Below, piece after piece: positions 1-64,000 of a stretch of 64,000 nucleotides of DNA. Both the position numbers and the translations under genes were made by a program. Source of the stretch: Thermococcus sp. P6. GTDB lineage: Archaea > Methanobacteriota_B > Thermococci > Thermococcales > Thermococcaceae. A model generated the notes under the pieces. That model ran no database searches and had not been told where the DNA came from. It worked only from the letters and a program-made list of their open reading frames with translations. Every line of letters begins with the position of its first letter. Within the stretch, counting starts at the first letter, position 1. The stretch lies in contig NZ_CP015104.1 in NCBI RefSeq assembly GCF_002214525.1, forward strand, positions 1,302,001 through 1,366,000, written 5' to 3'.

Positions 1-529
1 CGTCAAGGTTCTTGGGAGTCAGGCGCCTCTTCCTCCCGGTTTCGACGTCAACTACATAAACAGCATTCCTCCTGCCGTAGACCCAGCCGACGCCGTTGGA
101 CCAGAAGGGTATCTCCCTTATGCGGTGGACATCATCCCTCGGCTTTTTCTCAACGTCAACGGGCGTGACCACTGCCACGTTCCCATCTTCCGTGAAACGA
201 ACCTTCCTGATCTCGTACCTGAACCGGGTGAGGAGCCTCGCCTCTCCCCCGCCGGTCGGGATGACGTAAAGTTCCGCCCCTTCCTTCTCCCCGCGCTTTG
301 ATGCAAAGGCTATGAGCTTCCCGTCCGGCGAGAACCTTGGGTTGGAGTCCTTTTTGCCGGAGGTGAACTGTCTAACTTTCCTCCCGTTGTAGAGGTAGAG
401 CCTTGAAAAGTAGTCGTCTTCCTTAACGCTTATCTCCGTTACCTGAAAGACGAGCTTCCTTCCGGAGGCGTCGACGTTTCCGACGAGTCTGAACTTTCCG
501 AGGTCCTTCTCCGTGAGAACCTTTACCAT
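1..529 (-). CDS. S9-family acylaminoacyl peptidase, N-terminal part (runs off the left edge)
   Basis: This is the first 176 codons of a gene that continues beyond base 1. The product begins MVKVLTEKDLG and shows repeated beta-propeller blades of the TolB/DPP type (for example NPRFSPDGKLIAFAS near residue 60 and a later VYVVDVETG blade). That arrangement is typical of the N-terminal propeller of prolyl-oligopeptidase-family acylaminoacyl or dipeptidyl peptidases. The catalytic alpha/beta-hydrolase domain would lie outside the window, so the enzyme class is inferred. The start is ATG at 529, preceded by GGTGG. A TATA-like element near 560-570 drives it divergently from tmcA. Confidence 0.75.
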   Translation of the reverse strand, partial: MVKVLTEKDLGKFRLVGNVDASGRKLVFQVTEISVKEDDYFSRLYLYNGRKVRQFTSGKKDSNPRFSPDGKLIAFASKRGEKEGAELYVIPTGGGEARLLTRFRYEIRKVRFTEDGNVAVVTPVDVEKKPRDDVHRIREIPFWSNGVGWVYGRRNAVYVVDVETGRKRRLTPKNLD

Positions 530-558
530 ACGACCACCGGAGGAATCTGGTGCATTTC

Positions 559-614
559 GTATAAAAGCTTAGCGTTTCGATGATTATCGAGAAATTCCGG
601 CCAACCTTTTTAAG
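559..614. promoter_or_regulatory. divergent promoters of the S9 peptidase and tmcA
   Basis: Two archaeal BRE/TATA-like elements face away from each other. On the minus strand AAGCTTTTATACG (559-571) precedes the peptidase start at 529. On the plus strand AACCTTTTTAAG (603-614) precedes tmcA. Spacing to the start codons allows short leaders. Confidence 0.5.
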
Positions 615-647
615 TTTCTCTCCCTTCCATACCCGGGAGGGATGACC

Positions 648-3089
648 ATGGCCGTTAAAGTCCGCTTTGATGAGAGGGTGAGGGAATACGCCAGAGGCGA
701 GGGGGTTGACGATGGCGTTCTCAAGCTAACCGAGACGGCACTCGCTCAGGCCCTTGAGAAGTTCCACAGAAGGATGATACTGATTCAGGGTGACACGCTG
801 AGGAAGGCCGAGCTGGCGGGAATCCTTGCCGGGGCATCTTCCCGGTTCTTGAGCGGGATCGTCGAGGAACTCGTAAGGAAAAGGCTCAGGAGCGAGGATG
901 AGGGAGGGATAAGCGTTCTGTACGCGACCGATGCCCTCGGCGAGGAGACCTTCGGGCGGAAGCGTTACGATGCCTTCAGGAAGCACTTCGACGTTCTAAC
1001 CGGCCCGAAGGTCGAGGTTAAGGCTGTTACCTTCAAGCACACCCGGGACATCCTCGGTAGAACCTACGACATCCTCGTTCTGGATATGAGCTACGATCAC
1101 TCCCCCAACGACCTCGGCAGGATCATTGAAACCGTCCGCGGTGGCGGTCTGATATTCGTCCTCGGCCATCCGTTCAAGAAGTGGAAGAAGATGTGGACGG
1201 GTTTCCACAAGAGCCTCGTAACCCCACCCTACACCATAGACGACGTTAAGAAGAGGTTCAACAGGCGCCTTATACGGAAGTTTGTGGAGCACGAGGGGAT
1301 ATACATAATCACCGAGGGCGGAAAGCTCAAGAAGAAGCCGAAGCGGGGGAAAAAGGTGGCGAGGATAAGGGCCCGGAAGGGCGTTAAGATTCCAAGGGGC
1401 AGGCTCTTTCCCCGGGAACTCTACGGGATGGCCCTCACGGAGGGACAGGTTAATGCTATCGGCTCCTTCGAAGGACTCGTTCGTGAGGAGGGCATGATAG
1501 TTCTCACGGCAGACAGGGGAAGGGGCAAGAGCGCTTCCCTCGGCATGGCCGCGGTGGGCTTTGGCCTGAGCATCAAAAAGCGCGCGAGGATAGTCGTCAC
1601 CGCCCCCGAACCCGAGAACGTTCAAACGCTGTTCCGCTTCGCGAGGAAGGCACTGGAAAGACTCGGTTTCGAGCCGCGCGTCGTTGAGGAAAACGACCTC
1701 ATCGTTGGGCTTCAGACGGAAGGACTGATCATCAGCTATCACCCGCCCGCGGGGGGGTATAGGGAAAAGGCCGACCTCTACGTGATCGACGAGGCCGCGG
1801 GGATTCACGTGCCACTGCTCTACAGGTACCTCAACATGCCAAGGGTGGTTTACTCCTCAACAGTGCACGGCTACGAGGGTGCCGGTAGGGGTTTCTCGGT
1901 CAAGTTCCTGAAGAGGGCCCGCGAGCGCAGGGAGTTCAGGGAGCTCCACCTTGAAGAGCCCATCAGGTACGCCGGGAACGATCCAATCGAGAGGTGGCTC
2001 TTTGACGTCCTCCTGCTGGACGCGGAGCCCGTTGAACTCACGGAGGAGGATTACGAGCTGATAAAGAACATGGAGGTTTACCTTGAGAAGCCGGATCTGG
2101 ACGACTGGTTCGAGAACGAGAGGGAGGATCTGAGGAACTTCGTTGGCGTCTACATCCTCGCCCACTACAGGAACAGACCGAGCGACGTTGCCCTGCTCGC
2201 GGACGCTCCACACCACGATGCGAGGGTTCTCCGTCTGAAGAACGGCAAGATAGTCACGGCCATCCAGATAGCCATGGAGGGCGGCATTCCAAAGAAGGTC
2301 ATAGGGAAGATGGCGAAGGGTTACAAGCCAAGGGGGAACATAATCCCGGACATGATGGTCAAGCATCACCTTGCGAAAGAGTTCGCGAGGCTGAAGGGCT
2401 ACCGGGTGGTCAGGATAGCCACCCACCCGGATGCTATGGACATGGGACTCGGGAGCAGGGCCCTCGAGCTTCTCGAGAAGGAGGCGAGGGAGAAGGGGCT
2501 CGACTGGATAGGCTCGGGCTTCGGGGCGAGCGAGGAGCTGGTCCGCTTCTGGGTGAGAAATGGATTTGCAGTGGTTCATCTCAGCCCCGCCAGAAACCCC
2601 GTGAGCGGTGAGTTCACGGCCATCGTCCTGAAACCCATAAGCGAGAGGGCCAAGGAGATTGTAAAGAGGGCCAGCGACGAGTTCCGCATAAGGCTGACGG
2701 AGTGGCTGGGGGACACCCACAGGGAGCTCGAGCCGGAGATAGCGCGCTGGCTCTTCGAAACGCCCTTCGGCGAGGCCGTGGATTACCCGGTGTACCTCAC
2801 GGAAGTCCAGAGGAAGCGTCTCGACGCCTTCACGGGCAGGGTTCTGACGTACGATACGGTCGTTGACGCGGTAAAACCGATAGTTAAGCTCTACTTCCTC
2901 GACGGCTGGATGAAGCCCTACCTCGACGACAGGCAGGTAAAACTCCTCATCTACAGGGTTCTTCAGGCCCACGGCTGGAAGGAAACCGCGGAACTCATAG
3001 GCAGGACGGAGACCTTTACGATGATCGAGGTCAGGGACATCATCAGGGGACTCTGGTACTACTACCGGAGGATCCTTCCCCGGTCATGA
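648..3089 (+). CDS. tmcA: tRNA/RNA cytidine N4-acetyltransferase TmcA (Nat10-like)
   Basis: The 813-aa product makes N4-acetylcytidine in RNA, using ATP hydrolysis and acetyl-CoA; the Thermococcus kodakarensis homologue (TkNat10) acetylates many RNAs. An N-terminal DUF1726 region is followed by a RecD-like helicase domain with Walker A ADRGRGKS near residue 288 and Walker B DEAAG near 380. A GNAT acetyltransferase domain with the acetyl-CoA loop MGLGSRALELL lies near 598, and a C-terminal tRNA-binding region follows. Length matches the family. An in-frame ATG at 642 sits 1 nt from the GGGAGG Shine-Dalgarno, whereas ATG 648 has 7 nt spacing, so 648 was chosen. Confidence 0.93.
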   Translation: MAVKVRFDERVREYARGEGVDDGVLKLTETALAQALEKFHRRMILIQGDTLRKAELAGILAGASSRFLSGIVEELVRKRLRSEDEGGISVLYATDALGEETFGRKRYDAFRKHFDVLTGPKVEVKAVTFKHTRDILGRTYDILVLDMSYDHSPNDLGRIIETVRGGGLIFVLGHPFKKWKKMWTGFHKSLVTPPYTIDDVKKRFNRRLIRKFVEHEGIYIITEGGKLKKKPKRGKKVARIRARKGVKIPRGRLFPRELYGMALTEGQVNAIGSFEGLVREEGMIVLTADRGRGKSASLGMAAVGFGLSIKKRARIVVTAPEPENVQTLFRFARKALERLGFEPRVVEENDLIVGLQTEGLIISYHPPAGGYREKADLYVIDEAAGIHVPLLYRYLNMPRVVYSSTVHGYEGAGRGFSVKFLKRARERREFRELHLEEPIRYAGNDPIERWLFDVLLLDAEPVELTEEDYELIKNMEVYLEKPDLDDWFENEREDLRNFVGVYILAHYRNRPSDVALLADAPHHDARVLRLKNGKIVTAIQIAMEGGIPKKVIGKMAKGYKPRGNIIPDMMVKHHLAKEFARLKGYRVVRIATHPDAMDMGLGSRALELLEKEAREKGLDWIGSGFGASEELVRFWVRNGFAVVHLSPARNPVSGEFTAIVLKPISERAKEIVKRASDEFRIRLTEWLGDTHRELEPEIARWLFETPFGEAVDYPVYLTEVQRKRLDAFTGRVLTYDTVVDAVKPIVKLYFLDGWMKPYLDDRQVKLLIYRVLQAHGWKETAELIGRTETFTMIEVRDIIRGLWYYYRRILPRS

Positions 3090-3147
3090 TACCTTTTTAT
3101 AGGATAACAACCAACTTCTGCTGGATTTACTTTCAACGGTGACGCCT

Positions 3148-3654
3148 ATGGCGGGCAGTAAGTGGGAGAGGATAGTATCGATAACGAAGGATGGTATAAG
3201 GAGCATAGGCACAATGAGACGGAAGATAAGCCGGGGGAAGAGGATAGCACTGCTCATAGACGGTCCCAACATTCTCAGGAAGGAGTTCGGGATAAAGCTT
3301 GAAGACATCGTTCGCTCCCTCGAGGACCTCGGTGACCTGCGCGTTACGAAGGTGGTCCTCAACCAGTACGCCCCTCAGGGCCTCATAGAGGCGGTTTCGA
3401 ATCAGGGCTTCGATGTTATCGTCGTTTCCGGGGAAACAGGCGTCAAACTCGCCGTCGAGGCCATGAGGGAGATATACAACCCCAACATCGACGTCATAGC
3501 CATCGCAACGAGAAACGCCGAGTTCCTTCCGGTTATCCTCAAGGCGAAGGAGAAGGGTAAGGAGACCGTGGTTATTGGCATCGAACCCGGCTTTTCCGTG
3601 GCGCTAAAGCATGCGGCAGACTACGTCATAACCCTGAGGGGTGAGGGGGAATGA
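3148..3654 (+). CDS. NYN-domain protein, paralogue 1 (active-site residues substituted)
   Basis: The 168-aa product belongs to the LabA/DUF88 NYN branch of PIN-like RNases. A basic N-terminal segment of about 30 residues precedes the NYN domain, which starts at [10 protein letters not shown] (first Asp near residue 36). Compared with the adjacent paralogue, the later acidic positions are changed: GETGV replaces GDTDV and TRNAEFLP replaces TRDADFLP. Nuclease activity is therefore doubtful and a structural or RNA-binding role is possible. GGTGA with 5 nt spacing points to ATG 3148 rather than GTG 3139. The stop overlaps the next ATG (ATGA), so the pair is translationally coupled. Confidence 0.8.
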
Positions 3655-4172
3655 AGGAACGCCTTCTCAGGGTCCTCAAGCGTGGAGAGGAGGAAACCCG
3701 GGAAGCCAGAGTGCCGGAAAAACCCGGGGAGAAGGTTGAGGAGAAAAGCATCGGGCTGATCATAGACGGTCCCAACATTCTGAGGAAGGAGTTCGGGATA
3801 AAGCTCGAAGACATCCTTCAGGCCCTCGGGAGGATAGGGAAGATCCGCGTTGCAAAGGTGGTCCTCAACCAGTACGCCTCTCAGGGCCTCATAGAGGCCG
3901 TGGTTAATCAGGGGCTTGAGCCTATAATAGTGGCGGGAGATACGGACGTGAGGATCGCCATAGAGGCCATGGAGCTCATCTACAACTCCGACGTCGATGT
4001 CATAGCCATCGCAACCCGGGACGCCGATTTCCTCCCGATAATAAACGAGGCCAAGCGCAGGGGTAAGGAGACCGTGGTTGTTGGCATCAACCCCGGCTTT
4101 TCCGTGGCCCTCCAGAACGCGGCAGACTACGTCATCAGGATGGAGGGAAAGAGCGAAGAGAGGCCTGAATAA
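3651..4172 (+). CDS. NYN-domain protein, paralogue 2 (acidic residues retained)
   Basis: This 173-aa NYN-domain (PIN-like) protein starts inside the stop codon of its upstream paralogue. The two share long near-identical stretches around [19 protein letters not shown] and VVLNQYA, so this is a tandem duplication. It keeps the acidic residues expected of the NYN/PIN metal site: IDGPN near residue 40, GDTDV near 102 and TRDADFLP near 123. If the pair forms a hetero-oligomer, this is the likely catalytic partner. The RNA substrate is unknown. The N-terminal 35 residues are highly charged and differ from those of the paralogue. Confidence 0.82.
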
Positions 4173-4210
4173 CCTTTTTAAGGTCGCCCCCCATTCCCGC
4201 CCGGTGAGGG

Positions 4211-5143
4211 ATGATGATCCTTGAGACAGTGGTCTTTATCGTAGGTCTGATCCTGCTCATAAAGGGGAGTGACTATTTTGTGGAGGCCGCTTCGCGGGTG
4301 GCGAAGGGTTTCGGCGTGAGCGAGTTCCTCATAGCGCTTGTTCTGGCGAGCATAGCCACCACCCTGCCCGAAGTTACGGTTTCCGCGATATCCTCCTATC
4401 AGGGGAGGCCCGATACGGCCCTTGGAAACGGGATCGGAAGTGCTCTGGCGAACATAGCCCTCATCCTCGGCGTCTCCTCCCTGATCCGCCCGCTCAGGGT
4501 CGAGAAAACCGCATGGGAAAATTCCCTCTTCATGATATCCGTAACCGCCTACGCCGGGGCCCTTATGCACGACGGTGTCATAAGCCGTCTCGACGGAGCG
4601 AGCCTGATCCTGCTGTACTTCCTCTTCCTGTACTACCTCTACAGGAAGCACATGACCCTCGAGGAGCTTCCCGCCGAAGGACGCGGAAACCCGCGCAGGG
4701 ACGTCCTCATACTCTTCGGAAGCGGCCTTCTCGTGGTTGTGGGTGCGAAGCTCGTGGTTGATAGCGCCGTCGCCGTGGCAAGGGCCCTCGGGATTCCGGA
4801 GGTGGTCATAGCCCTCACGATGGTCTCCATCGGAACGTCCCTTCCGGAGCTTTCGAACTCGCTCACGGCAACGCTTAAGAACCTCCCGAACATAAGCGTT
4901 GGCAACATAATAGGGGCGGACATCCTCGACATCCTCATGGTTCTCGGCATAGCCTCCCTCATAAACCCGATACGGGTTGATCTCATGATCTACACCTTCA
5001 CGCTCCCCCTCACGCTCCTCGTGATGGGCATCCTGACGGCGGCCCTTTACGTCACCCACAGGGTGGACAGGCTCACGGGCGGGATCTTTCTGGCGCTGTA
5101 TTCCTACTTCGTCTACCACCTCTACCTGCACCCCGCCGGGTGA
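4211..5143 (+). CDS. calcium/sodium antiporter of the CaCA family
   Basis: The 310-aa integral membrane protein is predicted to exchange Na+ for Ca2+ across the cytoplasmic membrane. It contains the two inverted alpha-repeats of the YrbG/NCX family: ASIATTLPEVTVS near residue 57 with GNGIGSALANI, and VSIGTSLPELSNS near 205 with GNIIGADILDI. About ten hydrophobic helices can be counted. Length and repeat spacing match the Methanocaldococcus NCX class. A GGTGA lies just before the start; ATG 4211 and 4214 are both possible. A CCTTTTTAAGG promoter-like element lies between it and the NYN genes. Confidence 0.92.
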   Translation: MMILETVVFIVGLILLIKGSDYFVEAASRVAKGFGVSEFLIALVLASIATTLPEVTVSAISSYQGRPDTALGNGIGSALANIALILGVSSLIRPLRVEKTAWENSLFMISVTAYAGALMHDGVISRLDGASLILLYFLFLYYLYRKHMTLEELPAEGRGNPRRDVLILFGSGLLVVVGAKLVVDSAVAVARALGIPEVVIALTMVSIGTSLPELSNSLTATLKNLPNISVGNIIGADILDILMVLGIASLINPIRVDLMIYTFTLPLTLLVMGILTAALYVTHRVDRLTGGIFLALYSYFVYHLYLHPAG

Positions 5144-5189
5144 GCTCCCCCTGGGAATTTTACCTCCGGGTTGGCCATTTTTGTGGCAC

Positions 5190-5227
5190 AAGCCTTTTTA
5201 ATCCTTTCAATCACCCAATTGTGAAAG
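5190..5227 (+). promoter_or_regulatory. promoter with inverted repeat upstream of the thiB-like gene
   Basis: A BRE/TATA element AGCCTTTTTAAT (about 5190-5201) is followed by the inverted repeat CTTTCA (5204-5209) / TGAAAG (5222-5227) with a 12-nt spacer. The repeat lies where transcription should start, which suits a repressor operator. The regulator is not known from the sequence. Confidence 0.4.
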
Positions 5228-5255
5228 TTGAAAATCGGTTTATGGAGGTGGGAGG

Positions 5256-6392
5256 ATGCGAAAGATCGCCACGCTGTTGGTAGCTTTCCTTCTCCTCGGG
5301 GCGATCGCCAGCACGAGGCCGGTTAAGGCCGAGGAAACGCTGACGGTTTACTCCTACGACAGCATAGAGTGGTGGATGAAGGAAATCGTTCCGCTCTTCG
5401 AGGAGAAGTACGGCGTTAAGGTGAACCTCGTCCTGATTGGCGACGCGGGACAGGTTCTCAACAGGCTCATCCTCGAGAAGGACAACCCGCAGGCGGACGT
5501 GGTAGTTGGCATAGACAACAGTTACCTCGCCAAGGCGATAGACGCGGGGGTACTCGAGCCCTACAAACCGGCCAACGTTGATGTGATCCCCGGGTGGATA
5601 ATCGAGGAGTTCGACCCCACCTTTCACCTGACCCCCTACGACTACGGTTACATAGCCGTGAACTACCGCAGGGACATGGTCCAGAACCCGCCGAAGAGCC
5701 TCGAGGATCTCACCAGACCGGAGTGGAAGGGCAAGCTCATCATCGAAGACCCGAGGACCAGCTCGCCGGGAATGGCCTTCCTCCTCTGGACGATAGCCAT
5801 CTACGGTGACGACTGGCTCAACTACTGGGAGAAGCTCAAGGAGAACGACGTCCAGATAGTCAAGGGCTGGAGCGAGGCCTGGGAGGCCTTCACGAAGGGC
5901 GAATACCCGCTCGTCCTCAGCTACGCTACCTCCCCGGCAGCGACGGTTTACTACGACAACAACACCAACGTCGGGGCCGTTGCCTTCGAGGAGGGCAACT
6001 ACCTCCAGATCGAAGGGGCGGGCGTGGTTAAGGGGGCCAGACATCCGGAACTGGCGAGGAAGTTCATCGAGTTCCTGATAAGCGAGGAAGCTCAGGAGAA
6101 GCTCCCACTCAACCAGTGGATGTACCCCGTAAACAAAAACGTCCAGCTCCCGGAGGTCTTCGGGTACGCCGTTAAGGTTAGCAAACCCGTCACCCTCGAT
6201 TCCGACGAGATCGAGAAGAACTACGGAACGTGGCTCGAACAGTGGACCCAGCTAATGGTGGAGGGTAAATCCCCCGAGGAGATACTCGGGAGCGGAACAC
6301 GGGAAGCCGGCTCGAGCGGTGAGAAGGAAGGTATCTGCGGTCCTGCCCTGATTCTCGGTCTTGCCCTGCTGCCCCTCCTCAGGAGGCGGTGA
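5256..6392 (+). CDS. thiamine-type ABC transporter substrate-binding protein with CGP-CTERM anchor
   Basis: The 378-aa extracellular binding protein starts with a signal peptide (hydrophobic residues 5-18, cleavage likely near KAEE) and then a type II periplasmic-binding fold of the ThiB/TbpA family (TVYSYDSIEWW, QADVVVGIDN, LTPYDYGYIAVNY, NQWMYPVN). The last 20 residues hold ICGPALILG followed by a Leu-rich helix and RRR, the CGP-CTERM signal of Thermococcales, which is thought to anchor surface proteins through its Cys. No permease or ATPase gene is next to it, so the partners must be encoded elsewhere. Thiamine as ligand is inferred from family resemblance. Confidence 0.85.
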   Translation: MRKIATLLVAFLLLGAIASTRPVKAEETLTVYSYDSIEWWMKEIVPLFEEKYGVKVNLVLIGDAGQVLNRLILEKDNPQADVVVGIDNSYLAKAIDAGVLEPYKPANVDVIPGWIIEEFDPTFHLTPYDYGYIAVNYRRDMVQNPPKSLEDLTRPEWKGKLIIEDPRTSSPGMAFLLWTIAIYGDDWLNYWEKLKENDVQIVKGWSEAWEAFTKGEYPLVLSYATSPAATVYYDNNTNVGAVAFEEGNYLQIEGAGVVKGARHPELARKFIEFLISEEAQEKLPLNQWMYPVNKNVQLPEVFGYAVKVSKPVTLDSDEIEKNYGTWLEQWTQLMVEGKSPEEILGSGTREAGSSGEKEGICGPALILGLALLPLLRRR

Positions 6393-6419
6393 TTTTCCCC
6401 TCTGGTTTTTCCTTTACCG

Positions 6420-6433
6420 TAACTTTTATAAGA
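6420..6433 (+). promoter_or_regulatory. promoter of tRNA-Arg
   Basis: TAACTTTTATAAG lies about 25-35 bp upstream of the mature tRNA 5' end, the normal position of a BRE/TATA element. Confidence 0.55.
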
Positions 6434-6456
6434 CGCCCACGGAAGCTAAGGAGCGA

Positions 6457-6533
<77 letters not shown>

Positions 6534-6576
6534 GAAACGAACTTTTCTCCCGAACTCCCGGGAAAATGAAAAGGGT

Positions 6577-7872
6577 TCAGGGATAGAGCCTGCTCGGTGT
6601 TCTCGGGAAGAGCGTCGCCCAGCGGACGTGCTCAAGCTTCAGGAACCATGCCACTAAACGTTCCAGACCGAGACCGAAGCCGCTGTGGGGAACCGAGCCG
6701 TACTTCCTCAGGTCGAGGTACCACCCGTAGTTCTCCGGATCCATGCCCTCCTCGAGGATGCGCTGCACGAGTTTGTCGTAGTCGTCCTCACGCTGGGAAC
6801 CCCCTATGACCTCGCCGTATCCTTCGGGGGCCAGCATGTCGCTTGCGAGGACCTTCCTCGGATCCTCTGGATCCTCCTTCATGTAGAAGGCCTTTATGTG
6901 CTTTGGATAGCCGTAAACGAAGAAGGGGCTCTCGAACTCCTCGGTTAAAATCCTCTCCTCATCCGCCCCCATATCTTCGCCCCACTCTATTTCAACCCCC
7001 TTGCTCTGGAGGATATCTATCGCTTCGTCGTAGCTTATCCTTGGGAAGGGCGGGACCGTGTTCTTAAGCGTCGTGAGATCCTTTCTAAACCTCTCGACCT
7101 CCTTCCTCCTGATCTCCAGCGTGCGCTGGACCATGTGGCTTACGAGCTCCTCCTCGACCTTCATGATGTCCCACAGATCCATCCACGCCGCCTCGAGCTC
7201 GAGGTGCCAGAACTCCGTGAGGTGCCTCCTCGTCCTGCTCTTCTCGGCCCTGAAGCTCGGCGTCAGGCTCCACACCTTTTCGAGGCCGAAGATGGCCGCC
7301 TCAAGATAGAGCTGTGCGGACTGGCTCAGATAGGCCGTCCTGTCGAAGTATTTGAGCTTGAAGAGGGTCGCTCCTCCTTCAACGGCCCCCGTCACGAGTA
7401 TCGGCGGGAAGACCTCGTACCAGCCATCCTGAAGGAGCCACTCCCTCGCCGCCTGCATTATGGTTCCCTTTACCTTCAGGATGTCGGCAACCTTGGGGGA
7501 GTGGAGGTGAAGGTGCCTCACATCCAGCAGGAACTCCTCGCTTGCGTCCTTGGTTATGGGGAAGAACTCAACGTTCTGGATGATCTCCATGCGATCCGCA
7601 TGAACCTCCGCTCCTCCCGGAGCTCGAGGATCGGCCCTTACGGTCCCTTCGATGATAACGCTCGACTCTATACCAACTTTCTTTGCCTTGGCGTAGGCTT
7701 CCTCACTCGCTTCCTTCTTGAAGACCGTCTGAATCACTCCGCTTGAGTCACGGAGGACTATGAACACCTTCTTTCCAACTTCCCTCTTTCTGTAAACCCA
7801 TCCCGCGAGTTTAACCCTTTTTCCTTCCATATCCGGCCGTACATCGGCACAGTAAACCTTATCGATCATCAT
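6577..7872 (-). CDS. asnS: asparaginyl-tRNA synthetase
   Basis: The 431-aa class IIb aminoacyl-tRNA synthetase charges tRNA-Asn. An N-terminal OB-fold anticodon-binding domain (residues 1-105, VKLAGWVYRKREVG) precedes the class II catalytic core. Motif 2 appears as SLTPSFRAEKSRTRRHLTEFW near 210-230 and motif 3 as GFGLGLERLVAW near 405. The QSAQLYLEA loop and the absence of Asp-specific features favour AsnRS over archaeal AspRS. Length matches the Pyrococcus enzyme. ATG 7872 was used; a second ATG follows directly. A GGAGGTGGTAT sequence precedes the start on the minus strand. Confidence 0.9.
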   Translation of the reverse strand: MMIDKVYCADVRPDMEGKRVKLAGWVYRKREVGKKVFIVLRDSSGVIQTVFKKEASEEAYAKAKKVGIESSVIIEGTVRADPRAPGGAEVHADRMEIIQNVEFFPITKDASEEFLLDVRHLHLHSPKVADILKVKGTIMQAAREWLLQDGWYEVFPPILVTGAVEGGATLFKLKYFDRTAYLSQSAQLYLEAAIFGLEKVWSLTPSFRAEKSRTRRHLTEFWHLELEAAWMDLWDIMKVEEELVSHMVQRTLEIRRKEVERFRKDLTTLKNTVPPFPRISYDEAIDILQSKGVEIEWGEDMGADEERILTEEFESPFFVYGYPKHIKAFYMKEDPEDPRKVLASDMLAPEGYGEVIGGSQREDDYDKLVQRILEEGMDPENYGWYLDLRKYGSVPHSGFGLGLERLVAWFLKLEHVRWATLFPRTPSRLYP

Positions 7873-8137
7873 ACCACCTCCAGAGGCTCTAATGGGACCT
7901 TTATAATGGTAGCGATTAACGAGAAAAGCCTCGATTCACCCACAGGGAGAAGGCCATGCTCCTCTCTTTTATGACCATCATCAGGGGCATGGTTTTCCTT
8001 TGAAGTGGGGGTTTAAATCCTTTGCCCCTCCTCGAGCCTCTTGGAGGTAATCCAACTCGTGGATGATCTTCCTTGACTCTGAAGAAATATTAAATAATGG
8101 AACAATTATTTACATTATAGTCATATTCTGATAGGTT

Positions 8138-8170
8138 AAACGCTACTACAATTAACAAATAGTAACGTTT
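8138..8170. repeat. inverted repeat next to a TATA element
   Basis: AAACGCTACT (8138-8147) and AGTAACGTTT (8161-8170) are inverted copies with one mismatch and a 13-nt AT-rich spacer. The right arm abuts the TATA-like TTTATATA (8168-8175), so it could be a regulator-binding site for whatever is transcribed rightward. Confidence 0.5.
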
Positions 8171-8180
8171 ATATACCCCT

Positions 8181-8320
8181 ATGAGCAATAAGGGTCTGGA
8201 ATCTGCCCTTGATCATGCTGTTGCATGGGCTCGCTGTGTACGAGCGGATGTATTAACGTATGTACCGATTGGTGTATCTACCTATGTAGGTAGTTAACAC
8301 TATACTTCGTAACACCCCCT
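8181..8320 (+). ncRNA. candidate structured RNA or very small gene
   Basis: Downstream of TTTATATA (8168-8175) there are four consecutive hairpins: AAGGG/CCCTT, CATGC-TGTT-GCATG, GCTCG/CGAGC and CTACCTA-TG-TAGGTAG (8279-8294), then a pyrimidine run CCCCCTTTT. A 38-codon frame (ATG 8181 to TAA 8297, starting MSNKGLESALDHA) also runs through it, but it would start too close to the TATA box and has no Shine-Dalgarno. A non-coding RNA is the more natural reading; neither is proven. Confidence 0.3.
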
Positions 8321-8423
8321 TTTCTGCCGGAACGTTCACCGGCGCATCCCACGGGATTTTCTGGGGGTCGGCGGCAATCGCCTTTATAAACCTCCCATCC
8401 CCTTTAGGCCCGGTGGGAGAAGT

Positions 8424-10310
8424 ATGGGAAGACCCGTTTACCTCGGTAAGGCTTACCTGAACTGGTGCGGGAAGTGCAACGTTCCGCTCATCGGCGATAG
8501 CTGCGCCCTTCACGGTAAGGATAGCGTGTTCCGCCTCGACGTAACCCCGCCGGGCGATCTGAGGTTCGCCTTTAAGAAAGATATCGAGTTCATACGCTCC
8601 GTCTTCAGGGAACACTACGGAGTTGATCCCGGCGAGCTGTTCGAGGGAAAGGTCGTCCTCCTCAACAAAACACCCGGGGAGGACGATGTCTACGAGATAA
8701 TCCTTGATGGTTACGTATTCGGCTGGATCCGCTTTGACCCGAGGGAGCTGAGGTGGAAGCCCGGGCTTAAGGTTGAAGGGGCCATCGCCCTCTGGAAACG
8801 CTTCGGAAGATCCATGAAGAAGTGGGTTGTGGTTGATGAAGGCGCCGTGGAGCCGATACTCAACGGTTCCAACCTTCTGCCGGTCGGGGTAGTGGATGCC
8901 GAGCGGAGCATACGGAGAAACGACGATGTAATCCTCCTATCTGAGAAGAACGAGGTTCTTGCAACGGGGATAGCCAAAAAGGACTCCGCGGGACTTTTGA
9001 GCGGGGAGCGCGGGACGGGGGTCAAGGTGAGGCGGCAGAGGAAGGTGAACTACCGCGAGGGAAGGAAGGCCACGATGGAGGACGTTCTCCGGGCCAACTC
9101 CACCGAGCTTGAGAAAAAGGTTAAGGAAGCAAGGGAGTTCATGAGGAGGGTGGCCCGGAGAAAGGGCCTGCCCGTGGCGGTCGCCTTCTCGGGGGGAAAG
9201 GACAGTCTGGCCGTTCTCGGTCTGGCGCTGGAGGAGTTCGGCAACGGCTTTACCGTCTTCTTCAACAACACGGGCATAGAGTTCCCCGAGACGGTTGAAT
9301 ACGTGGAGAAACTTAGAGAAGAGCTCGAGCCGAAGGGCGTTAGGTTTTTGATCGCCGACGCGGGCGACGCCTTCTGGAGGGCCGTCCACGTCTTCTCCCC
9401 TCCCGGCAGGGACTACCGCTGGTGCTGTAAGGTAACGAAGCTCGGACCGATAACGCTGGCCATAAAGGAGAACTACCCCGAGGGAGTGCTCATGTTCGTC
9501 GGCCAGAGGAAGTACGAGAGCATAAAACGCTTTAAGCAACCGAGGGTGTGGAAGAACCCGTGGGTGCCCAACGAGACGGGAGCTTCGCCGATATTCCACT
9601 GGCGCGCCCTCGAGGTCTGGCTCTACATCTTCAGCCGTGGCCTGCCTTACAACCCCCTTTACGAGGACCGTCTCGACAGAATCGGCTGTTTCCTGTGCCC
9701 GAGCTCTTCTCTGGCCGAAATTCAGACCCTGAAGAAGGAGAAGCCTGAACTGTGGGAAAAATGGGAGAAGGTCCTCAGAATCTGGCAGAAGCGCTTTGGA
9801 ATGCCGGAGGAGTGGATAACCTACGGTTTCTGGCGCTGGAAGGAGCTGAGCAAGGGGGAAAAGGCCATAGCGAAAGACCTCGGCCTTGAGATTCCTGAGA
9901 AGCGCTCATGGGAACCTGTGAGATATTCCATCGAAAAGAGGGATAACACGTTTGTGGTTCGTTTCAACACCGTCGTGAACCTGAAGAGGATCAGGGAAGT
10001 TGCCCCCATACTCGGCGAGGTCGAGGAAAGCGAAAGCTACATAAGAACCGGTGGAGTTACGTTTAGACCGGACGGGGCCTACACCGACGATTACCGGGAG
10101 GCCATCGCGGCCTACCACCTCGTAAAGAGGGCCTACGAATGCGTTGGCTGTGGCGTCTGCGTCGGCAGGTGTCCCGAGGACGCGCTCAGCATCGACCCGA
10201 ACAGCAGGAAGATCGTCGTGGATGGGTACTCGTGCACCCACTGCCGGGAGTGTATGGAGGTATGCCCTCTCCTCAAGATCAAAAACCCCGAGGAAGGGAG
10301 TCAGCTCTGA
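8424..10310 (+). CDS. PAPS-reductase-like PP-loop ATPase with PUA and 2x[4Fe-4S] ferredoxin domains
   Basis: The 628-aa fusion has a zinc-ribbon-like N-terminus (CGKCNVPLIGDSC, residues 15-27), a PUA-like domain near 130-205, an N-type PP-loop ATPase core with SGGKDS near 254, Cys-rich loops YRWCCK near 332 and CFLCP near 421, and a C-terminal 8-Cys ferredoxin (CVGCGVCVGRCP, CTHCRECMEVCP, from about 571). The family is annotated as PAPS reductase/sulfotransferase. The RNA-binding PUA domain and Fe-S clusters instead suggest sulfur transfer to RNA; that is inference. GGTGGGA sits 5 nt before ATG 8424. It overlaps the following regulator gene. Confidence 0.85.
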   Translation: MGRPVYLGKAYLNWCGKCNVPLIGDSCALHGKDSVFRLDVTPPGDLRFAFKKDIEFIRSVFREHYGVDPGELFEGKVVLLNKTPGEDDVYEIILDGYVFGWIRFDPRELRWKPGLKVEGAIALWKRFGRSMKKWVVVDEGAVEPILNGSNLLPVGVVDAERSIRRNDDVILLSEKNEVLATGIAKKDSAGLLSGERGTGVKVRRQRKVNYREGRKATMEDVLRANSTELEKKVKEAREFMRRVARRKGLPVAVAFSGGKDSLAVLGLALEEFGNGFTVFFNNTGIEFPETVEYVEKLREELEPKGVRFLIADAGDAFWRAVHVFSPPGRDYRWCCKVTKLGPITLAIKENYPEGVLMFVGQRKYESIKRFKQPRVWKNPWVPNETGASPIFHWRALEVWLYIFSRGLPYNPLYEDRLDRIGCFLCPSSSLAEIQTLKKEKPELWEKWEKVLRIWQKRFGMPEEWITYGFWRWKELSKGEKAIAKDLGLEIPEKRSWEPVRYSIEKRDNTFVVRFNTVVNLKRIREVAPILGEVEESESYIRTGGVTFRPDGAYTDDYREAIAAYHLVKRAYECVGCGVCVGRCPEDALSIDPNSRKIVVDGYSCTHCRECMEVCPLLKIKNPEEGSQL

Positions 10311-11221
10311 TCGGGTTAGCCCTGATTTTTTCCCTTGCCCTGTCGTTCCTCTTCCTTCCGCAGGCCGGGGCTCAGGAGGATTACGGGATAAACGCCTACG
10401 CCGTTTACTTCGAGGTTCTCGATGGGGACAACATCAGGGAAACCATCGAGATAGACCTGACCCCCTACACGAACCTCACCCGCTACGTCATCTACACCGA
10501 TTATCCCGTGGAGAACGCGAGCGCGGTCCTTGAACTCGGGACGGCCGTGGAGGGCATCAACGTTACGGTGAGAAAGGTCCTCGGGGATACCAGCGCGATT
10601 TACCTTACCTTTCCGGCCCTCAAACCGGATCAGAACGCGAGGATACGCCTGAGCTTCACTACGATGGGCATGCTGACCCGGGAGGGTGAAAAAAGCCAGT
10701 TCACCTACTACATAAAGTTCAGCCAGCCCATCGGGGTTTTCCACATGCAACTGATCGTCCCGGAGGGTTACGCCGTGCTCTCGCCCATAATACCCTCCCC
10801 CGACAGGGTTGAGAGCTCGGCCAATCGCCTCCTCCTCGAATGGAAACGCAACAACCTCGATCCGGGGGACGAGCTGTACTTCGTGGTGGGTTTCTCCGGG
10901 AAGATAACCGTTCCGGAGCCGCCTTCACCGTGGCTCTACGCGGTTTTCTTCCTTTCGGGTCTTCTGATAGGGGCGGGAGGCTTTTACGCCTACACCCTTT
11001 ACGCTTCGCGGAAACGTGAGGATGAGCTCGAGCACCTGAGAAGCGACGAGGAGAGGATACTCGCCATTTTGAGGGAAGGACCGGTTCTCCAGAGCGAGCT
11101 CGCCCAGAAGCTGGGGGTTTCAAAGGCCAAAGTCAGCATAACTCTCCGCGAAATGGAGAAGAAGGGCCTCATAGACCGGGTCAAGGAGGGGAGAACCTAC
11201 AGGGTCTTCCTGAGGGAGTGA
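10262..11221 (+). CDS. membrane-anchored winged-helix transcriptional regulator
   Basis: The 319-aa protein has a hydrophobic signal or anchor (about residues 18-36), an extracytoplasmic beta-rich domain with Asn-X-Thr sequons (about 37-215), a transmembrane helix (WLYAVFFLSGLLIGAGGFYA, about 224-245) and a cytoplasmic winged helix (SELAQKLGVSKAKVSITLREME, about 280-300). That topology suggests a one-component sensor reading an external signal. The frame opens inside the end of the upstream gene: ATG 10262 gives a plausible signal peptide but its GGAGG is only 1 nt away, so the exact start is uncertain. The effector and target genes are unknown. Confidence 0.75.
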   Translation: MPSPQDQKPRGRESALIGLALIFSLALSFLFLPQAGAQEDYGINAYAVYFEVLDGDNIRETIEIDLTPYTNLTRYVIYTDYPVENASAVLELGTAVEGINVTVRKVLGDTSAIYLTFPALKPDQNARIRLSFTTMGMLTREGEKSQFTYYIKFSQPIGVFHMQLIVPEGYAVLSPIIPSPDRVESSANRLLLEWKRNNLDPGDELYFVVGFSGKITVPEPPSPWLYAVFFLSGLLIGAGGFYAYTLYASRKREDELEHLRSDEERILAILREGPVLQSELAQKLGVSKAKVSITLREMEKKGLIDRVKEGRTYRVFLRE

Positions 11222-11272
11222 TCCGGGGGCACCTTTATAAGGTCCTTTCCCCTTCCTCCACCGGTGAGATGG

Positions 11273-11887
11273 ATGGAGGAATACTTCGTGTGTCCGGAGT
11301 GTGGTAGCGACAACGCTGAGATCATCAGGGAGAGGGGAAGAGAACTAACGCTCAGGTGCACCGAATGCGGCAACGTCTGGATTATAACCCTTCCCAAGAT
11401 CCTGAAGGTGCCCCTTATCGTGAGCAGGCACGAGAGGAGCTTCAAAACCTTCGTGGAGCTGCCAGAGGGGGAGGAGATAAAGGTTGGAGACGTGGTGGAG
11501 ACCGAAGAGGAGGAAGTCAGGATAACGGGGATAGAACTCGATGGCAACAGATGGGTGGAGAGGGCCAAAACCGGAGAGGTGATGACCCTGTGGGGCGAGA
11601 GCATCACCTATCCCAAGGTGGTGAAGGTCTCCATCTACCTTCCCGGGGGGCTAACGCAGGCCTTCAGGGTCAAGGTTCCAAGGGATGAGGAGTTCGCCGT
11701 CGGGGAAGTCCTCGAGGTGGGAGGCTACACTTTCAGGGTCGAGAGGATAAAGACGGAGAAAAAGATGCTCCACCACGGAAAGGCGAAGGCCGATGAGGTG
11801 GTTGCGATAATGGGCCACCATATACCCCGGGCGAGGGCCAGAAGGGTTCTCGAGATCTACAGGGGTTACTCGGAGGAATCCTCCTGA
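11273..11887 (+). CDS. HVO_0476-family zinc-finger protein
   Basis: The 204-aa archaeal protein has an N-terminal zinc ribbon CPECGSDN...CTECGNVW (residues 6-32) followed by a beta-rich region containing two related halves (VKVGDVVETEEEEVRITGIE and FAVGEVLEVGGYTFRVERI). The family is conserved in euryarchaea and its function is not established. GGTGA with 5-nt spacing selects ATG 11273 over the upstream GTG 11264. A promoter-like CACCTTTATAAGG lies at about 11230-11242, inside the short gap from the regulator gene. Confidence 0.8.
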   Translation: MEEYFVCPECGSDNAEIIRERGRELTLRCTECGNVWIITLPKILKVPLIVSRHERSFKTFVELPEGEEIKVGDVVETEEEEVRITGIELDGNRWVERAKTGEVMTLWGESITYPKVVKVSIYLPGGLTQAFRVKVPRDEEFAVGEVLEVGGYTFRVERIKTEKKMLHHGKAKADEVVAIMGHHIPRARARRVLEIYRGYSEESS

Positions 11888-11924
11888 GGGCTCTTGATTC
11901 CTTCGGAGATGAGCCACCCATCGA

Positions 11925-11939
11925 AATCCTTTTAAATAC
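11925..11939 (+). promoter_or_regulatory. promoter of the L7Ae ribosomal operon
   Basis: AATCCTTTTAAATAC is a strong BRE/TATA match about 60 bp before the L7Ae start, leaving a leader that contains the GGAGG ribosome-binding site. Confidence 0.6.
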
Positions 11940-11995
11940 TATCCCCAACTCAGCACGCAAAATTCGATGAACGATGACGTTTCGGAGGGATGAAG

Positions 11996-12367
11996 ATGGC
12001 CAAGCCAAGTTACGTTAAGTTTGAGGTTCCGGGAGAACTGGCTGAGAAGGCACTGGAGGCTGTGGAGCTCGCCCGCGACACCGGAAGGATAAGGAAGGGC
12101 ACCAACGAGACGACCAAGGCCGTTGAGAGGGGACGTGCCAGGCTCGTGGTAATAGCCGAGGACGTTGACCCGGAGGAGATAGTTGCCCACCTCCCGCCGC
12201 TGTGCGAGGAGAAGGAGATCCCCTACATCTACGTCCCGAGTAAGAAGGAGCTCGGCGCTGCTGCCGGTCTCGAGGTTCCAGCCGCGAGCGTTGCCATCCT
12301 CGAGCCCGGTAAGGGTCGCGAGCTCGTTGAGGAGATAGCCATGAAGGTAAGGGAGCTCATGAAGTGA
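11996..12367 (+). CDS. rpl7ae: 50S ribosomal protein L7Ae
   Basis: The 123-aa RNA-binding protein recognises kink-turns in 23S rRNA and is also the core protein of C/D and H/ACA sRNPs and RNase P in archaea. The L7Ae fold shows the conserved [13 protein letters not shown] segment near residue 35 that contacts the kink-turn and the PAASVAI loop near 97. The GGAGG at 11984-11988 is 7 nt from ATG 11996 and only 1 nt from ATG 11990, so 11996 was chosen; this gives the usual family length. It leads the conserved L7Ae-S28e-L24e block. Confidence 0.97.
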
Positions 12368-12444
12368 GCTCCTTCTCCCAACCTTTCGGGGAAAGGTTTA
12401 AGTTCATCCTGTGCGGGAGATTTTTGGATTGAGAGGTGTGAGAA

Positions 12445-12657
12445 ATGAGCGACGAAGGATACCCGGCAGAGGTTATTGAAATAGTCGCCAGAACCGGCGT
12501 CACCGGTGGCGTTACTCAGGTTAAGGTCAGGATTCTGGAAGGGCGCGACAAGGGGCGCGTTATAAGGAGGAACGTCAAGGGGCCGGTTCGCCTCGGTGAC
12601 ATAGTCATCCTCAGGGAGACCGAGCGCGAGGCAAGGGAGATCAGGGCAAGGAGGTAA
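12445..12657 (+). CDS. rps28e: 30S ribosomal protein S28e
   Basis: The 70-aa OB-fold protein of the small subunit matches archaeal and eukaryotic S28e over its whole length, including [21 protein letters not shown] and the basic tail [25 protein letters not shown] precedes the ATG. It is followed after 5 nt by L24e, so the two are co-transcribed. Confidence 0.97.
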
Positions 12658-12662
12658 GGGCG

Positions 12663-12866
12663 ATGGCCAGATGGAACGTCTGCTCCTACTGCGGTAAGGA
12701 GTTCGAACCGGGAACGGGCAAGATGTACGTCAGAGCCGACGGGAGAGTCCTGTTCTTCTGCTCCAGCAAGTGCGAGAAGTACTACTTCATGGGCAGGAAC
12801 CCGAGGAAGCTCAAGTGGACGAAGGCCTTCCAGGAGGCAAGGCTCCAGAGGGCCAAGAGAAAGTGA
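12663..12866 (+). CDS. rpl24e: 50S ribosomal protein L24e
   Basis: The 67-aa zinc-binding large-subunit protein shows the four-Cys knuckle CSYCGKEF (residues 7-14) and CSSKCEKY (about 37-44) plus the basic C-terminal tail. Length is typical for archaea. AAGGGCG precedes the start. In related genomes Ndk follows directly; here a secreted protein gene lies between. Confidence 0.97.
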
Positions 12867-12931
12867 TTTCTTTCTTTTCTTAGTAATTTTTGATTCACTG
12901 GGCCATTTTGTATTTCGCAATCCATAAAGAC

Positions 12932-12946
12932 GAAAAATTTAAATAG
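12932..12946 (+). promoter_or_regulatory. promoter of the secreted protein gene 12994-14130
   Basis: GAAAAATTTAAATAG is an AT-rich BRE/TATA-like element about 50 bp before the start, so this gene probably has its own transcript separate from the ribosomal operon. Confidence 0.45.
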
Positions 12947-12993
12947 TATTGGTTCGTTAATACTTTTGACTACCTTAATGAGGGGTGCTCCTA

Positions 12994-14130
12994 ATGCGGC
13001 AGAAGGTAGTGTGGTTTCTGATTGCCCTTCTGGCCGGGAGTGTGTTCTTTGTTTCGGCCCATCCAAGTGAAGGTAACATCCAATATACTTCCCCTGAAGT
13101 TCATAAGCTTCGGGGAGAGAACTACGCGGCCCTTCTCCTGTCCACCCCGAACGGACTCCCGCTGAACATCGAAGAGACCATGAAAACCGTTCAGGAGTTC
13201 CTTTTGAAGAGCTCCCCGAACGCTAAGTGGCATGCCTACGCGGTTCCCGAACTACCAAAAGACGTTCTCCTGAATGGCTACGGAATAAAGGTGACGAAAG
13301 ATGGAAGGATCGATGTTCTTGTTCTTGCTTCCAGAAGGGGAGTTGTCCTTAAACCGGTGAAAGTCCGGGAGGAACTTGCCGAATGGGGCAAAAAGGCTCC
13401 AGAGTTTATGCCGGATAAGGTCCCCAAAGAGAAGGTTGGGGTTCCAGAGGGATGGAAAGTTGAAACCGTGGATAGCTCCGGAAACGTTAGAACCTATACG
13501 GGCGAGAGCTCTCCCTACTGGCATAACTTTGGGAGACTGGAGCTTAGACTTGACGATCCACCCTACGGTAAACTCTACGCTCAGTTCTACATGTGGGGTT
13601 TGTGGAACGACAACCCTCCCGCTGAGGAAAGATTCCTGTGCACGACGGATGAAAACGGCCATGGAACCTATCGCGTTACACCCGGTATAGCAATAGGAGG
13701 CAACTACGGGTACTACCTCACCGACGATATCAAAATAATCCACGACTGGGGCGTGGAACCGGGGCTCAACGGCAGACTGGGTGTTGTCAAGCCGGTGGGA
13801 GTGATAAACAATTATGAATATGTGACGGTTACCATCGGGCCTGTCTCGTATCCTCTCGCAACTGAAGGATACGAAGTCCACGGCGATGCCATAGATCCCC
13901 TGGCGGTGTGGGACTTTGACATAGTACACAACGGGGAGTCTTCTCGTCATTCAATCGAATTCATGCCATCATCGGAGGGAGTGGTGAAAGAATCCGTTCT
14001 CCATGATGGAAACTGGCACAGCGTTATCAAAGTCAAACTACAGGCGAAGTTCGAATATGACATGATATTGGGGTTTATAAAGAGCCATACAAGCGAGGCT
14101 GCGCTGATCTGGAGGGTGAAGGTTGGATGA
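12994..14130 (+). CDS. secreted protein of unknown function
   Basis: I do not recognise this 378-aa protein. Residues 1-20 form a clear signal peptide (MRQKVVWF then a hydrophobic core, cleavage likely after VSA). The mature part is rich in aromatic residues and Gly (YGKLYAQFYMWGLWNDNP, NYGYYLTDDIKIIHDWG), suggesting a beta-rich extracellular domain; a single Cys is seen (FLCTTDENGHG). No C-terminal anchor is present, so it should be released or held by partners. It sits between L24e and Ndk with its own promoter, and its DNA looks less GC-rich than the neighbours, which suggests insertion. GGGGTG spaced 6 nt selects ATG 12994. Confidence 0.7.
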   Translation: MRQKVVWFLIALLAGSVFFVSAHPSEGNIQYTSPEVHKLRGENYAALLLSTPNGLPLNIEETMKTVQEFLLKSSPNAKWHAYAVPELPKDVLLNGYGIKVTKDGRIDVLVLASRRGVVLKPVKVREELAEWGKKAPEFMPDKVPKEKVGVPEGWKVETVDSSGNVRTYTGESSPYWHNFGRLELRLDDPPYGKLYAQFYMWGLWNDNPPAEERFLCTTDENGHGTYRVTPGIAIGGNYGYYLTDDIKIIHDWGVEPGLNGRLGVVKPVGVINNYEYVTVTIGPVSYPLATEGYEVHGDAIDPLAVWDFDIVHNGESSRHSIEFMPSSEGVVKESVLHDGNWHSVIKVKLQAKFEYDMILGFIKSHTSEAALIWRVKVG

Positions 14131-14236
14131 ATTCCTAATTTCCTGTTTTTGGGCCATCCGGTGATCAGCTTCCCCACTCCGGGCCTTGGAGCAAAACATT
14201 TTTACCCAATTTTCCTAATTATTTTTGGTGTTGCCG

Positions 14237-14749
14237 ATGAGAGAGATCGAACGGACGCTGGTTATACTCAAACCCGATGCCGTCGTCAGGGGACTGATGG
14301 GCGAAATCATAAGCCGCTTCGAAAAGCGCGGCCTTAAGATAGTCGGGATGAAGATGATATGGATAGACAGGGAGCTTGCCGAGAAGCACTACGAGGAGCA
14401 CAGGGGGAAGCCCTTCTTCGAGGGCCTTGTGGATTACATCACCAAGGCCCCGAGCGTTGTAATGGTCGTCGAGGGCAGGTATGCGGTAAGCGTTGTCAGG
14501 AAGATGTGCGGTGCCACCGACCCGAAGGACGCCGAACCCGGAAGCATAAGGGGCGATTACGGCCTTGACGTGGGGGATGCAATTTATAATGTGATCCACG
14601 CCTCGGACAGCCCCGAGAGTGCTGAGAGGGAGATAACCCTCTACTTCAAACCGGAGGAGATCTTCGAGTACTGGAAGGCGGCGGACTGGTTTTACCACAC
14701 CCACGCACGGAAGGGAAAGGAGTACATGGACGGTATGGATGATCTTTAA
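14237..14749 (+). CDS. ndk: nucleoside diphosphate kinase
   Basis: The 170-aa enzyme transfers the gamma-phosphate between NTPs and NDPs through a phospho-His intermediate. The family fold starts at [13 protein letters not shown] (residue 6) and contains the catalytic His in NVIHASDS near 121. Length is slightly above the bacterial average and typical of Thermococcales. ATG 14237 fits the family N-terminus; upstream TTG and GTG codons in frame are less likely. It precedes infB, as in other archaea. Confidence 0.95.
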
Positions 14750-14837
14750 GCGTCTTCCTTCTTCTACTTCCTGAAATTTTCCCGGCCTGCCCGCCAACCT
14801 TTAAAAGGCCATGCCGGATTCAGAGATGGTGAGGTAG

Positions 14838-16631
14838 ATGAAGAGGATAAGACAGCCTATCATAGCGGTTCTCGGGCACGTTGATCACGGAAAGACGACG
14901 ATGCTTGACAGGATCCGTAAAACAAACGTCGCTGGCAAGGAGGCGGGAGGGATAACCCAGCACATTGGAGCCACGGAAGTCCCGATAGAGGTTATCAAAG
15001 GACTTGCGGGTCCTCTTATCAGGCTCTGGAAGGGCGAGATAAGGCTCCCCGGCCTGCTTTTCATAGACACCCCCGGACACGAGGCCTTCACAAGCCTTCG
15101 CGCGAGGGGAGGTAGCCTGGCGGACCTCGCTGTTCTGGTGGTGGACGTAAACGAGGGCTTCCAGCCCCAGACGATAGAGAGCATAGAGATACTCAGGAAG
15201 AACAGGACCCCCTTCATAGTCGCGGCCAACAAGATAGACAGGATTAAGGGCTGGAAGGTTGCCGAGGACGAACCCTTCCTGATGAACGTTAAGAGGCAGG
15301 ACCCGAGGGCTCAGGGGGAGCTCGAGAGCAAGCTCTGGGAGCTGATCGGGAAGTTCTATGAGATGGGTTTTCAGGCGAATCGCTTCGACCGGGTGGCGGA
15401 CTTCACGAGGGAGCTCGCCATCGTTCCGGTCTCGGCCAAGTACGGCATAGGCATCCCGGAGCTCCTCGTTCTGATAGCGGGACTCAGCCAGAAGTACCTC
15501 GAGGAGAAGCTTAAGATAGAGGTCGAGGGACCGGCAAGGGGCACCATTTTGGAAGTCAGGGAGGAAACGGGCCTCGGAACGACCATCGACGTTATAATCT
15601 ACGATGGAACCCTCCGCAGGGACGACACGATAGTGGTCGGGGGCAAGGATAGGGCCATAGTCACGAAGATCAGGGCCCTTTTAAAACCCAGACCCCTCGA
15701 TGAGATACGCGATCCAAGGTTCCGCTTCGAGCAGGTCGAGGAGGTCGTCGCGGCCGCGGGTATCAAAATAGCCGCCCCGGGCCTTGAGGAAGCCCTCGCA
15801 GGTTCGCCGGTCATAGCGGCCAGAAACGAGGAGGAAGTTGAGAGGGCCAAGGAGGAGATCCTCGAGCAGATAGAGAGCGTTGTCCTGAACACGGGGAAGG
15901 TCGGCGTCATCGTTAAGGCCGATACCCTCGGAAGTCTCGAGGCCCTGAGCAAGGAGCTTCAGGAGAAGAGGATTCCGATAAGAAAGGCCGACGTGGGCAA
16001 CATCAGCAAGACGGACGTCATGGAGGCCCTGAGCGTCCGCGAGGATGAACCGAAGTACGGCGTTGTGATGGGCTTCAACGTGAAGGTAAACGAGGACGCC
16101 ATGGAGGTTGCCAAGGCCAAGGGGGTGCCCCTCTTCACGGGCAACATCATCTACAGGCTGATAGAGGACTACGAGGAATGGATAAAGGCGGAGGAGGAGA
16201 GGAAAAAGCGCGAGCTCCTCAGCAGGGTGACCTTCCCCGGGGTTATACGGCTCTACCCGGACGAGCGCTACGTCTTCAGGCGGAGCCACCCGGCGATAGT
16301 CGGCGTCGAGGTGATCGAGGGCAGGATAAAACCCGGGGTTAGCCTCATTAAGCAGAACGGCCAGAAGGTTGGGGTCATAAAGTCCATAAAGAACCGCAAC
16401 GATTTCGTTCAGGAGGCGAAGAAGGGAGACGCCGTTGCCGTGGCCATCGAGGGGGCGATGGTCGGCAGGCACATCCACCCCGGTGAGACGCTCTACGTTG
16501 ATCTGGACAGGAACGACGTTGTTATCCTCGCCAGAGAGCTGAAGAACGAGCTTGACGAGACGGACTTGAAGGCCCTGAAGATGACCGCAAAGGTGAAGGC
16601 GCAGAGAGATCCCTTCTGGAAGTCGATCTGA
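14838..16631 (+). CDS. infB: translation initiation factor IF-2 / aIF5B, without intein
   Basis: The 597-aa GTPase promotes subunit joining and initiator tRNA placement. G1 GHVDHGKT (near residue 13), G3 DTPGHE (near 77) and G4 NKID (near 131) are intact, followed by domains II, III and IV typical of aIF5B. Several Thermococcales homologues carry an intein in the G domain, but this frame is continuous with no splicing motifs. A promoter-like CCAACCTTTAAAAGG (about 14801-14815) and GGTGAG lie upstream. It ends the L7Ae-ndk-infB block. Confidence 0.96.
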   Translation: MKRIRQPIIAVLGHVDHGKTTMLDRIRKTNVAGKEAGGITQHIGATEVPIEVIKGLAGPLIRLWKGEIRLPGLLFIDTPGHEAFTSLRARGGSLADLAVLVVDVNEGFQPQTIESIEILRKNRTPFIVAANKIDRIKGWKVAEDEPFLMNVKRQDPRAQGELESKLWELIGKFYEMGFQANRFDRVADFTRELAIVPVSAKYGIGIPELLVLIAGLSQKYLEEKLKIEVEGPARGTILEVREETGLGTTIDVIIYDGTLRRDDTIVVGGKDRAIVTKIRALLKPRPLDEIRDPRFRFEQVEEVVAAAGIKIAAPGLEEALAGSPVIAARNEEEVERAKEEILEQIESVVLNTGKVGVIVKADTLGSLEALSKELQEKRIPIRKADVGNISKTDVMEALSVREDEPKYGVVMGFNVKVNEDAMEVAKAKGVPLFTGNIIYRLIEDYEEWIKAEEERKKRELLSRVTFPGVIRLYPDERYVFRRSHPAIVGVEVIEGRIKPGVSLIKQNGQKVGVIKSIKNRNDFVQEAKKGDAVAVAIEGAMVGRHIHPGETLYVDLDRNDVVILARELKNELDETDLKALKMTAKVKAQRDPFWKSI

Positions 16632-16794
16632 AGTTTTTATCCTTCTTTCCATTGATTAACCGCGTTCTGATCAGTTGCAGGGAACGTACTCGAGGGAACT
16701 TTCTCCGGCGGGCTTCGAGGACGGGTCGCCAGCTGGGGGAGTGCAGCTTCCTCCCCTTCCAAAAGCCTAAATACCCCCGCGGTTATCTCCACCC

Positions 16795-18342
16795 ATGGAG
16801 CGACCCCGAAGAATCCTCCTCGTCACGGGAAGGCTTGCGGAACCCCTCGTGAGAAAGTACGGTGAGGGCTGTGACGTCTTCGTTGCACCCGTGAGCGTTG
16901 CCGCGTTCCTGACCCCCGAGCTGATACTTCGCCACCTCAAACGGGCCGGGGTCAGAGGCGAGGACTACGACCTCATCCTCATCCCGGGCCTTGTGAGGGG
17001 CTCGAGCAGGGTCATTGAGGAGGGACTTGGGATACCAACTTTTAAGGGGCCGAGGAACGCGATGGACATTCCCGCGACGCTGAGGGCCCTTAAGAAGGGG
17101 TTCAAGCTCAGCAGGGAGGTTCCGGCGGACGATCTTTTCTCCATGGATTCCCTGAAGCGCGTTGAAGACATAAGGAACAGGACCCGGAACAGGAGGTACA
17201 TCGAGGAGGCCCTTAAAAAACCGTGGAACCTTCTAATCGGCAATCTACCAGCTGGAAGGGATTTTCCCGTGAGGATACTCGCCGAGGTCGTCGACGCCCC
17301 GAAACTCGGGCCCGAAAGGACGGTTGAGCGGGCCATTTACTACCTCCGCGAGGGAGCGGACGTGATCGACATCGGGATGGTCGCAGGGGAGACGAACCTC
17401 GATTTCGTGGAGCTGATCCCTGAAATAAGGGAAAGCCTCCGGGAGAGGGGCTTTGAAGTCCCCCTGAGCTTCGACTCCCTCAACACCTCCGAGATAGCCG
17501 CTGCGCTCGATCACGCCGATCTTTTCCTCAGCGTCGACGGGGGCAACGTTGAGGAGCTCGTGACGGACAGACCGGTTGTTCTCATCCCCACGAACCAGAA
17601 GGAGGGATACTTCCCCTCAAAGCCCACCGAGAGGGTGGAATTCCTCGAGCGATTGAAGGAGATGGCCCTCGACCTCGGCTATAGGAGGATCATCCCCGAC
17701 CTGATCCTCGAGCACGTTCCCCATCTGGCCCGTTCCGTAGTTGCGTTCCATACCTACCGCGAGAGGAATCCCGGGGACGTCCTCTTAGCTGGAGTCGGGA
17801 ACGTGGTGGAGCTATACGATGCCGACAGCGTCGGAATGAACGCCCTCCTTGCGGGAATTGGCCGGGAGCTCTCGATAAACCTTCTCCTTACCACGGAGGT
17901 GAGCGCCAAGGCCCGGGGTTCGGTGAGGGAGCTCCGGCGGGCGATCGATATGAACCTCTTCGAGATGCCCAAGGATCTGGGCTTCGATCTCCTTATCCTG
18001 AAGGAGAAGAGAACCGCCCACTGGCGCTTCGAGAAAGCCGGGGAAGTGGTAGAAGCCCGGGAGAAACCCGTGGAGCTCGAGAACCTTTACTTCCGGATCT
18101 GGCTCGAGGGGGGAAGGATATGGGTCAACGCCTACAGGGGAACCCGGGCAGTTCTCACCGTAGTCGGGGACGATCCGAACGGGATAATCGACACGATCCT
18201 CGAACGCTTCCCTCTTTCCCCGAGGCATGCCTTCTACCTCGGTAGGGAGCTCGAGAGGGCCCACACGGCGCTGAAGCTCGGGAGGAGCTACGTTCAGGAA
18301 AGTCCTCTCTTTCCGGATTTCTACTCCCACCGTAACCTTTAA
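16795..18342 (+). CDS. dihydropteroate synthase-like protein
   Basis: The 515-aa protein matches the archaeal DHPS-related family. An N-terminal domain (1-135, beginning RRILLVTGRLAEPLV) precedes a TIM-barrel like that of dihydropteroate synthase (about 150-400; AIYYLREGADVIDIGM near 180, LSFDSLN near 224), with a C-terminal extension. It may act in pterin cofactor synthesis, but activity in this family is not settled. TATA-like CCTAAATACC (about 16766) is so near the ATG that the mRNA is probably leaderless, and no Shine-Dalgarno is seen. The DapA-like gene follows after 24 nt. Confidence 0.8.
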   Translation: MERPRRILLVTGRLAEPLVRKYGEGCDVFVAPVSVAAFLTPELILRHLKRAGVRGEDYDLILIPGLVRGSSRVIEEGLGIPTFKGPRNAMDIPATLRALKKGFKLSREVPADDLFSMDSLKRVEDIRNRTRNRRYIEEALKKPWNLLIGNLPAGRDFPVRILAEVVDAPKLGPERTVERAIYYLREGADVIDIGMVAGETNLDFVELIPEIRESLRERGFEVPLSFDSLNTSEIAAALDHADLFLSVDGGNVEELVTDRPVVLIPTNQKEGYFPSKPTERVEFLERLKEMALDLGYRRIIPDLILEHVPHLARSVVAFHTYRERNPGDVLLAGVGNVVELYDADSVGMNALLAGIGRELSINLLLTTEVSAKARGSVRELRRAIDMNLFEMPKDLGFDLLILKEKRTAHWRFEKAGEVVEAREKPVELENLYFRIWLEGGRIWVNAYRGTRAVLTVVGDDPNGIIDTILERFPLSPRHAFYLGRELERAHTALKLGRSYVQESPLFPDFYSHRNL

Positions 18343-18366
18343 CTCCTCCGGGTGTAACCTCCCACG

Positions 18367-19248
18367 ATGCCTATGCTTGAGGGGATCTTCGTTCCGCACG
18401 TTACGCCTTTCGATGAAAAGGGGGATCTGGATGAGGAAGCACTTCTTCAGCTCGTCCAAATCTTCGAGGAGGCGGGCCTAAACGGCCTCGTGACACTGGG
18501 TAGCAACGGGGAGTTTCCCTACCTGAACTTCGAGGAGAAGCTCAGGGTCGTGGAACTCGTTCTCTCCGGGACGCACCTTCCGGTCATAGCCGGAGCAACG
18601 GAAAACTCCACGAGGGAGACGATACGCCTCGGAAGGGCCCTCTCGGATATGGGCGTGGATGCGATTCTCGTCGGCCCGCCCTACTACTTCAGGCCTTCTC
18701 CGGAGGAGCTCTACGTCCATTACTCAACGCTGGCGGGAGCCCTTGACGTTGACCTGATACTCTACAACGTCCCGAAGTTCACCGGGATCAACCTTCCGCT
18801 GGAGGTCATCGATAGGCTCAGGGAGGAGCATTCGAACGTGGTGGGCATTAAGGACTCCGGTGCGAACATGGGGAGGATAGCCGAGCTCCTGAGACGTTCA
18901 GGGGGTGAATTCAGGGTGCTGGCGGGAACGGCCGACGTTATGTACCCGTCGTGGCTCCTTGGGGCTCAGGGGGCGGTTGTTGCCGTTGCAAACGTCGTGC
19001 CAGAACTCTGTGCGGAACTCTACGGGGCCTTCCGGAAGGGAAACCACGAAAGGGCGAGGGAACTCCAGCTCAGGGTGAACCTCGTTAACGAGGTCGTCGT
19101 GAAGAGGTACAACCAGATAAGCGCCATAAAAGCAGCCATGGGACTGAGGGGCTGGAGGGCGGGAAGGCCGAGGCTTCCCTCCCTTCCGCTGGAGGGGGAT
19201 GCCCTCGAGGATGTGAGGAGAACCCTCGCCGAACTCAACCTTCTCTGA
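18367..19248 (+). CDS. DapA-family class I aldolase (dihydrodipicolinate synthase or KDG aldolase type)
   Basis: The 293-aa TIM-barrel lyase/synthase shows the DapA-family order: FVPHVTPFDEKGDLDEEAL (residue 8), LGSNGEFPYL (about 45), Tyr of LYNVPKFTG (about 135) and the Schiff-base Lys of GIKDSG (about 161). The substrate cannot be fixed from sequence. Archaeal members include dihydrodipicolinate synthase and 2-keto-3-deoxygluconate aldolase, and no lysine or sugar-pathway genes are adjacent. Starts at ATG 18367 or 18373 are possible. Confidence 0.85.
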   Translation: MPMLEGIFVPHVTPFDEKGDLDEEALLQLVQIFEEAGLNGLVTLGSNGEFPYLNFEEKLRVVELVLSGTHLPVIAGATENSTRETIRLGRALSDMGVDAILVGPPYYFRPSPEELYVHYSTLAGALDVDLILYNVPKFTGINLPLEVIDRLREEHSNVVGIKDSGANMGRIAELLRRSGGEFRVLAGTADVMYPSWLLGAQGAVVAVANVVPELCAELYGAFRKGNHERARELQLRVNLVNEVVVKRYNQISAIKAAMGLRGWRAGRPRLPSLPLEGDALEDVRRTLAELNLL

Positions 19249-19548
19249 TTAAGGTTCATCGTCCAGAACGGGCACCCTCGGCCTTCTGAAAAGCGCGTCC
19301 AGTTCCCTTCTTCTTTCGCTTATCTTCTCGTAGAGCCGGCCCACCCTTTCGTCCGAGGGGTACCTCGATCTCAGGATGAGGAGCATGCCCTCGAGGAACC
19401 CGAGCAGGGAAACCTCTACGAACTCCTTCCCCTTTTTGCTTTCGAGGCCTTCGTTGAGCCTCACAAAGTGGTCGAGCCTCTCCATGAGCTTCCCTTCCTT
19501 CAGGTCCTCGAGGAGCTTTCTGGCCTCCACGACCTCCGGGAGTTCCAT
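19249..19548 (-). CDS. small conserved-looking protein of unknown function
   Basis: A 99-aa, highly charged and mostly helical protein (MELPEVVEARKLLEDLKEG at the N-terminus, then ISERRRELDALFRRPR) with no Cys cluster or membrane segment. I do not recognise it. GGGGTGAT about 5 nt upstream selects ATG 19548 over an upstream ATG at 19575. It lies 4 nt downstream of the TatD gene and is probably co-transcribed with it. Confidence 0.6.
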   Translation of the reverse strand: MELPEVVEARKLLEDLKEGKLMERLDHFVRLNEGLESKKGKEFVEVSLLGFLEGMLLILRSRYPSDERVGRLYEKISERRRELDALFRRPRVPVLDDEP

Positions 19549-19552
19549 TCTA

Positions 19553-20317
19553 TCACCCCTTAAGATCCACTCCAAAGAACTCCATCGCGTTCTTTTCCGT
19601 TATTCCGGCAACTTCCTCGAAGTCGAGACCTTTAAGCTTTGCCACCGCATCGACGACCATCCGGACGTTGCAGGGGGTGTTCCGCTCTCCCCTCACGGGG
19701 CTCATGTAGGGTGAATCCGTCTCGGTTGTGATGTTCTCGACCTCGAGGGCTTCAACAACCTCCCTTACCCCCGGTATGAAGGCTATCCCCGTGCTTATCC
19801 CGATGAGGTGTCCGTTCCCGGCTATCTCCCTCGCCAGCTCGGGACTTCCGGTGAAGGAGTGGAAGTAGGCCCTGACGCCGGCCCTCTGGACGAGTTCGAA
19901 GGCCTCCCTTTCAGCATCTCTCGCGTGTATGACAACGGGCATCCCGAGTTCAACCGCGAGCTCTAAAAAACGCCGGAAGATCGTCCTCTGTTTCTCCCTC
20001 TCCCCTTCGCTCCGGGCGTAGTGGTAATCGAGACCCACCTCCCCGATGGCGACGATCTCATGCCTGTGCTCGAGTATGAACTCCTCGACCCTTTTCACCT
20101 TTTCAAGGTTACCCCTCCGGGCCTCGTTGGGATGGTAGCCGAGGGTCGGAATAACGAAGCCGAAGTAGGGCCTCAGGAGTTCCCAGCTCCTGTGGACATG
20201 GGCCTTGCGGTACTCCGTTATGGAATCAACAACCGCCTTAACCTTTCCCCTGCACTCCTCTATGACGCGCGGTGCATCCTTCCTGTAAAGCTCGAAGTGG
20301 GCGTGGGCGTCTATCAT
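19553..20317 (-). CDS. TatD-family metal-dependent hydrolase / DNase
   Basis: The 254-aa TIM-barrel hydrolase has metal ligands in the first strand MIDAHAHFE (HxH, residues 5-7), Glu in GEVGLDY near 94, His in VIHARD near 129 and YFHSF near 153, and a terminal Asp in TETDSPY near 203. TatD proteins are Mg2+/Zn2+-dependent nucleases or deoxyribonucleases; the substrate here is unknown. The longer open frame upstream lacks family similarity; GGGGGG before ATG 20317 and the family N-terminus fix the start. Confidence 0.9.
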   Translation of the reverse strand: MIDAHAHFELYRKDAPRVIEECRGKVKAVVDSITEYRKAHVHRSWELLRPYFGFVIPTLGYHPNEARRGNLEKVKRVEEFILEHRHEIVAIGEVGLDYHYARSEGEREKQRTIFRRFLELAVELGMPVVIHARDAEREAFELVQRAGVRAYFHSFTGSPELAREIAGNGHLIGISTGIAFIPGVREVVEALEVENITTETDSPYMSPVRGERNTPCNVRMVVDAVAKLKGLDFEEVAGITEKNAMEFFGVDLKG

Positions 20318-20380
20318 GTTCCCCCCTTTTCCCCGGATAGAAAAGCTTTTTATGGTTTGCGGGAAGTTCAATTGATACGA

Positions 20381-21340
20381 ATGGAATCCGATGCCCATCT
20401 CAGGAAGATAATGGAGGAGATCGTGGAGAAGCTCAGGGACAGGTCCCCAAAGGAGCTCCTGAGCTACGCAATCTTCAACGAGCGGGATGAGGTTAATTAC
20501 TACAGGAAACTGGCCGAAAAAGCCAGAAAGGCCAGCATCAAGGCCCTGTTCATAAAAATGAGCGAGGAGAGTAAGAACCACCACGACTGGCTCTACGACC
20601 TGTTCAAAAAGCTGTACCCCTCGGAAGAGCCCGTGAAAGTGGACGCTCCCCCCGTGGAGGTTGAACCCTTCTATCCGGAGTTTGAGACCGTTGAGGACTA
20701 CATCTCGGCCCTCGAGTACTGCATGGAGAGTGAGCTGTTTGCGAAGAAAACCTACGAGCTTCTCGCGGAGGTATCCATGGATGAAGAAACCCGTGCCTTT
20801 GCGCTGAGCCTTGCGATCATGGAAGAGGAACATTACCGCGAGATACGGAGGATGTACGAGCTCATGCTGTCCCTCCGCGAGGAAAATATCCAGCCCTCCA
20901 GCCTCGAGCCGGGTGGGTACCTCTTCACGGACGAAACCAAGGCAAGGTACTTCCTCATCGATCTCGCAAGCGCTGGAGTGAAGCTTTACGCCCTGATAAG
21001 GGAGGATCCGGAAAGGTTCCTGAAACCCTTTAAGGGAAGCGAGGTCCGCGTTCTCTGGTTGACGAATATAAAAGCTCCCGGAGCCGTGCCTCCCGAGGGG
21101 CTACCGGTGCTCAAAAAAGATCTCTGCAGGTTCATTGCTGAAAGCGGAGGGGCGGTTTTCATCCAGAACCTCGGGTACGTTGCTTCTGAGCTCGGCTTCA
21201 GGGATACGATGGACCTCGTTATATATCTCAAGGACTGCGCGATCCTCCACAGGGGCTACCTGATCGCCACGGCCCTGGAGGAGGCCTTTGAGCGGAGGGA
21301 GTGGGCGCTCATCACCTCGGAGCTCCGGCGGATTTCATGA
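20381..21340 (+). CDS. ferritin-like (rubrerythrin-type) domain fused to DUF835
   Basis: The 319-aa protein has two halves. Residues 20-165 form a four-helix ferritin-like bundle: FNERDEVNYYRKLAEKARK, then EESKNHH where an ExxH would be expected, then a second pair with EEEHYREI. Residues 185-310 are a DUF835 domain (ARYFLIDLASAG, VLWLTNI, GGAVFIQNLGYV, LVIYLKD), an archaeal domain often attached to sensory modules. The first metal motif reads SKNH, so a complete di-iron site is doubtful. A redox or oxygen-sensing role is only inference. The 3' end overlaps the convergent DUF504 gene by 6 nt. Confidence 0.75.
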   Translation: MESDAHLRKIMEEIVEKLRDRSPKELLSYAIFNERDEVNYYRKLAEKARKASIKALFIKMSEESKNHHDWLYDLFKKLYPSEEPVKVDAPPVEVEPFYPEFETVEDYISALEYCMESELFAKKTYELLAEVSMDEETRAFALSLAIMEEEHYREIRRMYELMLSLREENIQPSSLEPGGYLFTDETKARYFLIDLASAGVKLYALIREDPERFLKPFKGSEVRVLWLTNIKAPGAVPPEGLPVLKKDLCRFIAESGGAVFIQNLGYVASELGFRDTMDLVIYLKDCAILHRGYLIATALEEAFERREWALITSELRRIS

Positions 21341-21586
21341 GCCCAGCTTCCTCGTCCTCCACACCACTTCCCCGTCGGACCTAACGACCATCAGGATGCG
21401 GTGGTAGGGTATCTGGGTTTCCCCAACGAAGAAGTAGCCGTGACCGAGCTCGATCGTCTCCACGGGGATCCTCTTGACGTTCCCGTAGGCTCCACGGTGC
21501 TCGATTACCACGTAGTAATCACTTTCCTTCTCCCGCGGATCGTACTTTATCCGGGCCAGCACCTCCTTAACCGACCCCTTCCTCAT
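21335..21586 (-). CDS. DUF504 (UPF0248) family protein
   Basis: The 83-aa archaeal protein begins MRKGSVKEVLARIKYDP and contains the family core VVIEHRGAYGNVKRIPVE and IPYHRILMV. Some DUF504 domains occur joined to RNA-processing enzymes, so an RNA-related role is possible, but no function is established. Its ATG (21586) overlaps the TGA of the upstream MBL hydrolase as ATGA, indicating translational coupling. Confidence 0.85.
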   Translation of the reverse strand: MRKGSVKEVLARIKYDPREKESDYYVVIEHRGAYGNVKRIPVETIELGHGYFFVGETQIPYHRILMVVRSDGEVVWRTRKLGS

Positions 21587-22278
21587 CTGAGCCACCCCAG
21601 TATTCTCTCGAGGTTCCCCCTCCAGTCGTCTATAACCCACCCGTGGCCCGGCAGGCCGAAGTCGACTTCATAGTCATTAAGCCGTTCAAGGCTCTCCCTG
21701 AGTTCCCCCTCATCCCCGGTGGGGAGGTCCGTTCTGCCGGCGGTTCCTCTGAAGATGGTGTCCCCCGTGAACATGAGCCTGACTTCCCCTTTCAGGTAGA
21801 GGCAGGCGCTTCCGGCCGTGTGGCCCGGCGTGTGGATCACCTCAAGCTTCAGCGAGCCAACCCGGAGGCTCTCTCCGTCCTTCAGGTGGAGGTCAACCTT
21901 CTGAGGTTCGAACCTCCTCCCGTAGGCGTAGGAGAGGATCACGTAATCGTCCCCCCTCTCGAGGGTCCTTGCAGTGCTTTCGTGGGCCGCGAAGGTTACC
22001 CCGATGCCTTTACCCTCGAGCCAGCGCTTCAGGGTGGGGTTTCCGCCGGTGTGGTCGAAGTGCTCGTGGGTGTTGAAGACTGTTAGCCTTTCCACGTTCC
22101 TCAGGTAGCCCTCCAGTATACCTGCGTACCTGTGCCAGTTGACGCCGGTTCCGGTGTCGATTATCAGCGCCTCCCCCTCGTCTCTCACGAGGTAAACGTT
22201 GGAGTCCGGCCTTAAACCCCTTATCATCACCGTATGCGGGGGAATCTCAACGGGGAACGCTTTCCCGGGGGCTTCCAT
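21583..22278 (-). CDS. MBL-fold metallo-hydrolase (glyoxalase II-like)
   Basis: The 231-aa metallo-beta-lactamase-fold hydrolase shows THEHFDH (HxHxDH, about residue 69), a third His in HTPGHTAGS (about 139), Asp in FTGDTIF (about 160) and a last His in GLPGHG (about 210), so both metal sites are complete. Spacing resembles hydroxyacylglutathione hydrolase-like proteins, but archaea lack glutathione, so the physiological thioester is unknown. It is coupled to DUF504 downstream. Confidence 0.88.
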   Translation of the reverse strand: MEAPGKAFPVEIPPHTVMIRGLRPDSNVYLVRDEGEALIIDTGTGVNWHRYAGILEGYLRNVERLTVFNTHEHFDHTGGNPTLKRWLEGKGIGVTFAAHESTARTLERGDDYVILSYAYGRRFEPQKVDLHLKDGESLRVGSLKLEVIHTPGHTAGSACLYLKGEVRLMFTGDTIFRGTAGRTDLPTGDEGELRESLERLNDYEVDFGLPGHGWVIDDWRGNLERILGWLR

Positions 22279-22360
22279 AGGATCACCGTATGAAATCCTT
22301 CGGTGTGTTATTGTCCGGCGGCTTTATAAGGAGTTTGCCGAACTCCGGTGGGTGAGTAGG

Positions 22361-23413
22361 TTGAAGACGGAACACGCGAAGGACATACTCCTTCAGCTTT
22401 TGAGGATTCCCTCCCCCTCGGGAAGAGAGGACAGGATAATGCTCCACATCATGGAGTTCCTCAACAGGTTTGACTACGACGTTCACATCGAGAGCGACGG
22501 CAGTATAATAGACCTCGTAGTGAATCCCGACGCGGAGCTCTTTTACGAGGTTCACGTCGACACCATCCCCGTCAGGGTGGAGCCCTTCGTGAGGGGCAAC
22601 ATCGTCTACGGCACCGGTGCGAGCGATATCAAGGGAGGGGTGGCCGCGATACTCCTCATGCTCGAGAGCCTCCGCATGGAGGGTAAAGACCTTAACGTCG
22701 GGATAGTCTTCGTTAGCGACGAGGAGCTGGGCGGACGGGGTTCGGCGCTGTTCATGGAGCGCTACAAACCCCGCATGGCGGTGGTTCTGGAACCCACGGA
22801 CCTTGAGGTGCACATCGCCCACGCCGGCAACATCGAGGCCAACTTTGAGGTGGATGGCAAGGAGGCCCACGGGGCCTGTCCCGAAAGCGGTGTTAACGCA
22901 ATAGACGAAACCTACAGAATGCTGGAGAAGATTAAAAACCTCGAACCCTTCAGGGCCAAGGGCAAGTACTTCGATCCCCACGTGGGGATTCAGGAGCTCG
23001 TCTGCGAGAACCCCGTTTACCTGATTCCCGCCCTCTGCAAAGGCCGTCTCGAGGTAAGGCTTCTGCCCGAGCAGGAGGTGGAGGACGTACTCGATCTCCT
23101 CGATCCGATACTGGATGAGTACACCCTGAAGTACGAATACACGGAGGTGTGGGACGGCTACGAGCTCGATCCGGAGGAGGAGATCGTTCAGCTCTCAAAG
23201 AAGGCGATGGAGGTTACGGGTATAGACGAGTTCGGTGGGATGCGTAGCTGGACCGACGCGATAAACTTCATGTACAACGGAACGAGGACGATAGTCTTTG
23301 GACCGGGGAGTCTCGATATCTCCCACACCCGGAACGAGCACATAGACGTGAGGGACGTCGTTAAGGCGAGCGAGTTCCTCAGAGCCCTCAACGACATATA
23401 TGGAAAGGTTTGA
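22361..23413 (+). CDS. M20-family metallopeptidase (ArgE/DapE-like deacylase)
   Basis: The 350-aa zinc amidohydrolase has the family signatures: FYEVHVDTIP (metal His-Asp, about residue 65), GTGASDIKGG (about 85), SDEELGGRG (Glu pair, about 120) and SHTRNEHI (last metal His, about 322), with a dimerisation insert between. Members remove acyl groups from N-acetylornithine, succinyl-DAP or LysW-bound lysine/ornithine; the substrate is not determined by context. The start is ambiguous: TTG 22361 fits GGTGA + 5 nt, while GTG 22352 is an alternative. The promoter GCTTTATAAGG is at about 22321-22331. Confidence 0.82.
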   Translation: MKTEHAKDILLQLLRIPSPSGREDRIMLHIMEFLNRFDYDVHIESDGSIIDLVVNPDAELFYEVHVDTIPVRVEPFVRGNIVYGTGASDIKGGVAAILLMLESLRMEGKDLNVGIVFVSDEELGGRGSALFMERYKPRMAVVLEPTDLEVHIAHAGNIEANFEVDGKEAHGACPESGVNAIDETYRMLEKIKNLEPFRAKGKYFDPHVGIQELVCENPVYLIPALCKGRLEVRLLPEQEVEDVLDLLDPILDEYTLKYEYTEVWDGYELDPEEEIVQLSKKAMEVTGIDEFGGMRSWTDAINFMYNGTRTIVFGPGSLDISHTRNEHIDVRDVVKASEFLRALNDIYGKV

Positions 23414-23416
23414 GGG

Positions 23417-24007
23417 TTACTCCTCTATGAACTCCCCCTCTTCACTCCTCTCGTTGCAGAGCTCCCTCAAACGCTCGATGCCCGAGCCGACCGCTATGAG
23501 GATATCCCCCTCCTCTATCCTCTCGTCCTTGCTGGGATTGTAGATGTACCTGCCCCCCCTCTTTATGGCTATCAGCCTTACCCCGATCTTCGTCGGAAGT
23601 TTAAGCTCTTTCAGGGTTTTTCCAGCGAGTATCGATTTTTTGTTTACCTTTATCCTGCCGATCTCCTCGTCCACGTCGTGCATGATCTTCCTTATTATCG
23701 GGTGGGGTTCCACATCCCTCAGGACGAGGTCCGCGATCTCGTAGGCTGAATCCGATATCTGCTCGTTGATGCTGGCCATCTCGATTACGCTCAGCAGACT
23801 CTCGGGGTTCTCCTCCTTCTTCGCGGCCCTCAGGGCCAGCCTCTTGACCTTCAGCGTGAGCTCGTCCATCTTCTCCTCGAGGGTGTAAACCTCATCCGCT
23901 ATGTCCTCGCTGTCGTACATAACCGACGAGAAGGCGAGGTCCATCATTAGGGAGGAAAGGTTTTTCATCTCCACAAGGCATTCTTTGATCTCTTCAAGCT
24001 CTTTCAT
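23417..24007 (-). CDS. PhoU-domain / RCK_C (TrkA-C) protein, second copy
   Basis: The 196-aa cytoplasmic protein has an N-terminal PhoU-like helical bundle (about 1-110, VYTLEEKMDELTLKVKRL) and a C-terminal RCK_C ligand-binding domain (about 118-190, ILAGKTLKELKLPTKIGVRLIAIKRGG ... GDILIAVGSG). Such proteins are thought to gate or regulate cation transporters in response to ligands. It overlaps its upstream paralogue by 14 nt and shares the same domain order. The convergent M20 gene ends only 3 nt away. Confidence 0.85.
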   Translation of the reverse strand: MKELEEIKECLVEMKNLSSLMMDLAFSSVMYDSEDIADEVYTLEEKMDELTLKVKRLALRAAKKEENPESLLSVIEMASINEQISDSAYEIADLVLRDVEPHPIIRKIMHDVDEEIGRIKVNKKSILAGKTLKELKLPTKIGVRLIAIKRGGRYIYNPSKDERIEEGDILIAVGSGIERLRELCNERSEEGEFIEE

Positions 24008-24611
24008 TGCCGATCACCCGGATAACACCCCTTGCTATCTCCTTGAGGTGCTCCACGGAGGTGTGGGTCCCCCTTCCGATAAGGATGTCGTTTGGCTTTA
24101 TCTTAAACTCCTTGTCGGGGGCGAATATCCACCTCTTCCCCCTTCTCACGGCGATTATCCAGACCCCGGTGTTGCTTGCCAGTCTCATCTCTCCGAGGGT
24201 CTTTCCGACCAGTACGGAATTCGGCGCAACCTGAATCCTGCTTATAACTTCTTCGCTCTCCATTATCGCCTCCCTGATGAGGGGATGCAGGGCGATGCCC
24301 TCAAGCACCATCTTTGCCAGATCCCCGGCCGCGTTGGATATGTCCTCCACGGAGTTCGCCATCTGGAGCACGGAGGTTATCTGCTCTGCCTCCCGGGGGT
24401 TCCGCGCTGCCAGAACGGCGTGGGTCATCAGGTGGTAGCTCAGCAGGTCCATCCTCTCCTCGAGGTCGAGAACCTCCTCGGCTATATCCCTGTCACCGAA
24501 AAGTATCGCCGTGTAGGCGAGGTCGACCATGAGCTCGGCGATGTCCTTCATCTCTATGAAGATCTCCCTAACGCTCTTGGGCTTGTACTCAAATTCCTCG
24601 AATTCTTCCAT
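23994..24611 (-). CDS. PhoU-domain / RCK_C (TrkA-C) protein, first copy
   Basis: The 205-aa paralogue of the next gene has a PhoU-like bundle (about 10-115, LDLEERMDLLSYHLM) and RCK_C domain (about 125-195, VLVGKTLGEMRLASNTGVWIIAVRRG ... NDILIGRGTHTSV). The 14-nt overlap with the downstream copy implies joint translation, and a hetero-oligomer is plausible. The MgtE-type transporter gene lies 50 bp downstream of nothing else: it is the next gene upstream on the same strand, so all three are probably one unit controlling divalent cation flux. The ligand is unknown. Confidence 0.85.
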   Translation of the reverse strand: MEEFEEFEYKPKSVREIFIEMKDIAELMVDLAYTAILFGDRDIAEEVLDLEERMDLLSYHLMTHAVLAARNPREAEQITSVLQMANSVEDISNAAGDLAKMVLEGIALHPLIREAIMESEEVISRIQVAPNSVLVGKTLGEMRLASNTGVWIIAVRRGKRWIFAPDKEFKIKPNDILIGRGTHTSVEHLKEIARGVIRVIGNERA

Positions 24612-24661
24612 TCCCTCTCCTCCCCTCCTACCTTACCCTTCGTTTTTTAAGATTTTTCCGT

Positions 24662-25849
24662 TCAAACGATCAGGTGGGCGACTCCAACCGTAAAGAGGGT
24701 TGAAAAGATGTCCGCGAGGGTCGTTATCGTGGGGACCGTGGCGTTGTCCGGATCGAGACCGAGCCTGTCGAAGGCTATCGCAAGGAAGTAGGCAACGAAC
24801 ATGTTAACCAGAACGAGCAACGGGTAGAGGAGCAGGAAGGGAACCACCATCCCCACATCCTTTCCGAGGCTTACCCTCACAACCCCGATGGCAAAGAGGT
24901 TCATCAGGGGGGCCACTATAAAGGCCGTTAAAAAGTACGAGAGGATGTCCAGAAGGGAATCCACGTTGAGGAGCTCGTTTATCTCCCCGAGGTGTATCTT
25001 AGTTGAGGTTTTTGCACCGATGATTGAACCGTAGTTCCCGGCCGTGTCGAGTATCGCCGGATACATAACGCTGAATATGACCGACGCATATATCACATCG
25101 CTGTAGGACTCGAGCAGACCACCCGACACGCTCGAGAGAAGGGCCAGTGCACCGACGACGCCGAGGATCTCCCTGACGGTGCGCTTTTCCTCCCTCCCCA
25201 TCTTCACCTTCAGGGACATGATCAGGGTGAGGAGAAACGCCAGCACCGTCAGGCCGTCGAAAACCCCGTTAAACTCCTCGTAGAGCACTATGAAGAGAAC
25301 GAGGAAGGGTATCGTTACCAGATCCCCGGCTGAGGTTACCAGGGGAGCGGCAATCGTGTCGGGATCGATGCCCCTCTTGAAGGGAAGCACGGTGGCCAAA
25401 ACGGTCGCGTAGCCCATGATCAGGCCAACGAAAACCATGGAGGTGAAAACTATCAGGAAAACCACGAACCCCGAGCGAAGGTCCCCGACCTTTAAGACCC
25501 CCACCAGCCAGAGAACGGTCACGGGGACCAGCGAAAGGAAGATGCTCAGGATTACGTTTTTCGTAACGTTTCTGTCCTTCAAACTCGGCTCCATCTCACC
25601 CAGATGAAGCATCGTGGTTAAACGCGACGCCATCGCTCCGTAGATGTTGCCCCTCAAACCCATGAGGCCGGGGAGGATCACGAGCATGACCGGATAGCTC
25701 ACCATGATCTTTTCAAAGAACCTGCCGAGGAAGGCCCCCGCGAAGAAGTCCAGAAGGAGACATACCACTAACGCAGGGAGGGCGCCCGTTAAAGCTTCTC
25801 CGAGCCTCTCCCGGAGCTCCCGCCAGAGGATTATCCGAAGGTCCGTCAA
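24662..25849 (-). CDS. MgtE/SLC41-type divalent cation transporter, two fused transport domains
   Basis: The 395-aa membrane protein contains two copies of the MgtE transmembrane domain. The first carries LMGLRGNIYGAMASRLTT and HLGEMEPS (about 65-90) and the second NYGSIIGAKTSTKIHLGEIN (about 267-287), with DPDTIAAPL and DPDNATVPT marking equivalent ion-pathway positions. It lacks the cytosolic N and CBS domains of bacterial MgtE, so the two PhoU-RCK_C proteins encoded just downstream may supply regulation. TTG 25849 is the likely start (GGGAGG upstream). Mg2+ as substrate is inferred from the family. Confidence 0.85.
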   Translation of the reverse strand: MTDLRIILWRELRERLGEALTGALPALVVCLLLDFFAGAFLGRFFEKIMVSYPVMLVILPGLMGLRGNIYGAMASRLTTMLHLGEMEPSLKDRNVTKNVILSIFLSLVPVTVLWLVGVLKVGDLRSGFVVFLIVFTSMVFVGLIMGYATVLATVLPFKRGIDPDTIAAPLVTSAGDLVTIPFLVLFIVLYEEFNGVFDGLTVLAFLLTLIMSLKVKMGREEKRTVREILGVVGALALLSSVSGGLLESYSDVIYASVIFSVMYPAILDTAGNYGSIIGAKTSTKIHLGEINELLNVDSLLDILSYFLTAFIVAPLMNLFAIGVVRVSLGKDVGMVVPFLLLYPLLVLVNMFVAYFLAIAFDRLGLDPDNATVPTITTLADIFSTLFTVGVAHLIV

Positions 25850-25985
25850 GTTCCTTCCCTCCCATCGGCCTTTCCCCCTTCTCCACCATCCCGGCGGTTT
25901 TACACGTCCGGGTATAAAAGGTTTTGGTGGACCCTGAAGAACCGGAAGGAAAAGCCCAACTCCGTCCCTGCCATGGACTGGAGCT

Positions 25986-28766
25986 TCACCCTTCCCCTTC
26001 CCCGGTGTCCTCCCTTTTCTCCTTCCCGTTCACCCAGAACTTCCGGGTCCTTATGAACTGCCTCTCCCTTTCCATCAGGGCCACGAGGAGGGAATCACCC
26101 CTGTATTGAGATAGAAGCCTCGCCGCCGTGTCCGGCCCGGTGCCGTAGCTCGCGAGGGCCAGAACCGCCCGAAATCCGTAGCTATCCACGAGGTCCGCCG
26201 CCTTCAGGAATTTTCTGTAGATCCTCTCCTCCTTTTTATCCAGGGGCTTTCCGTGGCGGACTTTCCTGAGGACGGGGAGGAACTCATCAACGTCCAGCGG
26301 ATGGGCCACCGCGAGCATCTTCGATCCGCATTTCGGGCACCGGCGGAGTTCTACGTTCTCGAGCCTCGCGACCCTGCTCCTCGAGTGCCAGCCGCAGCTG
26401 GTGCAGACCAGAACCACCTCCTTTTCGAGTAGCTTTCTTTTGAAGAGCCTCAGAACCTCGTCCCTCTCGAGGGCACCCGAGAGGAGGAACTCCGGACCGA
26501 CCGTGGTGTTGAGCCTGGCCAGGAGGGAGGGCTCCTTTCTGAGCTCGGTTTTCACCCTTATCGAACCCCTCTTCAGCATCCCGAGGACGAGCTCAGCGTT
26601 TCTCAGGTCGATCCTGTCGTGGTACAGTTCGTTCAGCGTTTCCCTCTCGATTACCGTGTCCTCGAAGAGCCTCTCCACCCTTCTTATCCTCGCCCCCCTT
26701 CTCAGCGCGCCGAAGCGCCGGGCAACGTTCAGCATCCTCCATCTGTAGGGATGAGAACCCCTCACGGAAGAAAAAACGCCCGCCCTAAGGTCCCCCGGTT
26801 CTCTGTAAAGGTAGCCCTTCACCTCCTCCGGGTTCAGCTGGAAGGGTGTCATGAGTACGACCGCATGGGCCATGGATCTTACCGAGAAAACCCGTCCGTA
26901 TCTTTCAGCGAGGAGCGAGTGAAGGAACCTCCCGATGGCCTCGTTGGTCCTGTTTCCGAAGTCCGCGTGGATTATAAGCGCCTTAGGGGTGCTTTCAATC
27001 ACAACGTCCCTGTCCGTTGAGAAGGGCTCGTTTTTTATCTCCTCAAGGGCCCTCTTCAGGTCCTCCTCCCTGAACTCCACCCCCTTCAGGGTCTCTCTGG
27101 CTTTCTCGAGGTCGAAGGCTAGCTCCCTCTTCAGCCTGCCGGTCTCGAAGGCCACCCCGAAGGGGACCGGTATCATCTCCCCCTCCCAGCTCGGTATCGC
27201 GCTCTCCATGCTCCCGCTCTCCCGAACTTTGATCAGGCGGTTTTCGTCGTCTATCTCGAGGACCATCCAGCTCCTTCCGCCCATGACGAAGTCCATGCCC
27301 TCCTCGAGGTCCATGGCGAATCTCTCGTCGAGCCTTCCCACCACCCGTCCGCTCCTCGCCTCAAAAACGCGCCACGGGACCTCATCGGGGATGGTTGAGA
27401 GGTTCTCGTAATAGTACTTAAACGCCCTCCTCCGGGGGTAGAGTACCCTTTTCTCCTCGTCGTAGCCCACGAGCCTCGCATCGGTCAGAACCTTCAGGAC
27501 GTCGAGGTAATCCCTCCAGCTGAGGTCCCTGTAGACGTAGGATCTTCTCGCAATCTCGTAGGGCCTCTCGAGTGGCAGGCGTCTGTACTCGAGGAGCAGG
27601 CCGACGATGAAGTGCGCCAGAACGTCGAGTCCGCCGATGGGCTCAACGGCCTCAAAACGGCCTTCAAGGGCCCTCTTGGCTATGATGAGGCTCTGAAGGT
27701 AGTCCTCAACGTTGGAGGTTATGATGTAGCCCTCGCTCACCTCGTTTATCCTGTGTCTCGCCCTTCCCACGCGCTGGACGAGGCGGTTGACCTGTCTGGG
27801 GCTCATGTACTGTACAACGACGTCAACGTCCCCTATGTCTATCCCGAGTTCCATCGACGATGTGCAGATGAGGGCCCTGATTTTGCCCTCTTTCAGCCCC
27901 TGCTCCGCTTTAACGCGTGCTTCCTTTGACAGGGACCCGTGATGAACCTCGACCGGCTTCCCCCATGCCTTCAGGCGGTGGGCGAGGATCTCCGCGAACT
28001 GTCTCGTGTTGGTGAATACCAAAGCCCTTCCGTGGCTTTCCACTATCTCCCACAGGAGCCTCAAACGGGCGGCTATCTCCGGGGAAAGGTTAAGCTCCTC
28101 CGCGAGTTCCCCGTCTTTCTCCTTCGGGGAGGGGTAAAGCACGTGGAAGCGGTAGCGTTTTTTCCAGCCCGGTTTGACGATCGCTTCGGCCTTTAGCCAC
28201 TCCATTACCTCCTCCTCGTTGCCCACGGTGGCCGTCATCCCTATTCTCCTGAACTCCGCTATCTCCTCAAGCCGTTCGAGGTTGAGGAGGAGCTGTGATC
28301 CGCGTTTGTTGTCCACGAGTTCGGCTATCTCGTCTACTATCACGAACCTGACGTTTGAGAGGGCCCCGCGGAGGGACTTCATGGTCAAAATGACCCCGAG
28401 GGTCTCGGGGGTGATGATGAGCACATGGGGCGGGTTTCTTACCTGCCTCGCTTTCCTGTAGGCGGACGTGTCCCCGTGCCTCACCTCGAACCTTATCCCC
28501 AGCTCCCGGCCCCACCATTCGAGTCTTCCGAGGAGGTCCCTGTTGAGAGCCTTCAGGGGGGCTATGTAGAGCCCGGACACGGGCTTTAGGTCCTCCTTCA
28601 GGATCTCGTTTAATACCGGCAGGAGGGCAGCTTCCGTTTTACCGGAACCGGTGGGCGCTACGATCAGAACGCTCTTTCCAGAGCTGACTTCCCTAAAAGC
28701 CTTCATCTGAACATCGTTGAGCTTTCCGAAGCGTTTTCTAATGGCCTTTCTGAGGAGGGGGTGCAT
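25986..28766 (-). CDS. Lhr-type ATP-dependent helicase
   Basis: The 926-aa superfamily 2 helicase has Walker A APTGSGKTEAA (about residue 37), Walker B VDEIAELV (about 147), motif IV-VI elements VFTNTRQFAE, SMELGIDIGDVD and QRVGRARHR (about 250-345), the Lhr-specific winged-helix and beta-barrel region, and a C-terminal zinc ribbon CTSCGWHS...CPKCGSKM (about 790-820). Archaeal Lhr proteins unwind DNA or RNA:DNA hybrids and act in repair and recombination; which Lhr subtype this is was not decided. The ATG is just before a gap shared with the divergent MFS gene. Confidence 0.9.
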   Translation of the reverse strand: MHPLLRKAIRKRFGKLNDVQMKAFREVSSGKSVLIVAPTGSGKTEAALLPVLNEILKEDLKPVSGLYIAPLKALNRDLLGRLEWWGRELGIRFEVRHGDTSAYRKARQVRNPPHVLIITPETLGVILTMKSLRGALSNVRFVIVDEIAELVDNKRGSQLLLNLERLEEIAEFRRIGMTATVGNEEEVMEWLKAEAIVKPGWKKRYRFHVLYPSPKEKDGELAEELNLSPEIAARLRLLWEIVESHGRALVFTNTRQFAEILAHRLKAWGKPVEVHHGSLSKEARVKAEQGLKEGKIRALICTSSMELGIDIGDVDVVVQYMSPRQVNRLVQRVGRARHRINEVSEGYIITSNVEDYLQSLIIAKRALEGRFEAVEPIGGLDVLAHFIVGLLLEYRRLPLERPYEIARRSYVYRDLSWRDYLDVLKVLTDARLVGYDEEKRVLYPRRRAFKYYYENLSTIPDEVPWRVFEARSGRVVGRLDERFAMDLEEGMDFVMGGRSWMVLEIDDENRLIKVRESGSMESAIPSWEGEMIPVPFGVAFETGRLKRELAFDLEKARETLKGVEFREEDLKRALEEIKNEPFSTDRDVVIESTPKALIIHADFGNRTNEAIGRFLHSLLAERYGRVFSVRSMAHAVVLMTPFQLNPEEVKGYLYREPGDLRAGVFSSVRGSHPYRWRMLNVARRFGALRRGARIRRVERLFEDTVIERETLNELYHDRIDLRNAELVLGMLKRGSIRVKTELRKEPSLLARLNTTVGPEFLLSGALERDEVLRLFKRKLLEKEVVLVCTSCGWHSRSRVARLENVELRRCPKCGSKMLAVAHPLDVDEFLPVLRKVRHGKPLDKKEERIYRKFLKAADLVDSYGFRAVLALASYGTGPDTAARLLSQYRGDSLLVALMERERQFIRTRKFWVNGKEKREDTGEGEG

Positions 28767-28810
28767 GTTACCCGCTCGGAGTGAAGGTTTATAAGCCCAA
28801 CCTCCGTTAA

Positions 28811-28839
28811 GTTTATAAACGATATATCTGACGATATAT
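28811..28839 (+). promoter_or_regulatory. promoter with direct repeats ahead of the MFS gene
   Basis: A TATA-like GTTTATAAAC (28811-28820) is followed by two copies of ACGATATAT (28819-28827 and 28831-28839) 12 bp apart, covering the region where transcription should start. This is a likely repressor site. The regulator is unknown. Confidence 0.45.
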
Positions 28840-28849
28840 GGTGATCAAC

Positions 28850-30327
28850 ATGACCGTGGAAAAGAACGTGGAATACGACCTCACCTACGCCAAACGGGCC
28901 ATGCTCGTGGTGGTTATCCTTCCCCTGCTGATCATGTACACCGAAGCAATGCTGACGCCGGCCTTGCCGACGATCCAGAAGGAGTTCGCGGTGAACCCCA
29001 ACGACATCAGCTGGGTACTCACGATATACCTCCTCGTTGGAACGGTGAGCGTTGCCATCTTCGGTAAGCTTGGCGACATGTACGGCAAGAAAAAGATGTT
29101 TCTCATCGCATTGAGCTTCTACACCCTCGGCGTGATTCTGAACGGCTTTGCACCGAGCTTCAAGTGGCTCCTCATCACCCGTGCCATTCAGGGCTTTGGT
29201 ATGGCCATATTCCCCCTCGCCTTCAGTCTCGTCCGTGAGGAGTTCCCGACGGACATGGTCCCGCAGGTTCAGGGGATGATAAGCGCGATGTTTGGTGTGG
29301 GTATGGTGATAGCCCTTCCGCTCGGAGCCTACGTTACCGAAAACTGGGGCTGGCGCTGGACCTACCATTCCGCCGCCCCCCTCGCGGTGATCATGCTCAT
29401 CCTCGCCTGGAAGGTTCTCAGGGAGAGCAGGTACATCAACCCCGGAAAACTCGACTGGCCCGGAGTGATCCTCCTCACATGGGCCGTTGTTCCGGCCCTG
29501 ATTGCCGTAACCCGCGCCCCTGACGTCGGCTGGACGGCCGGGCAAACGATTACTCTCTTCGGGGCCTCCATCGTTGGAATCGTCCTTCTCTACCTCTGGG
29601 AAAAACGGGCCGAAAACCCGCTGCTTCCCATCGAGTTAATAACCTCCAGAAACCCGGCCATAGTGAACGTTGGAATAATGTTCGCCGCCTTCGGCATCGC
29701 CATGATGAATCAGGCAAACGTCTACATCTTCCAGATGAAACCGCCCTACGGCTTCGGTAAGACCATACTCCAGAGCGGACTTCTAATGACCCCGATGGCC
29801 CTCGTCATGTTGTTCGTGGCCCCACTGGCGGGAAAACTTATGCCCCGGGTGGTGCAAAACCGACCGCCATAAGCGGAGCCCTCATAGCCAGCTCGGGTCT
29901 TGCGGTGCTCGCAAAGTACGCCCCCCAGCTTCCGCCCGACCACCTCTGGACCTTCATCGGTCTCATAGCCTACGTTGGAGCGGGAATAACCCTGATGAAC
30001 GTATCCCTCATAAACGTGCTCGTCTTTAGCGTCCCGCCGAGGAGCATGGGTATCGCCACGGGATCCAACAGCCTCTTCAGGAACTTCGGCTCAACGTGGG
30101 GGCCGGCAATAGCCGGAACGGTCATGAGCACCTACTACGTCCTCTTCCACCCGCCCGGAGCGCCCGCCTCTGTTCAGATAAAGATACCCACCGCCAGAGC
30201 CTACGAGGTGCTCTTCGGAACATCGGCGGGGATCTTCCTTCTGCTCGCTTTCCTCGTCCTCGCGGTGAGGGAAGTGATGAAGGGTGGAAGAATACACGAG
30301 GTCGAGAACGGGGAAGCGGAGGGGTGA
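28850..30327 (+). pseudogene. MFS drug-type transporter (DHA2-like), interrupted by a frameshift
   Basis: Two adjacent frames together encode one 14-helix MFS exporter. Frame 1 (28850-29872) carries helices 1 to about 10 with GKLGDMYGKKK (motif A, near residue 70). The rest, from GAKPTAISGALIASSG, is in the next frame up to 30327. One extra G in CGGGTGGTGC near 29846-29852 would restore continuity (PRVGAKPTA). Either the gene is inactive or the base call is wrong. Start ATG 28850 has GGTGA 5 nt before it. Drug export is inferred from the EmrB/QacA resemblance. Confidence 0.8.
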
Positions 30328-30334
30328 GTCCCCC

Positions 30335-31468
30335 TCATTCCCCTCTGTACGCCTTCATGTACAGCTCCCTTATCTCCTCTGGAGTTGGTTCGACCGGGTT
30401 GAAGGCAACGAGTCCGTCGCGATAGGCCTTCTCGGCCATCTCCTCTACCTTTTCCGCGAAGGTTTCTTCATCCACCAGATCCCTCAGTTTCGGAACCCCG
30501 AGCATCTCGTTGAGCTCTCTCACAAGCTCCACCAGATCCTTTGCCGTCTGGAAGCCCAGTTCTCTGGCTATCTCTGCGTAGCGCCTCCTCGCGTATTCGC
30601 TCCTCATGTTGAACTCCATAACGTAGGGAAGGAATATGGCGTTGAGAAGACCGTGTGGGCCGATCCATGCGGCCTTATGGCTCATGGCGTGGCACAGACC
30701 GAGACGGGCGTTGAGGAAGGCTATACCCGCCATCGTTGCGGCGTAATGCATCCTCTCCCTCGCCTCTTCGTCGCCCTTAATGGAGAGGGGAAGCCATTTA
30801 TAGACGGTCTTTATGGCCTTTATCGCCATGGCATCGCTGAAGGGAGTTGCCGCTCTGGTGGTATAAGCTTCAATTCCATGGACCAGAACGTCCAGCCCTG
30901 AATTCCTCGCCACCTCAGCCGGCATCGTCACCGGCAACCTTGGATCGAGGATCGCCACGTCGGGGGCTATCTCCGGCGTGACTATGTTGTATTTTACGTC
31001 CCCCTTCTTCAGCACGCTGGCCCCGGAGACCTCACTCCCTGCTCCGCTCGTGGAGGGTATCGCTATCAACCCCGTCCTGAGCTTCGGAACCGGTTCCGGC
31101 TTCGAAAACCTGTCTATGAAGGCTATCCTCTCAAATTCCAGCCCGGGGGAATCGTAGAAGACCTTGAGGGCCTTGGTCGTGTCAATGACGCTCCCGCCAC
31201 CGAGGGCCACCATAAGGTCCGGCTGGAAGGACCTCACCTTGGGCAGGAACTCATTTATTACTTCAACGCTTGGCTCCGCCGGGAGGCCAGTTATCGACAG
31301 AACCTCCGCCCCGGCATCCCCGGCATGATCTTCCGCCTCACGAAGGAAGCCGTGCCTCTTCATGGACCTGCTCGCGAGTATGAGGACGCGTTCGCTCCCC
31401 CTGACCTCTTCGGAAAGCCGGGCGAGGCTTCCGCTACCGGTGATTATCCTCGTCTTCAGCCAGAACAT
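30335..31468 (-). CDS. iron-containing alcohol dehydrogenase
   Basis: The 377-aa group III Fe-dependent NAD(P)-alcohol dehydrogenase has a Rossmann N-domain with the GGGS motif (VALGGGSVIDTTK, about residue 92) and a helical C-domain carrying metal ligands in GLDVLVHGIEA (Asp and His, about 190), LCHAMSH (about 258) and GPHGLLNA (about 272). PSTSGAGSE (about 133) is also typical. Thermococcal homologues reduce aldehydes to alcohols. GGTGAT spaced 4 nt selects ATG 31468. The convergent MFS frame ends 7 nt away. Confidence 0.9.
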   Translation of the reverse strand: MFWLKTRIITGSGSLARLSEEVRGSERVLILASRSMKRHGFLREAEDHAGDAGAEVLSITGLPAEPSVEVINEFLPKVRSFQPDLMVALGGGSVIDTTKALKVFYDSPGLEFERIAFIDRFSKPEPVPKLRTGLIAIPSTSGAGSEVSGASVLKKGDVKYNIVTPEIAPDVAILDPRLPVTMPAEVARNSGLDVLVHGIEAYTTRAATPFSDAMAIKAIKTVYKWLPLSIKGDEEARERMHYAATMAGIAFLNARLGLCHAMSHKAAWIGPHGLLNAIFLPYVMEFNMRSEYARRRYAEIARELGFQTAKDLVELVRELNEMLGVPKLRDLVDEETFAEKVEEMAEKAYRDGLVAFNPVEPTPEEIRELYMKAYRGE

Positions 31469-31639
31469 CGAAATCACCGTCTGAATTTACCCTCCCCGAC
31501 TTTTAAACATTGTTCACCTCGACGGGAAGGGCTCACGAACCAAATCCCCGGCATAGAAAAGAAGGTGTCAGGGTTGGGATGGTTTGCCCCCCTGAAAGGC
31601 CCCTTCGGACGGGAAAATGCTGGGTAAAGGAAAGGAAGC

Positions 31640-32713
31640 TCATTCCCCTTCCCTGAAAAGCTTCTTCAGGTTCCTCTCGAAGGGTGGATAGACGACACCC
31701 CTGTCCGTTATTATGCCCGTCAGGTATTTGTGCGGTGTTACATCAAAGGCCGGGTTGTAGACGTCAACGTCCGGGGCTATTTTACATCCACCGCAGGTCA
31801 AAACTTCTTCTCCGGGTCTCTCCTCGATGGGTATCTCCTTCCCGCTCTTGAGCTCCATGTCGATCGTTGAAAGCGGTGCGGCCGTAAAGAACGGTATCCC
31901 GTGTTCCTTCGCGAGGACCGCCAGCGAGTAGGTGCCGATCTTGTTGGCGAAGTCGCCGTTCGCCACTATCCTGTCGGCTCCGACTATTATCCCGTCAACC
32001 TTTCCCTGAGCCATGACGAAACCAGCTGCGTCGTCGCTTATGAGCTTGAGGGGGATCCCGTCGTAACTGTACTCCCACGCCGACAGTCTCGCCCCCTGAA
32101 GGACCGGCCTCGTCTCGTCCACCCAGAGGAGCTTTAGTGTTCCATCCCTGTGCATGACCCTGAGCACGGCCCCCACCGTTCCGAGCTGGACCGTCGCTAG
32201 GCTTCCGGCGTTGCAGTGGGTCAGCAGGTTCCCCTCCGGGAGAGCCCCGGCACCGTAGTGCCCTATCCTCAGGTTGGCCTCAACGTCCTCGTCGGCTATC
32301 CTGTGGGCTTCCTCCACCACGAGCCTCCTGATCTCCTCCAGAGGGCTCTCGAGGTTCTCCTCCACAAGTTTTCTGATTCTGTTGAGGGCCCAGAACAGGT
32401 TCACGGCCGTTGGGCGGGTGTTCTTCAGCTTTTCGTAAGCGGAGTAGAACCCTTCCATAAAGCCGTCCCTGTCCTTCGCCTTGGCGGTGTCCGCGTACAG
32501 TGCAAGCCCGAAGGCGGCAGCCGCACCTATGGCGGGGGCCCCGCGAACCTTCATGGTCACTATGGCGCTGGCGACCTCATCGACGGTTCTCAGTTCTATC
32601 GTCCTGAACTCCGCAGGAAGCAGGGTCTGGTCTATCATAACGACCCTTCCTTTTTCATAGGCAACGCTCCTCGGGAGCCTCGTGAGTTCCTCCGGTCTGT
32701 ACCTTGTCTCCAT
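31640..32713 (-). CDS. mtnA: S-methyl-5-thioribose-1-phosphate isomerase
   Basis: The 357-aa aldose-ketose isomerase of the eIF2B-like fold acts in methionine or 5'-methylthioadenosine salvage. Family signatures are MKVRGAPAIGAAAAFG (about 48-63), the catalytic Cys in THCNAGSLAT (about 160), the catalytic Asp in IVGADRIVANGD (about 240) and NKIGTYSLA (about 253). The longer length and GAPAIG signature favour MtnA over the related archaeal ribose-1,5-bisphosphate isomerase. GGGGTGG about 6 nt upstream selects ATG 32713. It diverges from the THEP1 gene. Confidence 0.9.
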   Translation of the reverse strand: METRYRPEELTRLPRSVAYEKGRVVMIDQTLLPAEFRTIELRTVDEVASAIVTMKVRGAPAIGAAAAFGLALYADTAKAKDRDGFMEGFYSAYEKLKNTRPTAVNLFWALNRIRKLVEENLESPLEEIRRLVVEEAHRIADEDVEANLRIGHYGAGALPEGNLLTHCNAGSLATVQLGTVGAVLRVMHRDGTLKLLWVDETRPVLQGARLSAWEYSYDGIPLKLISDDAAGFVMAQGKVDGIIVGADRIVANGDFANKIGTYSLAVLAKEHGIPFFTAAPLSTIDMELKSGKEIPIEERPGEEVLTCGGCKIAPDVDVYNPAFDVTPHKYLTGIITDRGVVYPPFERNLKKLFREGE

Positions 32714-32768
32714 GCTCTCCACCCCAAAGGGTTTAAAGAATGGACTTAAATCTCCTTCGGTGATTGAG

Positions 32769-33311
32769 ATGGCGTTGAGGATATTCGTTACAGGCCCTCC
32801 GGGAGCGGGCAAAACGACACTGGTAGAGCGCGTCGCCCGGGAGGTCGACCGCTGGGGCTACCTCGTGGGAGGGATGATAACCCGGGAAATCCGGCGGGCT
32901 GGAAGGCGCGTTGGTTTCAGGATCGTAGCCCTCGATACGGGCGAAGAAGGGACTCTGGCGAGCGTAAGGGGAACCTCCCACTTTCCGGGCGTTCCCTTCG
33001 GCAGGTACGTCGTTCATCCCGACGAGATCGAGAGGGTTGGGGTCTCCGCCATAAGGAGGGCGCTGGTTGAAGCCGATCTGGTGGTCGTGGATGAGATAGG
33101 CCCCATGGAGTACATGAGCGATGAGTTCGTAAGGGTTACTGGGGAGCTCCTGAAGTCCGGCAAACCCCTTCTGGCCGTGGTTCACAGAAAGTTCGTCGAC
33201 AGGTTCCGGCCCCTCGGAAGCGTCCACGGGTTGAGCATCGAGAACAGAAACGCGGAATTCGGAATAATCCTTGACGAGATAATGAGGGAATTAAAGGGCC
33301 TCAGAGGTTGA
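32769..33311 (+). CDS. THEP1-family nucleoside-triphosphatase
   Basis: The 180-aa P-loop NTPase has Walker A TGPPGAGKTTL (about residue 8) and Walker B VVVDEIGPMEY (about 100), with the family segment GGMITREIRRAGRRVGFRIV (about 35). Characterised THEP1 proteins hydrolyse ATP and GTP in vitro; the physiological role is unclear. GGTGA + 5 nt selects ATG 32769. The last 11 nt overlap the convergent CBS-domain gene. Confidence 0.92.
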   Translation: MALRIFVTGPPGAGKTTLVERVAREVDRWGYLVGGMITREIRRAGRRVGFRIVALDTGEEGTLASVRGTSHFPGVPFGRYVVHPDEIERVGVSAIRRALVEADLVVVDEIGPMEYMSDEFVRVTGELLKSGKPLLAVVHRKFVDRFRPLGSVHGLSIENRNAEFGIILDEIMRELKGLRG

Positions 33312-33840
33312 GGCTGTCCTTACAGCTCTCGCATACCCACTTCTCTCCGCCCTCTATGTAGACCCTGTAGAGCGGTCCGTACTGTCCGCAGAGCTCGCAT
33401 ATTCCATAGACCTCCGTTTCCTCCATCTCCCCGGTCTCCTCTTCCTCCTCGTTGCCGTAGGTGTTTAAAGCCGTGAGAAGGTCCGCGGCGGTAACGAAGC
33501 CTATCGGCTTTCCGAGTCTGGTGACGAGGAGCCTTCTGATGCCCTTTTCCGTCATCCTTTCTATCGCGTCCTGGACATCGTAGTCATCCTCAATGGTTAC
33601 GGGGTCCCCCGTCATTACGTCCTCGACTTTAACCTTCTTCGGGTCACGCTCTCTCGCGACGACCTTGTCGAGTATATCCCTGTCGGTAATTATACCAACC
33701 ACCTCGTCGCCCTTAACGACTACCGCGCTCCCCACCTTGTTCTTTGAGAGAATCCTTGCGACCCTGTGAACCGTATCGCCCGGTCTGATGATAACTGCCC
33801 TCCGCTTAACCGCTTGTCCCACGGTCATCCTTGGTGCCAT
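33301..33840 (-). CDS. CBS-pair protein with C-terminal zinc ribbon
   Basis: The 179-aa protein has two CBS motifs (about 8-62, HRVARILSKNKVGSAVVVKG; and 72-128, DVMTGDPVTIEDDYDVQDAIERM) forming a Bateman module for adenine-nucleotide binding. An acidic linker EEEEETGEMEE and a small zinc ribbon CELCGQYG...CESC (about 148-174) follow. It is probably a regulatory or sensor protein; its partner is not evident. GGTGATGAG precedes ATG 33840. Confidence 0.88.
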   Translation of the reverse strand: MAPRMTVGQAVKRRAVIIRPGDTVHRVARILSKNKVGSAVVVKGDEVVGIITDRDILDKVVARERDPKKVKVEDVMTGDPVTIEDDYDVQDAIERMTEKGIRRLLVTRLGKPIGFVTAADLLTALNTYGNEEEEETGEMEETEVYGICELCGQYGPLYRVYIEGGEKWVCESCKDSLNL

Positions 33841-33889
33841 CTCATCACCCCTGCAATGGGGGTTGGTGAAAAAACTTAAAAAACTTTCT

Positions 33890-34489
33890 TCAGGTGCGGC
33901 GCCTCAGAATGTACGAGGCGAGGAGAAACGTTAAAACGAACGTCACAATCGCGAGAACCACAGCTAAGTCCGGTCCCCCGCTTAAGGAAGCCCGCGCCGT
34001 TGTGCTGGTCTCCCCCGATCCGGGCACAGGCACTCTCTTGGGTGTGGACATCACGCTCAGGTTCCCTCCGGAGGAGGAAACCGAAACCAGCAGTCTCCTC
34101 GATACCGCATACACCCCAGCGGATATCAGTCCCGCCACGCTTAGACTTATGAGATGGAGTCTCTCAAAGCCCAGAGCGCTCTTCCTGATTTTAGAGACGC
34201 TTTTCCTTGGAACGAGAAGGATGGGCCTGTTGGATGCCCTGTAGAGCCTGACCTCCTGGAGCCTCTTCCCGTACTTCTTCCCCGCGACCTCTACGAGTCC
34301 GACCCTTAGCATCTTATCTATATGATAGGAAACCGTGGAGATGGGGATATCCAGCTGTCTCGATATCTCGCTTATGGATAAGGGCCGGTCCTCCACGAGA
34401 TGAAGGATTTCTATCGCCTTCTCGTTCGTCAGGATCTGGGCGAGCTCTCTGGCCCTATCATCATGGATGTCTATGGTCTCATAATCCAA
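33890..34489 (-). CDS. ArsR-type HTH regulator with C-terminal membrane anchor
   Basis: The 199-aa protein has an N-terminal winged helix (about 15-80; LSISEISRQLDIPISTVSYHIDKML is the recognition region) and two hydrophobic segments near 112-130 and 176-193 (DLAVVLAIVTFVLTFLLASYI), separated by a Ser/Thr-rich stretch that is probably outside the cell. It appears to be a membrane-bound one-component regulator; the target is unknown. TTG 34489 is the likely start, preceded by GGTGG. A second membrane HTH of different layout lies at 10262-11221. Confidence 0.8.
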   Translation of the reverse strand: MDYETIDIHDDRARELAQILTNEKAIEILHLVEDRPLSISEISRQLDIPISTVSYHIDKMLRVGLVEVAGKKYGKRLQEVRLYRASNRPILLVPRKSVSKIRKSALGFERLHLISLSVAGLISAGVYAVSRRLLVSVSSSGGNLSVMSTPKRVPVPGSGETSTTARASLSGGPDLAVVLAIVTFVLTFLLASYILRRRT

Positions 34490-34598
34490 GGGATGCCACC
34501 GGAAGAATTAGGGGGCCCGGGTATTAAAACTTTCCACAGCTTCAACTCCGCCTGAAGCCATCAAAAGGGCATGAGAGTAAAAGGAAAGGGAATTTAAT

Positions 34599-34874
34599 TC
34601 ACGGCCTCTCAAGGGTTATCTCGATGGTCGAGGTGTTGGTGGTCCTGCCATCGGCAGTCGGAAGCTCCTCGGTGCCGATCTTAATCTCCTTAACCCTGAC
34701 CTCCGGGAGGAACCTGTTCCTGACGATCTCGGCAACGTCAACGGCCCTGCTGATGGCCCTACCGCGAGCTTTAACGCTAACTTCCTTGGCGCCCTCGTTG
34801 AACTGGGTTATTACGGCGAGGACGTAGTTCATAACCGGCTTCTTTCCAATGTAGACAACGTGCTCCTCAGCCAT
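34599..34874 (-). CDS. albA: chromatin protein Alba
   Basis: The 91-aa DNA/RNA-binding protein belongs to the Alba family, with [20 protein letters not shown] (Lys of the GKKPVMNY motif near residue 11) and the conserved [20 protein letters not shown] (about 40-60). It dimerises and coats nucleic acid. GGAGGTG lies about 7 nt before ATG 34874. The gene stands alone between the HTH regulator and purB. Confidence 0.96.
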
Positions 34875-35000
34875 TCCTGGCACCTCCGGAATTTTGTCGT
34901 TAGGCTATCGTGGGATTCCAGTTAAATACTTTTCGGTGCCCTCGCTCTTTTTTTACGGGTGCTCCTCCCGCGGATTTGCCCGACATCTCTCCGCAGATTT

Positions 35001-35038
35001 ATGTCAAGCAAAAGATTTTAAGATTTAAAAATTGACAT
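35001..35038 (+). promoter_or_regulatory. purB promoter flanked by inverted ATGTCAA / TTGACAT
   Basis: ATGTCAA (35001-35007) and TTGACAT (35032-35038) are perfect inverted copies either side of an AT-rich TATA region (TTTTAAGATTTAAAA). Regulator binding across the core promoter is plausible. No known regulator is assigned. Confidence 0.4.
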
Positions 35039-35053
35039 GGAGCTGGTGATGAA

Positions 35054-36409
35054 ATGGCAGTTCACCCGATCGATTACCGGTATGGAAGCGAGGAGATGAG
35101 GCGCATCTGGGACGAGGAGAACAAGCTTCAGAAGCTTCTTGACGTCGAGGCCGCGCTCGCAAGGGCGCACGCAAGGGTCGGCAACATACCCGAGGAGAGT
35201 GCCAGAGTCATAAGCGAGAGGGCAAACACAAGGTGGGTCAGGCTTGAGAGGGTCAAGGAGATAGAGGCCGAGATACACCACGACATAATGGCCGTCGTTA
35301 AGGCCCTGAGCGAGGTCTGCGGCGAACACGGGAAGTACGTTCATCTGGGTGCCACATCCAACGATATAATCGATACAGCAAACGCCCTTCTCATAAGGGA
35401 GAGCCTGGAGCTTATAAAGAGAGATCTCAGGGATATAAGATCGATACTGAAGAAACTCGCTAAGGAGCACAAGGATACCGTCTGCATAGGAAGGACGCAC
35501 GGTCAGCACGCGGTTCCGACCACCTACGGCATGAAGTTCGCTGTGTGGCTCGATGAGATTCAAAGGCATATTGACAGGATTAAAGAAGCAAAGGATAGGG
35601 TTTTAGTTGGGCAGATAAGCGGGGCCGTTGGAACCATGGCATCTCTGGGTGAAAAGGGGCTGGAGATACAGCGCTTCGTAATGGAAGACCTCGGCCTGAA
35701 GCCCGTGAGGATAAGCACCCAGATAATCCAGCGCGATGTTTACGCGGAGCTTGTGATGCTCCTTGCCCTCATAGCCTCGACCCTTGACAAGATTGCCCTC
35801 GAGATAAGAAACCTTCAGAGGACGGAGATACTCGAAGTAAGTGAACCCTTCGGAAAAAAACAGGTTGGCTCCTCAACGATGCCCCACAAGAGGAACCCGA
35901 TAAGGAGTGAAAAAATATGCGGGCTTGCAAGGGTTATATACTCCAATGTAATACCCGCACTTTTGAACAATCCCCTCTGGCACGAGAGGGACCTGACGAA
36001 CTCCTCCGTCGAAAGGATAATTCTCCCGGAAACATTCGTTCTTCTCGACGAGATGCTTAAGAACATGAAGAAAGTGCTTGAAGGCCTGGAGTTCTTCCCC
36101 GAAAACATCAGAAGGAACCTTTACATGACCAACAACCTCATCATGGCCGAGCCTTTGATGCTCAAACTCACGGAAAGGGGCATGGGAAGGCAGGAAGCAC
36201 ACGAACTCGTCAGGGAGCTGGCGATGAAAGCATTTGAGGAGAAAAAAGACCTGTTGGATGTTGCAAGAGAGGATAGGACTGTAAACAGTTATCTAACGGA
36301 GGAAGACCTAAAATCCCTAAAACCCGAAAATTACAGGGGGCTTGCACCGAAGATAGTTGAGAACGTGATTGAGTACGTAGAAATGAGAGAAGCCGAGGAA
36401 AAGCTTTAA
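35054..36409 (+). CDS. purB: adenylosuccinate lyase
   Basis: The 451-aa fumarase/aspartase-superfamily enzyme cleaves SAICAR and adenylosuccinate in purine synthesis. Signatures include HLGATSNDI (about 95), GRTHGQHAVPTTYG (catalytic His, about 140) and the mobile loop SSTMPHKRNPIRSE (about 273-286). Length is typical. GGTGAT precedes ATG 35054. By eye the last third is richer in A/T than the first third, approaching the AT-rich spacer downstream. PurA is encoded at 53215. Confidence 0.96.
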   Translation: MAVHPIDYRYGSEEMRRIWDEENKLQKLLDVEAALARAHARVGNIPEESARVISERANTRWVRLERVKEIEAEIHHDIMAVVKALSEVCGEHGKYVHLGATSNDIIDTANALLIRESLELIKRDLRDIRSILKKLAKEHKDTVCIGRTHGQHAVPTTYGMKFAVWLDEIQRHIDRIKEAKDRVLVGQISGAVGTMASLGEKGLEIQRFVMEDLGLKPVRISTQIIQRDVYAELVMLLALIASTLDKIALEIRNLQRTEILEVSEPFGKKQVGSSTMPHKRNPIRSEKICGLARVIYSNVIPALLNNPLWHERDLTNSSVERIILPETFVLLDEMLKNMKKVLEGLEFFPENIRRNLYMTNNLIMAEPLMLKLTERGMGRQEAHELVRELAMKAFEEKKDLLDVAREDRTVNSYLTEEDLKSLKPENYRGLAPKIVENVIEYVEMREAEEKL

Positions 36410-36893
36410 TCTTCCCGATTTCTGGCCTTTTTCCGTTTTTACATTTTAATTACATTTTGTTAGTTATCGTTTACGGCTTCAATGTTATAACTGAGACTTG
36501 ATTTTTTAACTATGTATAAAAGTAATAAAATTATATTTTATAAGCATTAATATATTTTTATATAAAATCTTAATAAACTAATATTTAAAATTAAAAATTT
36601 AACACTATGTAAAATATTCAAAATCTGGAACTTTTTAATATTTAATAAAGTGGTAATTTAAATATCCAAATGTCGTAAAGTAATATGGGGTACAATGCCA
36701 CTTACGTATTATTATGGGTTGTTTACAACCTAATTAGCATATTTTTACAGGAGAAGCTAACAAATAGTACCGAAGGCTTGACGGGAACTTCGGCATGGTT
36801 TAGGACGGCAGAAATGTAACTTTTGGTACTTCCGAATGTTCTTTACCCAGAAACATTTTTAATTTAAAATGAGAAAGTCCCGTGGTGATGTGC
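36410..36893. other. 484-bp AT-rich spacer, no gene seen
   Basis: The sequence is dominated by A/T runs (for example around 36520-36660) with no supported reading frame on either strand. Its right end contains a TATA-like TTTTTAATTTAAAA (about 36855-36869), the likely PEPCK promoter. No repeats resembling replication-origin boxes or CRISPR units were noticed. Confidence 0.6.
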
Positions 36894-38759
36894 ATGAACG
36901 CTCTGGGGTTCCTGAAGGAAAGACTTGAACCAGAACAGTTTGAAAAAATCAAAGAGATTGATAATCCCGAGCTTTATGAATTCTTGGCAAAGTACATCGA
37001 ACTTCTGAACCCTGCAAAGGTTTTCGTTTGTACGGATTCGAAAGAAGATGAGGACTATGTAAGAAGAAAGGCCATTGAGTACGGCGAGGAGAAGCCCCTC
37101 GCAATTGAAGGCCACACCGTTCATTACGACGGCTATTACGATCAGGCAAGGGACAAAGCCAGAACAAAGATACTTGTACCTGAGGGGGTGGAGATACCCT
37201 TCATTAATACGATGGATAGGGAAGAGGGCCTCAGGGAGATACATGAGATAATGAAGGACATAGCGAAGGGGAAAGAACTCTTCGTGTGCTTCTTCGTGCT
37301 CGGTCCGAAGAATTCTGTTTTCACGATTCCGGCCGTTCAACTTACAGATTCCGCTTACGTTGCTCACAGCGAATTCATACTTTATAGAAAAGGCTATGAA
37401 GAGTTTAAACGCCTTGGAAGGGAAGCAAGGTTCCTGAAGTTCGTCCACTCGGCCGGGGAGCTTGACGAGAGAAAGACCAGCAAAAACATCGATAAGAGGA
37501 GGATTTACATCGATCTTGAAGGTGAGACCGTTTATTCTGCAAATACGCAATATGGAGGGAATACAATAGGATTAAAGAAGCTTGCCTTCAGACTCACGAT
37601 CAAAAGGGCCGTTGAAGAGGGCTGGTTGAGCGAGCACATGTTCCTCATGCGCGTCAACGGTCCCAACGGCAGGAAAACCTACTTTACGGGAGCCTACCCG
37701 AGCATGTGTGGAAAAACTTCAACCGCCATGATAAGCTGGGAGAATATAGTGGGGGACGATTTAACGTTCATAGTGGACATGAAGGGTGAAGCAAGGGGTG
37801 CAAACGTCGAGAAGGGTGTTTTTGGGATAATTCAGGGAGTAAACCCGAAGGACGACCCGATAATCTGGCAGGTTCTCCACTCCCCGGTTGAGATAATCTT
37901 CTCCAACGTTCTGGTTAAGGACGGGAAGCCCTACTGGAACGACATGGGCGTGGAGATACCCGAAGAGGGGGAGAATCACAGCGGGAAGTGGTGGAAGGGC
38001 AAGAAAGATGCTGAAGGCAACGAGATCCCGCCAAGCCACAAAAACGCCCGCTTTACGGTCAGCCTTGAGCACTTCCCAAACGTTGACATGGAAGCCCTCG
38101 AAGCTCCCTGCGGCGTTGAAATAGGCGGGATGATCTTCGGTGGGCGGGATGCCGACACCTGGCCACCCGTAAGGGAGGCCTTCGACTGGGTCCACGGCGT
38201 AATAACGATGGGTGCCTCCCTTGAGAGCGAGACCACTGCTGCGACGCTCGGAAAGGAAGGCGTCAGGGCCTTCAACCCGATGGCGATCCTCGATTTCATG
38301 AGCGTTCACCTTGGGAGCTATATCCAGAACTACCTTGAGTTTGGAAAGAAGCTCAGGAAGGTCCCAAAGATATTCGCGGTGAACTACTTCCTCCGCGATG
38401 AGAAGGGTAACTGGCTGAACCACAAGCTCGATAAAGCTGTATGGCTCAAGTGGATGGAACTGAGGGTGCACGGGGATGTGGATGCAATAGAAACGCCTGT
38501 AGGGTATATTCCGAGGTACGAGGACTTAAGAAGGCTCTTCAAGGAGGTACTCGACAAAGAATACAGCCGGGAGGACTACGAGAAGCAGTTCACCATAAGA
38601 ATTCCGGAGTTTTTGGCAAAAATAGATAGAATTGAAAAGACCTACCGGGACATTGGCAATATTCCGGAAGAATTGTTCAAAACGCTTGAAGAGGAGAGGG
38701 AGAGGTTATTGAAGGCAAGGGAAAGATATGGAGACTACGTTTCGCCTTTCCAATTTTAA
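36894..38759 (+). CDS. pckG: phosphoenolpyruvate carboxykinase (GTP)
   Basis: The 621-aa enzyme converts oxaloacetate + GTP to PEP + GDP + CO2, linking C4 acids to gluconeogenesis. The GTP-type kinase loop is GAYPSMCGKTSTAM (about 267-280, with the reactive Cys), followed by metal-binding Asp (DDLTFIVDMKGEARG, about 293) and the guanine-binding region FAVNYFLRDEKGNWL (about 500). Length matches the T. kodakarensis enzyme. GGTGA + 5 nt selects ATG 36894. The middle third looks more GC-rich than both ends. It is flanked by AT-rich spacers. Confidence 0.95.
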   Translation: MNALGFLKERLEPEQFEKIKEIDNPELYEFLAKYIELLNPAKVFVCTDSKEDEDYVRRKAIEYGEEKPLAIEGHTVHYDGYYDQARDKARTKILVPEGVEIPFINTMDREEGLREIHEIMKDIAKGKELFVCFFVLGPKNSVFTIPAVQLTDSAYVAHSEFILYRKGYEEFKRLGREARFLKFVHSAGELDERKTSKNIDKRRIYIDLEGETVYSANTQYGGNTIGLKKLAFRLTIKRAVEEGWLSEHMFLMRVNGPNGRKTYFTGAYPSMCGKTSTAMISWENIVGDDLTFIVDMKGEARGANVEKGVFGIIQGVNPKDDPIIWQVLHSPVEIIFSNVLVKDGKPYWNDMGVEIPEEGENHSGKWWKGKKDAEGNEIPPSHKNARFTVSLEHFPNVDMEALEAPCGVEIGGMIFGGRDADTWPPVREAFDWVHGVITMGASLESETTAATLGKEGVRAFNPMAILDFMSVHLGSYIQNYLEFGKKLRKVPKIFAVNYFLRDEKGNWLNHKLDKAVWLKWMELRVHGDVDAIETPVGYIPRYEDLRRLFKEVLDKEYSREDYEKQFTIRIPEFLAKIDRIEKTYRDIGNIPEELFKTLEEERERLLKARERYGDYVSPFQF

Positions 38760-38839
38760 TAACGTTCTTTTCCATTTCTCAAAAGCTCTGTGTAGCTTTA
38801 CAGAATCACTTCTGTTGAAGGCATGCCTCTACGATTGTT

Positions 38840-38881
38840 CCCCAATTTTAGATATAATGTACCTTATATCTAAAATCGGGG
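38840..38881. repeat. 18-bp inverted repeat (long hairpin)
   Basis: Arms 38840-38857 and 38864-38881 are complementary at 17 of 18 positions with a 6-nt loop TGTACC. The arms read CCCCAATTTTAGATATAA and TTATATCTAAAATCGGGG. It lies 80 bp after the PEPCK stop and about 95 bp before the next start. It is too long for an ordinary operator, and could be an RNA hairpin, a processing site or a mobile-element remnant. Confidence 0.6.
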
Positions 38882-38976
38882 GTGTGCTTTTAATAGACGT
38901 GGGTCTGTTAACTCAATACACTTAAAGGTAAAAGAGTACCTTTTAATAAATAGGACAAGTGGTGAGGGTGATACAA

Positions 38977-39465
38977 ATGCTTGGATGGGTTATGGCCGGA
39001 GTTTTGCTCATTCTGGTAGTGATACTGTGGCATAGATACTCTGAGTTAAAAGGGGAAATTGAGAGGAGGGCAAGGGACATTTTCGAAGAGTGGAGGAGTA
39101 CCGAATTGGAAGCTCAAAAGCAACATCTGGAAGAGGCCCTTAGGAGAGAATATAAGGCAAAATTGAAGGAATGGATATCCCGAGAAGAAAAGAGAATTAG
39201 AAAAGATGCGGTTAACAAAAGCAAAGCAGTTATAATGGGTCAGGTCACGGAGCACTTAATACCCTACTTCCCGGATTTTAAGTATGACCCCAAGGATGTA
39301 AGGTTTATTGGAACTCCGATTGATTTTGTGGTGTTCGACGGGATGAATAGCAGAGAAATTGAGAGGATTGTCTTTGTTGAAGTGAAAACCGGGAAATCCG
39401 GAGCTTTAACTAAAAGGGAAAAGCAGGTGAAAGATGCCGCGGAGAAAGGGGAATTATTGGGATAA
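38977..39465 (+). CDS. membrane-anchored Holliday-junction-resolvase-related nuclease
   Basis: The 162-aa protein matches the family of predicted endonucleases distantly related to archaeal Holliday junction resolvases (Endonuc_Holl type). Residues 3-21 are a transmembrane anchor, 25-85 a charged coiled-coil, and the C-terminal part a PD-(D/E)XK core with Asp in GTPIDFVVFDG (about 115) and EVKTGKSG (about 135). The nuclease domain should face the cytoplasm if the N-terminus is outside, but topology is not certain. GGTGA + 5 nt selects ATG 38977. The gene is AT-rich and isolated. Confidence 0.8.
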   Translation: MLGWVMAGVLLILVVILWHRYSELKGEIERRARDIFEEWRSTELEAQKQHLEEALRREYKAKLKEWISREEKRIRKDAVNKSKAVIMGQVTEHLIPYFPDFKYDPKDVRFIGTPIDFVVFDGMNSREIERIVFVEVKTGKSGALTKREKQVKDAAEKGELLG

Positions 39466-39924
39466 AATCCATCGCAAACCGGAGCAAGGAGCCTCTGACA
39501 GGAGTAAAGGCTAAAGGGGATAATACCAAACGACAGGCTTTTAATTAATATTTTAAGTTGTAAATTTTGGCAAGTTTTTTAATGTTTTAAATAGTATTTG
39601 TTTAGAATTTATAGAAATAATTTTTTGTTAAAATGTATATCGTCCTAAATTTAACTGTTATACATATTGATTTCTAGAATATTTTAAAACAACAAAAAAT
39701 ACACTTATGAAACACGTAAAAATTCACAGAAAATTCTGAGAGATAACGGTGAAGGGAATTAGGGAAGTCTAAAATTTAAAAAGGGTAGGAGATGGCTTTA
39801 AACTGTCTGATTGCAGCGGAGTTGGCTTAAACAGTTAAAACCAGACTTTCCCCTCATGTAATTGAACAGTTCACGAAGGCTGGGGTTGTAGATTTAAGCT
39901 GGCAGTTCTAAGGCTTTTGTTTTT
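39466..39924. other. 459-bp AT-rich spacer, no gene seen
   Basis: Like the spacer before PEPCK, it is strongly A/T-rich (especially 39540-39720) and holds no supported frame. The related words AAACTGTC and TTAAACAGTT near 39800-39835 are short and not clearly structured. Confidence 0.55.
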
Positions 39925-41562
39925 TCATCTGCTCTCTCTCCTGCTCCTCAGCAAGTGGGCCACAATTTCATCGAGGGGTTTTAGGGCCCTCTCTTTCAGG
40001 CTTGGAACAAATATTCTTACCTCCTTTCTAAGCTCTTTTCTCAAAAGTTGCTCCGCATGGTACAGGTCACCGAGGTGGAGTGCAGCCGCCCAGTTATGCA
40101 CAACAACCCAGATCTCTTTAATCTCTTCAACACCTTTATACTTTCTCACGCTATTGAATATCTTGAGAATTGGTGCAGGTCCCGTGCCGAAGAGGGTTTC
40201 AGCTTCAATCGCCAGCCCACGATCCTCCACATAGAGATCCGCGATGACCCTATTAGGGAACGAGCGGTTGCACGTGATTGTCTCCAGCTTAACCCCCTCC
40301 TCCACCAGATGCTTAACCGACAACACCTTCAAGGCAACATGGTCCTCGCTCTCCTTTGGAGATACGTCTCTCTCGACATTCGCAATATACGGGCTTTGGA
40401 GCATCTCTTCAACGAAGTCCCTGTAAGCACGGTCGGCCCTTGACATAATGAGGTCACCGGCTGCAACGTTTTCCATATTAAGTGAACCCTCAAAACTCTC
40501 AGCGGGAAGTCCAAAAATGGCTTGAAGCGCCTTACCCAGTCTAATCGCGAATTCTCTCGCATCCTCATCCGATAAGTTCAGTTCAACCATTCGCGGTGAA
40601 TACGGTCTGCAGAGGTCTCTGATCTTCTTTGATGCACTCTCAACATCTTCGGCAGTCACTATAATGAAGCCCAGTCCACGTGAGAACGCCTCACGAAATC
40701 TCCTCTTCAACACTCCTTCAAGGTTTTCAAGATGTTCCTGTTCCAGCACTAAGATTTTGCCGGAGCCCCCGCCACGATGTTCCAGCCTCTCCAGTCTCCT
40801 ATGGGCTTCATCCTCACTGGCTCCCGAGAGATCGATAGGTTCTGGATATTCTCCACGGGCTTCCCTGTAAATTTCCTTGCACACCACCCAAATTGGATAC
40901 CAGAGGATTTCTGCAGGACTCTTCCTCGCAACAATAAATATAGGCTCTTCAACGATGCCCCCTGAACCGCCCACAAGTCTCCTGATGCTGGAATCCTCCA
41001 GTACCAACTCAAAGAGGCTAACCCCCCTCAGATGGTGGGCCTCTAAGACCTCTCTGGTAGTTACCTCTCTGGTAGTTATTAGACCGTGAGACGGCACTGC
41101 TTTAACACCCTCCTCCACAGGTAAATTAAGCGGTTCGAGTTCGGGTATTTTAACATGTGCAGAAGCTCCCTCCAATCTGGGGAGTTGGACCTCTGCTTCC
41201 GGGGTTATCAAATCCTCTGGAGTCTCAGCATGTACGTAAGGATGGATAGGAAGCCCGATAGAAGTCGGCTTTTCAATCCAGGCCTTAAACTGAGCCTTTG
41301 CTTTTGGTTGGAGGGTTAATTGGACAGGTGACGGCCCTTTGAGAGGGGTCAGTGTTGCGGGGATATGACCGGTAAGTGGTAGCTTTAGGGACGGGGGGCT
41401 AACTTTCTCCACCTCGTACTCTCCGCCTTTGGGTCCCTTTACCCTGATTAGTAATACATCCCCCCGATCTATTACCTCGGCTTCGTGATCGGGTTCTTTC
41501 GACAACATCCACTCAGTGAAGTCCTCGACGTATCGTAGCTCGTATTGGGGTTTACGTTGCAT
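39925..41562 (-). CDS. unassigned 545-aa protein with a C-terminal PD-(D/E)XK-like nuclease core
   Basis: I do not recognise the full protein. Residues 60-160 are Pro-rich with repeated short beta-strand-like units (LPLTGHIPATLTPLKGP, QLPRLEGASAHVKIPELEP). A 5-residue tandem TTREV follows near 165. Residues 195-390 look like an alpha/beta domain (KILVLEQEHL, GLGFIIVTAEDVES) without a visible P-loop. Near 435-520 the order Asp442 (VIADLYVED), Glu453-Ala-Glu455 (LAIEAETLFG) and a later strand EIWVVVHN fits a restriction-endonuclease-like fold with ExE instead of ExK. It lies 13 nt downstream of the 330-aa gene and is surely co-transcribed with it. Confidence 0.6.
   Translation of the reverse strand: MQRKPQYELRYVEDFTEWMLSKEPDHEAEVIDRGDVLLIRVKGPKGGEYEVEKVSPPSLKLPLTGHIPATLTPLKGPSPVQLTLQPKAKAQFKAWIEKPTSIGLPIHPYVHAETPEDLITPEAEVQLPRLEGASAHVKIPELEPLNLPVEEGVKAVPSHGLITTREVTTREVLEAHHLRGVSLFELVLEDSSIRRLVGGSGGIVEEPIFIVARKSPAEILWYPIWVVCKEIYREARGEYPEPIDLSGASEDEAHRRLERLEHRGGGSGKILVLEQEHLENLEGVLKRRFREAFSRGLGFIIVTAEDVESASKKIRDLCRPYSPRMVELNLSDEDAREFAIRLGKALQAIFGLPAESFEGSLNMENVAAGDLIMSRADRAYRDFVEEMLQSPYIANVERDVSPKESEDHVALKVLSVKHLVEEGVKLETITCNRSFPNRVIADLYVEDRGLAIEAETLFGTGPAPILKIFNSVRKYKGVEEIKEIWVVVHNWAAALHLGDLYHAEQLLRKELRKEVRIFVPSLKERALKPLDEIVAHLLRSRRESR
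41048..41077. repeat. 15-bp tandem duplication inside the 545-aa gene
   Basis: ACCTCTCTGGTAGTT occurs twice in direct succession (41048-41062 and 41063-41077). It keeps the frame and gives TTREV-TTREV in the protein, in a linker-like region. Confidence 0.8.
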
Positions 41563-41575
41563 GGGCTAACTCACC

Positions 41576-42568
41576 TTAGGTCTCTCTTTTTCTTTTTAAC
41601 AACATCATTAATCGCCCGTCAGCGGTCATCACCAGTTCCAAGGTCCCGAGAACTAAGGAGGGAGCTATTTTACGCATCAGGGTCAGCAGGTTAGTTTCAT
41701 GTTCAACAGTATATATGGTTCCATCACTGTAAAGGGAGTCTGCTATCTTGACCCCAAAACCCTCAATAAGGTAGACGTAATCTGAGCTTAGTCTGACGGG
41801 CTCCGTGAGATGTTTCCAGTGTAAAGACCAAGTATCTAGGGGTATAGGCGCTATACTCTTGCACATTTTTAAGTACTCCTCCACTGGGTCTTCAACTGAG
41901 AGCTCTATCCCCGATAGAATTCCGGGTCTACGTAGTAGGCTGACGATCGAGTCTACAAACCTGCATATGGCGCCTCCCAGGGTTTTCTCGCGTGCAGGTA
42001 TCAGGGAGATCGTTATCTTATTACCATACTCCTCCACTTTACCGAGTGATAGGTAATCCGGGTATCCGAGGAGGGTAAGCCTGTCCGCTAACGCTGACCT
42101 GACCCGGGGTTTAAACAGCTCCTTAACTCCCAATATCTGAAACACCGCCTGCTTGGCTTCCTCATCCTGATCAAGCTCCCGGTATATCTCGCCAAAGTAC
42201 TCCCTCGTAATCTTCCTGAGGGTCCACGCGAACAGTGTATACTTACCTCCTTCATCAACCCCAAGGAACGTGTTTGCGGATTTTTCTACAAGCTGTCTTG
42301 CAGCCTCTATGGGGTCATTGGGCGCTTCAAATCCCTCCTCCACCGGTCCAAGAACCCGGTTTGAAACTTCCAAGACGCGTTTTGCCTCTCTCGAGACAAT
42401 CCTTGCAACCTCAACTGAGGGGTCCCCTTCAAAATTCCCTGCGACGGCCTCAGCCAGCACCTGAATGGGATGCACGTGTTCCTCAACGAACCTCCTCCAT
42501 CGCTCCGGATCCTGAGGCTTAACACTTCTAAGAAGCTCTTCAGGAGATATTGTTTCGGCAAACGCCAT
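41576..42568 (-). CDS. unassigned 330-aa protein, first gene of the two-gene operon
   Basis: I do not recognise this protein. The first 170 residues are mostly charged helices (PEELLRSVKPQDPERWRRF, ARIVSREAKRVLEVSNRVL); the rest is alpha/beta with KITISLIPAREKTLGG, DYVYLIEGFGVKIADSLY and a final strand pair LGTLELVMTADGRLMMLLKRKRE. No P-loop, HTH or Cys cluster is visible. GAGGTG about 6 nt before ATG 42568 and a TATA element near 42624-42632 fix the start. With the 545-aa protein downstream it forms a compact operon in a lower-GC region. Confidence 0.55.
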   Translation of the reverse strand: MAFAETISPEELLRSVKPQDPERWRRFVEEHVHPIQVLAEAVAGNFEGDPSVEVARIVSREAKRVLEVSNRVLGPVEEGFEAPNDPIEAARQLVEKSANTFLGVDEGGKYTLFAWTLRKITREYFGEIYRELDQDEEAKQAVFQILGVKELFKPRVRSALADRLTLLGYPDYLSLGKVEEYGNKITISLIPAREKTLGGAICRFVDSIVSLLRRPGILSGIELSVEDPVEEYLKMCKSIAPIPLDTWSLHWKHLTEPVRLSSDYVYLIEGFGVKIADSLYSDGTIYTVEHETNLLTLMRKIAPSLVLGTLELVMTADGRLMMLLKRKRET

Positions 42569-42623
42569 GTACGACACCTCTCTCAGACGTGTATCCTTAT
42601 CGGCCTTAATCAAACGTAGGCCA

Positions 42624-42632
42624 CGTATATAA
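42624..42632 (-). promoter_or_regulatory. promoter of the unassigned two-gene operon
   Basis: On the minus strand TTATATACG lies about 56-64 bp upstream of ATG 42568, which puts transcription start near 42600 and leaves a leader containing the GAGGTG ribosome-binding site. Confidence 0.45.
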
Positions 42633-42724
42633 CGGTATGGAGTGGATAAATAAAAATTTTTTACTTGGAGCACAGTTATATGTCAGGAGGGTAAAAATGT
42701 ATCGAATTGTGCCGGGGATTTTAA

Positions 42725-43075
42725 TCATTCTTCATCCGAAACTCGAGGGATCTCGTTCTCGCCGGGAAGTATTATTAACTCTCTCCCCTCAACCAGCATC
42801 TCCGCAACCTTCTTTCTGGCCGAATTCAGGGCCCTCCACACGGTGCCCCTCGAAACGCCCATCCTTTCCCCGGCCTCTTCCTGAGTTAGACCCTCGTAAT
42901 CCACCAGCCTGAGGGCTTCGAACTCCTCGTAACTCATGAATATGGGCTGTTTGGGTTGGACCATCGGGGGAAGGTCCGGATAGAAGTGTTTAACCTGAGG
43001 AATGAACCCGATCATCCTCATCTTCCTTCGTCTTCCTCGTCCCCATCCCATTCCCGATCGCATTCCCCTTGGCAT
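42725..43075 (-). CDS. DUF134 (UPF0251) HTH protein
   Basis: The 116-aa protein starts with a Gly/Arg-rich head (MPRGMRSGMGWGRGRRRK), followed by the DUF134 core with MSYEEFEALRLVDYEGLTQEEAGERMGVSRGTVWRALNSARKK, a sigma-70 region 4-like HTH (about 48-95). DUF134 genes are commonly found near NifX/dinitrogenase-cofactor-like and MinD genes, as here (46333-50028), and may regulate them. A TATA element at 43104-43113 lies inside the longest frame, so the start must be ATG 43075, giving a leaderless or very short-leader mRNA. Confidence 0.85.
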   Translation of the reverse strand: MPRGMRSGMGWGRGRRRKMRMIGFIPQVKHFYPDLPPMVQPKQPIFMSYEEFEALRLVDYEGLTQEEAGERMGVSRGTVWRALNSARKKVAEMLVEGRELIILPGENEIPRVSDEE

Positions 43076-43103
43076 GGGTATCGTGAAACGGTCGAATTCG
43101 GGG

Positions 43104-43113
43104 TTTATATATC
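43104..43113. promoter_or_regulatory. shared bidirectional TATA region between DUF134 and queD
   Basis: TTTATATATC reads as a TATA element in both directions. It is about 29 bp from the DUF134 ATG on the minus strand and about 51 bp before the queD-like ATG on the plus strand. The two genes may compete for one TBP site. Confidence 0.45.
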
Positions 43114-43163
43114 TTTTTGACAAAGATTATAACCTCCGCAGGGAACTTAAGGTGGTGGGGGAT

Positions 43164-43625
43164 ATGGGGTTCCTCGTGAAGGAAAGAAAGATAGGGTGGC
43201 ACAAGGACTTTGACAGCTCCCATTTTCTGATATTGCCTTATGAGAGCAAGTGCCTCCGCATTCACGGGCACACCTACAATGTGGATGTTGAGGTGTGGGG
43301 AGAGCTCAACGAGAACGGCATGATATTCGACTTCAACCATCTCAGTGGCCTCGTAAAGCTTCTCGACCATAGAATCCTCGTGAGCAGGGAGTGGGTCGCT
43401 GGGAAGGATCGGGAAAAACTCGTCATCGAGCGGAACGGCAAGAGGCTTGAACTTCCCGGAAGCGAAGCGGTCGTTCTCGACAAGCCCAACGTGACGGCCG
43501 AGTACATAGCCGAGTGGTTTGCCGAGAGGATAGCCGAAAAGGCCGGGGACAACGTGGGGAGAATCCGGGTGAGGATCTGGGAAGATCCGAGGAGTTACGC
43601 CGAGATAACCCTCGAGAGGCGTTAG
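43164..43625 (+). CDS. queD: 6-carboxy-tetrahydropterin synthase / PTPS family (QueD-like)
   Basis: The 153-aa tunnelling-fold enzyme has zinc ligands in FDSSHFLI (about residue 21) and RIHGHTYN (about 37-41), and the catalytic Cys in ESKCLRIHGH, the arrangement of QueD rather than a mammalian-type synthase. In archaea this activity leads to preQ0 and archaeosine in tRNA, though some PTPS paralogues serve pterin synthesis. The C-terminal Glu of IWEDPRSYAEI is also conserved. GGTGGGG sits close to ATG 43164. Confidence 0.85.
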   Translation: MGFLVKERKIGWHKDFDSSHFLILPYESKCLRIHGHTYNVDVEVWGELNENGMIFDFNHLSGLVKLLDHRILVSREWVAGKDREKLVIERNGKRLELPGSEAVVLDKPNVTAEYIAEWFAERIAEKAGDNVGRIRVRIWEDPRSYAEITLERR

Positions 43626-43631
43626 GGTTCC

Positions 43632-44159
43632 TTATCCACACTTCTCCTTTAAAGCTCTCAGGTTCTCACTCGCCCTTTCTTCGAGCATGACGTAGTAGCT
43701 CTCTGTGAACCCCCTTCTGGCTTCAAGGGTAAGGTTGTGGATCAGTTCCAGGTAGGCAAGGGCAACGTCGCATTCCTCCTTTTCCGATATTGCCTCCATC
43801 ATGTCCACAGTGTAGCCCACGAAGCTGTGAAGCACTTTGAGCCAGTCCCTTTCGTAGCCGTTCTCGTTGAGCCATCCTTTGAGGGTGACGAGCACCTTTA
43901 TGGCTGGCTTCACCGTCGAGTACTCACCGTAACGGCGGTACCTTATGAGAAGGTACTGAAGCAGGGAAAGCAAGAACCTTCCAACGACGGCCTTATCGCC
44001 CTTCTCCTCGGCGAACCTCTGGAACTCCACGAGGCCCCTTCTACCGCTCCCCGCGAACTCCGAGAGGAGACCCTGATAGACTGAGTACTTCGAGAAGTCC
44101 ACTTCCTCGAGCTCGGCCATCTCCGGGAGCACCGCCAGAATCGCTTCCTTTACCTTCAT
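43632..44159 (-). CDS. helical protein of unknown function
   Basis: The 175-aa, almost entirely alpha-helical protein (MKVKEAILAVLPEMAELEEV; LLSLLQYLLIRYRRYGEY; LHSFVGYTVDMMEAISEKEEC) has no transmembrane segment or catalytic motif that I recognise. It looks like a Thermococcales-type hypothetical. GGTGGA 5 nt upstream selects ATG 44159. It lies between the queD-like gene (convergent, 6 nt apart) and the divergent DUF296 gene. Confidence 0.65.
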   Translation of the reverse strand: MKVKEAILAVLPEMAELEEVDFSKYSVYQGLLSEFAGSGRRGLVEFQRFAEEKGDKAVVGRFLLSLLQYLLIRYRRYGEYSTVKPAIKVLVTLKGWLNENGYERDWLKVLHSFVGYTVDMMEAISEKEECDVALAYLELIHNLTLEARRGFTESYYVMLEERASENLRALKEKCG

Positions 44160-44216
44160 TCTATCCACCCAAAGGGTTAAATCGGGGGGTGTTTTATTAA
44201 GTTTGAGGTGAGGACG

Positions 44217-44639
44217 GTGAGGTTTTCAAAGGGACGGAACTTCCTCTTCCGGATCCCCGAGGGGGAAGAAATTGGCGGGTTCATCAACAGGTTCGCAAAG
44301 GAGAACAACATCCTCATGGGCACGGTGCGCGGGATAGGCAGCCTGAGGAACCCCAAGATCGGTTACTTCGATGAAAAAGCCGGGAAGTACAGGGTTATCC
44401 CGCTCGAGGGGACCTACGAGCTGGTTTCACTCTCAGGGAACATAAGCGTGAAGGACGGCCAGCCCTTCGCACACATCCACGTTGCCCTCGGCGGACCGGA
44501 TGGGAGAGTTCACGGGGGGCACCTGGTAGAAGGAGAAGTCTTCGTGGCCGAGGTTCTGGTGGAAGAACTCCTCGGAGAGGTTCTGGAGAGGAAACCCCGG
44601 GAGAACGGGCTGGCCCTGTGGGACGAGGCGGAGCTCTAA
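44217..44639 (+). CDS. PPC/DUF296 domain protein
   Basis: The 140-aa single-domain protein has the DUF296 (PPC) fold: FLFRIPEGEEIGGFINRFAKENNI near residue 8, GTVRGIGSLRNPKIGYFD near 35, and metal-site-like HIHVALGGPDGRVHGGHL near 88-105 with several His. Prokaryotic members are trimers of unknown function; the plant AT-hook fusions bind DNA. GTG 44217 fits GGTGA + 5 nt; the alternative is GTG 44208. Confidence 0.85.
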   Translation: MRFSKGRNFLFRIPEGEEIGGFINRFAKENNILMGTVRGIGSLRNPKIGYFDEKAGKYRVIPLEGTYELVSLSGNISVKDGQPFAHIHVALGGPDGRVHGGHLVEGEVFVAEVLVEELLGEVLERKPRENGLALWDEAEL

Positions 44640-44644
44640 TCGCT

Positions 44645-45214
44645 TTATTCCTTTTTTCGGAGAAACAGGTTCCAGAGCAGGGCGTAGTGCCACGTTACGA
44701 TCGCAAAGATTCCTATGAACTCCGGAATCGCGACGCCTTTGAATTCTCCGAAGGCCCATCTCGCCAGTGTAACCTCCCCCGTGAAGAGCAGAACCGTGAA
44801 GATCCCGAAGCCCTTCATGTTTGCGAGCCAGAGGGCAACGCCGGTGATCAGGAAGCCCAAACTTCCCGCGAGGAAGAACCCCCAGCTGACCGGATAGTGG
44901 AGTCTCGTTCCCTCTGGGAAGAGGGATATTCCAGCGAGAAACACGAGGCCGAGGGCGAAGAGACCGATTCCTATCCGTGTGATCGAGTTTTTAAACTCTC
45001 TGAAAAGGCCAAGGGCGTAGTAAAGCCCCATGATGGCTGAGATCAACAGGGGAACGTTTATCACCCAGTTGTACGGGAGACCGACCTTTCCCATGTCGCT
45101 TATGGCGTTGTCAGTGAGCCGCCACCATGAGCGATTTATGATCATGGCCGCCCCTATTCCGGAGAGGGCCACGAGGGGACTCAGAAAGCCCGCGAGGAGC
45201 TGATCCTTCCTCAT
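44645..45214 (-). CDS. DUF998 membrane protein
   Basis: The 189-aa protein has about six transmembrane helices and the DUF998 signature around SWWRLTDNAISDMG (about 29) and ISLFPEGTRLHYPVSWGFF (about 95-113). The function of the family is unknown. GGAGGT about 6 nt upstream supports ATG 45214, and a TATATATTTT element lies directly upstream. It is convergent with DUF296. Confidence 0.85.
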   Translation of the reverse strand: MRKDQLLAGFLSPLVALSGIGAAMIINRSWWRLTDNAISDMGKVGLPYNWVINVPLLISAIMGLYYALGLFREFKNSITRIGIGLFALGLVFLAGISLFPEGTRLHYPVSWGFFLAGSLGFLITGVALWLANMKGFGIFTVLLFTGEVTLARWAFGEFKGVAIPEFIGIFAIVTWHYALLWNLFLRKKE

Positions 45215-45250
45215 GTTATTACCTCCGCCGGGAAAATATATAAAGATACC

Positions 45251-46042
45251 TCAAAAGACGGAGTTCAGCCTTCCGCCGTCTACCGGGATCATGGCGCCGT
45301 TGATGTAGGATCCAAGGTCGCTCGCGAGAAACGCCACCAGATAACCTATTTCCTCGGGCTCCCCGAGTCTCCCGAGGGGTATCGGCTTCGCGTACTCCTG
45401 AAGGGCCTCTTCAACGGTTTTTCCTTCCCTGCCAGCCCTGTCCCTTGCGAGCTGGATCATTCTGTCGGTTCTGATGATGCCGGGCATTATTCCGTTCACC
45501 GTTATGCCCTTCGGTCCGAGCTCTTTAGCCAGGGTTCTCACGAGGCCCGCCATCGAGATCCTGACCACGTTGCTGAGGGCTATGTTCGGGATGGGCTCCC
45601 TTATGGCAACGCTTGTTGAATAGATTATCCTTCCGAATCCCTTCCGCTCCATGGCCGGCACGAGGGCCCTTGTCAGGTAGACTGCCGGGTAGAGGAGAAG
45701 GTCCACGGCCTTTTCCCAGTCTTTCATGTCCATCTCCATGAAGTAGCCCGGCTTTGGGCCACCGGTTGAGAAGAAGAACGTATCGGGCTCGCCGATGTTT
45801 TCGAGCTCCTCAACGGTCTTTTTGAGGTCCCCCCTTTTGGTCAGGTCTGCAACGATGTAGTGAACCTCGACGTTGCTTTCCGACAATATCCTTTCCCGGG
45901 CCTTCCTCAGGTTCTCCTCGCTCCTCGACAGGATTATAACGTCGGCCCCGGCCTTCGCCAGAACCCTCGCAACCCCGAAGCCGATCCCCTTGCTCGATGC
46001 GGTTGTGAAGGCGAGTCGCCCGGACATGTCTATGCTTAACAT
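45251..46042 (-). CDS. SDR-family oxidoreductase with atypical active site
   Basis: The 263-aa short-chain dehydrogenase-like protein has the cofactor loop TTASSKGIGFGVA (about residue 13) in place of TGxxxGxG, DVIILSR (about 35), and the catalytic Ser in YSTSVA (about 143). Where YxxxK is expected it reads SNVVR (about 156-160), so the usual Tyr and Lys are missing. It resembles the 3-oxoacyl-ACP-reductase-like SDR subgroup that lacks the standard tetrad; its reaction is unknown. The GIMPGIIRTDRM and final GAMIPVDGG segments are normal. ATG 46042 follows GGTGGT. Confidence 0.85.
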   Translation of the reverse strand: MLSIDMSGRLAFTTASSKGIGFGVARVLAKAGADVIILSRSEENLRKARERILSESNVEVHYIVADLTKRGDLKKTVEELENIGEPDTFFFSTGGPKPGYFMEMDMKDWEKAVDLLLYPAVYLTRALVPAMERKGFGRIIYSTSVAIREPIPNIALSNVVRISMAGLVRTLAKELGPKGITVNGIMPGIIRTDRMIQLARDRAGREGKTVEEALQEYAKPIPLGRLGEPEEIGYLVAFLASDLGSYINGAMIPVDGGRLNSVF

Positions 46043-46117
46043 GGGTACCACCGTTCCGGTATTGGGCCTCTGGATTAAATAATCTTCCGATGGTGTGTTT
46101 GGCGATCCTTGCCCCGC

Positions 46118-46312
46118 TCACCTCTCGTAGAAAATCCTGTAATGCTGGACGTACTTCTCCTTCTCCAGCAAGAAATCATCGTCCTCCGGGTAGTACTTGG
46201 CTATCTCCGGGTTCTCCCCCGCGAACTTCTTGATGGACTCCATGGAATCCCATATCGTCACGAGAAGAAAGTGGGCAACGTTTCCCCCGTCCTCATCTTC
46301 ACAAACGCTGGT
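46118..46312 (-). pseudogene. remnant of an ABM-type monooxygenase-like gene (5' part missing)
   Basis: The reading frame ending at 46118 encodes only the C-terminal half of an antibiotic-biosynthesis-monooxygenase (ABM) domain: GGNVAHFLLVTIWDSMESI, then FAGENPEIAKYYPEDDDFLLE, ending HYRIFYER. There is no good start codon, and a stop (46313-46315) lies just upstream in frame. The N-terminal half normally present is absent, so this looks like a truncated, dead copy. Homology here is judged from memory of the family. Confidence 0.6.
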
Positions 46313-46332
46313 TCATAAAAATGGAGAGGAAG

Positions 46333-46794
46333 TCACCAGTTGCCGGGGCCGTAACCGCCACCCCGGCCCATTCCTCTCCCTCTACCGCGTCCCATACCTC
46401 TGCCCATACCCCTGCCCGGGCCATAGCCGTAGCCTCCACCCTCGGGGCCGAAAACTGGCCCGCTAAGTTCGCCCCTCAGGAAGGCTTCGATGGCTTCCCT
46501 GACGGTCATCGTTGCTGGAGCTGAGACCATTCTTATACCCGCCGCCTGAAGGACGCCCGATGAGTTGGGCCCGAACTGGCTGGAGATAACGACGCTGGCT
46601 CCCTGATCTATGACGAACTGGGCAGCCGTAACGCCCGCCCCCCGGGGCTGGCTGTAACCGGGGTTGGGAAGGACCTGAACGTTAACGATGCTCCCGTTCT
46701 CGACGTCAACCACCGTGAAGGTTGGAGTCCTGCCGAAGGCCGGATTAACGCGATCTTCCAATCCTCCGTTTGCCGTTGATACGATTATTCTCAT
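46333..46794 (-). CDS. NifX/dinitrogenase iron-molybdenum cofactor-like protein with Gly/Arg-rich tail
   Basis: The 153-aa protein has the small ribonuclease-H-like NifX/MTH1175 fold in residues 1-110 (MRIIVSTANGGLEDRVNPAFGRTPTF; GASVVISSQFGPNSSGVLQAAGI), a domain that binds Fe-S or Fe-Mo cluster precursors in nitrogenase systems. There is no nitrogenase here. Residues 120-153 are a Gly/Arg/Met repeat region (GRGMGRG units). The role of such orphan proteins is unknown; they often sit with MinD-type Fe-S ATPases, as here. Confidence 0.85.
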   Translation of the reverse strand: MRIIVSTANGGLEDRVNPAFGRTPTFTVVDVENGSIVNVQVLPNPGYSQPRGAGVTAAQFVIDQGASVVISSQFGPNSSGVLQAAGIRMVSAPATMTVREAIEAFLRGELSGPVFGPEGGGYGYGPGRGMGRGMGRGRGRGMGRGGGYGPGNW

Positions 46795-46847
46795 TCAAAT
46801 CACCTCTGCGTTGTTTGAATAACATGAACTTAAAAACTTATGTAACC

Positions 46848-47054
46848 TCAAAAGAACCCCCGGAACCCCGGGCCCCTCAGGAAGGACCTCAGCATGAGGA
46901 GTATTATCAATCCGAGGGCGTAAGGTAGGGCCACTAAGAGCAGCTTGACCAAGAAGTAGAGAATCCCGATAAGGATCAGCAGGTCCAGAAGACCGTAGAA
47001 CCCTCCGGGGGTCCAGTACCTCCCGCCGTAACCCCGTCCCATACCCCGTGGCAT
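46848..47054 (-). CDS. small membrane protein with MPRGMGRG head
   Basis: The 68-aa protein starts MPRGMGRGYGGRYWTPGG and continues with two hydrophobic segments (LLDLLILIGILYFLVKLLLV, then LGLIILLMLRSF) ending FRGFF. The head resembles the DUF134 head and the NifX tails in this cluster. It lies between two NifX-like genes on the same strand and is probably co-transcribed. Function unknown. Confidence 0.65.
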   Translation of the reverse strand: MPRGMGRGYGGRYWTPGGFYGLLDLLILIGILYFLVKLLLVALPYALGLIILLMLRSFLRGPGFRGFF

Positions 47055-47103
47055 CTTAATTCCTCCCTTCTTTGATTAAAAGGATTGAAAAAGGAAAAGG
47101 TGC

Positions 47104-47679
47104 TCACCACCAGCCGAAGAACCGGGCGAACCAGCTTCTCCTGCTCGGCTGACCCGTCCATGGACAGTATCCTAAACGGGCTCCCCAGCCTCTTCCTCCT
47201 CTGCCCCAGCCTCTTCCGAAGCCTCTTCCTCTTCTCCAGCCCCTGCCCGGGCCAAAGCCGTAGGCCGGATAAGCCGGATACGCGGGTGCCGGCGGGTACT
47301 GGTTGTAAGCGGGTGCTTGGGCCGGCGGGACTGGTGCCGTAAAGGTGGCCTTTCCGCTCAGGGCGGTCTTTATGGCCTCCTCAACGGGTGTTCCCGGGGC
47401 GACCTGATGGACCCTTATCCCTGCCGCCTGGAGCGCTCCAAGGGCGTTGGGCCCGACCTGCGGTGCCACTACCGCCTCAACTCCCTCGTTTACGAGGGTC
47501 TGCACGGCCATGGGCCCCGCGCCTCCTCCGACCATGGCGGCACCGTTCTGGAGGACCTTGCTGTTGATGATCTCGCCGTTCTCGTCAACGTCCGCTATGA
47601 GGAAGGCCGGCGCCCTCGCAAAAACCGGGGCGACGGTATCGTTCACCCCTCCACCGTTCGTGGGTATCGCGATCTTCAT
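47104..47679 (-). CDS. NifX-like protein with Pro/Ala/Tyr and Gly/Arg-rich C-terminus
   Basis: The 191-aa protein begins MKIAIPTNGGGVNDTVAPVF and has the NifX/MTH1175 domain in residues 1-115 (EAVVAPQVGPNALGALQAAGI). A low-complexity linker of Pro, Ala and Tyr (about 118-145) and a Gly/Arg/Trp region (GRGWRRGRGFGRG) follow, with a short tail containing a single Cys (GYCPWTG). The longer open frame upstream has no family similarity; ATG 47679 follows GGTGG. Confidence 0.83.
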   Translation of the reverse strand: MKIAIPTNGGGVNDTVAPVFARAPAFLIADVDENGEIINSKVLQNGAAMVGGGAGPMAVQTLVNEGVEAVVAPQVGPNALGALQAAGIRVHQVAPGTPVEEAIKTALSGKATFTAPVPPAQAPAYNQYPPAPAYPAYPAYGFGPGRGWRRGRGFGRGWGRGGRGWGARLGYCPWTGQPSRRSWFARFFGWW

Positions 47680-47813
47680 CATCACCACCCCCTGGGTTTC
47701 TATTATTATGTGCATATGCACAGTATTTAAAGTTTTCGGTCGTCCTAACTGGAGGTTATCCGTTACGATGGAACCATACTGAATGGACCTATGGATGCCA
47801 TCGTTGGGAGGTT

Positions 47814-48203
47814 TTAGGTTCTTTTCTTTTCCTGAACCTCTGCCCACAGGCTATCAAAGTTCTCAACGAGCCTCTGAAGTGCCACGCTCAACTCTCGCGT
47901 CCGCGTGAAGAAGACCGCCTTATTCGTATTGTCCCTTATCCTCAGGAAGTTTGGACCCATTCTGAAGGCCGCTAAAACGTCCACGTCCATGAGCTGACCT
48001 ACCACCGCTTTGAACTTCCTCGGGTCGCCGTGTCCATCGTCCTCTTCCTCAAAATCCTTCGCTTTGTTGACCCTCTTCTCGAGCAGTTTAACGCTTCCGT
48101 CTTCGCAGACCTCGTAGATTGCGAAGAACTCCGAGTCCCCGTAGTGAGCATCCACAAGTGTCTCATCGTTCTCCATCCCGAAGGCTACCTTGAGGCACCG
48201 CAT
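47814..48203 (-). CDS. NifX-like protein, short form
   Basis: The 129-aa protein begins MRCLKVAFGMENDETLVDAHYGDSEFF, typical of dinitrogenase iron-molybdenum cofactor proteins, with the second half LMDVDVLAAFRMGPNFLRIRDN. It lacks the Gly/Arg tail of its two relatives and carries an acidic insert (DFEEEDDGHGD, about 52). Its start region diverges from the MinD genes, so the two sets may share control. GGTGGT precedes ATG 48203. Confidence 0.8.
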   Translation of the reverse strand: MRCLKVAFGMENDETLVDAHYGDSEFFAIYEVCEDGSVKLLEKRVNKAKDFEEEDDGHGDPRKFKAVVGQLMDVDVLAAFRMGPNFLRIRDNTNKAVFFTRTRELSVALQRLVENFDSLWAEVQEKKRT

Positions 48204-48274
48204 GATTACCACCCTTTGAGCCTATGCACAAAGCTTAAAAACTTTTAGGCTTGCCTAATCCCGGGGGTGAGAAC

Positions 48275-49135
48275 TTGCAGATAGCCGTGAGTGGTGGAAA
48301 AGGGGGAACTGGAAAGTCAACCGTTGCCATTAACCTGTCCATAGCCCTAGCGGAAAGATACGACCTCGCTCTGGCGGACCTCGACGTCGAGGCCCCAAAC
48401 GATCATCTTCTCCTCGGCGTGGAACTGGCGGGTGAGGAACCGGTCGAGCTTTTCATGCCGCGCTTTGACTACCAGAAGTGCACCCGCTGCAGAAAGTGCG
48501 CGGAGGTTTGCGCGGAGCACGCGATAATAACCATGCGTGACGGGACGCCCTTCCTGATGCCCACACTGTGTTCCGGGTGTGCCGCCTGCGAGATAGTCTG
48601 TCCGGTCCCGGGGGCCATTCTGAAGGGTAGCAGGCTGGTGGGACACACCTACCTTACCGAGACGCCCTACGGCTTCTCCCTCGTGACCGGGAAACTCCGG
48701 GAGGGTGAGGAGAGGGCAATGCCCGTCGTGGTCCGTGCCAAGAACAGGGCAAAAGCTCTGGGGAAGAAGCTCTTGCTCGTGGACACTGCCGCGGGAACGA
48801 GCAACACCGTCTCAAAGGCCCTTGAAGATTCACAGCTTATTATAGCCGTCACCGAGCCAACGCCGCTCGGCATTCACGACGGTGAGCTGATCCTCAGGCT
48901 GGCCGATCTGATGGACGTTCCGGCGATGGTGGTTGTTAACCGCTCCGACCTCGGAGATCCGGAGAGGGTCCGGGAAGTGGCGGAGAAGTACGGTGCCGAG
49001 GTGATAGCGGAGATACCCTACAGCGAGAACATAGTGAGGAGCTACGTCAGGGGAGAACCTATAGTCCTTACGGATCATCCCGAGGCTAAAACCTTCAGGG
49101 AGATCGCTTCCAGAGTGATTGAGTTTCTGGGGTGA
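48275..49135 (+). CDS. MinD-type P-loop ATPase with inserted 2x[4Fe-4S] ferredoxin domain, copy 1
   Basis: The 286-aa protein has the deviant Walker A GGKGGTGKST (residue 7), switch DLDVEAPND (about 37), an inserted ferredoxin module with eight Cys (CTRCRKCAEVC and CSGCAACEIVCPVPG, about 68-120), and LLVDTAAGTSN (about 169). Such ATPases are thought to load or move Fe-S or related cofactors and normally occur as adjacent pairs with NifX-like proteins. TTG 48275 is the start (GGTGA + 4 nt). The next gene is its paralogue. Confidence 0.9.
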   Translation: MQIAVSGGKGGTGKSTVAINLSIALAERYDLALADLDVEAPNDHLLLGVELAGEEPVELFMPRFDYQKCTRCRKCAEVCAEHAIITMRDGTPFLMPTLCSGCAACEIVCPVPGAILKGSRLVGHTYLTETPYGFSLVTGKLREGEERAMPVVVRAKNRAKALGKKLLLVDTAAGTSNTVSKALEDSQLIIAVTEPTPLGIHDGELILRLADLMDVPAMVVVNRSDLGDPERVREVAEKYGAEVIAEIPYSENIVRSYVRGEPIVLTDHPEAKTFREIASRVIEFLG

Positions 49136-49140
49136 TGATG

Positions 49141-50028
49141 ATGCAGGTGGTAATAGCGAGCGGTAAGGGTGGCGTTGGGAAGAGCACGGTAACGGCCTCA
49201 CTCCTCTATCTGCTCAGGAACGAGTACAGATTGATAGCTGTCGATGCCGATGCCGACGCACCGAACCTCGGCCTGCTCCTCGGGGTGGAAAACTGGGAGG
49301 AGGAGAGGGAACTTATAGGTGCAAAGGTGGCGAGGATAAACACCGAGAGCTGCGTGAGGTGCGGTATCTGCGCGGAGAGATGTCCCTACGACTGTATTAA
49401 GTTCGTCGATGGAGATTACCTTGTCAATGACCTGATATGTGAGGGCTGTAACGTCTGCGGCCTCGTCTGCCCCATCCCGGGCACTGTAACCATCGAGGAA
49501 GTGCGTTCGGGCGTGGTCAGAAAAACGACTACAAAATACGGCTTCCCCCTGATCTCGGCTCAACTCGACGTTGGAAGGCCGAACAGCGGAAAACTCGTCA
49601 CGGAAGAGAAGGAGTGGGCCGGCAGACTTATGAAGGAACTCGGTCTGGAGCACATGATAGTCGATAGCGCCGCTGGCATAGGCTGTCAGGTCATAGCGAG
49701 CATAGGTGGAGCGGATCTGACGATACTGATTGCAGAGCCAACCCCGGCTTCACTGAGCGACGTCCAGCGTGCTTACAGGGTCGTTCAGCACTTCAGACAG
49801 CCGGCTTACCTGATAATCAACAAGGCCGACCTCAACCCCGGCTTCACGGCTCTCGAGGAGTGGGCCGAGGCCGAGGGAATCCCGATACTCGGCGAGATTC
49901 CCTACGACAGGGCAATCCCGAGGAGCATGAGCATGCTAAAGCCCTTCGTTGAGGCGTTCCCCGGGTCGAAGGCTTCAAAGGCCATTGAAGATATCGCAGA
50001 GGCCGTTAAGGAAAAGATCCTAAGGTAG
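49141..50028 (+). CDS. MinD-type P-loop ATPase with inserted 2x[4Fe-4S] ferredoxin domain, copy 2
   Basis: The 295-aa paralogue of the previous gene begins MQVVIASGKGGVGKSTV (Walker A from residue 7), with DADADAPNLG (about 37), ferredoxin Cys motifs CVRCGICAERCP and CEGCNVCGLVCPIPG (about 67-118), and IVDSAAGIGCQV (about 176) where the copy-1 protein has VDTAAGTSN. The pair probably acts together, perhaps as a heterodimer. Four ATG/GTG codons lie near the start; GGTGA + 5 nt selects 49141. Co-transcribed with copy 1. Confidence 0.9.
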   Translation: MQVVIASGKGGVGKSTVTASLLYLLRNEYRLIAVDADADAPNLGLLLGVENWEEERELIGAKVARINTESCVRCGICAERCPYDCIKFVDGDYLVNDLICEGCNVCGLVCPIPGTVTIEEVRSGVVRKTTTKYGFPLISAQLDVGRPNSGKLVTEEKEWAGRLMKELGLEHMIVDSAAGIGCQVIASIGGADLTILIAEPTPASLSDVQRAYRVVQHFRQPAYLIINKADLNPGFTALEEWAEAEGIPILGEIPYDRAIPRSMSMLKPFVEAFPGSKASKAIEDIAEAVKEKILR

Positions 50029-50973
50029 TTCCCTGCTCTTTAATTTTCTCATGTAGAATTTCTTCCCGTTGTACTCAAGTTCCATGAGTTTCCCCTCCTC
50101 GATCAGCCTCTCAACTACCTCCCACCCTCTGTTTGCCTTTCTCAGGAGCTCCTTTACGGCCTCCTCGCGCATCGGGTGAACGGCCGTGATGCTCAGTATG
50201 TCCCTCTCCACGTTTCCGGTGAAGGCGAAGCTGTTGCCCTCGTATCCAATGAGGTACTCCACCCTATCCTCACCGAGCGCACCGGCGAAGAGCTGGAAGG
50301 CTTCGTTGATGACCTCCTCTCTGGCCGGCTTCACCCACTTCTCCCACGGTGGTCTCGTGGGGATCGCTATGTAGGCCACGTCCGGCTTCAGCTCCCTCAG
50401 GAAGCCGGCGATCCTTTCAAGCTCTCTCCCGTAGTCCACCCCATCCACGAGCATCGTCTCGGTCACGAGTTTGTTCCCGAATTCTTTCCTGAATTCCAGC
50501 ATGGCATCGAGGATCATGTCGAGCCTCAGGGTCTTATGGGGGCGGTCTATCCTCCTCCACAGGTCCTCACTTACGGCGTCCAGCTTCAGGGAAACGAAGT
50601 CGAACTTCAGGAGGTCGTTCTGCACGTCCTCCCTCCAGATGAGGGACGAGTTCGTTAGAATCGCCAGCGGTATCCCCAGCGTCCTCAGGGTATCAACCTC
50701 CTTTCCGAGGTTCGCGTCGAGGGTTGGTTCACCGTCCGGCACGAAGGTCAGGTAGTCTATACGTTCTCCCTTTTCCCGGCTCTCCTGAACCTTCCTTTTG
50801 ACCTCCTTAAATACCATCTCCGGCGGGTAAAAGGGCCTTCTCTCGAGTTCCATCCTGAGGGTTCGCCCTATCTGGCAGTAGACGCATGCGTATGAGCACA
50901 CCTTATCCGGGATGTTGTTTATCCCGAGGCTTTTGCCCAGTCTTCTCGAAGGTACGGGTCCGAAGGCTATCAT
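50020..50973 (-). CDS. radical SAM protein
   Basis: The 317-aa radical SAM enzyme has the cluster motif CSYACVYCQ (residues 26-34, CxxxCxxC), the SAM-binding VPDGEPTLD (about 78) and LTNSSLI (about 107), and a C-terminal winged-helix-like region (about 245-310). The N-terminus FGPVPSRRLGKSLGIN is typical of a widespread archaeal and bacterial subfamily of unknown substrate. Its end overlaps the MinD copy 2 end by 9 nt (convergent). Association with the NifX/MinD neighbourhood may be functional. Confidence 0.87.
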   Translation of the reverse strand: MIAFGPVPSRRLGKSLGINNIPDKVCSYACVYCQIGRTLRMELERRPFYPPEMVFKEVKRKVQESREKGERIDYLTFVPDGEPTLDANLGKEVDTLRTLGIPLAILTNSSLIWREDVQNDLLKFDFVSLKLDAVSEDLWRRIDRPHKTLRLDMILDAMLEFRKEFGNKLVTETMLVDGVDYGRELERIAGFLRELKPDVAYIAIPTRPPWEKWVKPAREEVINEAFQLFAGALGEDRVEYLIGYEGNSFAFTGNVERDILSITAVHPMREEAVKELLRKANRGWEVVERLIEEGKLMELEYNGKKFYMRKLKSRELP

Positions 50974-51098
50974 GGAAATCCCCCTAACGGATCATCAGAG
51001 GGGCGTATAAACCTTTCACCGGAGAAAAGAGCAACCTTCCATCAACCGGGGGCTTCCAAAATGTAGAAAGGGAAAGTTCATGGATGGAATTTGAAGCC

Positions 51099-51461
51099 TC
51101 AGACGTTAACCTTTCCGAGCCATTCCTCGGCCAGGTCCCCCACTATGGGGAACTTGTAGCGTTCACCGCTGTAGGCCTTGAGCATTCCAAGTATCCAAAG
51201 TATCAGGCCGAGTAGCCATAGGAGATCGGCGAGGATCCATCCTATGATGGGTATGATCGCGAAGATGTAGCTCAGCACGGTTATCCCGAGGAAGGTTATC
51301 GTTGACTGCATGGCGTGGAAACGGGCGAAATCGCTCTCCTTTTCAAGCACGAGCAAGATTATCCCCGTGAGCCATCCCAGAAGGTAGGCCAGCAATCCTT
51401 CAACGTTCTCCTCCATTCCGAGGGAGGTCTTCTTTGGTTCGGCAGGTGGACTTTCTTCCAT
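51099..51461 (-). CDS. DUF4870-family membrane protein
   Basis: The 120-aa protein has a short Pro/Glu-rich N-terminus and three to four transmembrane helices with the family motif ESDFARFHAMQSTI (about 45-58), followed by IIPIIGWILADLLWLLGL. The family is of unknown function, often described as Tic20-like. GAGGTGA + 5 nt selects ATG 51461; upstream starts are possible. Confidence 0.85.
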   Translation of the reverse strand: MEESPPAEPKKTSLGMEENVEGLLAYLLGWLTGIILLVLEKESDFARFHAMQSTITFLGITVLSYIFAIIPIIGWILADLLWLLGLILWILGMLKAYSGERYKFPIVGDLAEEWLGKVNV

Positions 51462-51701
51462 ACGCATCACCTCAGGGTGTTTCAAATCCGTTTGGTTTGG
51501 TTTCCTTAAATAGTTTTCTCAGGACTTTACTAAAATCATCCTGAGTTGCCACTTCACCGGGGTGATTTCGAACTTTTTTCGGCCCCATTCATCCGGTGGT
51601 GGATATCCCGGATGATACCGATCGAGGGTTGCGGGGGGTTGCCTCACGTGGCCGGCCTAAACCTTAAAAGCCCCGAGATGTAGTCCTTCCGGTGGTGTGA
51701 A

Positions 51702-52145
51702 ATGGCCGGAACCAACGAGCAACTTGAAAGGCTCGCTTACGAGTACCAGCTCCTTCAGGCGCAGGCTCAGGTCCTGTCCCAGAACCTCGAGCTGCTCACC
51801 CTTGGAAGGAACGAGTTTATGGCAGTTAGGGAAACGCTGGAAAAGCTCAGGGATATGGAGGAGGAAAAACCGGAGGTTTTGCTCCCCCTGGGGGCCGGCT
51901 CCTTCCTGAAGGCCCGTGTGGAGGACAGGGAGCACGCGATAGTAAGCGTCGGTGCGGGTTACGCGGTTGAGAAGGGCATCGACGATGCGATAGTCTACCT
52001 CGAGGAGCGCATCAAAGAACACGACGAAACCATAGCACGGACGCAGGAAGCCCTCAAGAGGCTTGAGGGACAGCTCGGAGAGCTGGCGAAGAAGGCCCAG
52101 GAACTCCAGCAAAAGCAGGCCGTGGGGTCCAGCCCGAAGCGCTGA
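51702..52145 (+). CDS. pfdA: prefoldin subunit alpha
   Basis: The 147-aa co-chaperone subunit has two long coiled-coil helices (about 5-45 and 100-140) joined by the beta-hairpin core ([21 protein letters not shown], about 53-73; [15 protein letters not shown], about 82-96). It assembles with prefoldin beta into the jellyfish-like hexamer that passes unfolded proteins to the thermosome. GGTGTGAA precedes the ATG, and AACCTTAAAAGC upstream is a promoter-like element. Confidence 0.93.
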
Positions 52146-52166
52146 CCCCTCTAACAGAGATTTCAC

Positions 52167-53099
52167 TCAGCGTTGGTGGGCCCTGGCGTACCACTTCACC
52201 GTCTCCTTCAGCCCCTCCTCCAGCGAAAACTCCGGCTCGAAGCCGAGCTTTCTTATCTCCCTTATGTCCGCAAGGCTGTGCCTCACGTCCCCGGGTCTCG
52301 GTTTGTCAAAGAGTATCGGACTCCTCGCCCCTGTGATTTCGATAACCTTCGTGGCGAGCTCCAGCACGCTTGTGTCCCTTCCGGTCGCGACGTTGAAGAC
52401 CCTCCCGTTGCTCCTCCCGCTCTCGGCCGCGAGGACGTTGGCCCTGACGACGTCCTTCACGTAGATGAAATCCCTCGTCTGCTTTCCATCGCCGAAGATC
52501 ACGAGGGGCTCGTTCTTCAGGGCGCGGTTGATGAAGATGCTTATGACCCCCGCGTACTGGTTTGTGCCCTGCCGCGGGCCGAAGACGTTGAAGTAGCGGA
52601 GCGCCACCACCGGCAGGCCGTACAACTCGTGGAAGACCCGGAGGTACATCTCGGCGGCAGCTTTCGTGACGCCGTAGGGGGACAGGGGGTCCGGTTTTTC
52701 CGTTTCCCTGAGCGGCAGGTTCGGGTTGTTCCCGTAGACCGCAGCCGATGAAGCGAATACGAGCTTCCCGTGTCCCTCGAGGAGCGCCCTGAGGACGTTG
52801 AGCGTTCCGAGGACGTTCACCTCCTCAGTGAAAAGGGGATCCCGGATGCTCTCAACGACGCTAACCTGAGCCGCTTCGTGGAAGACGTAATCGGACTCGC
52901 CGATGACTTCCCTTACCGCCCCGTAGTCCCTGATGTCGGCCTTAAGGAGTTTAGCCCCCGGTGGAACGTTCTCCTCCTTTCCCGTGTGGAGGTTGTCTAT
53001 AACGACCACCTCGTTGTCCTTCACCAGCTCCCATGCGATGTGGGACCCTATGAAGCCCGCTCCCCCGGTTACGACGATCAGTTTGTTTTTCATGGCCAT
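52167..53099 (-). CDS. NAD-dependent sugar-nucleotide epimerase (UDP-glucose 4-epimerase type)
   Basis: The 310-aa extended SDR has the NAD-binding TGGAGFIGSHIA (about residue 11), ADIRDY (about 55), catalytic Ser/Tyr/Lys in SSAAVYG and PYGVTKAAAEMY (about 118-152), and FNVFGPRQG (about 170). Archaeal members act as UDP-glucose/galactose epimerases or on related sugars for surface glycans; the substrate cannot be fixed. ATG 53099 and ATG 53093 are both possible. It is divergent from purA. Confidence 0.88.
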   Translation of the reverse strand: MAMKNKLIVVTGGAGFIGSHIAWELVKDNEVVVIDNLHTGKEENVPPGAKLLKADIRDYGAVREVIGESDYVFHEAAQVSVVESIRDPLFTEEVNVLGTLNVLRALLEGHGKLVFASSAAVYGNNPNLPLRETEKPDPLSPYGVTKAAAEMYLRVFHELYGLPVVALRYFNVFGPRQGTNQYAGVISIFINRALKNEPLVIFGDGKQTRDFIYVKDVVRANVLAAESGRSNGRVFNVATGRDTSVLELATKVIEITGARSPILFDKPRPGDVRHSLADIREIRKLGFEPEFSLEEGLKETVKWYARAHQR

Positions 53100-53158
53100 C
53101 CCACTGCACCTCTCTTCGCCTGGGGTTTTAACCTTTCGGGCGGATTTTTAACAATTTT

Positions 53159-53194
53159 ATGTTAAATTCAAAACCGTTATAAACACCATGTTAA
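53159..53194 (+). promoter_or_regulatory. purA promoter with two ATGTTAA words
   Basis: ATGTTAA occurs at 53159-53165 and 53188-53194, either side of the TATA-like TTATAAAC (53178-53184). The words resemble the ATGTCAA arms at purB, but here they are direct rather than inverted, so a common regulator is uncertain. Confidence 0.35.
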
Positions 53195-53214
53195 CTTAAA
53201 TTCGGGTAAGAGCC

Positions 53215-54234
53215 ATGCCGGGTTACATCGTTGTTGGGGGTCAATGGGGAGACGAGGGCAAGGGTTCCGTCGTTGCCTACCTTGCCATGAGGGACGAGCC
53301 CGAGATCATAGCCCGTGGCGGTGTGGGAACGAATGCCGGTCACAGCGTCTTCATCGGAGGCAAAAAGTACGCCGTGAGACAGCTCCCGACGGCTTTCATG
53401 CAGAGGAAGGCAAGACTTCTCGTCGGTGCCGGGGTTCTCGTCGATCCGGAGGTTTTCTTCCACGAGCTCGAGCACCTGAAGGACTTCAACGTTTCCGAAA
53501 GGGTGGGGATCGACTACCGCTGTTCCATAATCGAGGAGAAGCACAGGATCCTCGACAGGACCAACGGCCACCTCCACGGCGAGATAGGCACGACCGGGAG
53601 CGGTTGCGGGCCCGCGAACGCCGACAGGGTCATGAGGAGGGCTAAGCTGGCAAGAGACGTTCCGGAACTCGAGCCCTACCTCACGGACGTCGCCGCGGAG
53701 GTGAACGAGGCCCTTGACGAAGGGAAACTGGTTCTCGTCGAGGGGACGCAGGGGTTCGGCCTGAGCCTCTACTACGGAACCTACCCCTACGTTACCTCGA
53801 AGGACACCACCGCCTCTGCCGTGGCGAGCGACGTCGGGATAGGACCGACAAGGGTCGATGAGGTGATCCTCGTCCTCAGGAGTTTTCCAACGAGGGTTGG
53901 GGCCGGCCCGTTTCCGACGGAGATGGAAGAGGCGGAAGCGGAAAGGCTTGGCCTGATAGAGTACGGGACCGTTACCGGCAGGAAGAGGAGGGGGGGGGGG
54001 TTTGACTTCGAATTCGCCCGCTATTCGGCCCGGGTGAACGGGGCCACGATGGTCGCCCTGACGATGCTCGACCTGTATGACAGGGGGGCCTTCGGAGTAA
54101 CGGACTACGATAAACTGCCGGCTAAGGCGAGGGAGTTCGTTGAGGAGGTTGAAGAGCGCGTTGGCGTTCCGGTGGGGCTGATAAGGACGGGGCCGGAGCT
54201 GGAGCATACGATAGACAGGCGGGAGGTCATTTAA
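53215..54234 (+). CDS. purA: adenylosuccinate synthetase (short archaeal form)
   Basis: The 339-aa enzyme joins IMP and aspartate with GTP. The P-loop and catalytic Asp are in [13 protein letters not shown] (about residue 8), the catalytic His in NAGHSVF (about 41), and [11 protein letters not shown] (about 123) and [20 protein letters not shown] (about 181) bind IMP and Mg2+. It lacks about 90 residues found in bacterial PurA, as is normal for Pyrococcus and Thermococcus. A run of nine G near 53991-54000 falls in frame (RGGGF). PurB is at 35054. Confidence 0.95.
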
Positions 54235-55018
54235 GGCCCCTTTTCACGGCCCACTCCACCACTGCCTTGTGGAACTCATCGGCCCATTCTGGGTCCTCGA
54301 ATATCTCGTGGTAGGCCCCCTCGAACTCCCTGAGGGTTTTATCTTTAACCCTCAGTTTCTCGAAGAGCCTGCGTGAACCCTCCGGGGGAGTTATCACGTC
54401 CGCCGTTCCGACCAGCAGGAGAACCGGAATCCTTATCCTCTCGGCTTCCAGCATTGCCCTCTCCATGTTGAGGAAGATGCTCCTTCCGAGCTTTGCCGAT
54501 ATCCTGTCGTGAACGAGGGGATCCTCGATGTACCTTTTAACCGCCCCGGGATTCCGGGAGAGCAGGTTCGGGTCGATGCCGTTGGACATGGTCACTCCCG
54601 GGGCGACCCTTCCGAGGAACTTCGCAAGGGCCACCACAAAGCCGGGCGTCTTTGGGCTTCTGGCGAGTGCCGGGGAGGAAGCTATCAGGCCCCTTATAGC
54701 ATCGGGCCTCGTCTGGGCGTATCTGATGACCGTCAGACCGCCGAGGCTGTGGCCGAAGAGGAAGGGCTTTTCTCCGATCTCCTCGATGATGCCGTCCATT
54801 ATCTCCATGGCCTCTTCGATGCTCGCGTGTCCTCTCTTGCCCCCGCTTTTCCCGTGTCCCGGCCAGTCAAAGGCGTAGACCGCGAAACCTGCATCGTTAA
54901 GCTCCCTGATAAGCCTTCCGTACCTTCCGCTGTGTTCTCCAAGACCGTGGACGAGGAGGATCCAGCCGAGCTTTGCCTCACCGTATCTTTTCCTGTAAAC
55001 CTCCATACCCATCGCCAT
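54227..55018 (-). CDS. alpha/beta hydrolase (lysophospholipase / monoacylglycerol lipase type)
   Basis: The 263-aa serine hydrolase has the oxyanion loop [12 protein letters not shown] (about residue 23), the nucleophile Ser in FGHSLGG (about 88-94), Asp in [11 protein letters not shown] (about 209), and His in GAYHEIFED (about 235), so the triad is complete. The sequence is like monoglyceride lipase/lysophospholipase family members; a Thermococcus esterase role is likely. It overlaps the purA end by 8 nt. TATA-like ATTTATATACC close to ATG 55018 suggests a short leader. Confidence 0.88.
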
Positions 55019-55182
55019 GGTATTTTACGTTCCCATGTACATGAAGGTATATAAATGTCTTTCGGCGAAAAATCGAAGCATCTTCGTCTTTCAACTTAAA
55101 GTTTCAAACTTTTTCCGCTGTATCAAAGGGCCATCTCGTATCGGGGTGTGGAGAAAAGTGGAGAAAAGGCGAAGGAGGGTTT

Positions 55183-56955
55183 TCACCCTATTTCTATTAG
55201 TGGTTGGCCGGGGTTTACGGTGTCCCCTTCCTTCACGAGGATTCTCTTAATCTTCCCGTCCCTCGGCGCTGGAATCTCGTTTTCCATTTTCATGGCCTCG
55301 AGGACCAACAACCCCTGGCCAGTCTTAACACTCTCCCCCTCCTTCACCAGAATCCTCAGTATCTTACCCGGCATTGGAGCGGTAACAACACCCTCTCCCG
55401 CCGGGGAAGGAGCCTGAACCGGCTCCGGAACCGAAAGAGACTCCCGAACCGGAGAAGGAATTTGAACCGGAGTGAGTTCCCGTTTTCCGGGGCTCTTACC
55501 TTGGATGGCCGGCAGGTACTTCAACCCGCTGAGGTCCACGCCTTCAACCCCAACCTCAAACTCGAGCCCGTTGACGTGGATCCTGAACTTCTGAACCGAC
55601 GGGGGCATCTCCGGGGCTTTCCTTCCGGTCTTTCTCGCCTCGAAGAACTCCTTCGCCACCTGTGGGAAGAGACAGTAGGTCAGGATATCCTCTTCCTTCT
55701 CAAGGTAACCGAGTTCCTCGAGCTCCTTCCTGCATTTCTCCAGCATGGGTTCAAGTAGCTCGCCGGGTCTGACCTCTATCGCCTCCTCCTCCCCGAGGAC
55801 CTTCCTTCTTAGTTCCGGGTTTATCTCCCCGGGCGGTTTTCCGTAGAGTCCTCTGATGTAATCCCGGACCTCCCGGGTTATCCTCTCGTACCTTCCGAAG
55901 AGGACGTTGAAGACCGCCTGAGTGCCGACTATCTGGCTTGTGGGCGTAACGAGTGGCGGCCAGCCAAGGTCCTCCCTGACGCGGGGTATCTCCCTGAGGA
56001 CTTCGTCGAGTTTATTCAGGACCTTCATCTCCTTAAGCTGGGATATCAGATTGGAGTACATTCCGCCGGGAACCTGATACCTGAGGATGTAGGGGTTCAC
56101 CATCAGGGCTTCCTTTGAGAGCATCCCGGAGTACTTCTCATCGAGGAGCTTCTTCAGGTAGCGTGAGATCTCGTGGATCGTTTCCCGGTTCAGAGAAGCA
56201 TCCTTCACCTCTGGAATCGCGTGCCACAGGGTCTGCACGCCCGGCTGGGCTGTTCCGAAGGCGAGAGGGCTTATTGCGGTATCTATGTAGTCCGCCCCGG
56301 CCTCCACGGCCTTCAGGTAGGTGGCCACGGCCATCCCTGTGGTCGAGTGCGTGTGAACGTCAACCGGAACCCCGTAGGTTTCCTTTATCTCGCTAACGAG
56401 TTCGTAGGCCTTTGGAGGGGTCAGCAGGCCCGCCATGTCCTTTATCGTTATAACGTCAACGTCCAGATCCAGAAGCTCCTCGACCTTCTTCATGTAGTAA
56501 TCGAGGGTGAAGAGCTCTCCCGTCGTGTAGGTTACCGCCCCCTGCACCTCGGCGCCTACCTCCCGGGCCTTCCGTATTGCCACCTCCATGTTCCTGACGT
56601 CGTTCAGGGCATCGAAGACCCGGAAGATGTCTATACCGTTCCTGTGGGCCAGTTCCACGAACTTTTCCACAACATCGTCCGGATAGTGCCTGTAGCCGAC
56701 GACGTTCTGCCCGCGGAGGAGCATCTGCAGTTTCGTCCTTTTGATGTGCTCCCTCAGAAGCCTGAGCCTCTCCCACGGGTCCTCTTTGAGGTAGCGGATG
56801 CAGACGTCGAAGGTAGCCCCTCCCCAGACCTCCATGGAGTAGAAGCCGGCCCTGTCCATCTTCTCCGCTATGGGGAGCATGTCCTCCGTTCGAAGGCGCG
56901 TCGCTATCAGGGACTGATGGGCGTCCCTAAAGGTGGTGTCTATGATCTTCACCAT
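55183..56955 (-). CDS. oadA: oxaloacetate decarboxylase alpha / pyruvate carboxylase B subunit, biotinylated
   Basis: The 590-aa protein has a carboxyltransferase TIM barrel (about 1-270; DTTFRDAHQSL at residue 6, IKDMAGLLTPP near 176, metal His in VHTHSTTGM near 208), a PYC/OADA domain (about 280-450), a Pro-rich linker, and a C-terminal biotinyl domain with the biotin Lys in EAMKMEN (about 555). No biotin carboxylase gene is adjacent, so decarboxylation of oxaloacetate is more likely than pyruvate carboxylation. Biotin ligase is encoded nearby at 57992. A membrane beta subunit is not in the window. Confidence 0.9.
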   Translation of the reverse strand: MVKIIDTTFRDAHQSLIATRLRTEDMLPIAEKMDRAGFYSMEVWGGATFDVCIRYLKEDPWERLRLLREHIKRTKLQMLLRGQNVVGYRHYPDDVVEKFVELAHRNGIDIFRVFDALNDVRNMEVAIRKAREVGAEVQGAVTYTTGELFTLDYYMKKVEELLDLDVDVITIKDMAGLLTPPKAYELVSEIKETYGVPVDVHTHSTTGMAVATYLKAVEAGADYIDTAISPLAFGTAQPGVQTLWHAIPEVKDASLNRETIHEISRYLKKLLDEKYSGMLSKEALMVNPYILRYQVPGGMYSNLISQLKEMKVLNKLDEVLREIPRVREDLGWPPLVTPTSQIVGTQAVFNVLFGRYERITREVRDYIRGLYGKPPGEINPELRRKVLGEEEAIEVRPGELLEPMLEKCRKELEELGYLEKEEDILTYCLFPQVAKEFFEARKTGRKAPEMPPSVQKFRIHVNGLEFEVGVEGVDLSGLKYLPAIQGKSPGKRELTPVQIPSPVRESLSVPEPVQAPSPAGEGVVTAPMPGKILRILVKEGESVKTGQGLLVLEAMKMENEIPAPRDGKIKRILVKEGDTVNPGQPLIEIG

Positions 56956-57053
56956 ACAGCATCATCCCGCTTTTTGTTTAACCTGATGAAGGGAGAGCTT
57001 AAAAGTATTTCGACTTTAGTTGGTATTATTATCGACAAAAAACGAAATAAAGA

Positions 57054-57899
57054 TCAGAGGAGCCCTTCGGCCTTCGCGGCTTCCTCCGGGTCCTCGTTCC
57101 TGTGGATTACCCTTATGAGGGCCTTTATGAAGGGTTCGGGGTTCTCGCGCTGGAAGATGTTTCTCCCGACCACCGCCCCGGAACCGCCGGCTTCAACGAC
57201 CTCATGGACCACTCTCAGGAAGTCAACCGGGTTCTCGGTCTTCGCACCTCCGCTCAGGAGCACGGGCACTCCGGCGGCGGCATCCACGACCTTTGAAAAG
57301 GTCTCCCTCGAGCCCGTCCAGTAGGTCTTTATCATGTCCGCACCGCTCTCCGCCGCGGCCCTCGCACCGTACATAACGACGCGGTAGTCCTCCTTCCTTC
57401 CGTACTTCTCAGTTATGTAGGGTCCCCTCGGATAGGCGAACTGCACGACCGGGAAGCCGAGGTCGTGGGCGTAGCTCGCTATCTCTGCAAACTGGCGCAT
57501 CATTGCATCCTCGTTCGGCGAACCCCAGTAGACGGTCGCCGCTATGGCGTCTGCCCCGAGCTTTATGGCATCCTCAACGAAGCCGAGCTGACTCTGGAGG
57601 AGCTGGGTATCCTTCGGGCGGAGGTTCGTTTTGCTGGTCAGTTTGACCATGAGCCCGACGTTGGGCTTGAGCTCCTTCCCGGCTATCCTCGCGATTCCCG
57701 GAAGGACCATCACACCGTCCACACCGGCCCTCACGACCTTCCTTATGATCGTCCCCGGGTTGACGTGTTCCCAGTGACCCTCGAAGTCGGTCGGACCGTG
57801 CTCGAAACCGTGGTCCATGGCGAATATGAGGGCCCTCCCGTCCCTGCGGAAGAACCGGGCCAACCTGCGCCTTATACCAACGTTCTGGTATGCGTCCAT
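57054..57899 (-). CDS. fba: fructose-1,6-bisphosphate aldolase, archaeal class I
   Basis: The 281-aa DhnA-type aldolase cleaves FBP to DHAP and GAP in the modified Embden-Meyerhof pathway. It has [11 protein letters not shown] (about 28), the conserved Tyr in [10 protein letters not shown] (about 142), the Schiff-base Lys191 in MIKTYWTGS, and the phosphate-binding LLSGGAKT (about 214) and [12 protein letters not shown] (about 237). Length equals the P. furiosus enzyme. GGTGA + 5 nt selects ATG 57899. A TGM operator overlaps the transcription start and the ribosome-binding site. Confidence 0.95.
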
Positions 57900-57902
57900 C
57901 TT

Positions 57903-57919
57903 AATCACCTGTGGTGATA
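57903..57919 (-). promoter_or_regulatory. Thermococcales glycolytic motif (TGM) operator of fba
   Basis: On the minus strand TATCAC-CACAG-GTGATT matches the TGM consensus TATCAC-N5-GTGATA at 11 of 12 fixed positions. It lies downstream of the TATA-like ACCTTAAATC (57931-57940), where TGR/TrmBL1 acts as a repressor of glycolytic genes. Its GGTGATT half also serves as the Shine-Dalgarno of fba. Confidence 0.7.
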
Positions 57920-57991
57920 TAGCCTCTGGGGATTTAAGGTTTTTGGAGGAAGCCCTTTAAGTCCAGCGTTGAGTTACGGGCGGTGAAGGGT

Positions 57992-58690
57992 ATGAAGATC
58001 GGGAGCAAAATTATCCGGCTCGAGGAGGTCGATTCCACGAACGAATACTCCATGCGTATCGCCCCCGAAGTTCCTGAAGGAACGGTGGTGGTTGCGGGGA
58101 GGCAGACGGCCGGGAAGGGCAGAAAAAACCGTTCGTGGGCATCTCCGGAAGGTGGCCTCTGGATGAGCGTTATCCTCAGGCCCCGCAGGGTTGATCCCAG
58201 ACTGGTGTTCGTGGGGGCCCTCGCCGTCGTGGATACCCTCTCGGACTTCGGGGTGGCTTCGGCCATCAAGTGGCCAAACGACGTATGGGCCGGCGGTAAA
58301 AAGATCGCCGGGGTGCTGACGGAAGGGAAGGCCGGTCAATACGCCGTTCTGGGCATCGGTCTGAACGTCAACAACACCGTTCCCGAGGAACCTGAAGCTA
58401 TTTCCATGATGGAGCTCGTGGGCGCAAAGGTTCCTCTTGAGAAGGTCCTTGAGAGGCTTCTTTTCCACCTCGACGGATGGTACAGGGTCTTTACGGAGAG
58501 GCCGGAGCTGATGATGGCGAAGGTCCGCGAGAGGACCTTTATCCTCGGGAGGATGGTTCGCGTTATTCAGGACGATAATGAGCTTATCGGTCGTGCACTG
58601 GACGTTCTTGATGACGGTTCCCTGCTGGTCGACGTTTCCGGACAGTTAAAGCGCGTTGTGTACGGTGATGTTTCGCTGAGGTTGTTTTAA
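57992..58690 (+). CDS. birA: biotin-[carboxylase] protein ligase
   Basis: The 232-aa class I biotin ligase has no N-terminal HTH, so it is not a repressor. It has VDSTNEY (about 14), the biotinyl-AMP loop GRQTAGKGRKNRSW (about 38-51), KWPNDVW (about 94), KIAGVLTEG (about 105) and GIGLNVNN (about 120), with a small C-terminal SH3-like domain (about 190-232). It attaches biotin to OadA encoded at 55183 and possibly to other carrier proteins. GGTGA + 5 nt selects ATG 57992. It diverges from fba. Confidence 0.93.
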   Translation: MKIGSKIIRLEEVDSTNEYSMRIAPEVPEGTVVVAGRQTAGKGRKNRSWASPEGGLWMSVILRPRRVDPRLVFVGALAVVDTLSDFGVASAIKWPNDVWAGGKKIAGVLTEGKAGQYAVLGIGLNVNNTVPEEPEAISMMELVGAKVPLEKVLERLLFHLDGWYRVFTERPELMMAKVRERTFILGRMVRVIQDDNELIGRALDVLDDGSLLVDVSGQLKRVVYGDVSLRLF

Positions 58691-58794
58691 TTTTTTTGAC
58701 ACTTTGCCAGCATATTTTCCCAAAGTTTTATATATTATCAAGCACTTAACTTTCCCGCTGATACGTTTGAACCCAACGGTAGGAGGGATGATCG

Positions 58795-60069
58795 ATGAAA
58801 AAAGGCCTGCTCAGGGCGTATCTGGAGGTGCCCGTGCTTCAAAAGATTCTGGCGGCGCTGGTTCTCGGAATTATCGCCGGAATAGTGCTGCCGGGATACG
58901 CTGAGACCCTCAAGCCCCTCGGCGATCTCTTCGTGCGTCTGCTGAAGATGCTTGTGATGCCGGTTGTGCTGTTTTCTCTGATAGTAGGATCCGCCAGCAT
59001 TAACCCGGCAAAGCTCGGAAGGGTGGGCGTTAAGATAATCCTCTACTACCTGTTAACCTCGGCCTTTGCGGTGTTCTTCGGTCTTTTGATGGGCAACCTG
59101 TTTAAGCCGGGGACCGGAATAGAGCTTGGAACCGGTGCTGGAAAGGCAATAGAAGCCAAGGCGCCTTCCCTCGTCCAGACGCTCCTCAACGTAGTCCCGA
59201 CCAATCCCTTTGCCGCCATATCGAGCGGTCAGGTGCTTCCAACGATCTTCTTTGCCATAATCTTTGGAATAGCCGTAAGCTACCTCATGAACAGCCGGGA
59301 CGAAAGGCTCAGAACCTCGTCCGAAACCCTTTACCGGGTCCTCGATGCCAGTGCCGAGGCGATGTACAAAATCGTCGGAGGGGTTATGCAGTACGCCCCC
59401 ATAGGTGTCTTCGCCCTCATCTACTACGTCGTCGGCAAGTTCGGGCCCAACGTGGCTGGTCCGCTGGTTAAGGTCGTGGTTGCCGTCTACATCGGTCTGA
59501 CGCTCCAGATACTCCTTGTTTACTTAGTTCTCCTTAAGATCTACGGCCTCGATCCCGTAAAGTTCCTCAAGAAGGCCAAGGATGCCATGATAACGGCCTT
59601 CGTTACAAGGAGTTCCAGTGGGACGCTGCCGGTTACGATGCGCGTTGCCGAGGAGGAGATGGGTGTCGACAGGGGGATATTCTCCTTCACGCTTCCCCTC
59701 GGTGCGACGATAAACATGGACGGTACGGCCCTCTATCAGGGTGTCACGGTGCTCTTCGTGGCCTACGCCATCGGCCACCCCCTTACCCTCGGACAGCAGC
59801 TGGTAGTTGTACTCACGGCCGTGCTGGCATCCATTGGAACGGCCGGCGTCCCCGGGGCCGGGGCCATAATGCTCGCAATGGTGCTGCAGAGTGTCGGTCT
59901 TGACCTGACCCCCGGGAGCCCCGTGGCCCTTGCCTACGCCATGATACTCGGGATAGACGCGATCCTCGACATGGGGAGGACGATGGTCAACGTCACCGGC
60001 GACCTCACGGGAACGACGATCGTGGCCAAGACCGAGGGTGAACTGGACCTCTCCAAGTGGGAGAAGTGA
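58795..60069 (+). CDS. sodium-coupled aspartate/glutamate transporter (Glt(Ph)/Glt(Tk) family)
   Basis: The 424-aa DAACS transporter matches the structurally known archaeal homologues over its length. Hairpin 1 is [10 protein letters not shown] (about 278), TM7 has NMDGTALYQ (about 311), hairpin 2 is [13 protein letters not shown] (about 343-358), and TM8 carries substrate-binding residues in [14 protein letters not shown]. The protein should import L-aspartate with Na+. The TATA region GTTTTATATATTATC (about 58725) and GGAGGGATGATCG precede ATG 58795. Confidence 0.94.
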
Positions 60070-60165
60070 TCCCCCTCTTTTCTCCCCCTTTATTCCGGGT
60101 TTGGGATAAAGTTAAATACTCCGGCGTGGCCCTATCCACGGTACAGTTTAAACGGAGGTAGCTTT

Positions 60166-61626
60166 ATGAAGAGAGCGCTTGTGATGATTTTAGTTGCGAT
60201 CCTCGTACTCCCGCTCATCTCAACTCAGGGGCTCGCGGAGGATCGGCCGAAGACCTACAAACAGGACTTCGTTTTCACAATAGTGGTTATGCCCGACGGA
60301 AACGCCAACATAACCCTCAAAACCGTCTGGCTCGAGCCAGAGGATGAGATTCAGAAGCAGATTGAGGGCATCCTTAACTGGACAAAGAACGGCAGCATGA
60401 CCGTCGAGGAGGCCGTGGACAGGTTCGAAAAGGACCAGCTCAAGATGTACGTCTACAGCCTGACCCAGTCGGGGATGAGTCTCGCCAACGAGAGCGTGAA
60501 GGCCTACGGAATCACGGAAGGCAAGAACATAACCCTCGTTTTCAACGCCATAGCCCTGAACTTCTCAAAGTACTACTCCTACGACGACCACTGGGAGGTT
60601 CCCATAGACCCGACGAGGGGCTATTCCCAGATGAACGTTCCGGACACGGGGTTTCCCTTTGCGGTGGACATCAACAGCACATTCATAGTGAAGCTCCCTG
60701 AGAACGCCACTCCGATCGATTATCCAAGGGCCTTCGCCCGGCAGTACAACTCGAGCAGCTTCTTTGTAAAGTCGAAGGTGGAGGGCGATACCGTCATCGT
60801 GAGCTCCTACATCTACCTCGAGCCGTTTCTGCCTCCCGAAGGCTACAAAGCCCTCTTTGGGGACTACGATGGCTACTACGTAAGCTATAGGGCCCCGTAC
60901 AAAGGTGAGGAGCACTACCAGAGCAGTGTTATGAACGAGTACGTTACGCTGGACGTCTACGCCAACGGTAGCGTCAGGCTTCGTATGAGGGACGAGTACG
61001 TCGAGCCAGCATCTGAGGTCGAGGCAAGGAAGAAGGAGATACTCTCCTACGGCGTTGAGAACGCAACTGAATACATAGAAAGGACCTACTCGATAGCCCT
61101 CTCCTACAGGGGAGCCCTCGTGGATAGTGGGAAGGTCAGGATACTCGGCCTAAACGAAACGGGCGCACCGCTGGTCGTCGATGCCGAGTACATGCTCAGG
61201 AACTTCACGAAATTCGAGAACGGCTCCTACGTTTACAGCTTCGATCCGACCCTCGGCCTTACGAACGGACTTCAGGGCAGGCTCAACTACGCCGTCAACC
61301 ACACCTTCTACCTCACGATAAACCTCCCTGAGGGCGGAGAGTTCATCGAGGTTCCGGGGAACGAAAGCGAGGAACTCAACGGCAACAGCTTCAGGATGAC
61401 CGTCTTGGAGAATGGGAACTCCCTGCAGGTTGTTTCGAGGATCTTCGTCCGCTACGGTGCCCCGGCGGAGGACGTTACGAAGATGCTCTCCAACCACACC
61501 TCGGCAACGGTTAAATACACCCTTCCCGCGGAGAAAACCGGGATGAGCGGTACCGGACAGGTTGTTGGGGGGATCATCGCCCTCCTTCTACTGCTCGGTG
61601 CGATAGTCATCTGGAGGGGGCGCTGA
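60166..61626 (+). CDS. surface glycoprotein-like protein with internal domain duplication
   Basis: The 486-aa protein has a signal peptide (about 1-24), a long extracellular part with many N-X-S/T sequons, and one C-terminal transmembrane helix (VVGGIIALLLLLGAIVIW) ending WRGR. The extracellular part looks like two related halves (about 30-240 and 255-450), each starting with a strand pair then a charged helix: IVVMPDGNANITLKTVWLEP versus LDVYANGSVRLRMRDEYVEP. Function unknown. GGAGGTAGCTTT precedes the ATG, with TATA-like AAGTTAAATAC upstream. Confidence 0.75.
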   Translation: MKRALVMILVAILVLPLISTQGLAEDRPKTYKQDFVFTIVVMPDGNANITLKTVWLEPEDEIQKQIEGILNWTKNGSMTVEEAVDRFEKDQLKMYVYSLTQSGMSLANESVKAYGITEGKNITLVFNAIALNFSKYYSYDDHWEVPIDPTRGYSQMNVPDTGFPFAVDINSTFIVKLPENATPIDYPRAFARQYNSSSFFVKSKVEGDTVIVSSYIYLEPFLPPEGYKALFGDYDGYYVSYRAPYKGEEHYQSSVMNEYVTLDVYANGSVRLRMRDEYVEPASEVEARKKEILSYGVENATEYIERTYSIALSYRGALVDSGKVRILGLNETGAPLVVDAEYMLRNFTKFENGSYVYSFDPTLGLTNGLQGRLNYAVNHTFYLTINLPEGGEFIEVPGNESEELNGNSFRMTVLENGNSLQVVSRIFVRYGAPAEDVTKMLSNHTSATVKYTLPAEKTGMSGTGQVVGGIIALLLLLGAIVIWRGR

Positions 61627-61655
61627 GCCCCTTTCAGGATAGGGAGGTGATGTAG

Positions 61656-62294
61656 ATGACGCGCAAGCTCTACTACGAGGATGCCTACCTGAAGGAGGCA
61701 AAGGCAAAGGTCCTTGACGTGAGGGAGAACGCCCTACTCCTCGACAGGACGGTGTTCTACCCCACAGGCGGCGGCCAGCCTCACGACAGGGGATGGATAA
61801 ACGGGGTGGAGGTTATCGACGTTTACAAAGACGGGGACGACGTGTGGCATGTCCTTGCGGAGCCCGGAGGGTTCAGGAAGGGCGACGAGGTGGAGCTGAG
61901 GATAGACTGGGATTACCGCTACAGGCTCATGAGGATGCACTCCGCCCTGCACCTGCTCGATCACGTCCTGAACGTCGTCCTTCCCGGCGAATGGGAGCCC
62001 TACGGGAGTGGGATGAGTGCCGAGAAAGGAAGATACGACATCGTCTACCCGGAGAACGTAAACCGCTGGAAGGAGGAGATAGTGGAGACCTTCAACCGCC
62101 TCGTGGATGAAGGGGGCGAGATGAAGATATGGTGGGAAGGAGAGACCAGATACACCCAGATAAGGGACTTCGAGGTGATACCCTGCGGCGGAACGCACGT
62201 GAAGGACATAAGGGAGATAGGCCACCTGAAGAAGTTCAAGCGTTCCAGTCTCGGGAAGGGCAAGCAGAGGCTGGAGATCTGGCTCAGCGATTGA
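61656..62294 (+). CDS. alaX: alanyl-tRNA editing protein AlaX
   Basis: The 212-aa AlaX-M-type trans-editing enzyme hydrolyses Ser (and Gly) mischarged on tRNA-Ala. It has the glycine-rich motif FYPTGGGQPHDRG (about 32), zinc-site HSALH (about 95-99) and CGGTHVKD (Cys and His, about 180-187). Length equals AlaX-M of Pyrococcus. GGAGGTGAT precedes the ATG. It is convergent with trmG10. Confidence 0.93.
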   Translation: MTRKLYYEDAYLKEAKAKVLDVRENALLLDRTVFYPTGGGQPHDRGWINGVEVIDVYKDGDDVWHVLAEPGGFRKGDEVELRIDWDYRYRLMRMHSALHLLDHVLNVVLPGEWEPYGSGMSAEKGRYDIVYPENVNRWKEEIVETFNRLVDEGGEMKIWWEGETRYTQIRDFEVIPCGGTHVKDIREIGHLKKFKRSSLGKGKQRLEIWLSD

Positions 62295-62313
62295 AGCCCT
62301 TCCGATGTCCTTT

Positions 62314-63306
62314 TTACCTTTCGAAAACGTAGAAGTACCTCTCAAGGCTCTTGTGGACCCGCTGGTAATAGCGGGCGATGGGCTTTAAGTCCACCTCTCC
62401 CGCCTCTTCCATTGCCCGGAAGTCGGCCGGAAAGGCTATGGCAACCCTGCCCTCGGGCTTCAGGACGTCGTGGATGCTCCGGAGGACCTCCCTGTAGAGC
62501 TCGTTCCTCCTCCTTCCGGCCAGCGTTGCGGAGGTGCCGTAGGGCGGGTCCGTTGCCACCGCTTCAAAGCTCCTTCCGAAGAGCTCCTTAAGTTCCGTCG
62601 CATCTCCAAGTCTCAGCTCGTAGTCCTTTACGCCGTAGTGCCTCAGGTTCCTTTCGGCCCCTTCCACCATCTCCGGCCTTATGTCAACGCCATACACCTT
62701 CAGGCCGAGCAACGCTGCCTCGATCAGTATCCCGCCGGCGCCCATCATGGGATCGAGGAGCTCCCTCCTCGCTTTAGTCAGGTTCACCATGGCCCGGGAG
62801 ATCCTCGGATGGAGGGATATCGGCCTGAAAAAGGGCCTCCTGTGGGCCTTTCTATTCTCGAAGTCAGCTGGATCAAAGAAGCGGAGCATTACCCCGGCGT
62901 GGAGCCTTTCCCCGCAGTGGACCCTCACGACGGTGTCCGGCTTCGAGAGGTTCACGGGGAAGCCCATTGAGTGGATAACCGCGCCGAGCTTCCGCGGGAG
63001 GTCGAGTGTTCTATGCCTGCAGTTCGCCATGGTTTCCGTATCGACCTTGAAGGTCCCCCTGATCGGCCAGTCCACTTCTCTGGCCTTTTGGAGGAGCTCC
63101 TCAACGGAATCCGCCTCGATCAAGAGCCTTCCGTACTCGTGGGAAAGACCGAGCCTGTCGAGGAAGGGGAAGGCCTTCTCGTCCGCCTCTATCCTGAGCA
63201 GTAGGTAGTCCCTTCCGGTTATCCTTCCGCCCCCGAGCTCGAGCATTGCCCTTACTTCGTCCACCGCCATCTCCGGGAGGCTGCCGAGAATCCTGACGTA
63301 GAGCAT
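62314..63306 (-). CDS. trmG10: tRNA (guanine10-N2)-dimethyltransferase
   Basis: The 330-aa SAM-dependent enzyme modifies G10 in tRNA. An N-terminal THUMP domain (about 40-150; [35 protein letters not shown]) is followed by a Rossmann methyltransferase with [19 protein letters not shown] (about 182) and the catalytic DPPYGTSA (about 253). This matches the Pyrococcus Trm-G10 enzyme. The start is ATG 63306. Confidence 0.93.
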
Positions 63307-63651
63307 GATCCGGGCTCTCCGGCGGGGTTTTTAAGGGTTTGGCCAAGGTTAGGACCTTCGAAAACCTTAATATTCAAAACTGAACTTTACCCATTTGACG
63401 ACCTGCAGTCTTCAAAAACCTTGAGGAATCCCCCTTCTGCGGGAGGAGGGGCGTGAGGCAAAGAAAGGGGAATCAAACCCCATATCGTTGCCGGGAGACT
63501 CTTGTGCGAGTCCAAAAATCAATTATTGAAAGCACGAGATTTTCTTTAAAATTACTTAAGACATTTAATTCCATCCTTGGGCCTTTTTGATATTCATCCT
63601 CAAAATCTTTTTGAAGGATCTGTTTCATCTTCAAAACCTTTATTCTCATAT
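63307..63651. other. 345-bp gap with AT-rich right half; no gene seen
   Basis: The left part includes TATA-like motifs for trmG10 (about 63325-63335). A hairpin-rich GC segment at 63421-63452 is described separately. From about 63510 rightward the DNA becomes AT-rich and leads into the partial methylase-like gene. Confidence 0.5.
63425..63452. repeat. GC-rich hairpin resembling an IS200/IS605-type element end
   Basis: GAATCCCCCTTCTGCGGGAG followed by GAGGGGCG can fold as CCCC/GGGG outside and CTTC-TGCG-GGAG inside. Similar GAATCCCCC...GGGGG hairpins mark the ends of IS200/IS605-family elements and their omega-RNAs. No transposase or TnpB frame is next to it, so this would be a relic at best. 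Confidence 0.25.
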
Positions 63652-64000
63652 TTACCCCCCAAGGGAGGTGTATATCGCTTTAACCCATGGATGCAGTTTT
63701 ATAAGCTGGAGGTTCTCATTAAGTTTTTTGTCCTTTTCAAGAGCATCAAACACCTTTTTTATATTTAGGAGTAGTTCTTCTCGTTCTTTTTCAGAAGTTT
63801 CAAGTAAGTTGTCTGGAAGATCTATGTCCTCAAGTTTATCCTCTACAAACTGTCTAATCGGGATTTTTATTACATCTCCAAGGTATAACTCATAAACAAG
63901 ACAGTCTATCAGGTTGTCAAAATAATCAATGATGTATTGGAGGTGCTTATCTTTTTTGGCAAAGTAATTCTGGTACTGTTTGAGGAAGAGCATGTATTTG
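63652..64000 (-). CDS. C-terminal part of a restriction-modification methylase-like protein (runs off the right edge)
   Basis: The frame is open to the window end; the visible 116 or so residues are the C-terminus. IDYFDNLIDCLVYELYLGD resembles the DxLVYELYGL segment near the end of many type I/II N6-adenine methylases and Eco57I-type fusion enzymes, followed by charged helices and a final IKLHPWVKAIYTSLGG. The DNA is clearly more AT-rich than the genome average in this window, which fits a horizontally acquired R-M system. The catalytic part is outside, so the assignment is tentative. Confidence 0.5.
   Translation of the reverse strand, partial: KYMLFLKQYQNYFAKKDKHLQYIIDYFDNLIDCLVYELYLGDVIKIPIRQFVEDKLEDIDLPDNLLETSEKEREELLLNIKKVFDALEKDKKLNENLQLIKLHPWVKAIYTSLGG

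Follow-up and report, generated by a model that had tools for sequence, protein, structure and literature searches.

Relocation of the catalytic lysine is known within the PD-(D/E)XK superfamily of nucleases, and some archaeal ATPase_2 (PF01637) proteins carry a C-terminal DUF234 nuclease-like domain. The release of toxins by dedicated proteases is likewise a known theme. Here we describe a pair of adjacent archaeal genes, C and D, whose folds and likely role, that of a nuclease effector, are of known kinds. Neither protein has a match in Pfam (above cut-off), NCBIfam, PADLOC or the PDB sequences, which agrees with the initial annotation, where both genes were said to match no family. Among 22 D and eight C members no Pfam family was common to two members, none of the C or D proteins scanned matched a PADLOC model, and searches of PDB sequences with profiles of D, of its nuclease domain and of the proteasome-like gene A described below gave no matches. 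No description of such a pair was found in the open-access literature, which is not proof of novelty.

The pair was analysed in a stretch of 64,000 nt from Thermococcus sp. P6, hereafter the window. Gene C (41576..42568, minus strand), the first gene of the operon, encodes a 330-aa partner protein, and gene D (39925..41562, minus strand), the second, encodes a 545-aa putative nuclease; each ORF matches the profile of its family (4.9e-87 for C), and the two are separated by 13 nt on the same strand. An alternative GTG start for C, 105 nt upstream of the ATG, would give a protein of 365 aa; the ATG is the better start because a TATA-like GTTATATACG (42624..42633, minus strand), a candidate promoter picked out by eye that occurs once in the window, sits directly upstream of it. 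The GC content is 0.49-0.51 over C-D, compared with 0.55-0.59 for most of the window, and is 0.37-0.39 in the neighbouring 36-37 kb and 39-40 kb. On the other strand from C-D lies an Endonuc_Holl gene (PF10107; 38959-39465, plus strand; Pfam E 2.6e-61). The compact operon of two adjacent genes, its lower-GC setting and the separate nuclease gene close by, all reported in the initial annotation, were thus recovered.

In the window, purB and DUF134 are 6.3 kb apart and enclose pckG, Endonuc_Holl, D and C, whereas in two congeners (G017 and G057) about 1.3 kb, in which no gene is conserved, separates purB from DUF134; since the 6.3-kb segment is missing there, C-D is accessory in the window genome. 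No tRNA adjoins the locus, and tRNA-linked integration was rejected on this ground; nor were terminal repeats of a mobile element found around it. The window ORFs beside the pair include no BrxC, PglX or PglZ gene, and no BREX, type II restriction-modification (R-M) or other PADLOC-system gene adjoins the locus. Three further observations concern the window and its genome. A perfect 15-nt tandem duplication within gene D (41048-41077) gives TTREVTTREV in the protein. At 42725-43625, the DUF134 gene (minus strand) and a QueD-like gene (plus strand) face each other, their ORFs sharing about 120 nt in a head-to-head overlap, and the adjacency of these two genes is kept across much of the genus. 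The genome itself (G000) is 1.52 Mb, small against the approximately 1.7-2.4 Mb of near-complete congeners.

The D protein was modelled with AlphaFold2 from a nine-member alignment (mean pLDDT 57.8). In the C-terminal part, the model places a helix at residues 406-421, strands at 429-435, 439-445 and 450-455, a helix at 464-473 and a strand at 483-488, an alpha-beta-beta-beta-alpha-beta core within residues 406-521 that mostly has a pLDDT of 65-93. The model and residues invariant in 21-22 members delimit a predicted PD-(D/E)XK nuclease core at residues 405-531 (39970..40350, minus strand). D442 (codon 40237..40239, minus strand), the predicted active-site Asp in strand 2, is invariant among the 71 members that have a letter at that position. 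The codons of E453-A454-E455 (40198..40206, minus strand) correspond to active-site strand 3, which reads ExE in 64 of 70 members and DxK in the other six. K467 (codon 40162..40164, minus strand), in the helix after strand 3, would be the migrated catalytic Lys, this position being K, R or H in 62 of the 64 ExE members, while the six divergent members with the textbook D..DxK (L145, L146, L164, L165, L166 and L194) all have E at 467. An active site of the form D..ExE or D..DxK is therefore kept across the 70 members that have letters at these positions, on which the tally is based, and a functional PD-(D/E)XK site best accounts for the exchange of the Lys between position 467 and strand 3. These results show that D ends, according to the model, in a domain with the PD-(D/E)XK nuclease fold, and that a swap of active-site residues occurs in this domain across the family. 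A nuclease fold at residues 435-520, with D442 and E453-A-E455 as its motif, had been proposed from the letters of the sequence; the fold is present in the AlphaFold2 model, the motif falls in its strands 2 and 3, and the Lys/Glu swap backs the call.

Preceding the nuclease core, residues 204-350 are modelled as an alpha/beta domain whose helices continue to approximately residue 400 (residues 204-400; 40363..40953, minus strand). The top Foldseek matches in the PDB were AAA+ proteins (NSF, clamp loaders, Rif2), with E of about 1e-4 to 1e-3 and low TM-scores that are partly due to comparing the whole D chain; AAA+ proteins were again among the matches against viral models. No Walker A motif, GxxxxGK[ST], is present in the window D and none is conserved in the 22-member alignment, so that model and sequence agree with the earlier description of a central alpha/beta domain without a P-loop. 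We read this region, from the model, as a probable degenerate AAA+-like domain, and the absence of Walker A makes ATPase activity of D unlikely. Kinship to archaeal ATPase_2 proteins was rejected (hhalign probability 1.3%, E 0.04, not significant). The Pro-rich N-terminus (residues 1-203; 40954..41562, minus strand) is predicted to be disordered, with a pLDDT below 50. Several relatives have beta repeats of 31-32 aa in this part of the protein (for example, L051 scores 117 against a shuffled maximum of 46); the beta-repeat region that the initial annotation assigned to D therefore stands for relatives, but in the window's own D the repeat is not significant and the segment is modelled as disordered. 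For gene C, structure prediction gave no usable model.

Single sequences proved too insensitive to reach the relatives of the pair, a search with D finding only seven Thermococcaceae genomes and one with C almost nothing, and profiles were needed. With a seven-member profile, D was found in 21 of 115 genomes of its own phylum, all of them Thermococcaceae. A 22-member profile found it in 34 of 398 genomes of Thermoproteota, the phylum of Caldivirga, and in 25 of 394 genomes of Halobacteriota (the name used here for the phylum of the Archaeoglobaceae locus), some of them haloarchaeal. Across the three archaeal phyla this amounts to roughly 6-18% of the searched genomes. When one genome per species was scanned, relatives turned up in Thermococcus, Archaeoglobaceae, Alkanophaga, Thermoproteaceae, Caldivirga and Hyperthermus. 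The spread of the pair is thus much wider than the initial annotation could have known. The window pair is absent from most genomes of its genus. At most four places were found per genome, and the copies within genomes are divergent; identity between copies is 17-28%, indicating very fast divergence, and decayed copies occur at L015, L049, L056, L063 and L160. In eight near-copy comparisons of D or C, dN/dS was approximately 0.13-0.37, pointing to purifying selection on both genes.

In both the C and the D tree, members from Thermococci, Thermoproteota and Halobacteriota interleave, which indicates that C-D moves between phyla as a unit. The window pair groups in both trees, with a support of 100 in each, with a locus from Thermoproteota (L143), to which it has 37% identity in D and 50% in C by BLAST. 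The only plasmid record is a Halorussus plasmid carrying a D, and relatives of D or A were not found in viral contigs.

At most loci C immediately precedes D in the same orientation; the distance between the two genes, measured in 47 pairs, ranges from -35 to +36 nt. A profile search for C found it in 19 of the 115 genomes of its own phylum, and every C place adjoins a D place; the two genes do travel together, patchily, when followed through other Thermococcales, a check that the initial annotation had called for. The evolutionary distances of C and D are correlated (r=0.84 for the 47 pairs, 0.74 after thinning to 35), and none of 2000 permutations reached this correlation. D occurs without C as a remnant (G005, G011:C2), at the ends of contigs and at a few loci of the Thermoproteota phylum (L070, L133, L135 and L136), where the divergent D genes have other genes upstream and no recognisable C. 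These results show that C-D is a conserved, mobile unit whose members co-evolve.

Several other genes recur beside C-D. Upstream of D, C is replaced or accompanied by a family of small genes, of about 180-270 aa with a motif like LSPTRNYVLQLLELLP, at L138 (7620-8246), L144 (242-1048), L148 (5657-6319), L149, L154 and L209. In Caldivirga (L068, L069 and L071), a gene of about 294 aa without a Pfam match precedes C-D, and a similar gene lies after the second C-D of L129. TtuA-like genes are found beside D or C-D at L070, L133, L135, L136, L055, L057 and L058, in the Thermoproteota phylum and in Thermococcaceae. Other recurring neighbours resemble genes for ribosomal protein S15, diphthine ligase and aIF2-gamma; we base no claim on any of these neighbours, the TtuA-like genes included.

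Some loci lie in or beside defence systems. The sister locus L143 (G253:C21; 38-17999), which holds the closest relatives of the window pair, is a defence island with a type II R-M pair (1.7e-58 and 9.2e-74) on one side, and a methyltransferase, a 749-aa protein without an assigned family and a helicase on the other. At the haloarchaeal locus L154 (G624:C30; 2140-17423), D is located between BrxC and PglX within a BREX system (BrxB, BrxC, PglX, PglZ), together with two small C-like genes, a DUF6036 nucleotidyltransferase and a double wHTH regulator. On the Halorussus pelagicus plasmid (NZ_CP035121.1; L208, 4518-13344), a 1403-aa protein ends in D; before it come a 629-aa protein without an assigned family and a 792-aa PLD protein that matches PADLOC ZacB, and a NOV_C/DUF3883 protein is nearby. 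At L141 a HATPase/NOV_C protein follows D. CRISPR arrays lie near only four loci, which is about chance by a rough estimate with several arrays per genome, and CRISPR proximity was therefore discarded as a defence signal. At L194 (1270-2876; G225), at least 25 repeats form a CRISPR-like array about 4 kb upstream of the divergent A-C-D operon.

The role in DNA defence that the initial annotation suggested thus receives indirect support from the patchy distribution, the divergent multiple copies, decay, transfer between phyla, the R-M genes of the sister locus and one BREX copy; against it, most of the approximately 70 loci lie among ordinary genes and not in defence islands. On balance, we hypothesize that C-D is an undescribed, horizontally mobile two-gene system of archaea whose most likely function, with a chance somewhat better than even, is defence against viruses or plasmids. 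D would be the effector, a PD-(D/E)XK nuclease with D442-x10-E453-x-E455 and the Lys moved to K467. As its P-loop is lost, the AAA+-like domain of D would probably serve as a scaffold or sensor and not as an ATPase. C would be the coupled partner, most likely assembling with D and restraining or directing the nuclease, and upon an invader signal D would cut nucleic acid.

A second, unexpected kind of association, which the initial annotation could not see, also has to be weighed. A proteasome-like threonine peptidase is encoded at ten C-D loci, by gene A at nine and by a different PF00227 protein, located after D (E 4.5e-17), at L147. Gene A, which encodes approximately 275 aa with an N-terminal Met-Thr and a proteasome match, is present in six Thermococcales genomes; these six are the only full-length A genes in the 115 genomes, and all lie immediately upstream of B-C-D or C-D. 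In Thermoproteota, A directly follows D in L142 and L198, and in L194 it precedes a divergent C-D; three more distant A-like genes do not adjoin C-D. T2, directly after the initial Met, is invariant in gene A and is followed by conserved acidic and Lys residues. The PF00227 gathering score is passed by the A proteins of L011, L017 and L142 and by the L147 protein, and the L014 protein falls just below it; with the equivalog model of the archaeal 20S proteasome beta subunit, TIGR03634, gene A scores 17.6 bits against a cut-off of 224. Genes for AAA-type ATPases follow D in L151, L153 and L161 (assigned by a PF00004 match in L153 and L161 and by similarity in L151), and in L160 D is followed by a PAC2-family protein. 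The varied gene orders and subfamilies suggest that proteolysis genes were recruited repeatedly. The window locus has no gene A and no PF00227, AAA-type ATPase or PAC2 gene.

At the Thermococcales loci with the A-B-C-D arrangement (L011, L012, L017, L048 and L049, and only there), a gene B of about 305 aa and of no known family lies between A and C. The aldehyde ferredoxin oxidoreductase-like gene that follows D is a single ORF in L012 and L048, but in L011 (10349-12211) it is split into three ORFs.

Because the association with proteasome genes is at least as frequent as that with defence genes, the strongest rival is proteasome-associated quality control or regulated proteolysis, with C-D as an adaptor working with proteasome-like peptidases and Cdc48-type ATPases and with a nuclease domain that degrades substrate-bound RNA or DNA or has turned structural. 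The placement of gene A beside C-D in two phyla, the PF00227 protein of L147, the ATPase and PAC2 genes after D, and several loci that adjoin translation-related genes would all fit such a role. However, proteasome genes are lacking at most loci, including that of the window, 70 members retain the active site, and patchiness, decayed copies and transfer between phyla are unlike a house-keeping complex. Considering (i) this patchiness and decay and (ii) the R-M and BREX settings of some loci, we favour defence and judge quality control to be unlikely.

The two associations could also be parts of one defence system. In some lineages, C or the long flexible N-terminus of D could be processed by a peptidase of the system's own (gene A) or by a Cdc48-type ATPase, and the system could be gated in this way; such gating by A is not directly applicable to the window copy, as its locus has no A gene. 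Extended to all copies, this would amount to an archaeal immunity in which a pseudo-AAA+ nuclease is switched by dedicated proteasome-type proteolysis, the two-gene form of the window borrowing the cell's own proteasome; a proteasome-like peptidase or Cdc48-type unfoldase, triggered by the invader, would act on C or on the N-terminus of D and so free the nuclease. We put this extended form forward as a doubtful possibility.

The pair might instead be maintained by addiction, as a toxin-antitoxin or abortive pair in which D is a toxic nuclease, C its antidote and no specific invader is recognised. The two-gene operon, with C translated first and coupled to D across small gaps, points in this direction, as do the frequency of loss and decay, the presence of several unrelated copies in a genome and the known theme of toxin-releasing proteases. 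However, C and D both exceed the usual size of a classical pair, D contains two additional domains, and occurrence on a plasmid amounts to one record, and we consider this reading quite unlikely. A structure-specific nuclease of DNA repair or recombination, with a clamp-loader-like domain, is improbable: the nuclease fold joined to an AAA+-like domain resembling clamp loaders, the Endonuc_Holl gene adjoining the window pair and the clamp-loader-like genes beside L056, L059 and L060 speak for it, but the pair is absent from most genomes of the genus, its copies share 17-28% identity, decay and are transferred, and phmmer did not find the Endonuc_Holl neighbour at eight other loci. That C-D is cargo or a nuclease component of a mobile element, as the low-GC 6.3-kb segment missing between purB and DUF134 in two congeners and the movement between phyla might suggest, is hardly credible given that the locus has no terminal repeats, no adjoining tRNA and no constant integrase partner, and that C-D was not found in viral contigs.

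Defence thus remains the reading that we prefer. C-D is present in three archaeal phyla, lies outside the family libraries, is probably nuclease-based and is partly coupled to proteasome components. If the hypothesis is true, it would be a new archaeal defence module, possibly with a nuclease under the control of a proteasome-like peptidase dedicated to it; should its role be other than defence, it would still represent a new nuclease family tied to archaeal proteolysis, testable in the genetically tractable Thermococcus.

Compared with known systems, the D protein resembles the PD-(D/E)XK superfamily in the order of its strands and helices, in the Asp of strand 2, in the E-x-E or D-x-K of strand 3 and in the conserved H and K of the first helix; however, its sequence matches none of the solved or Pfam members, and its core is linked to an AAA+-like domain and to a repeat region at the N-terminus. 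The AAA+ ATPases (clamp loaders, NSF and the degenerate Rif2) give the best Foldseek matches to the D model, but D has no Walker A, and the fold match is weak with low TM-scores. With ATPase_2 (PF01637) proteins it shares an NTPase-like domain followed by a nuclease-like domain, and a few C-D neighbours resemble ATPase_2, although D has no P-loop and the hhalign comparison is not significant. Gene A is like the proteasome beta subunit (PF00227) in the Thr after Met, the acidic and Lys residues and the PF00227 matches; unlike it, gene A is a separate family tied to C-D and far below the TIGR03634 cut-off. Finally, some C-D loci are embedded in or lie beside BREX, type II R-M and other PADLOC systems, whereas none of the C and D proteins scanned matches a PADLOC model.
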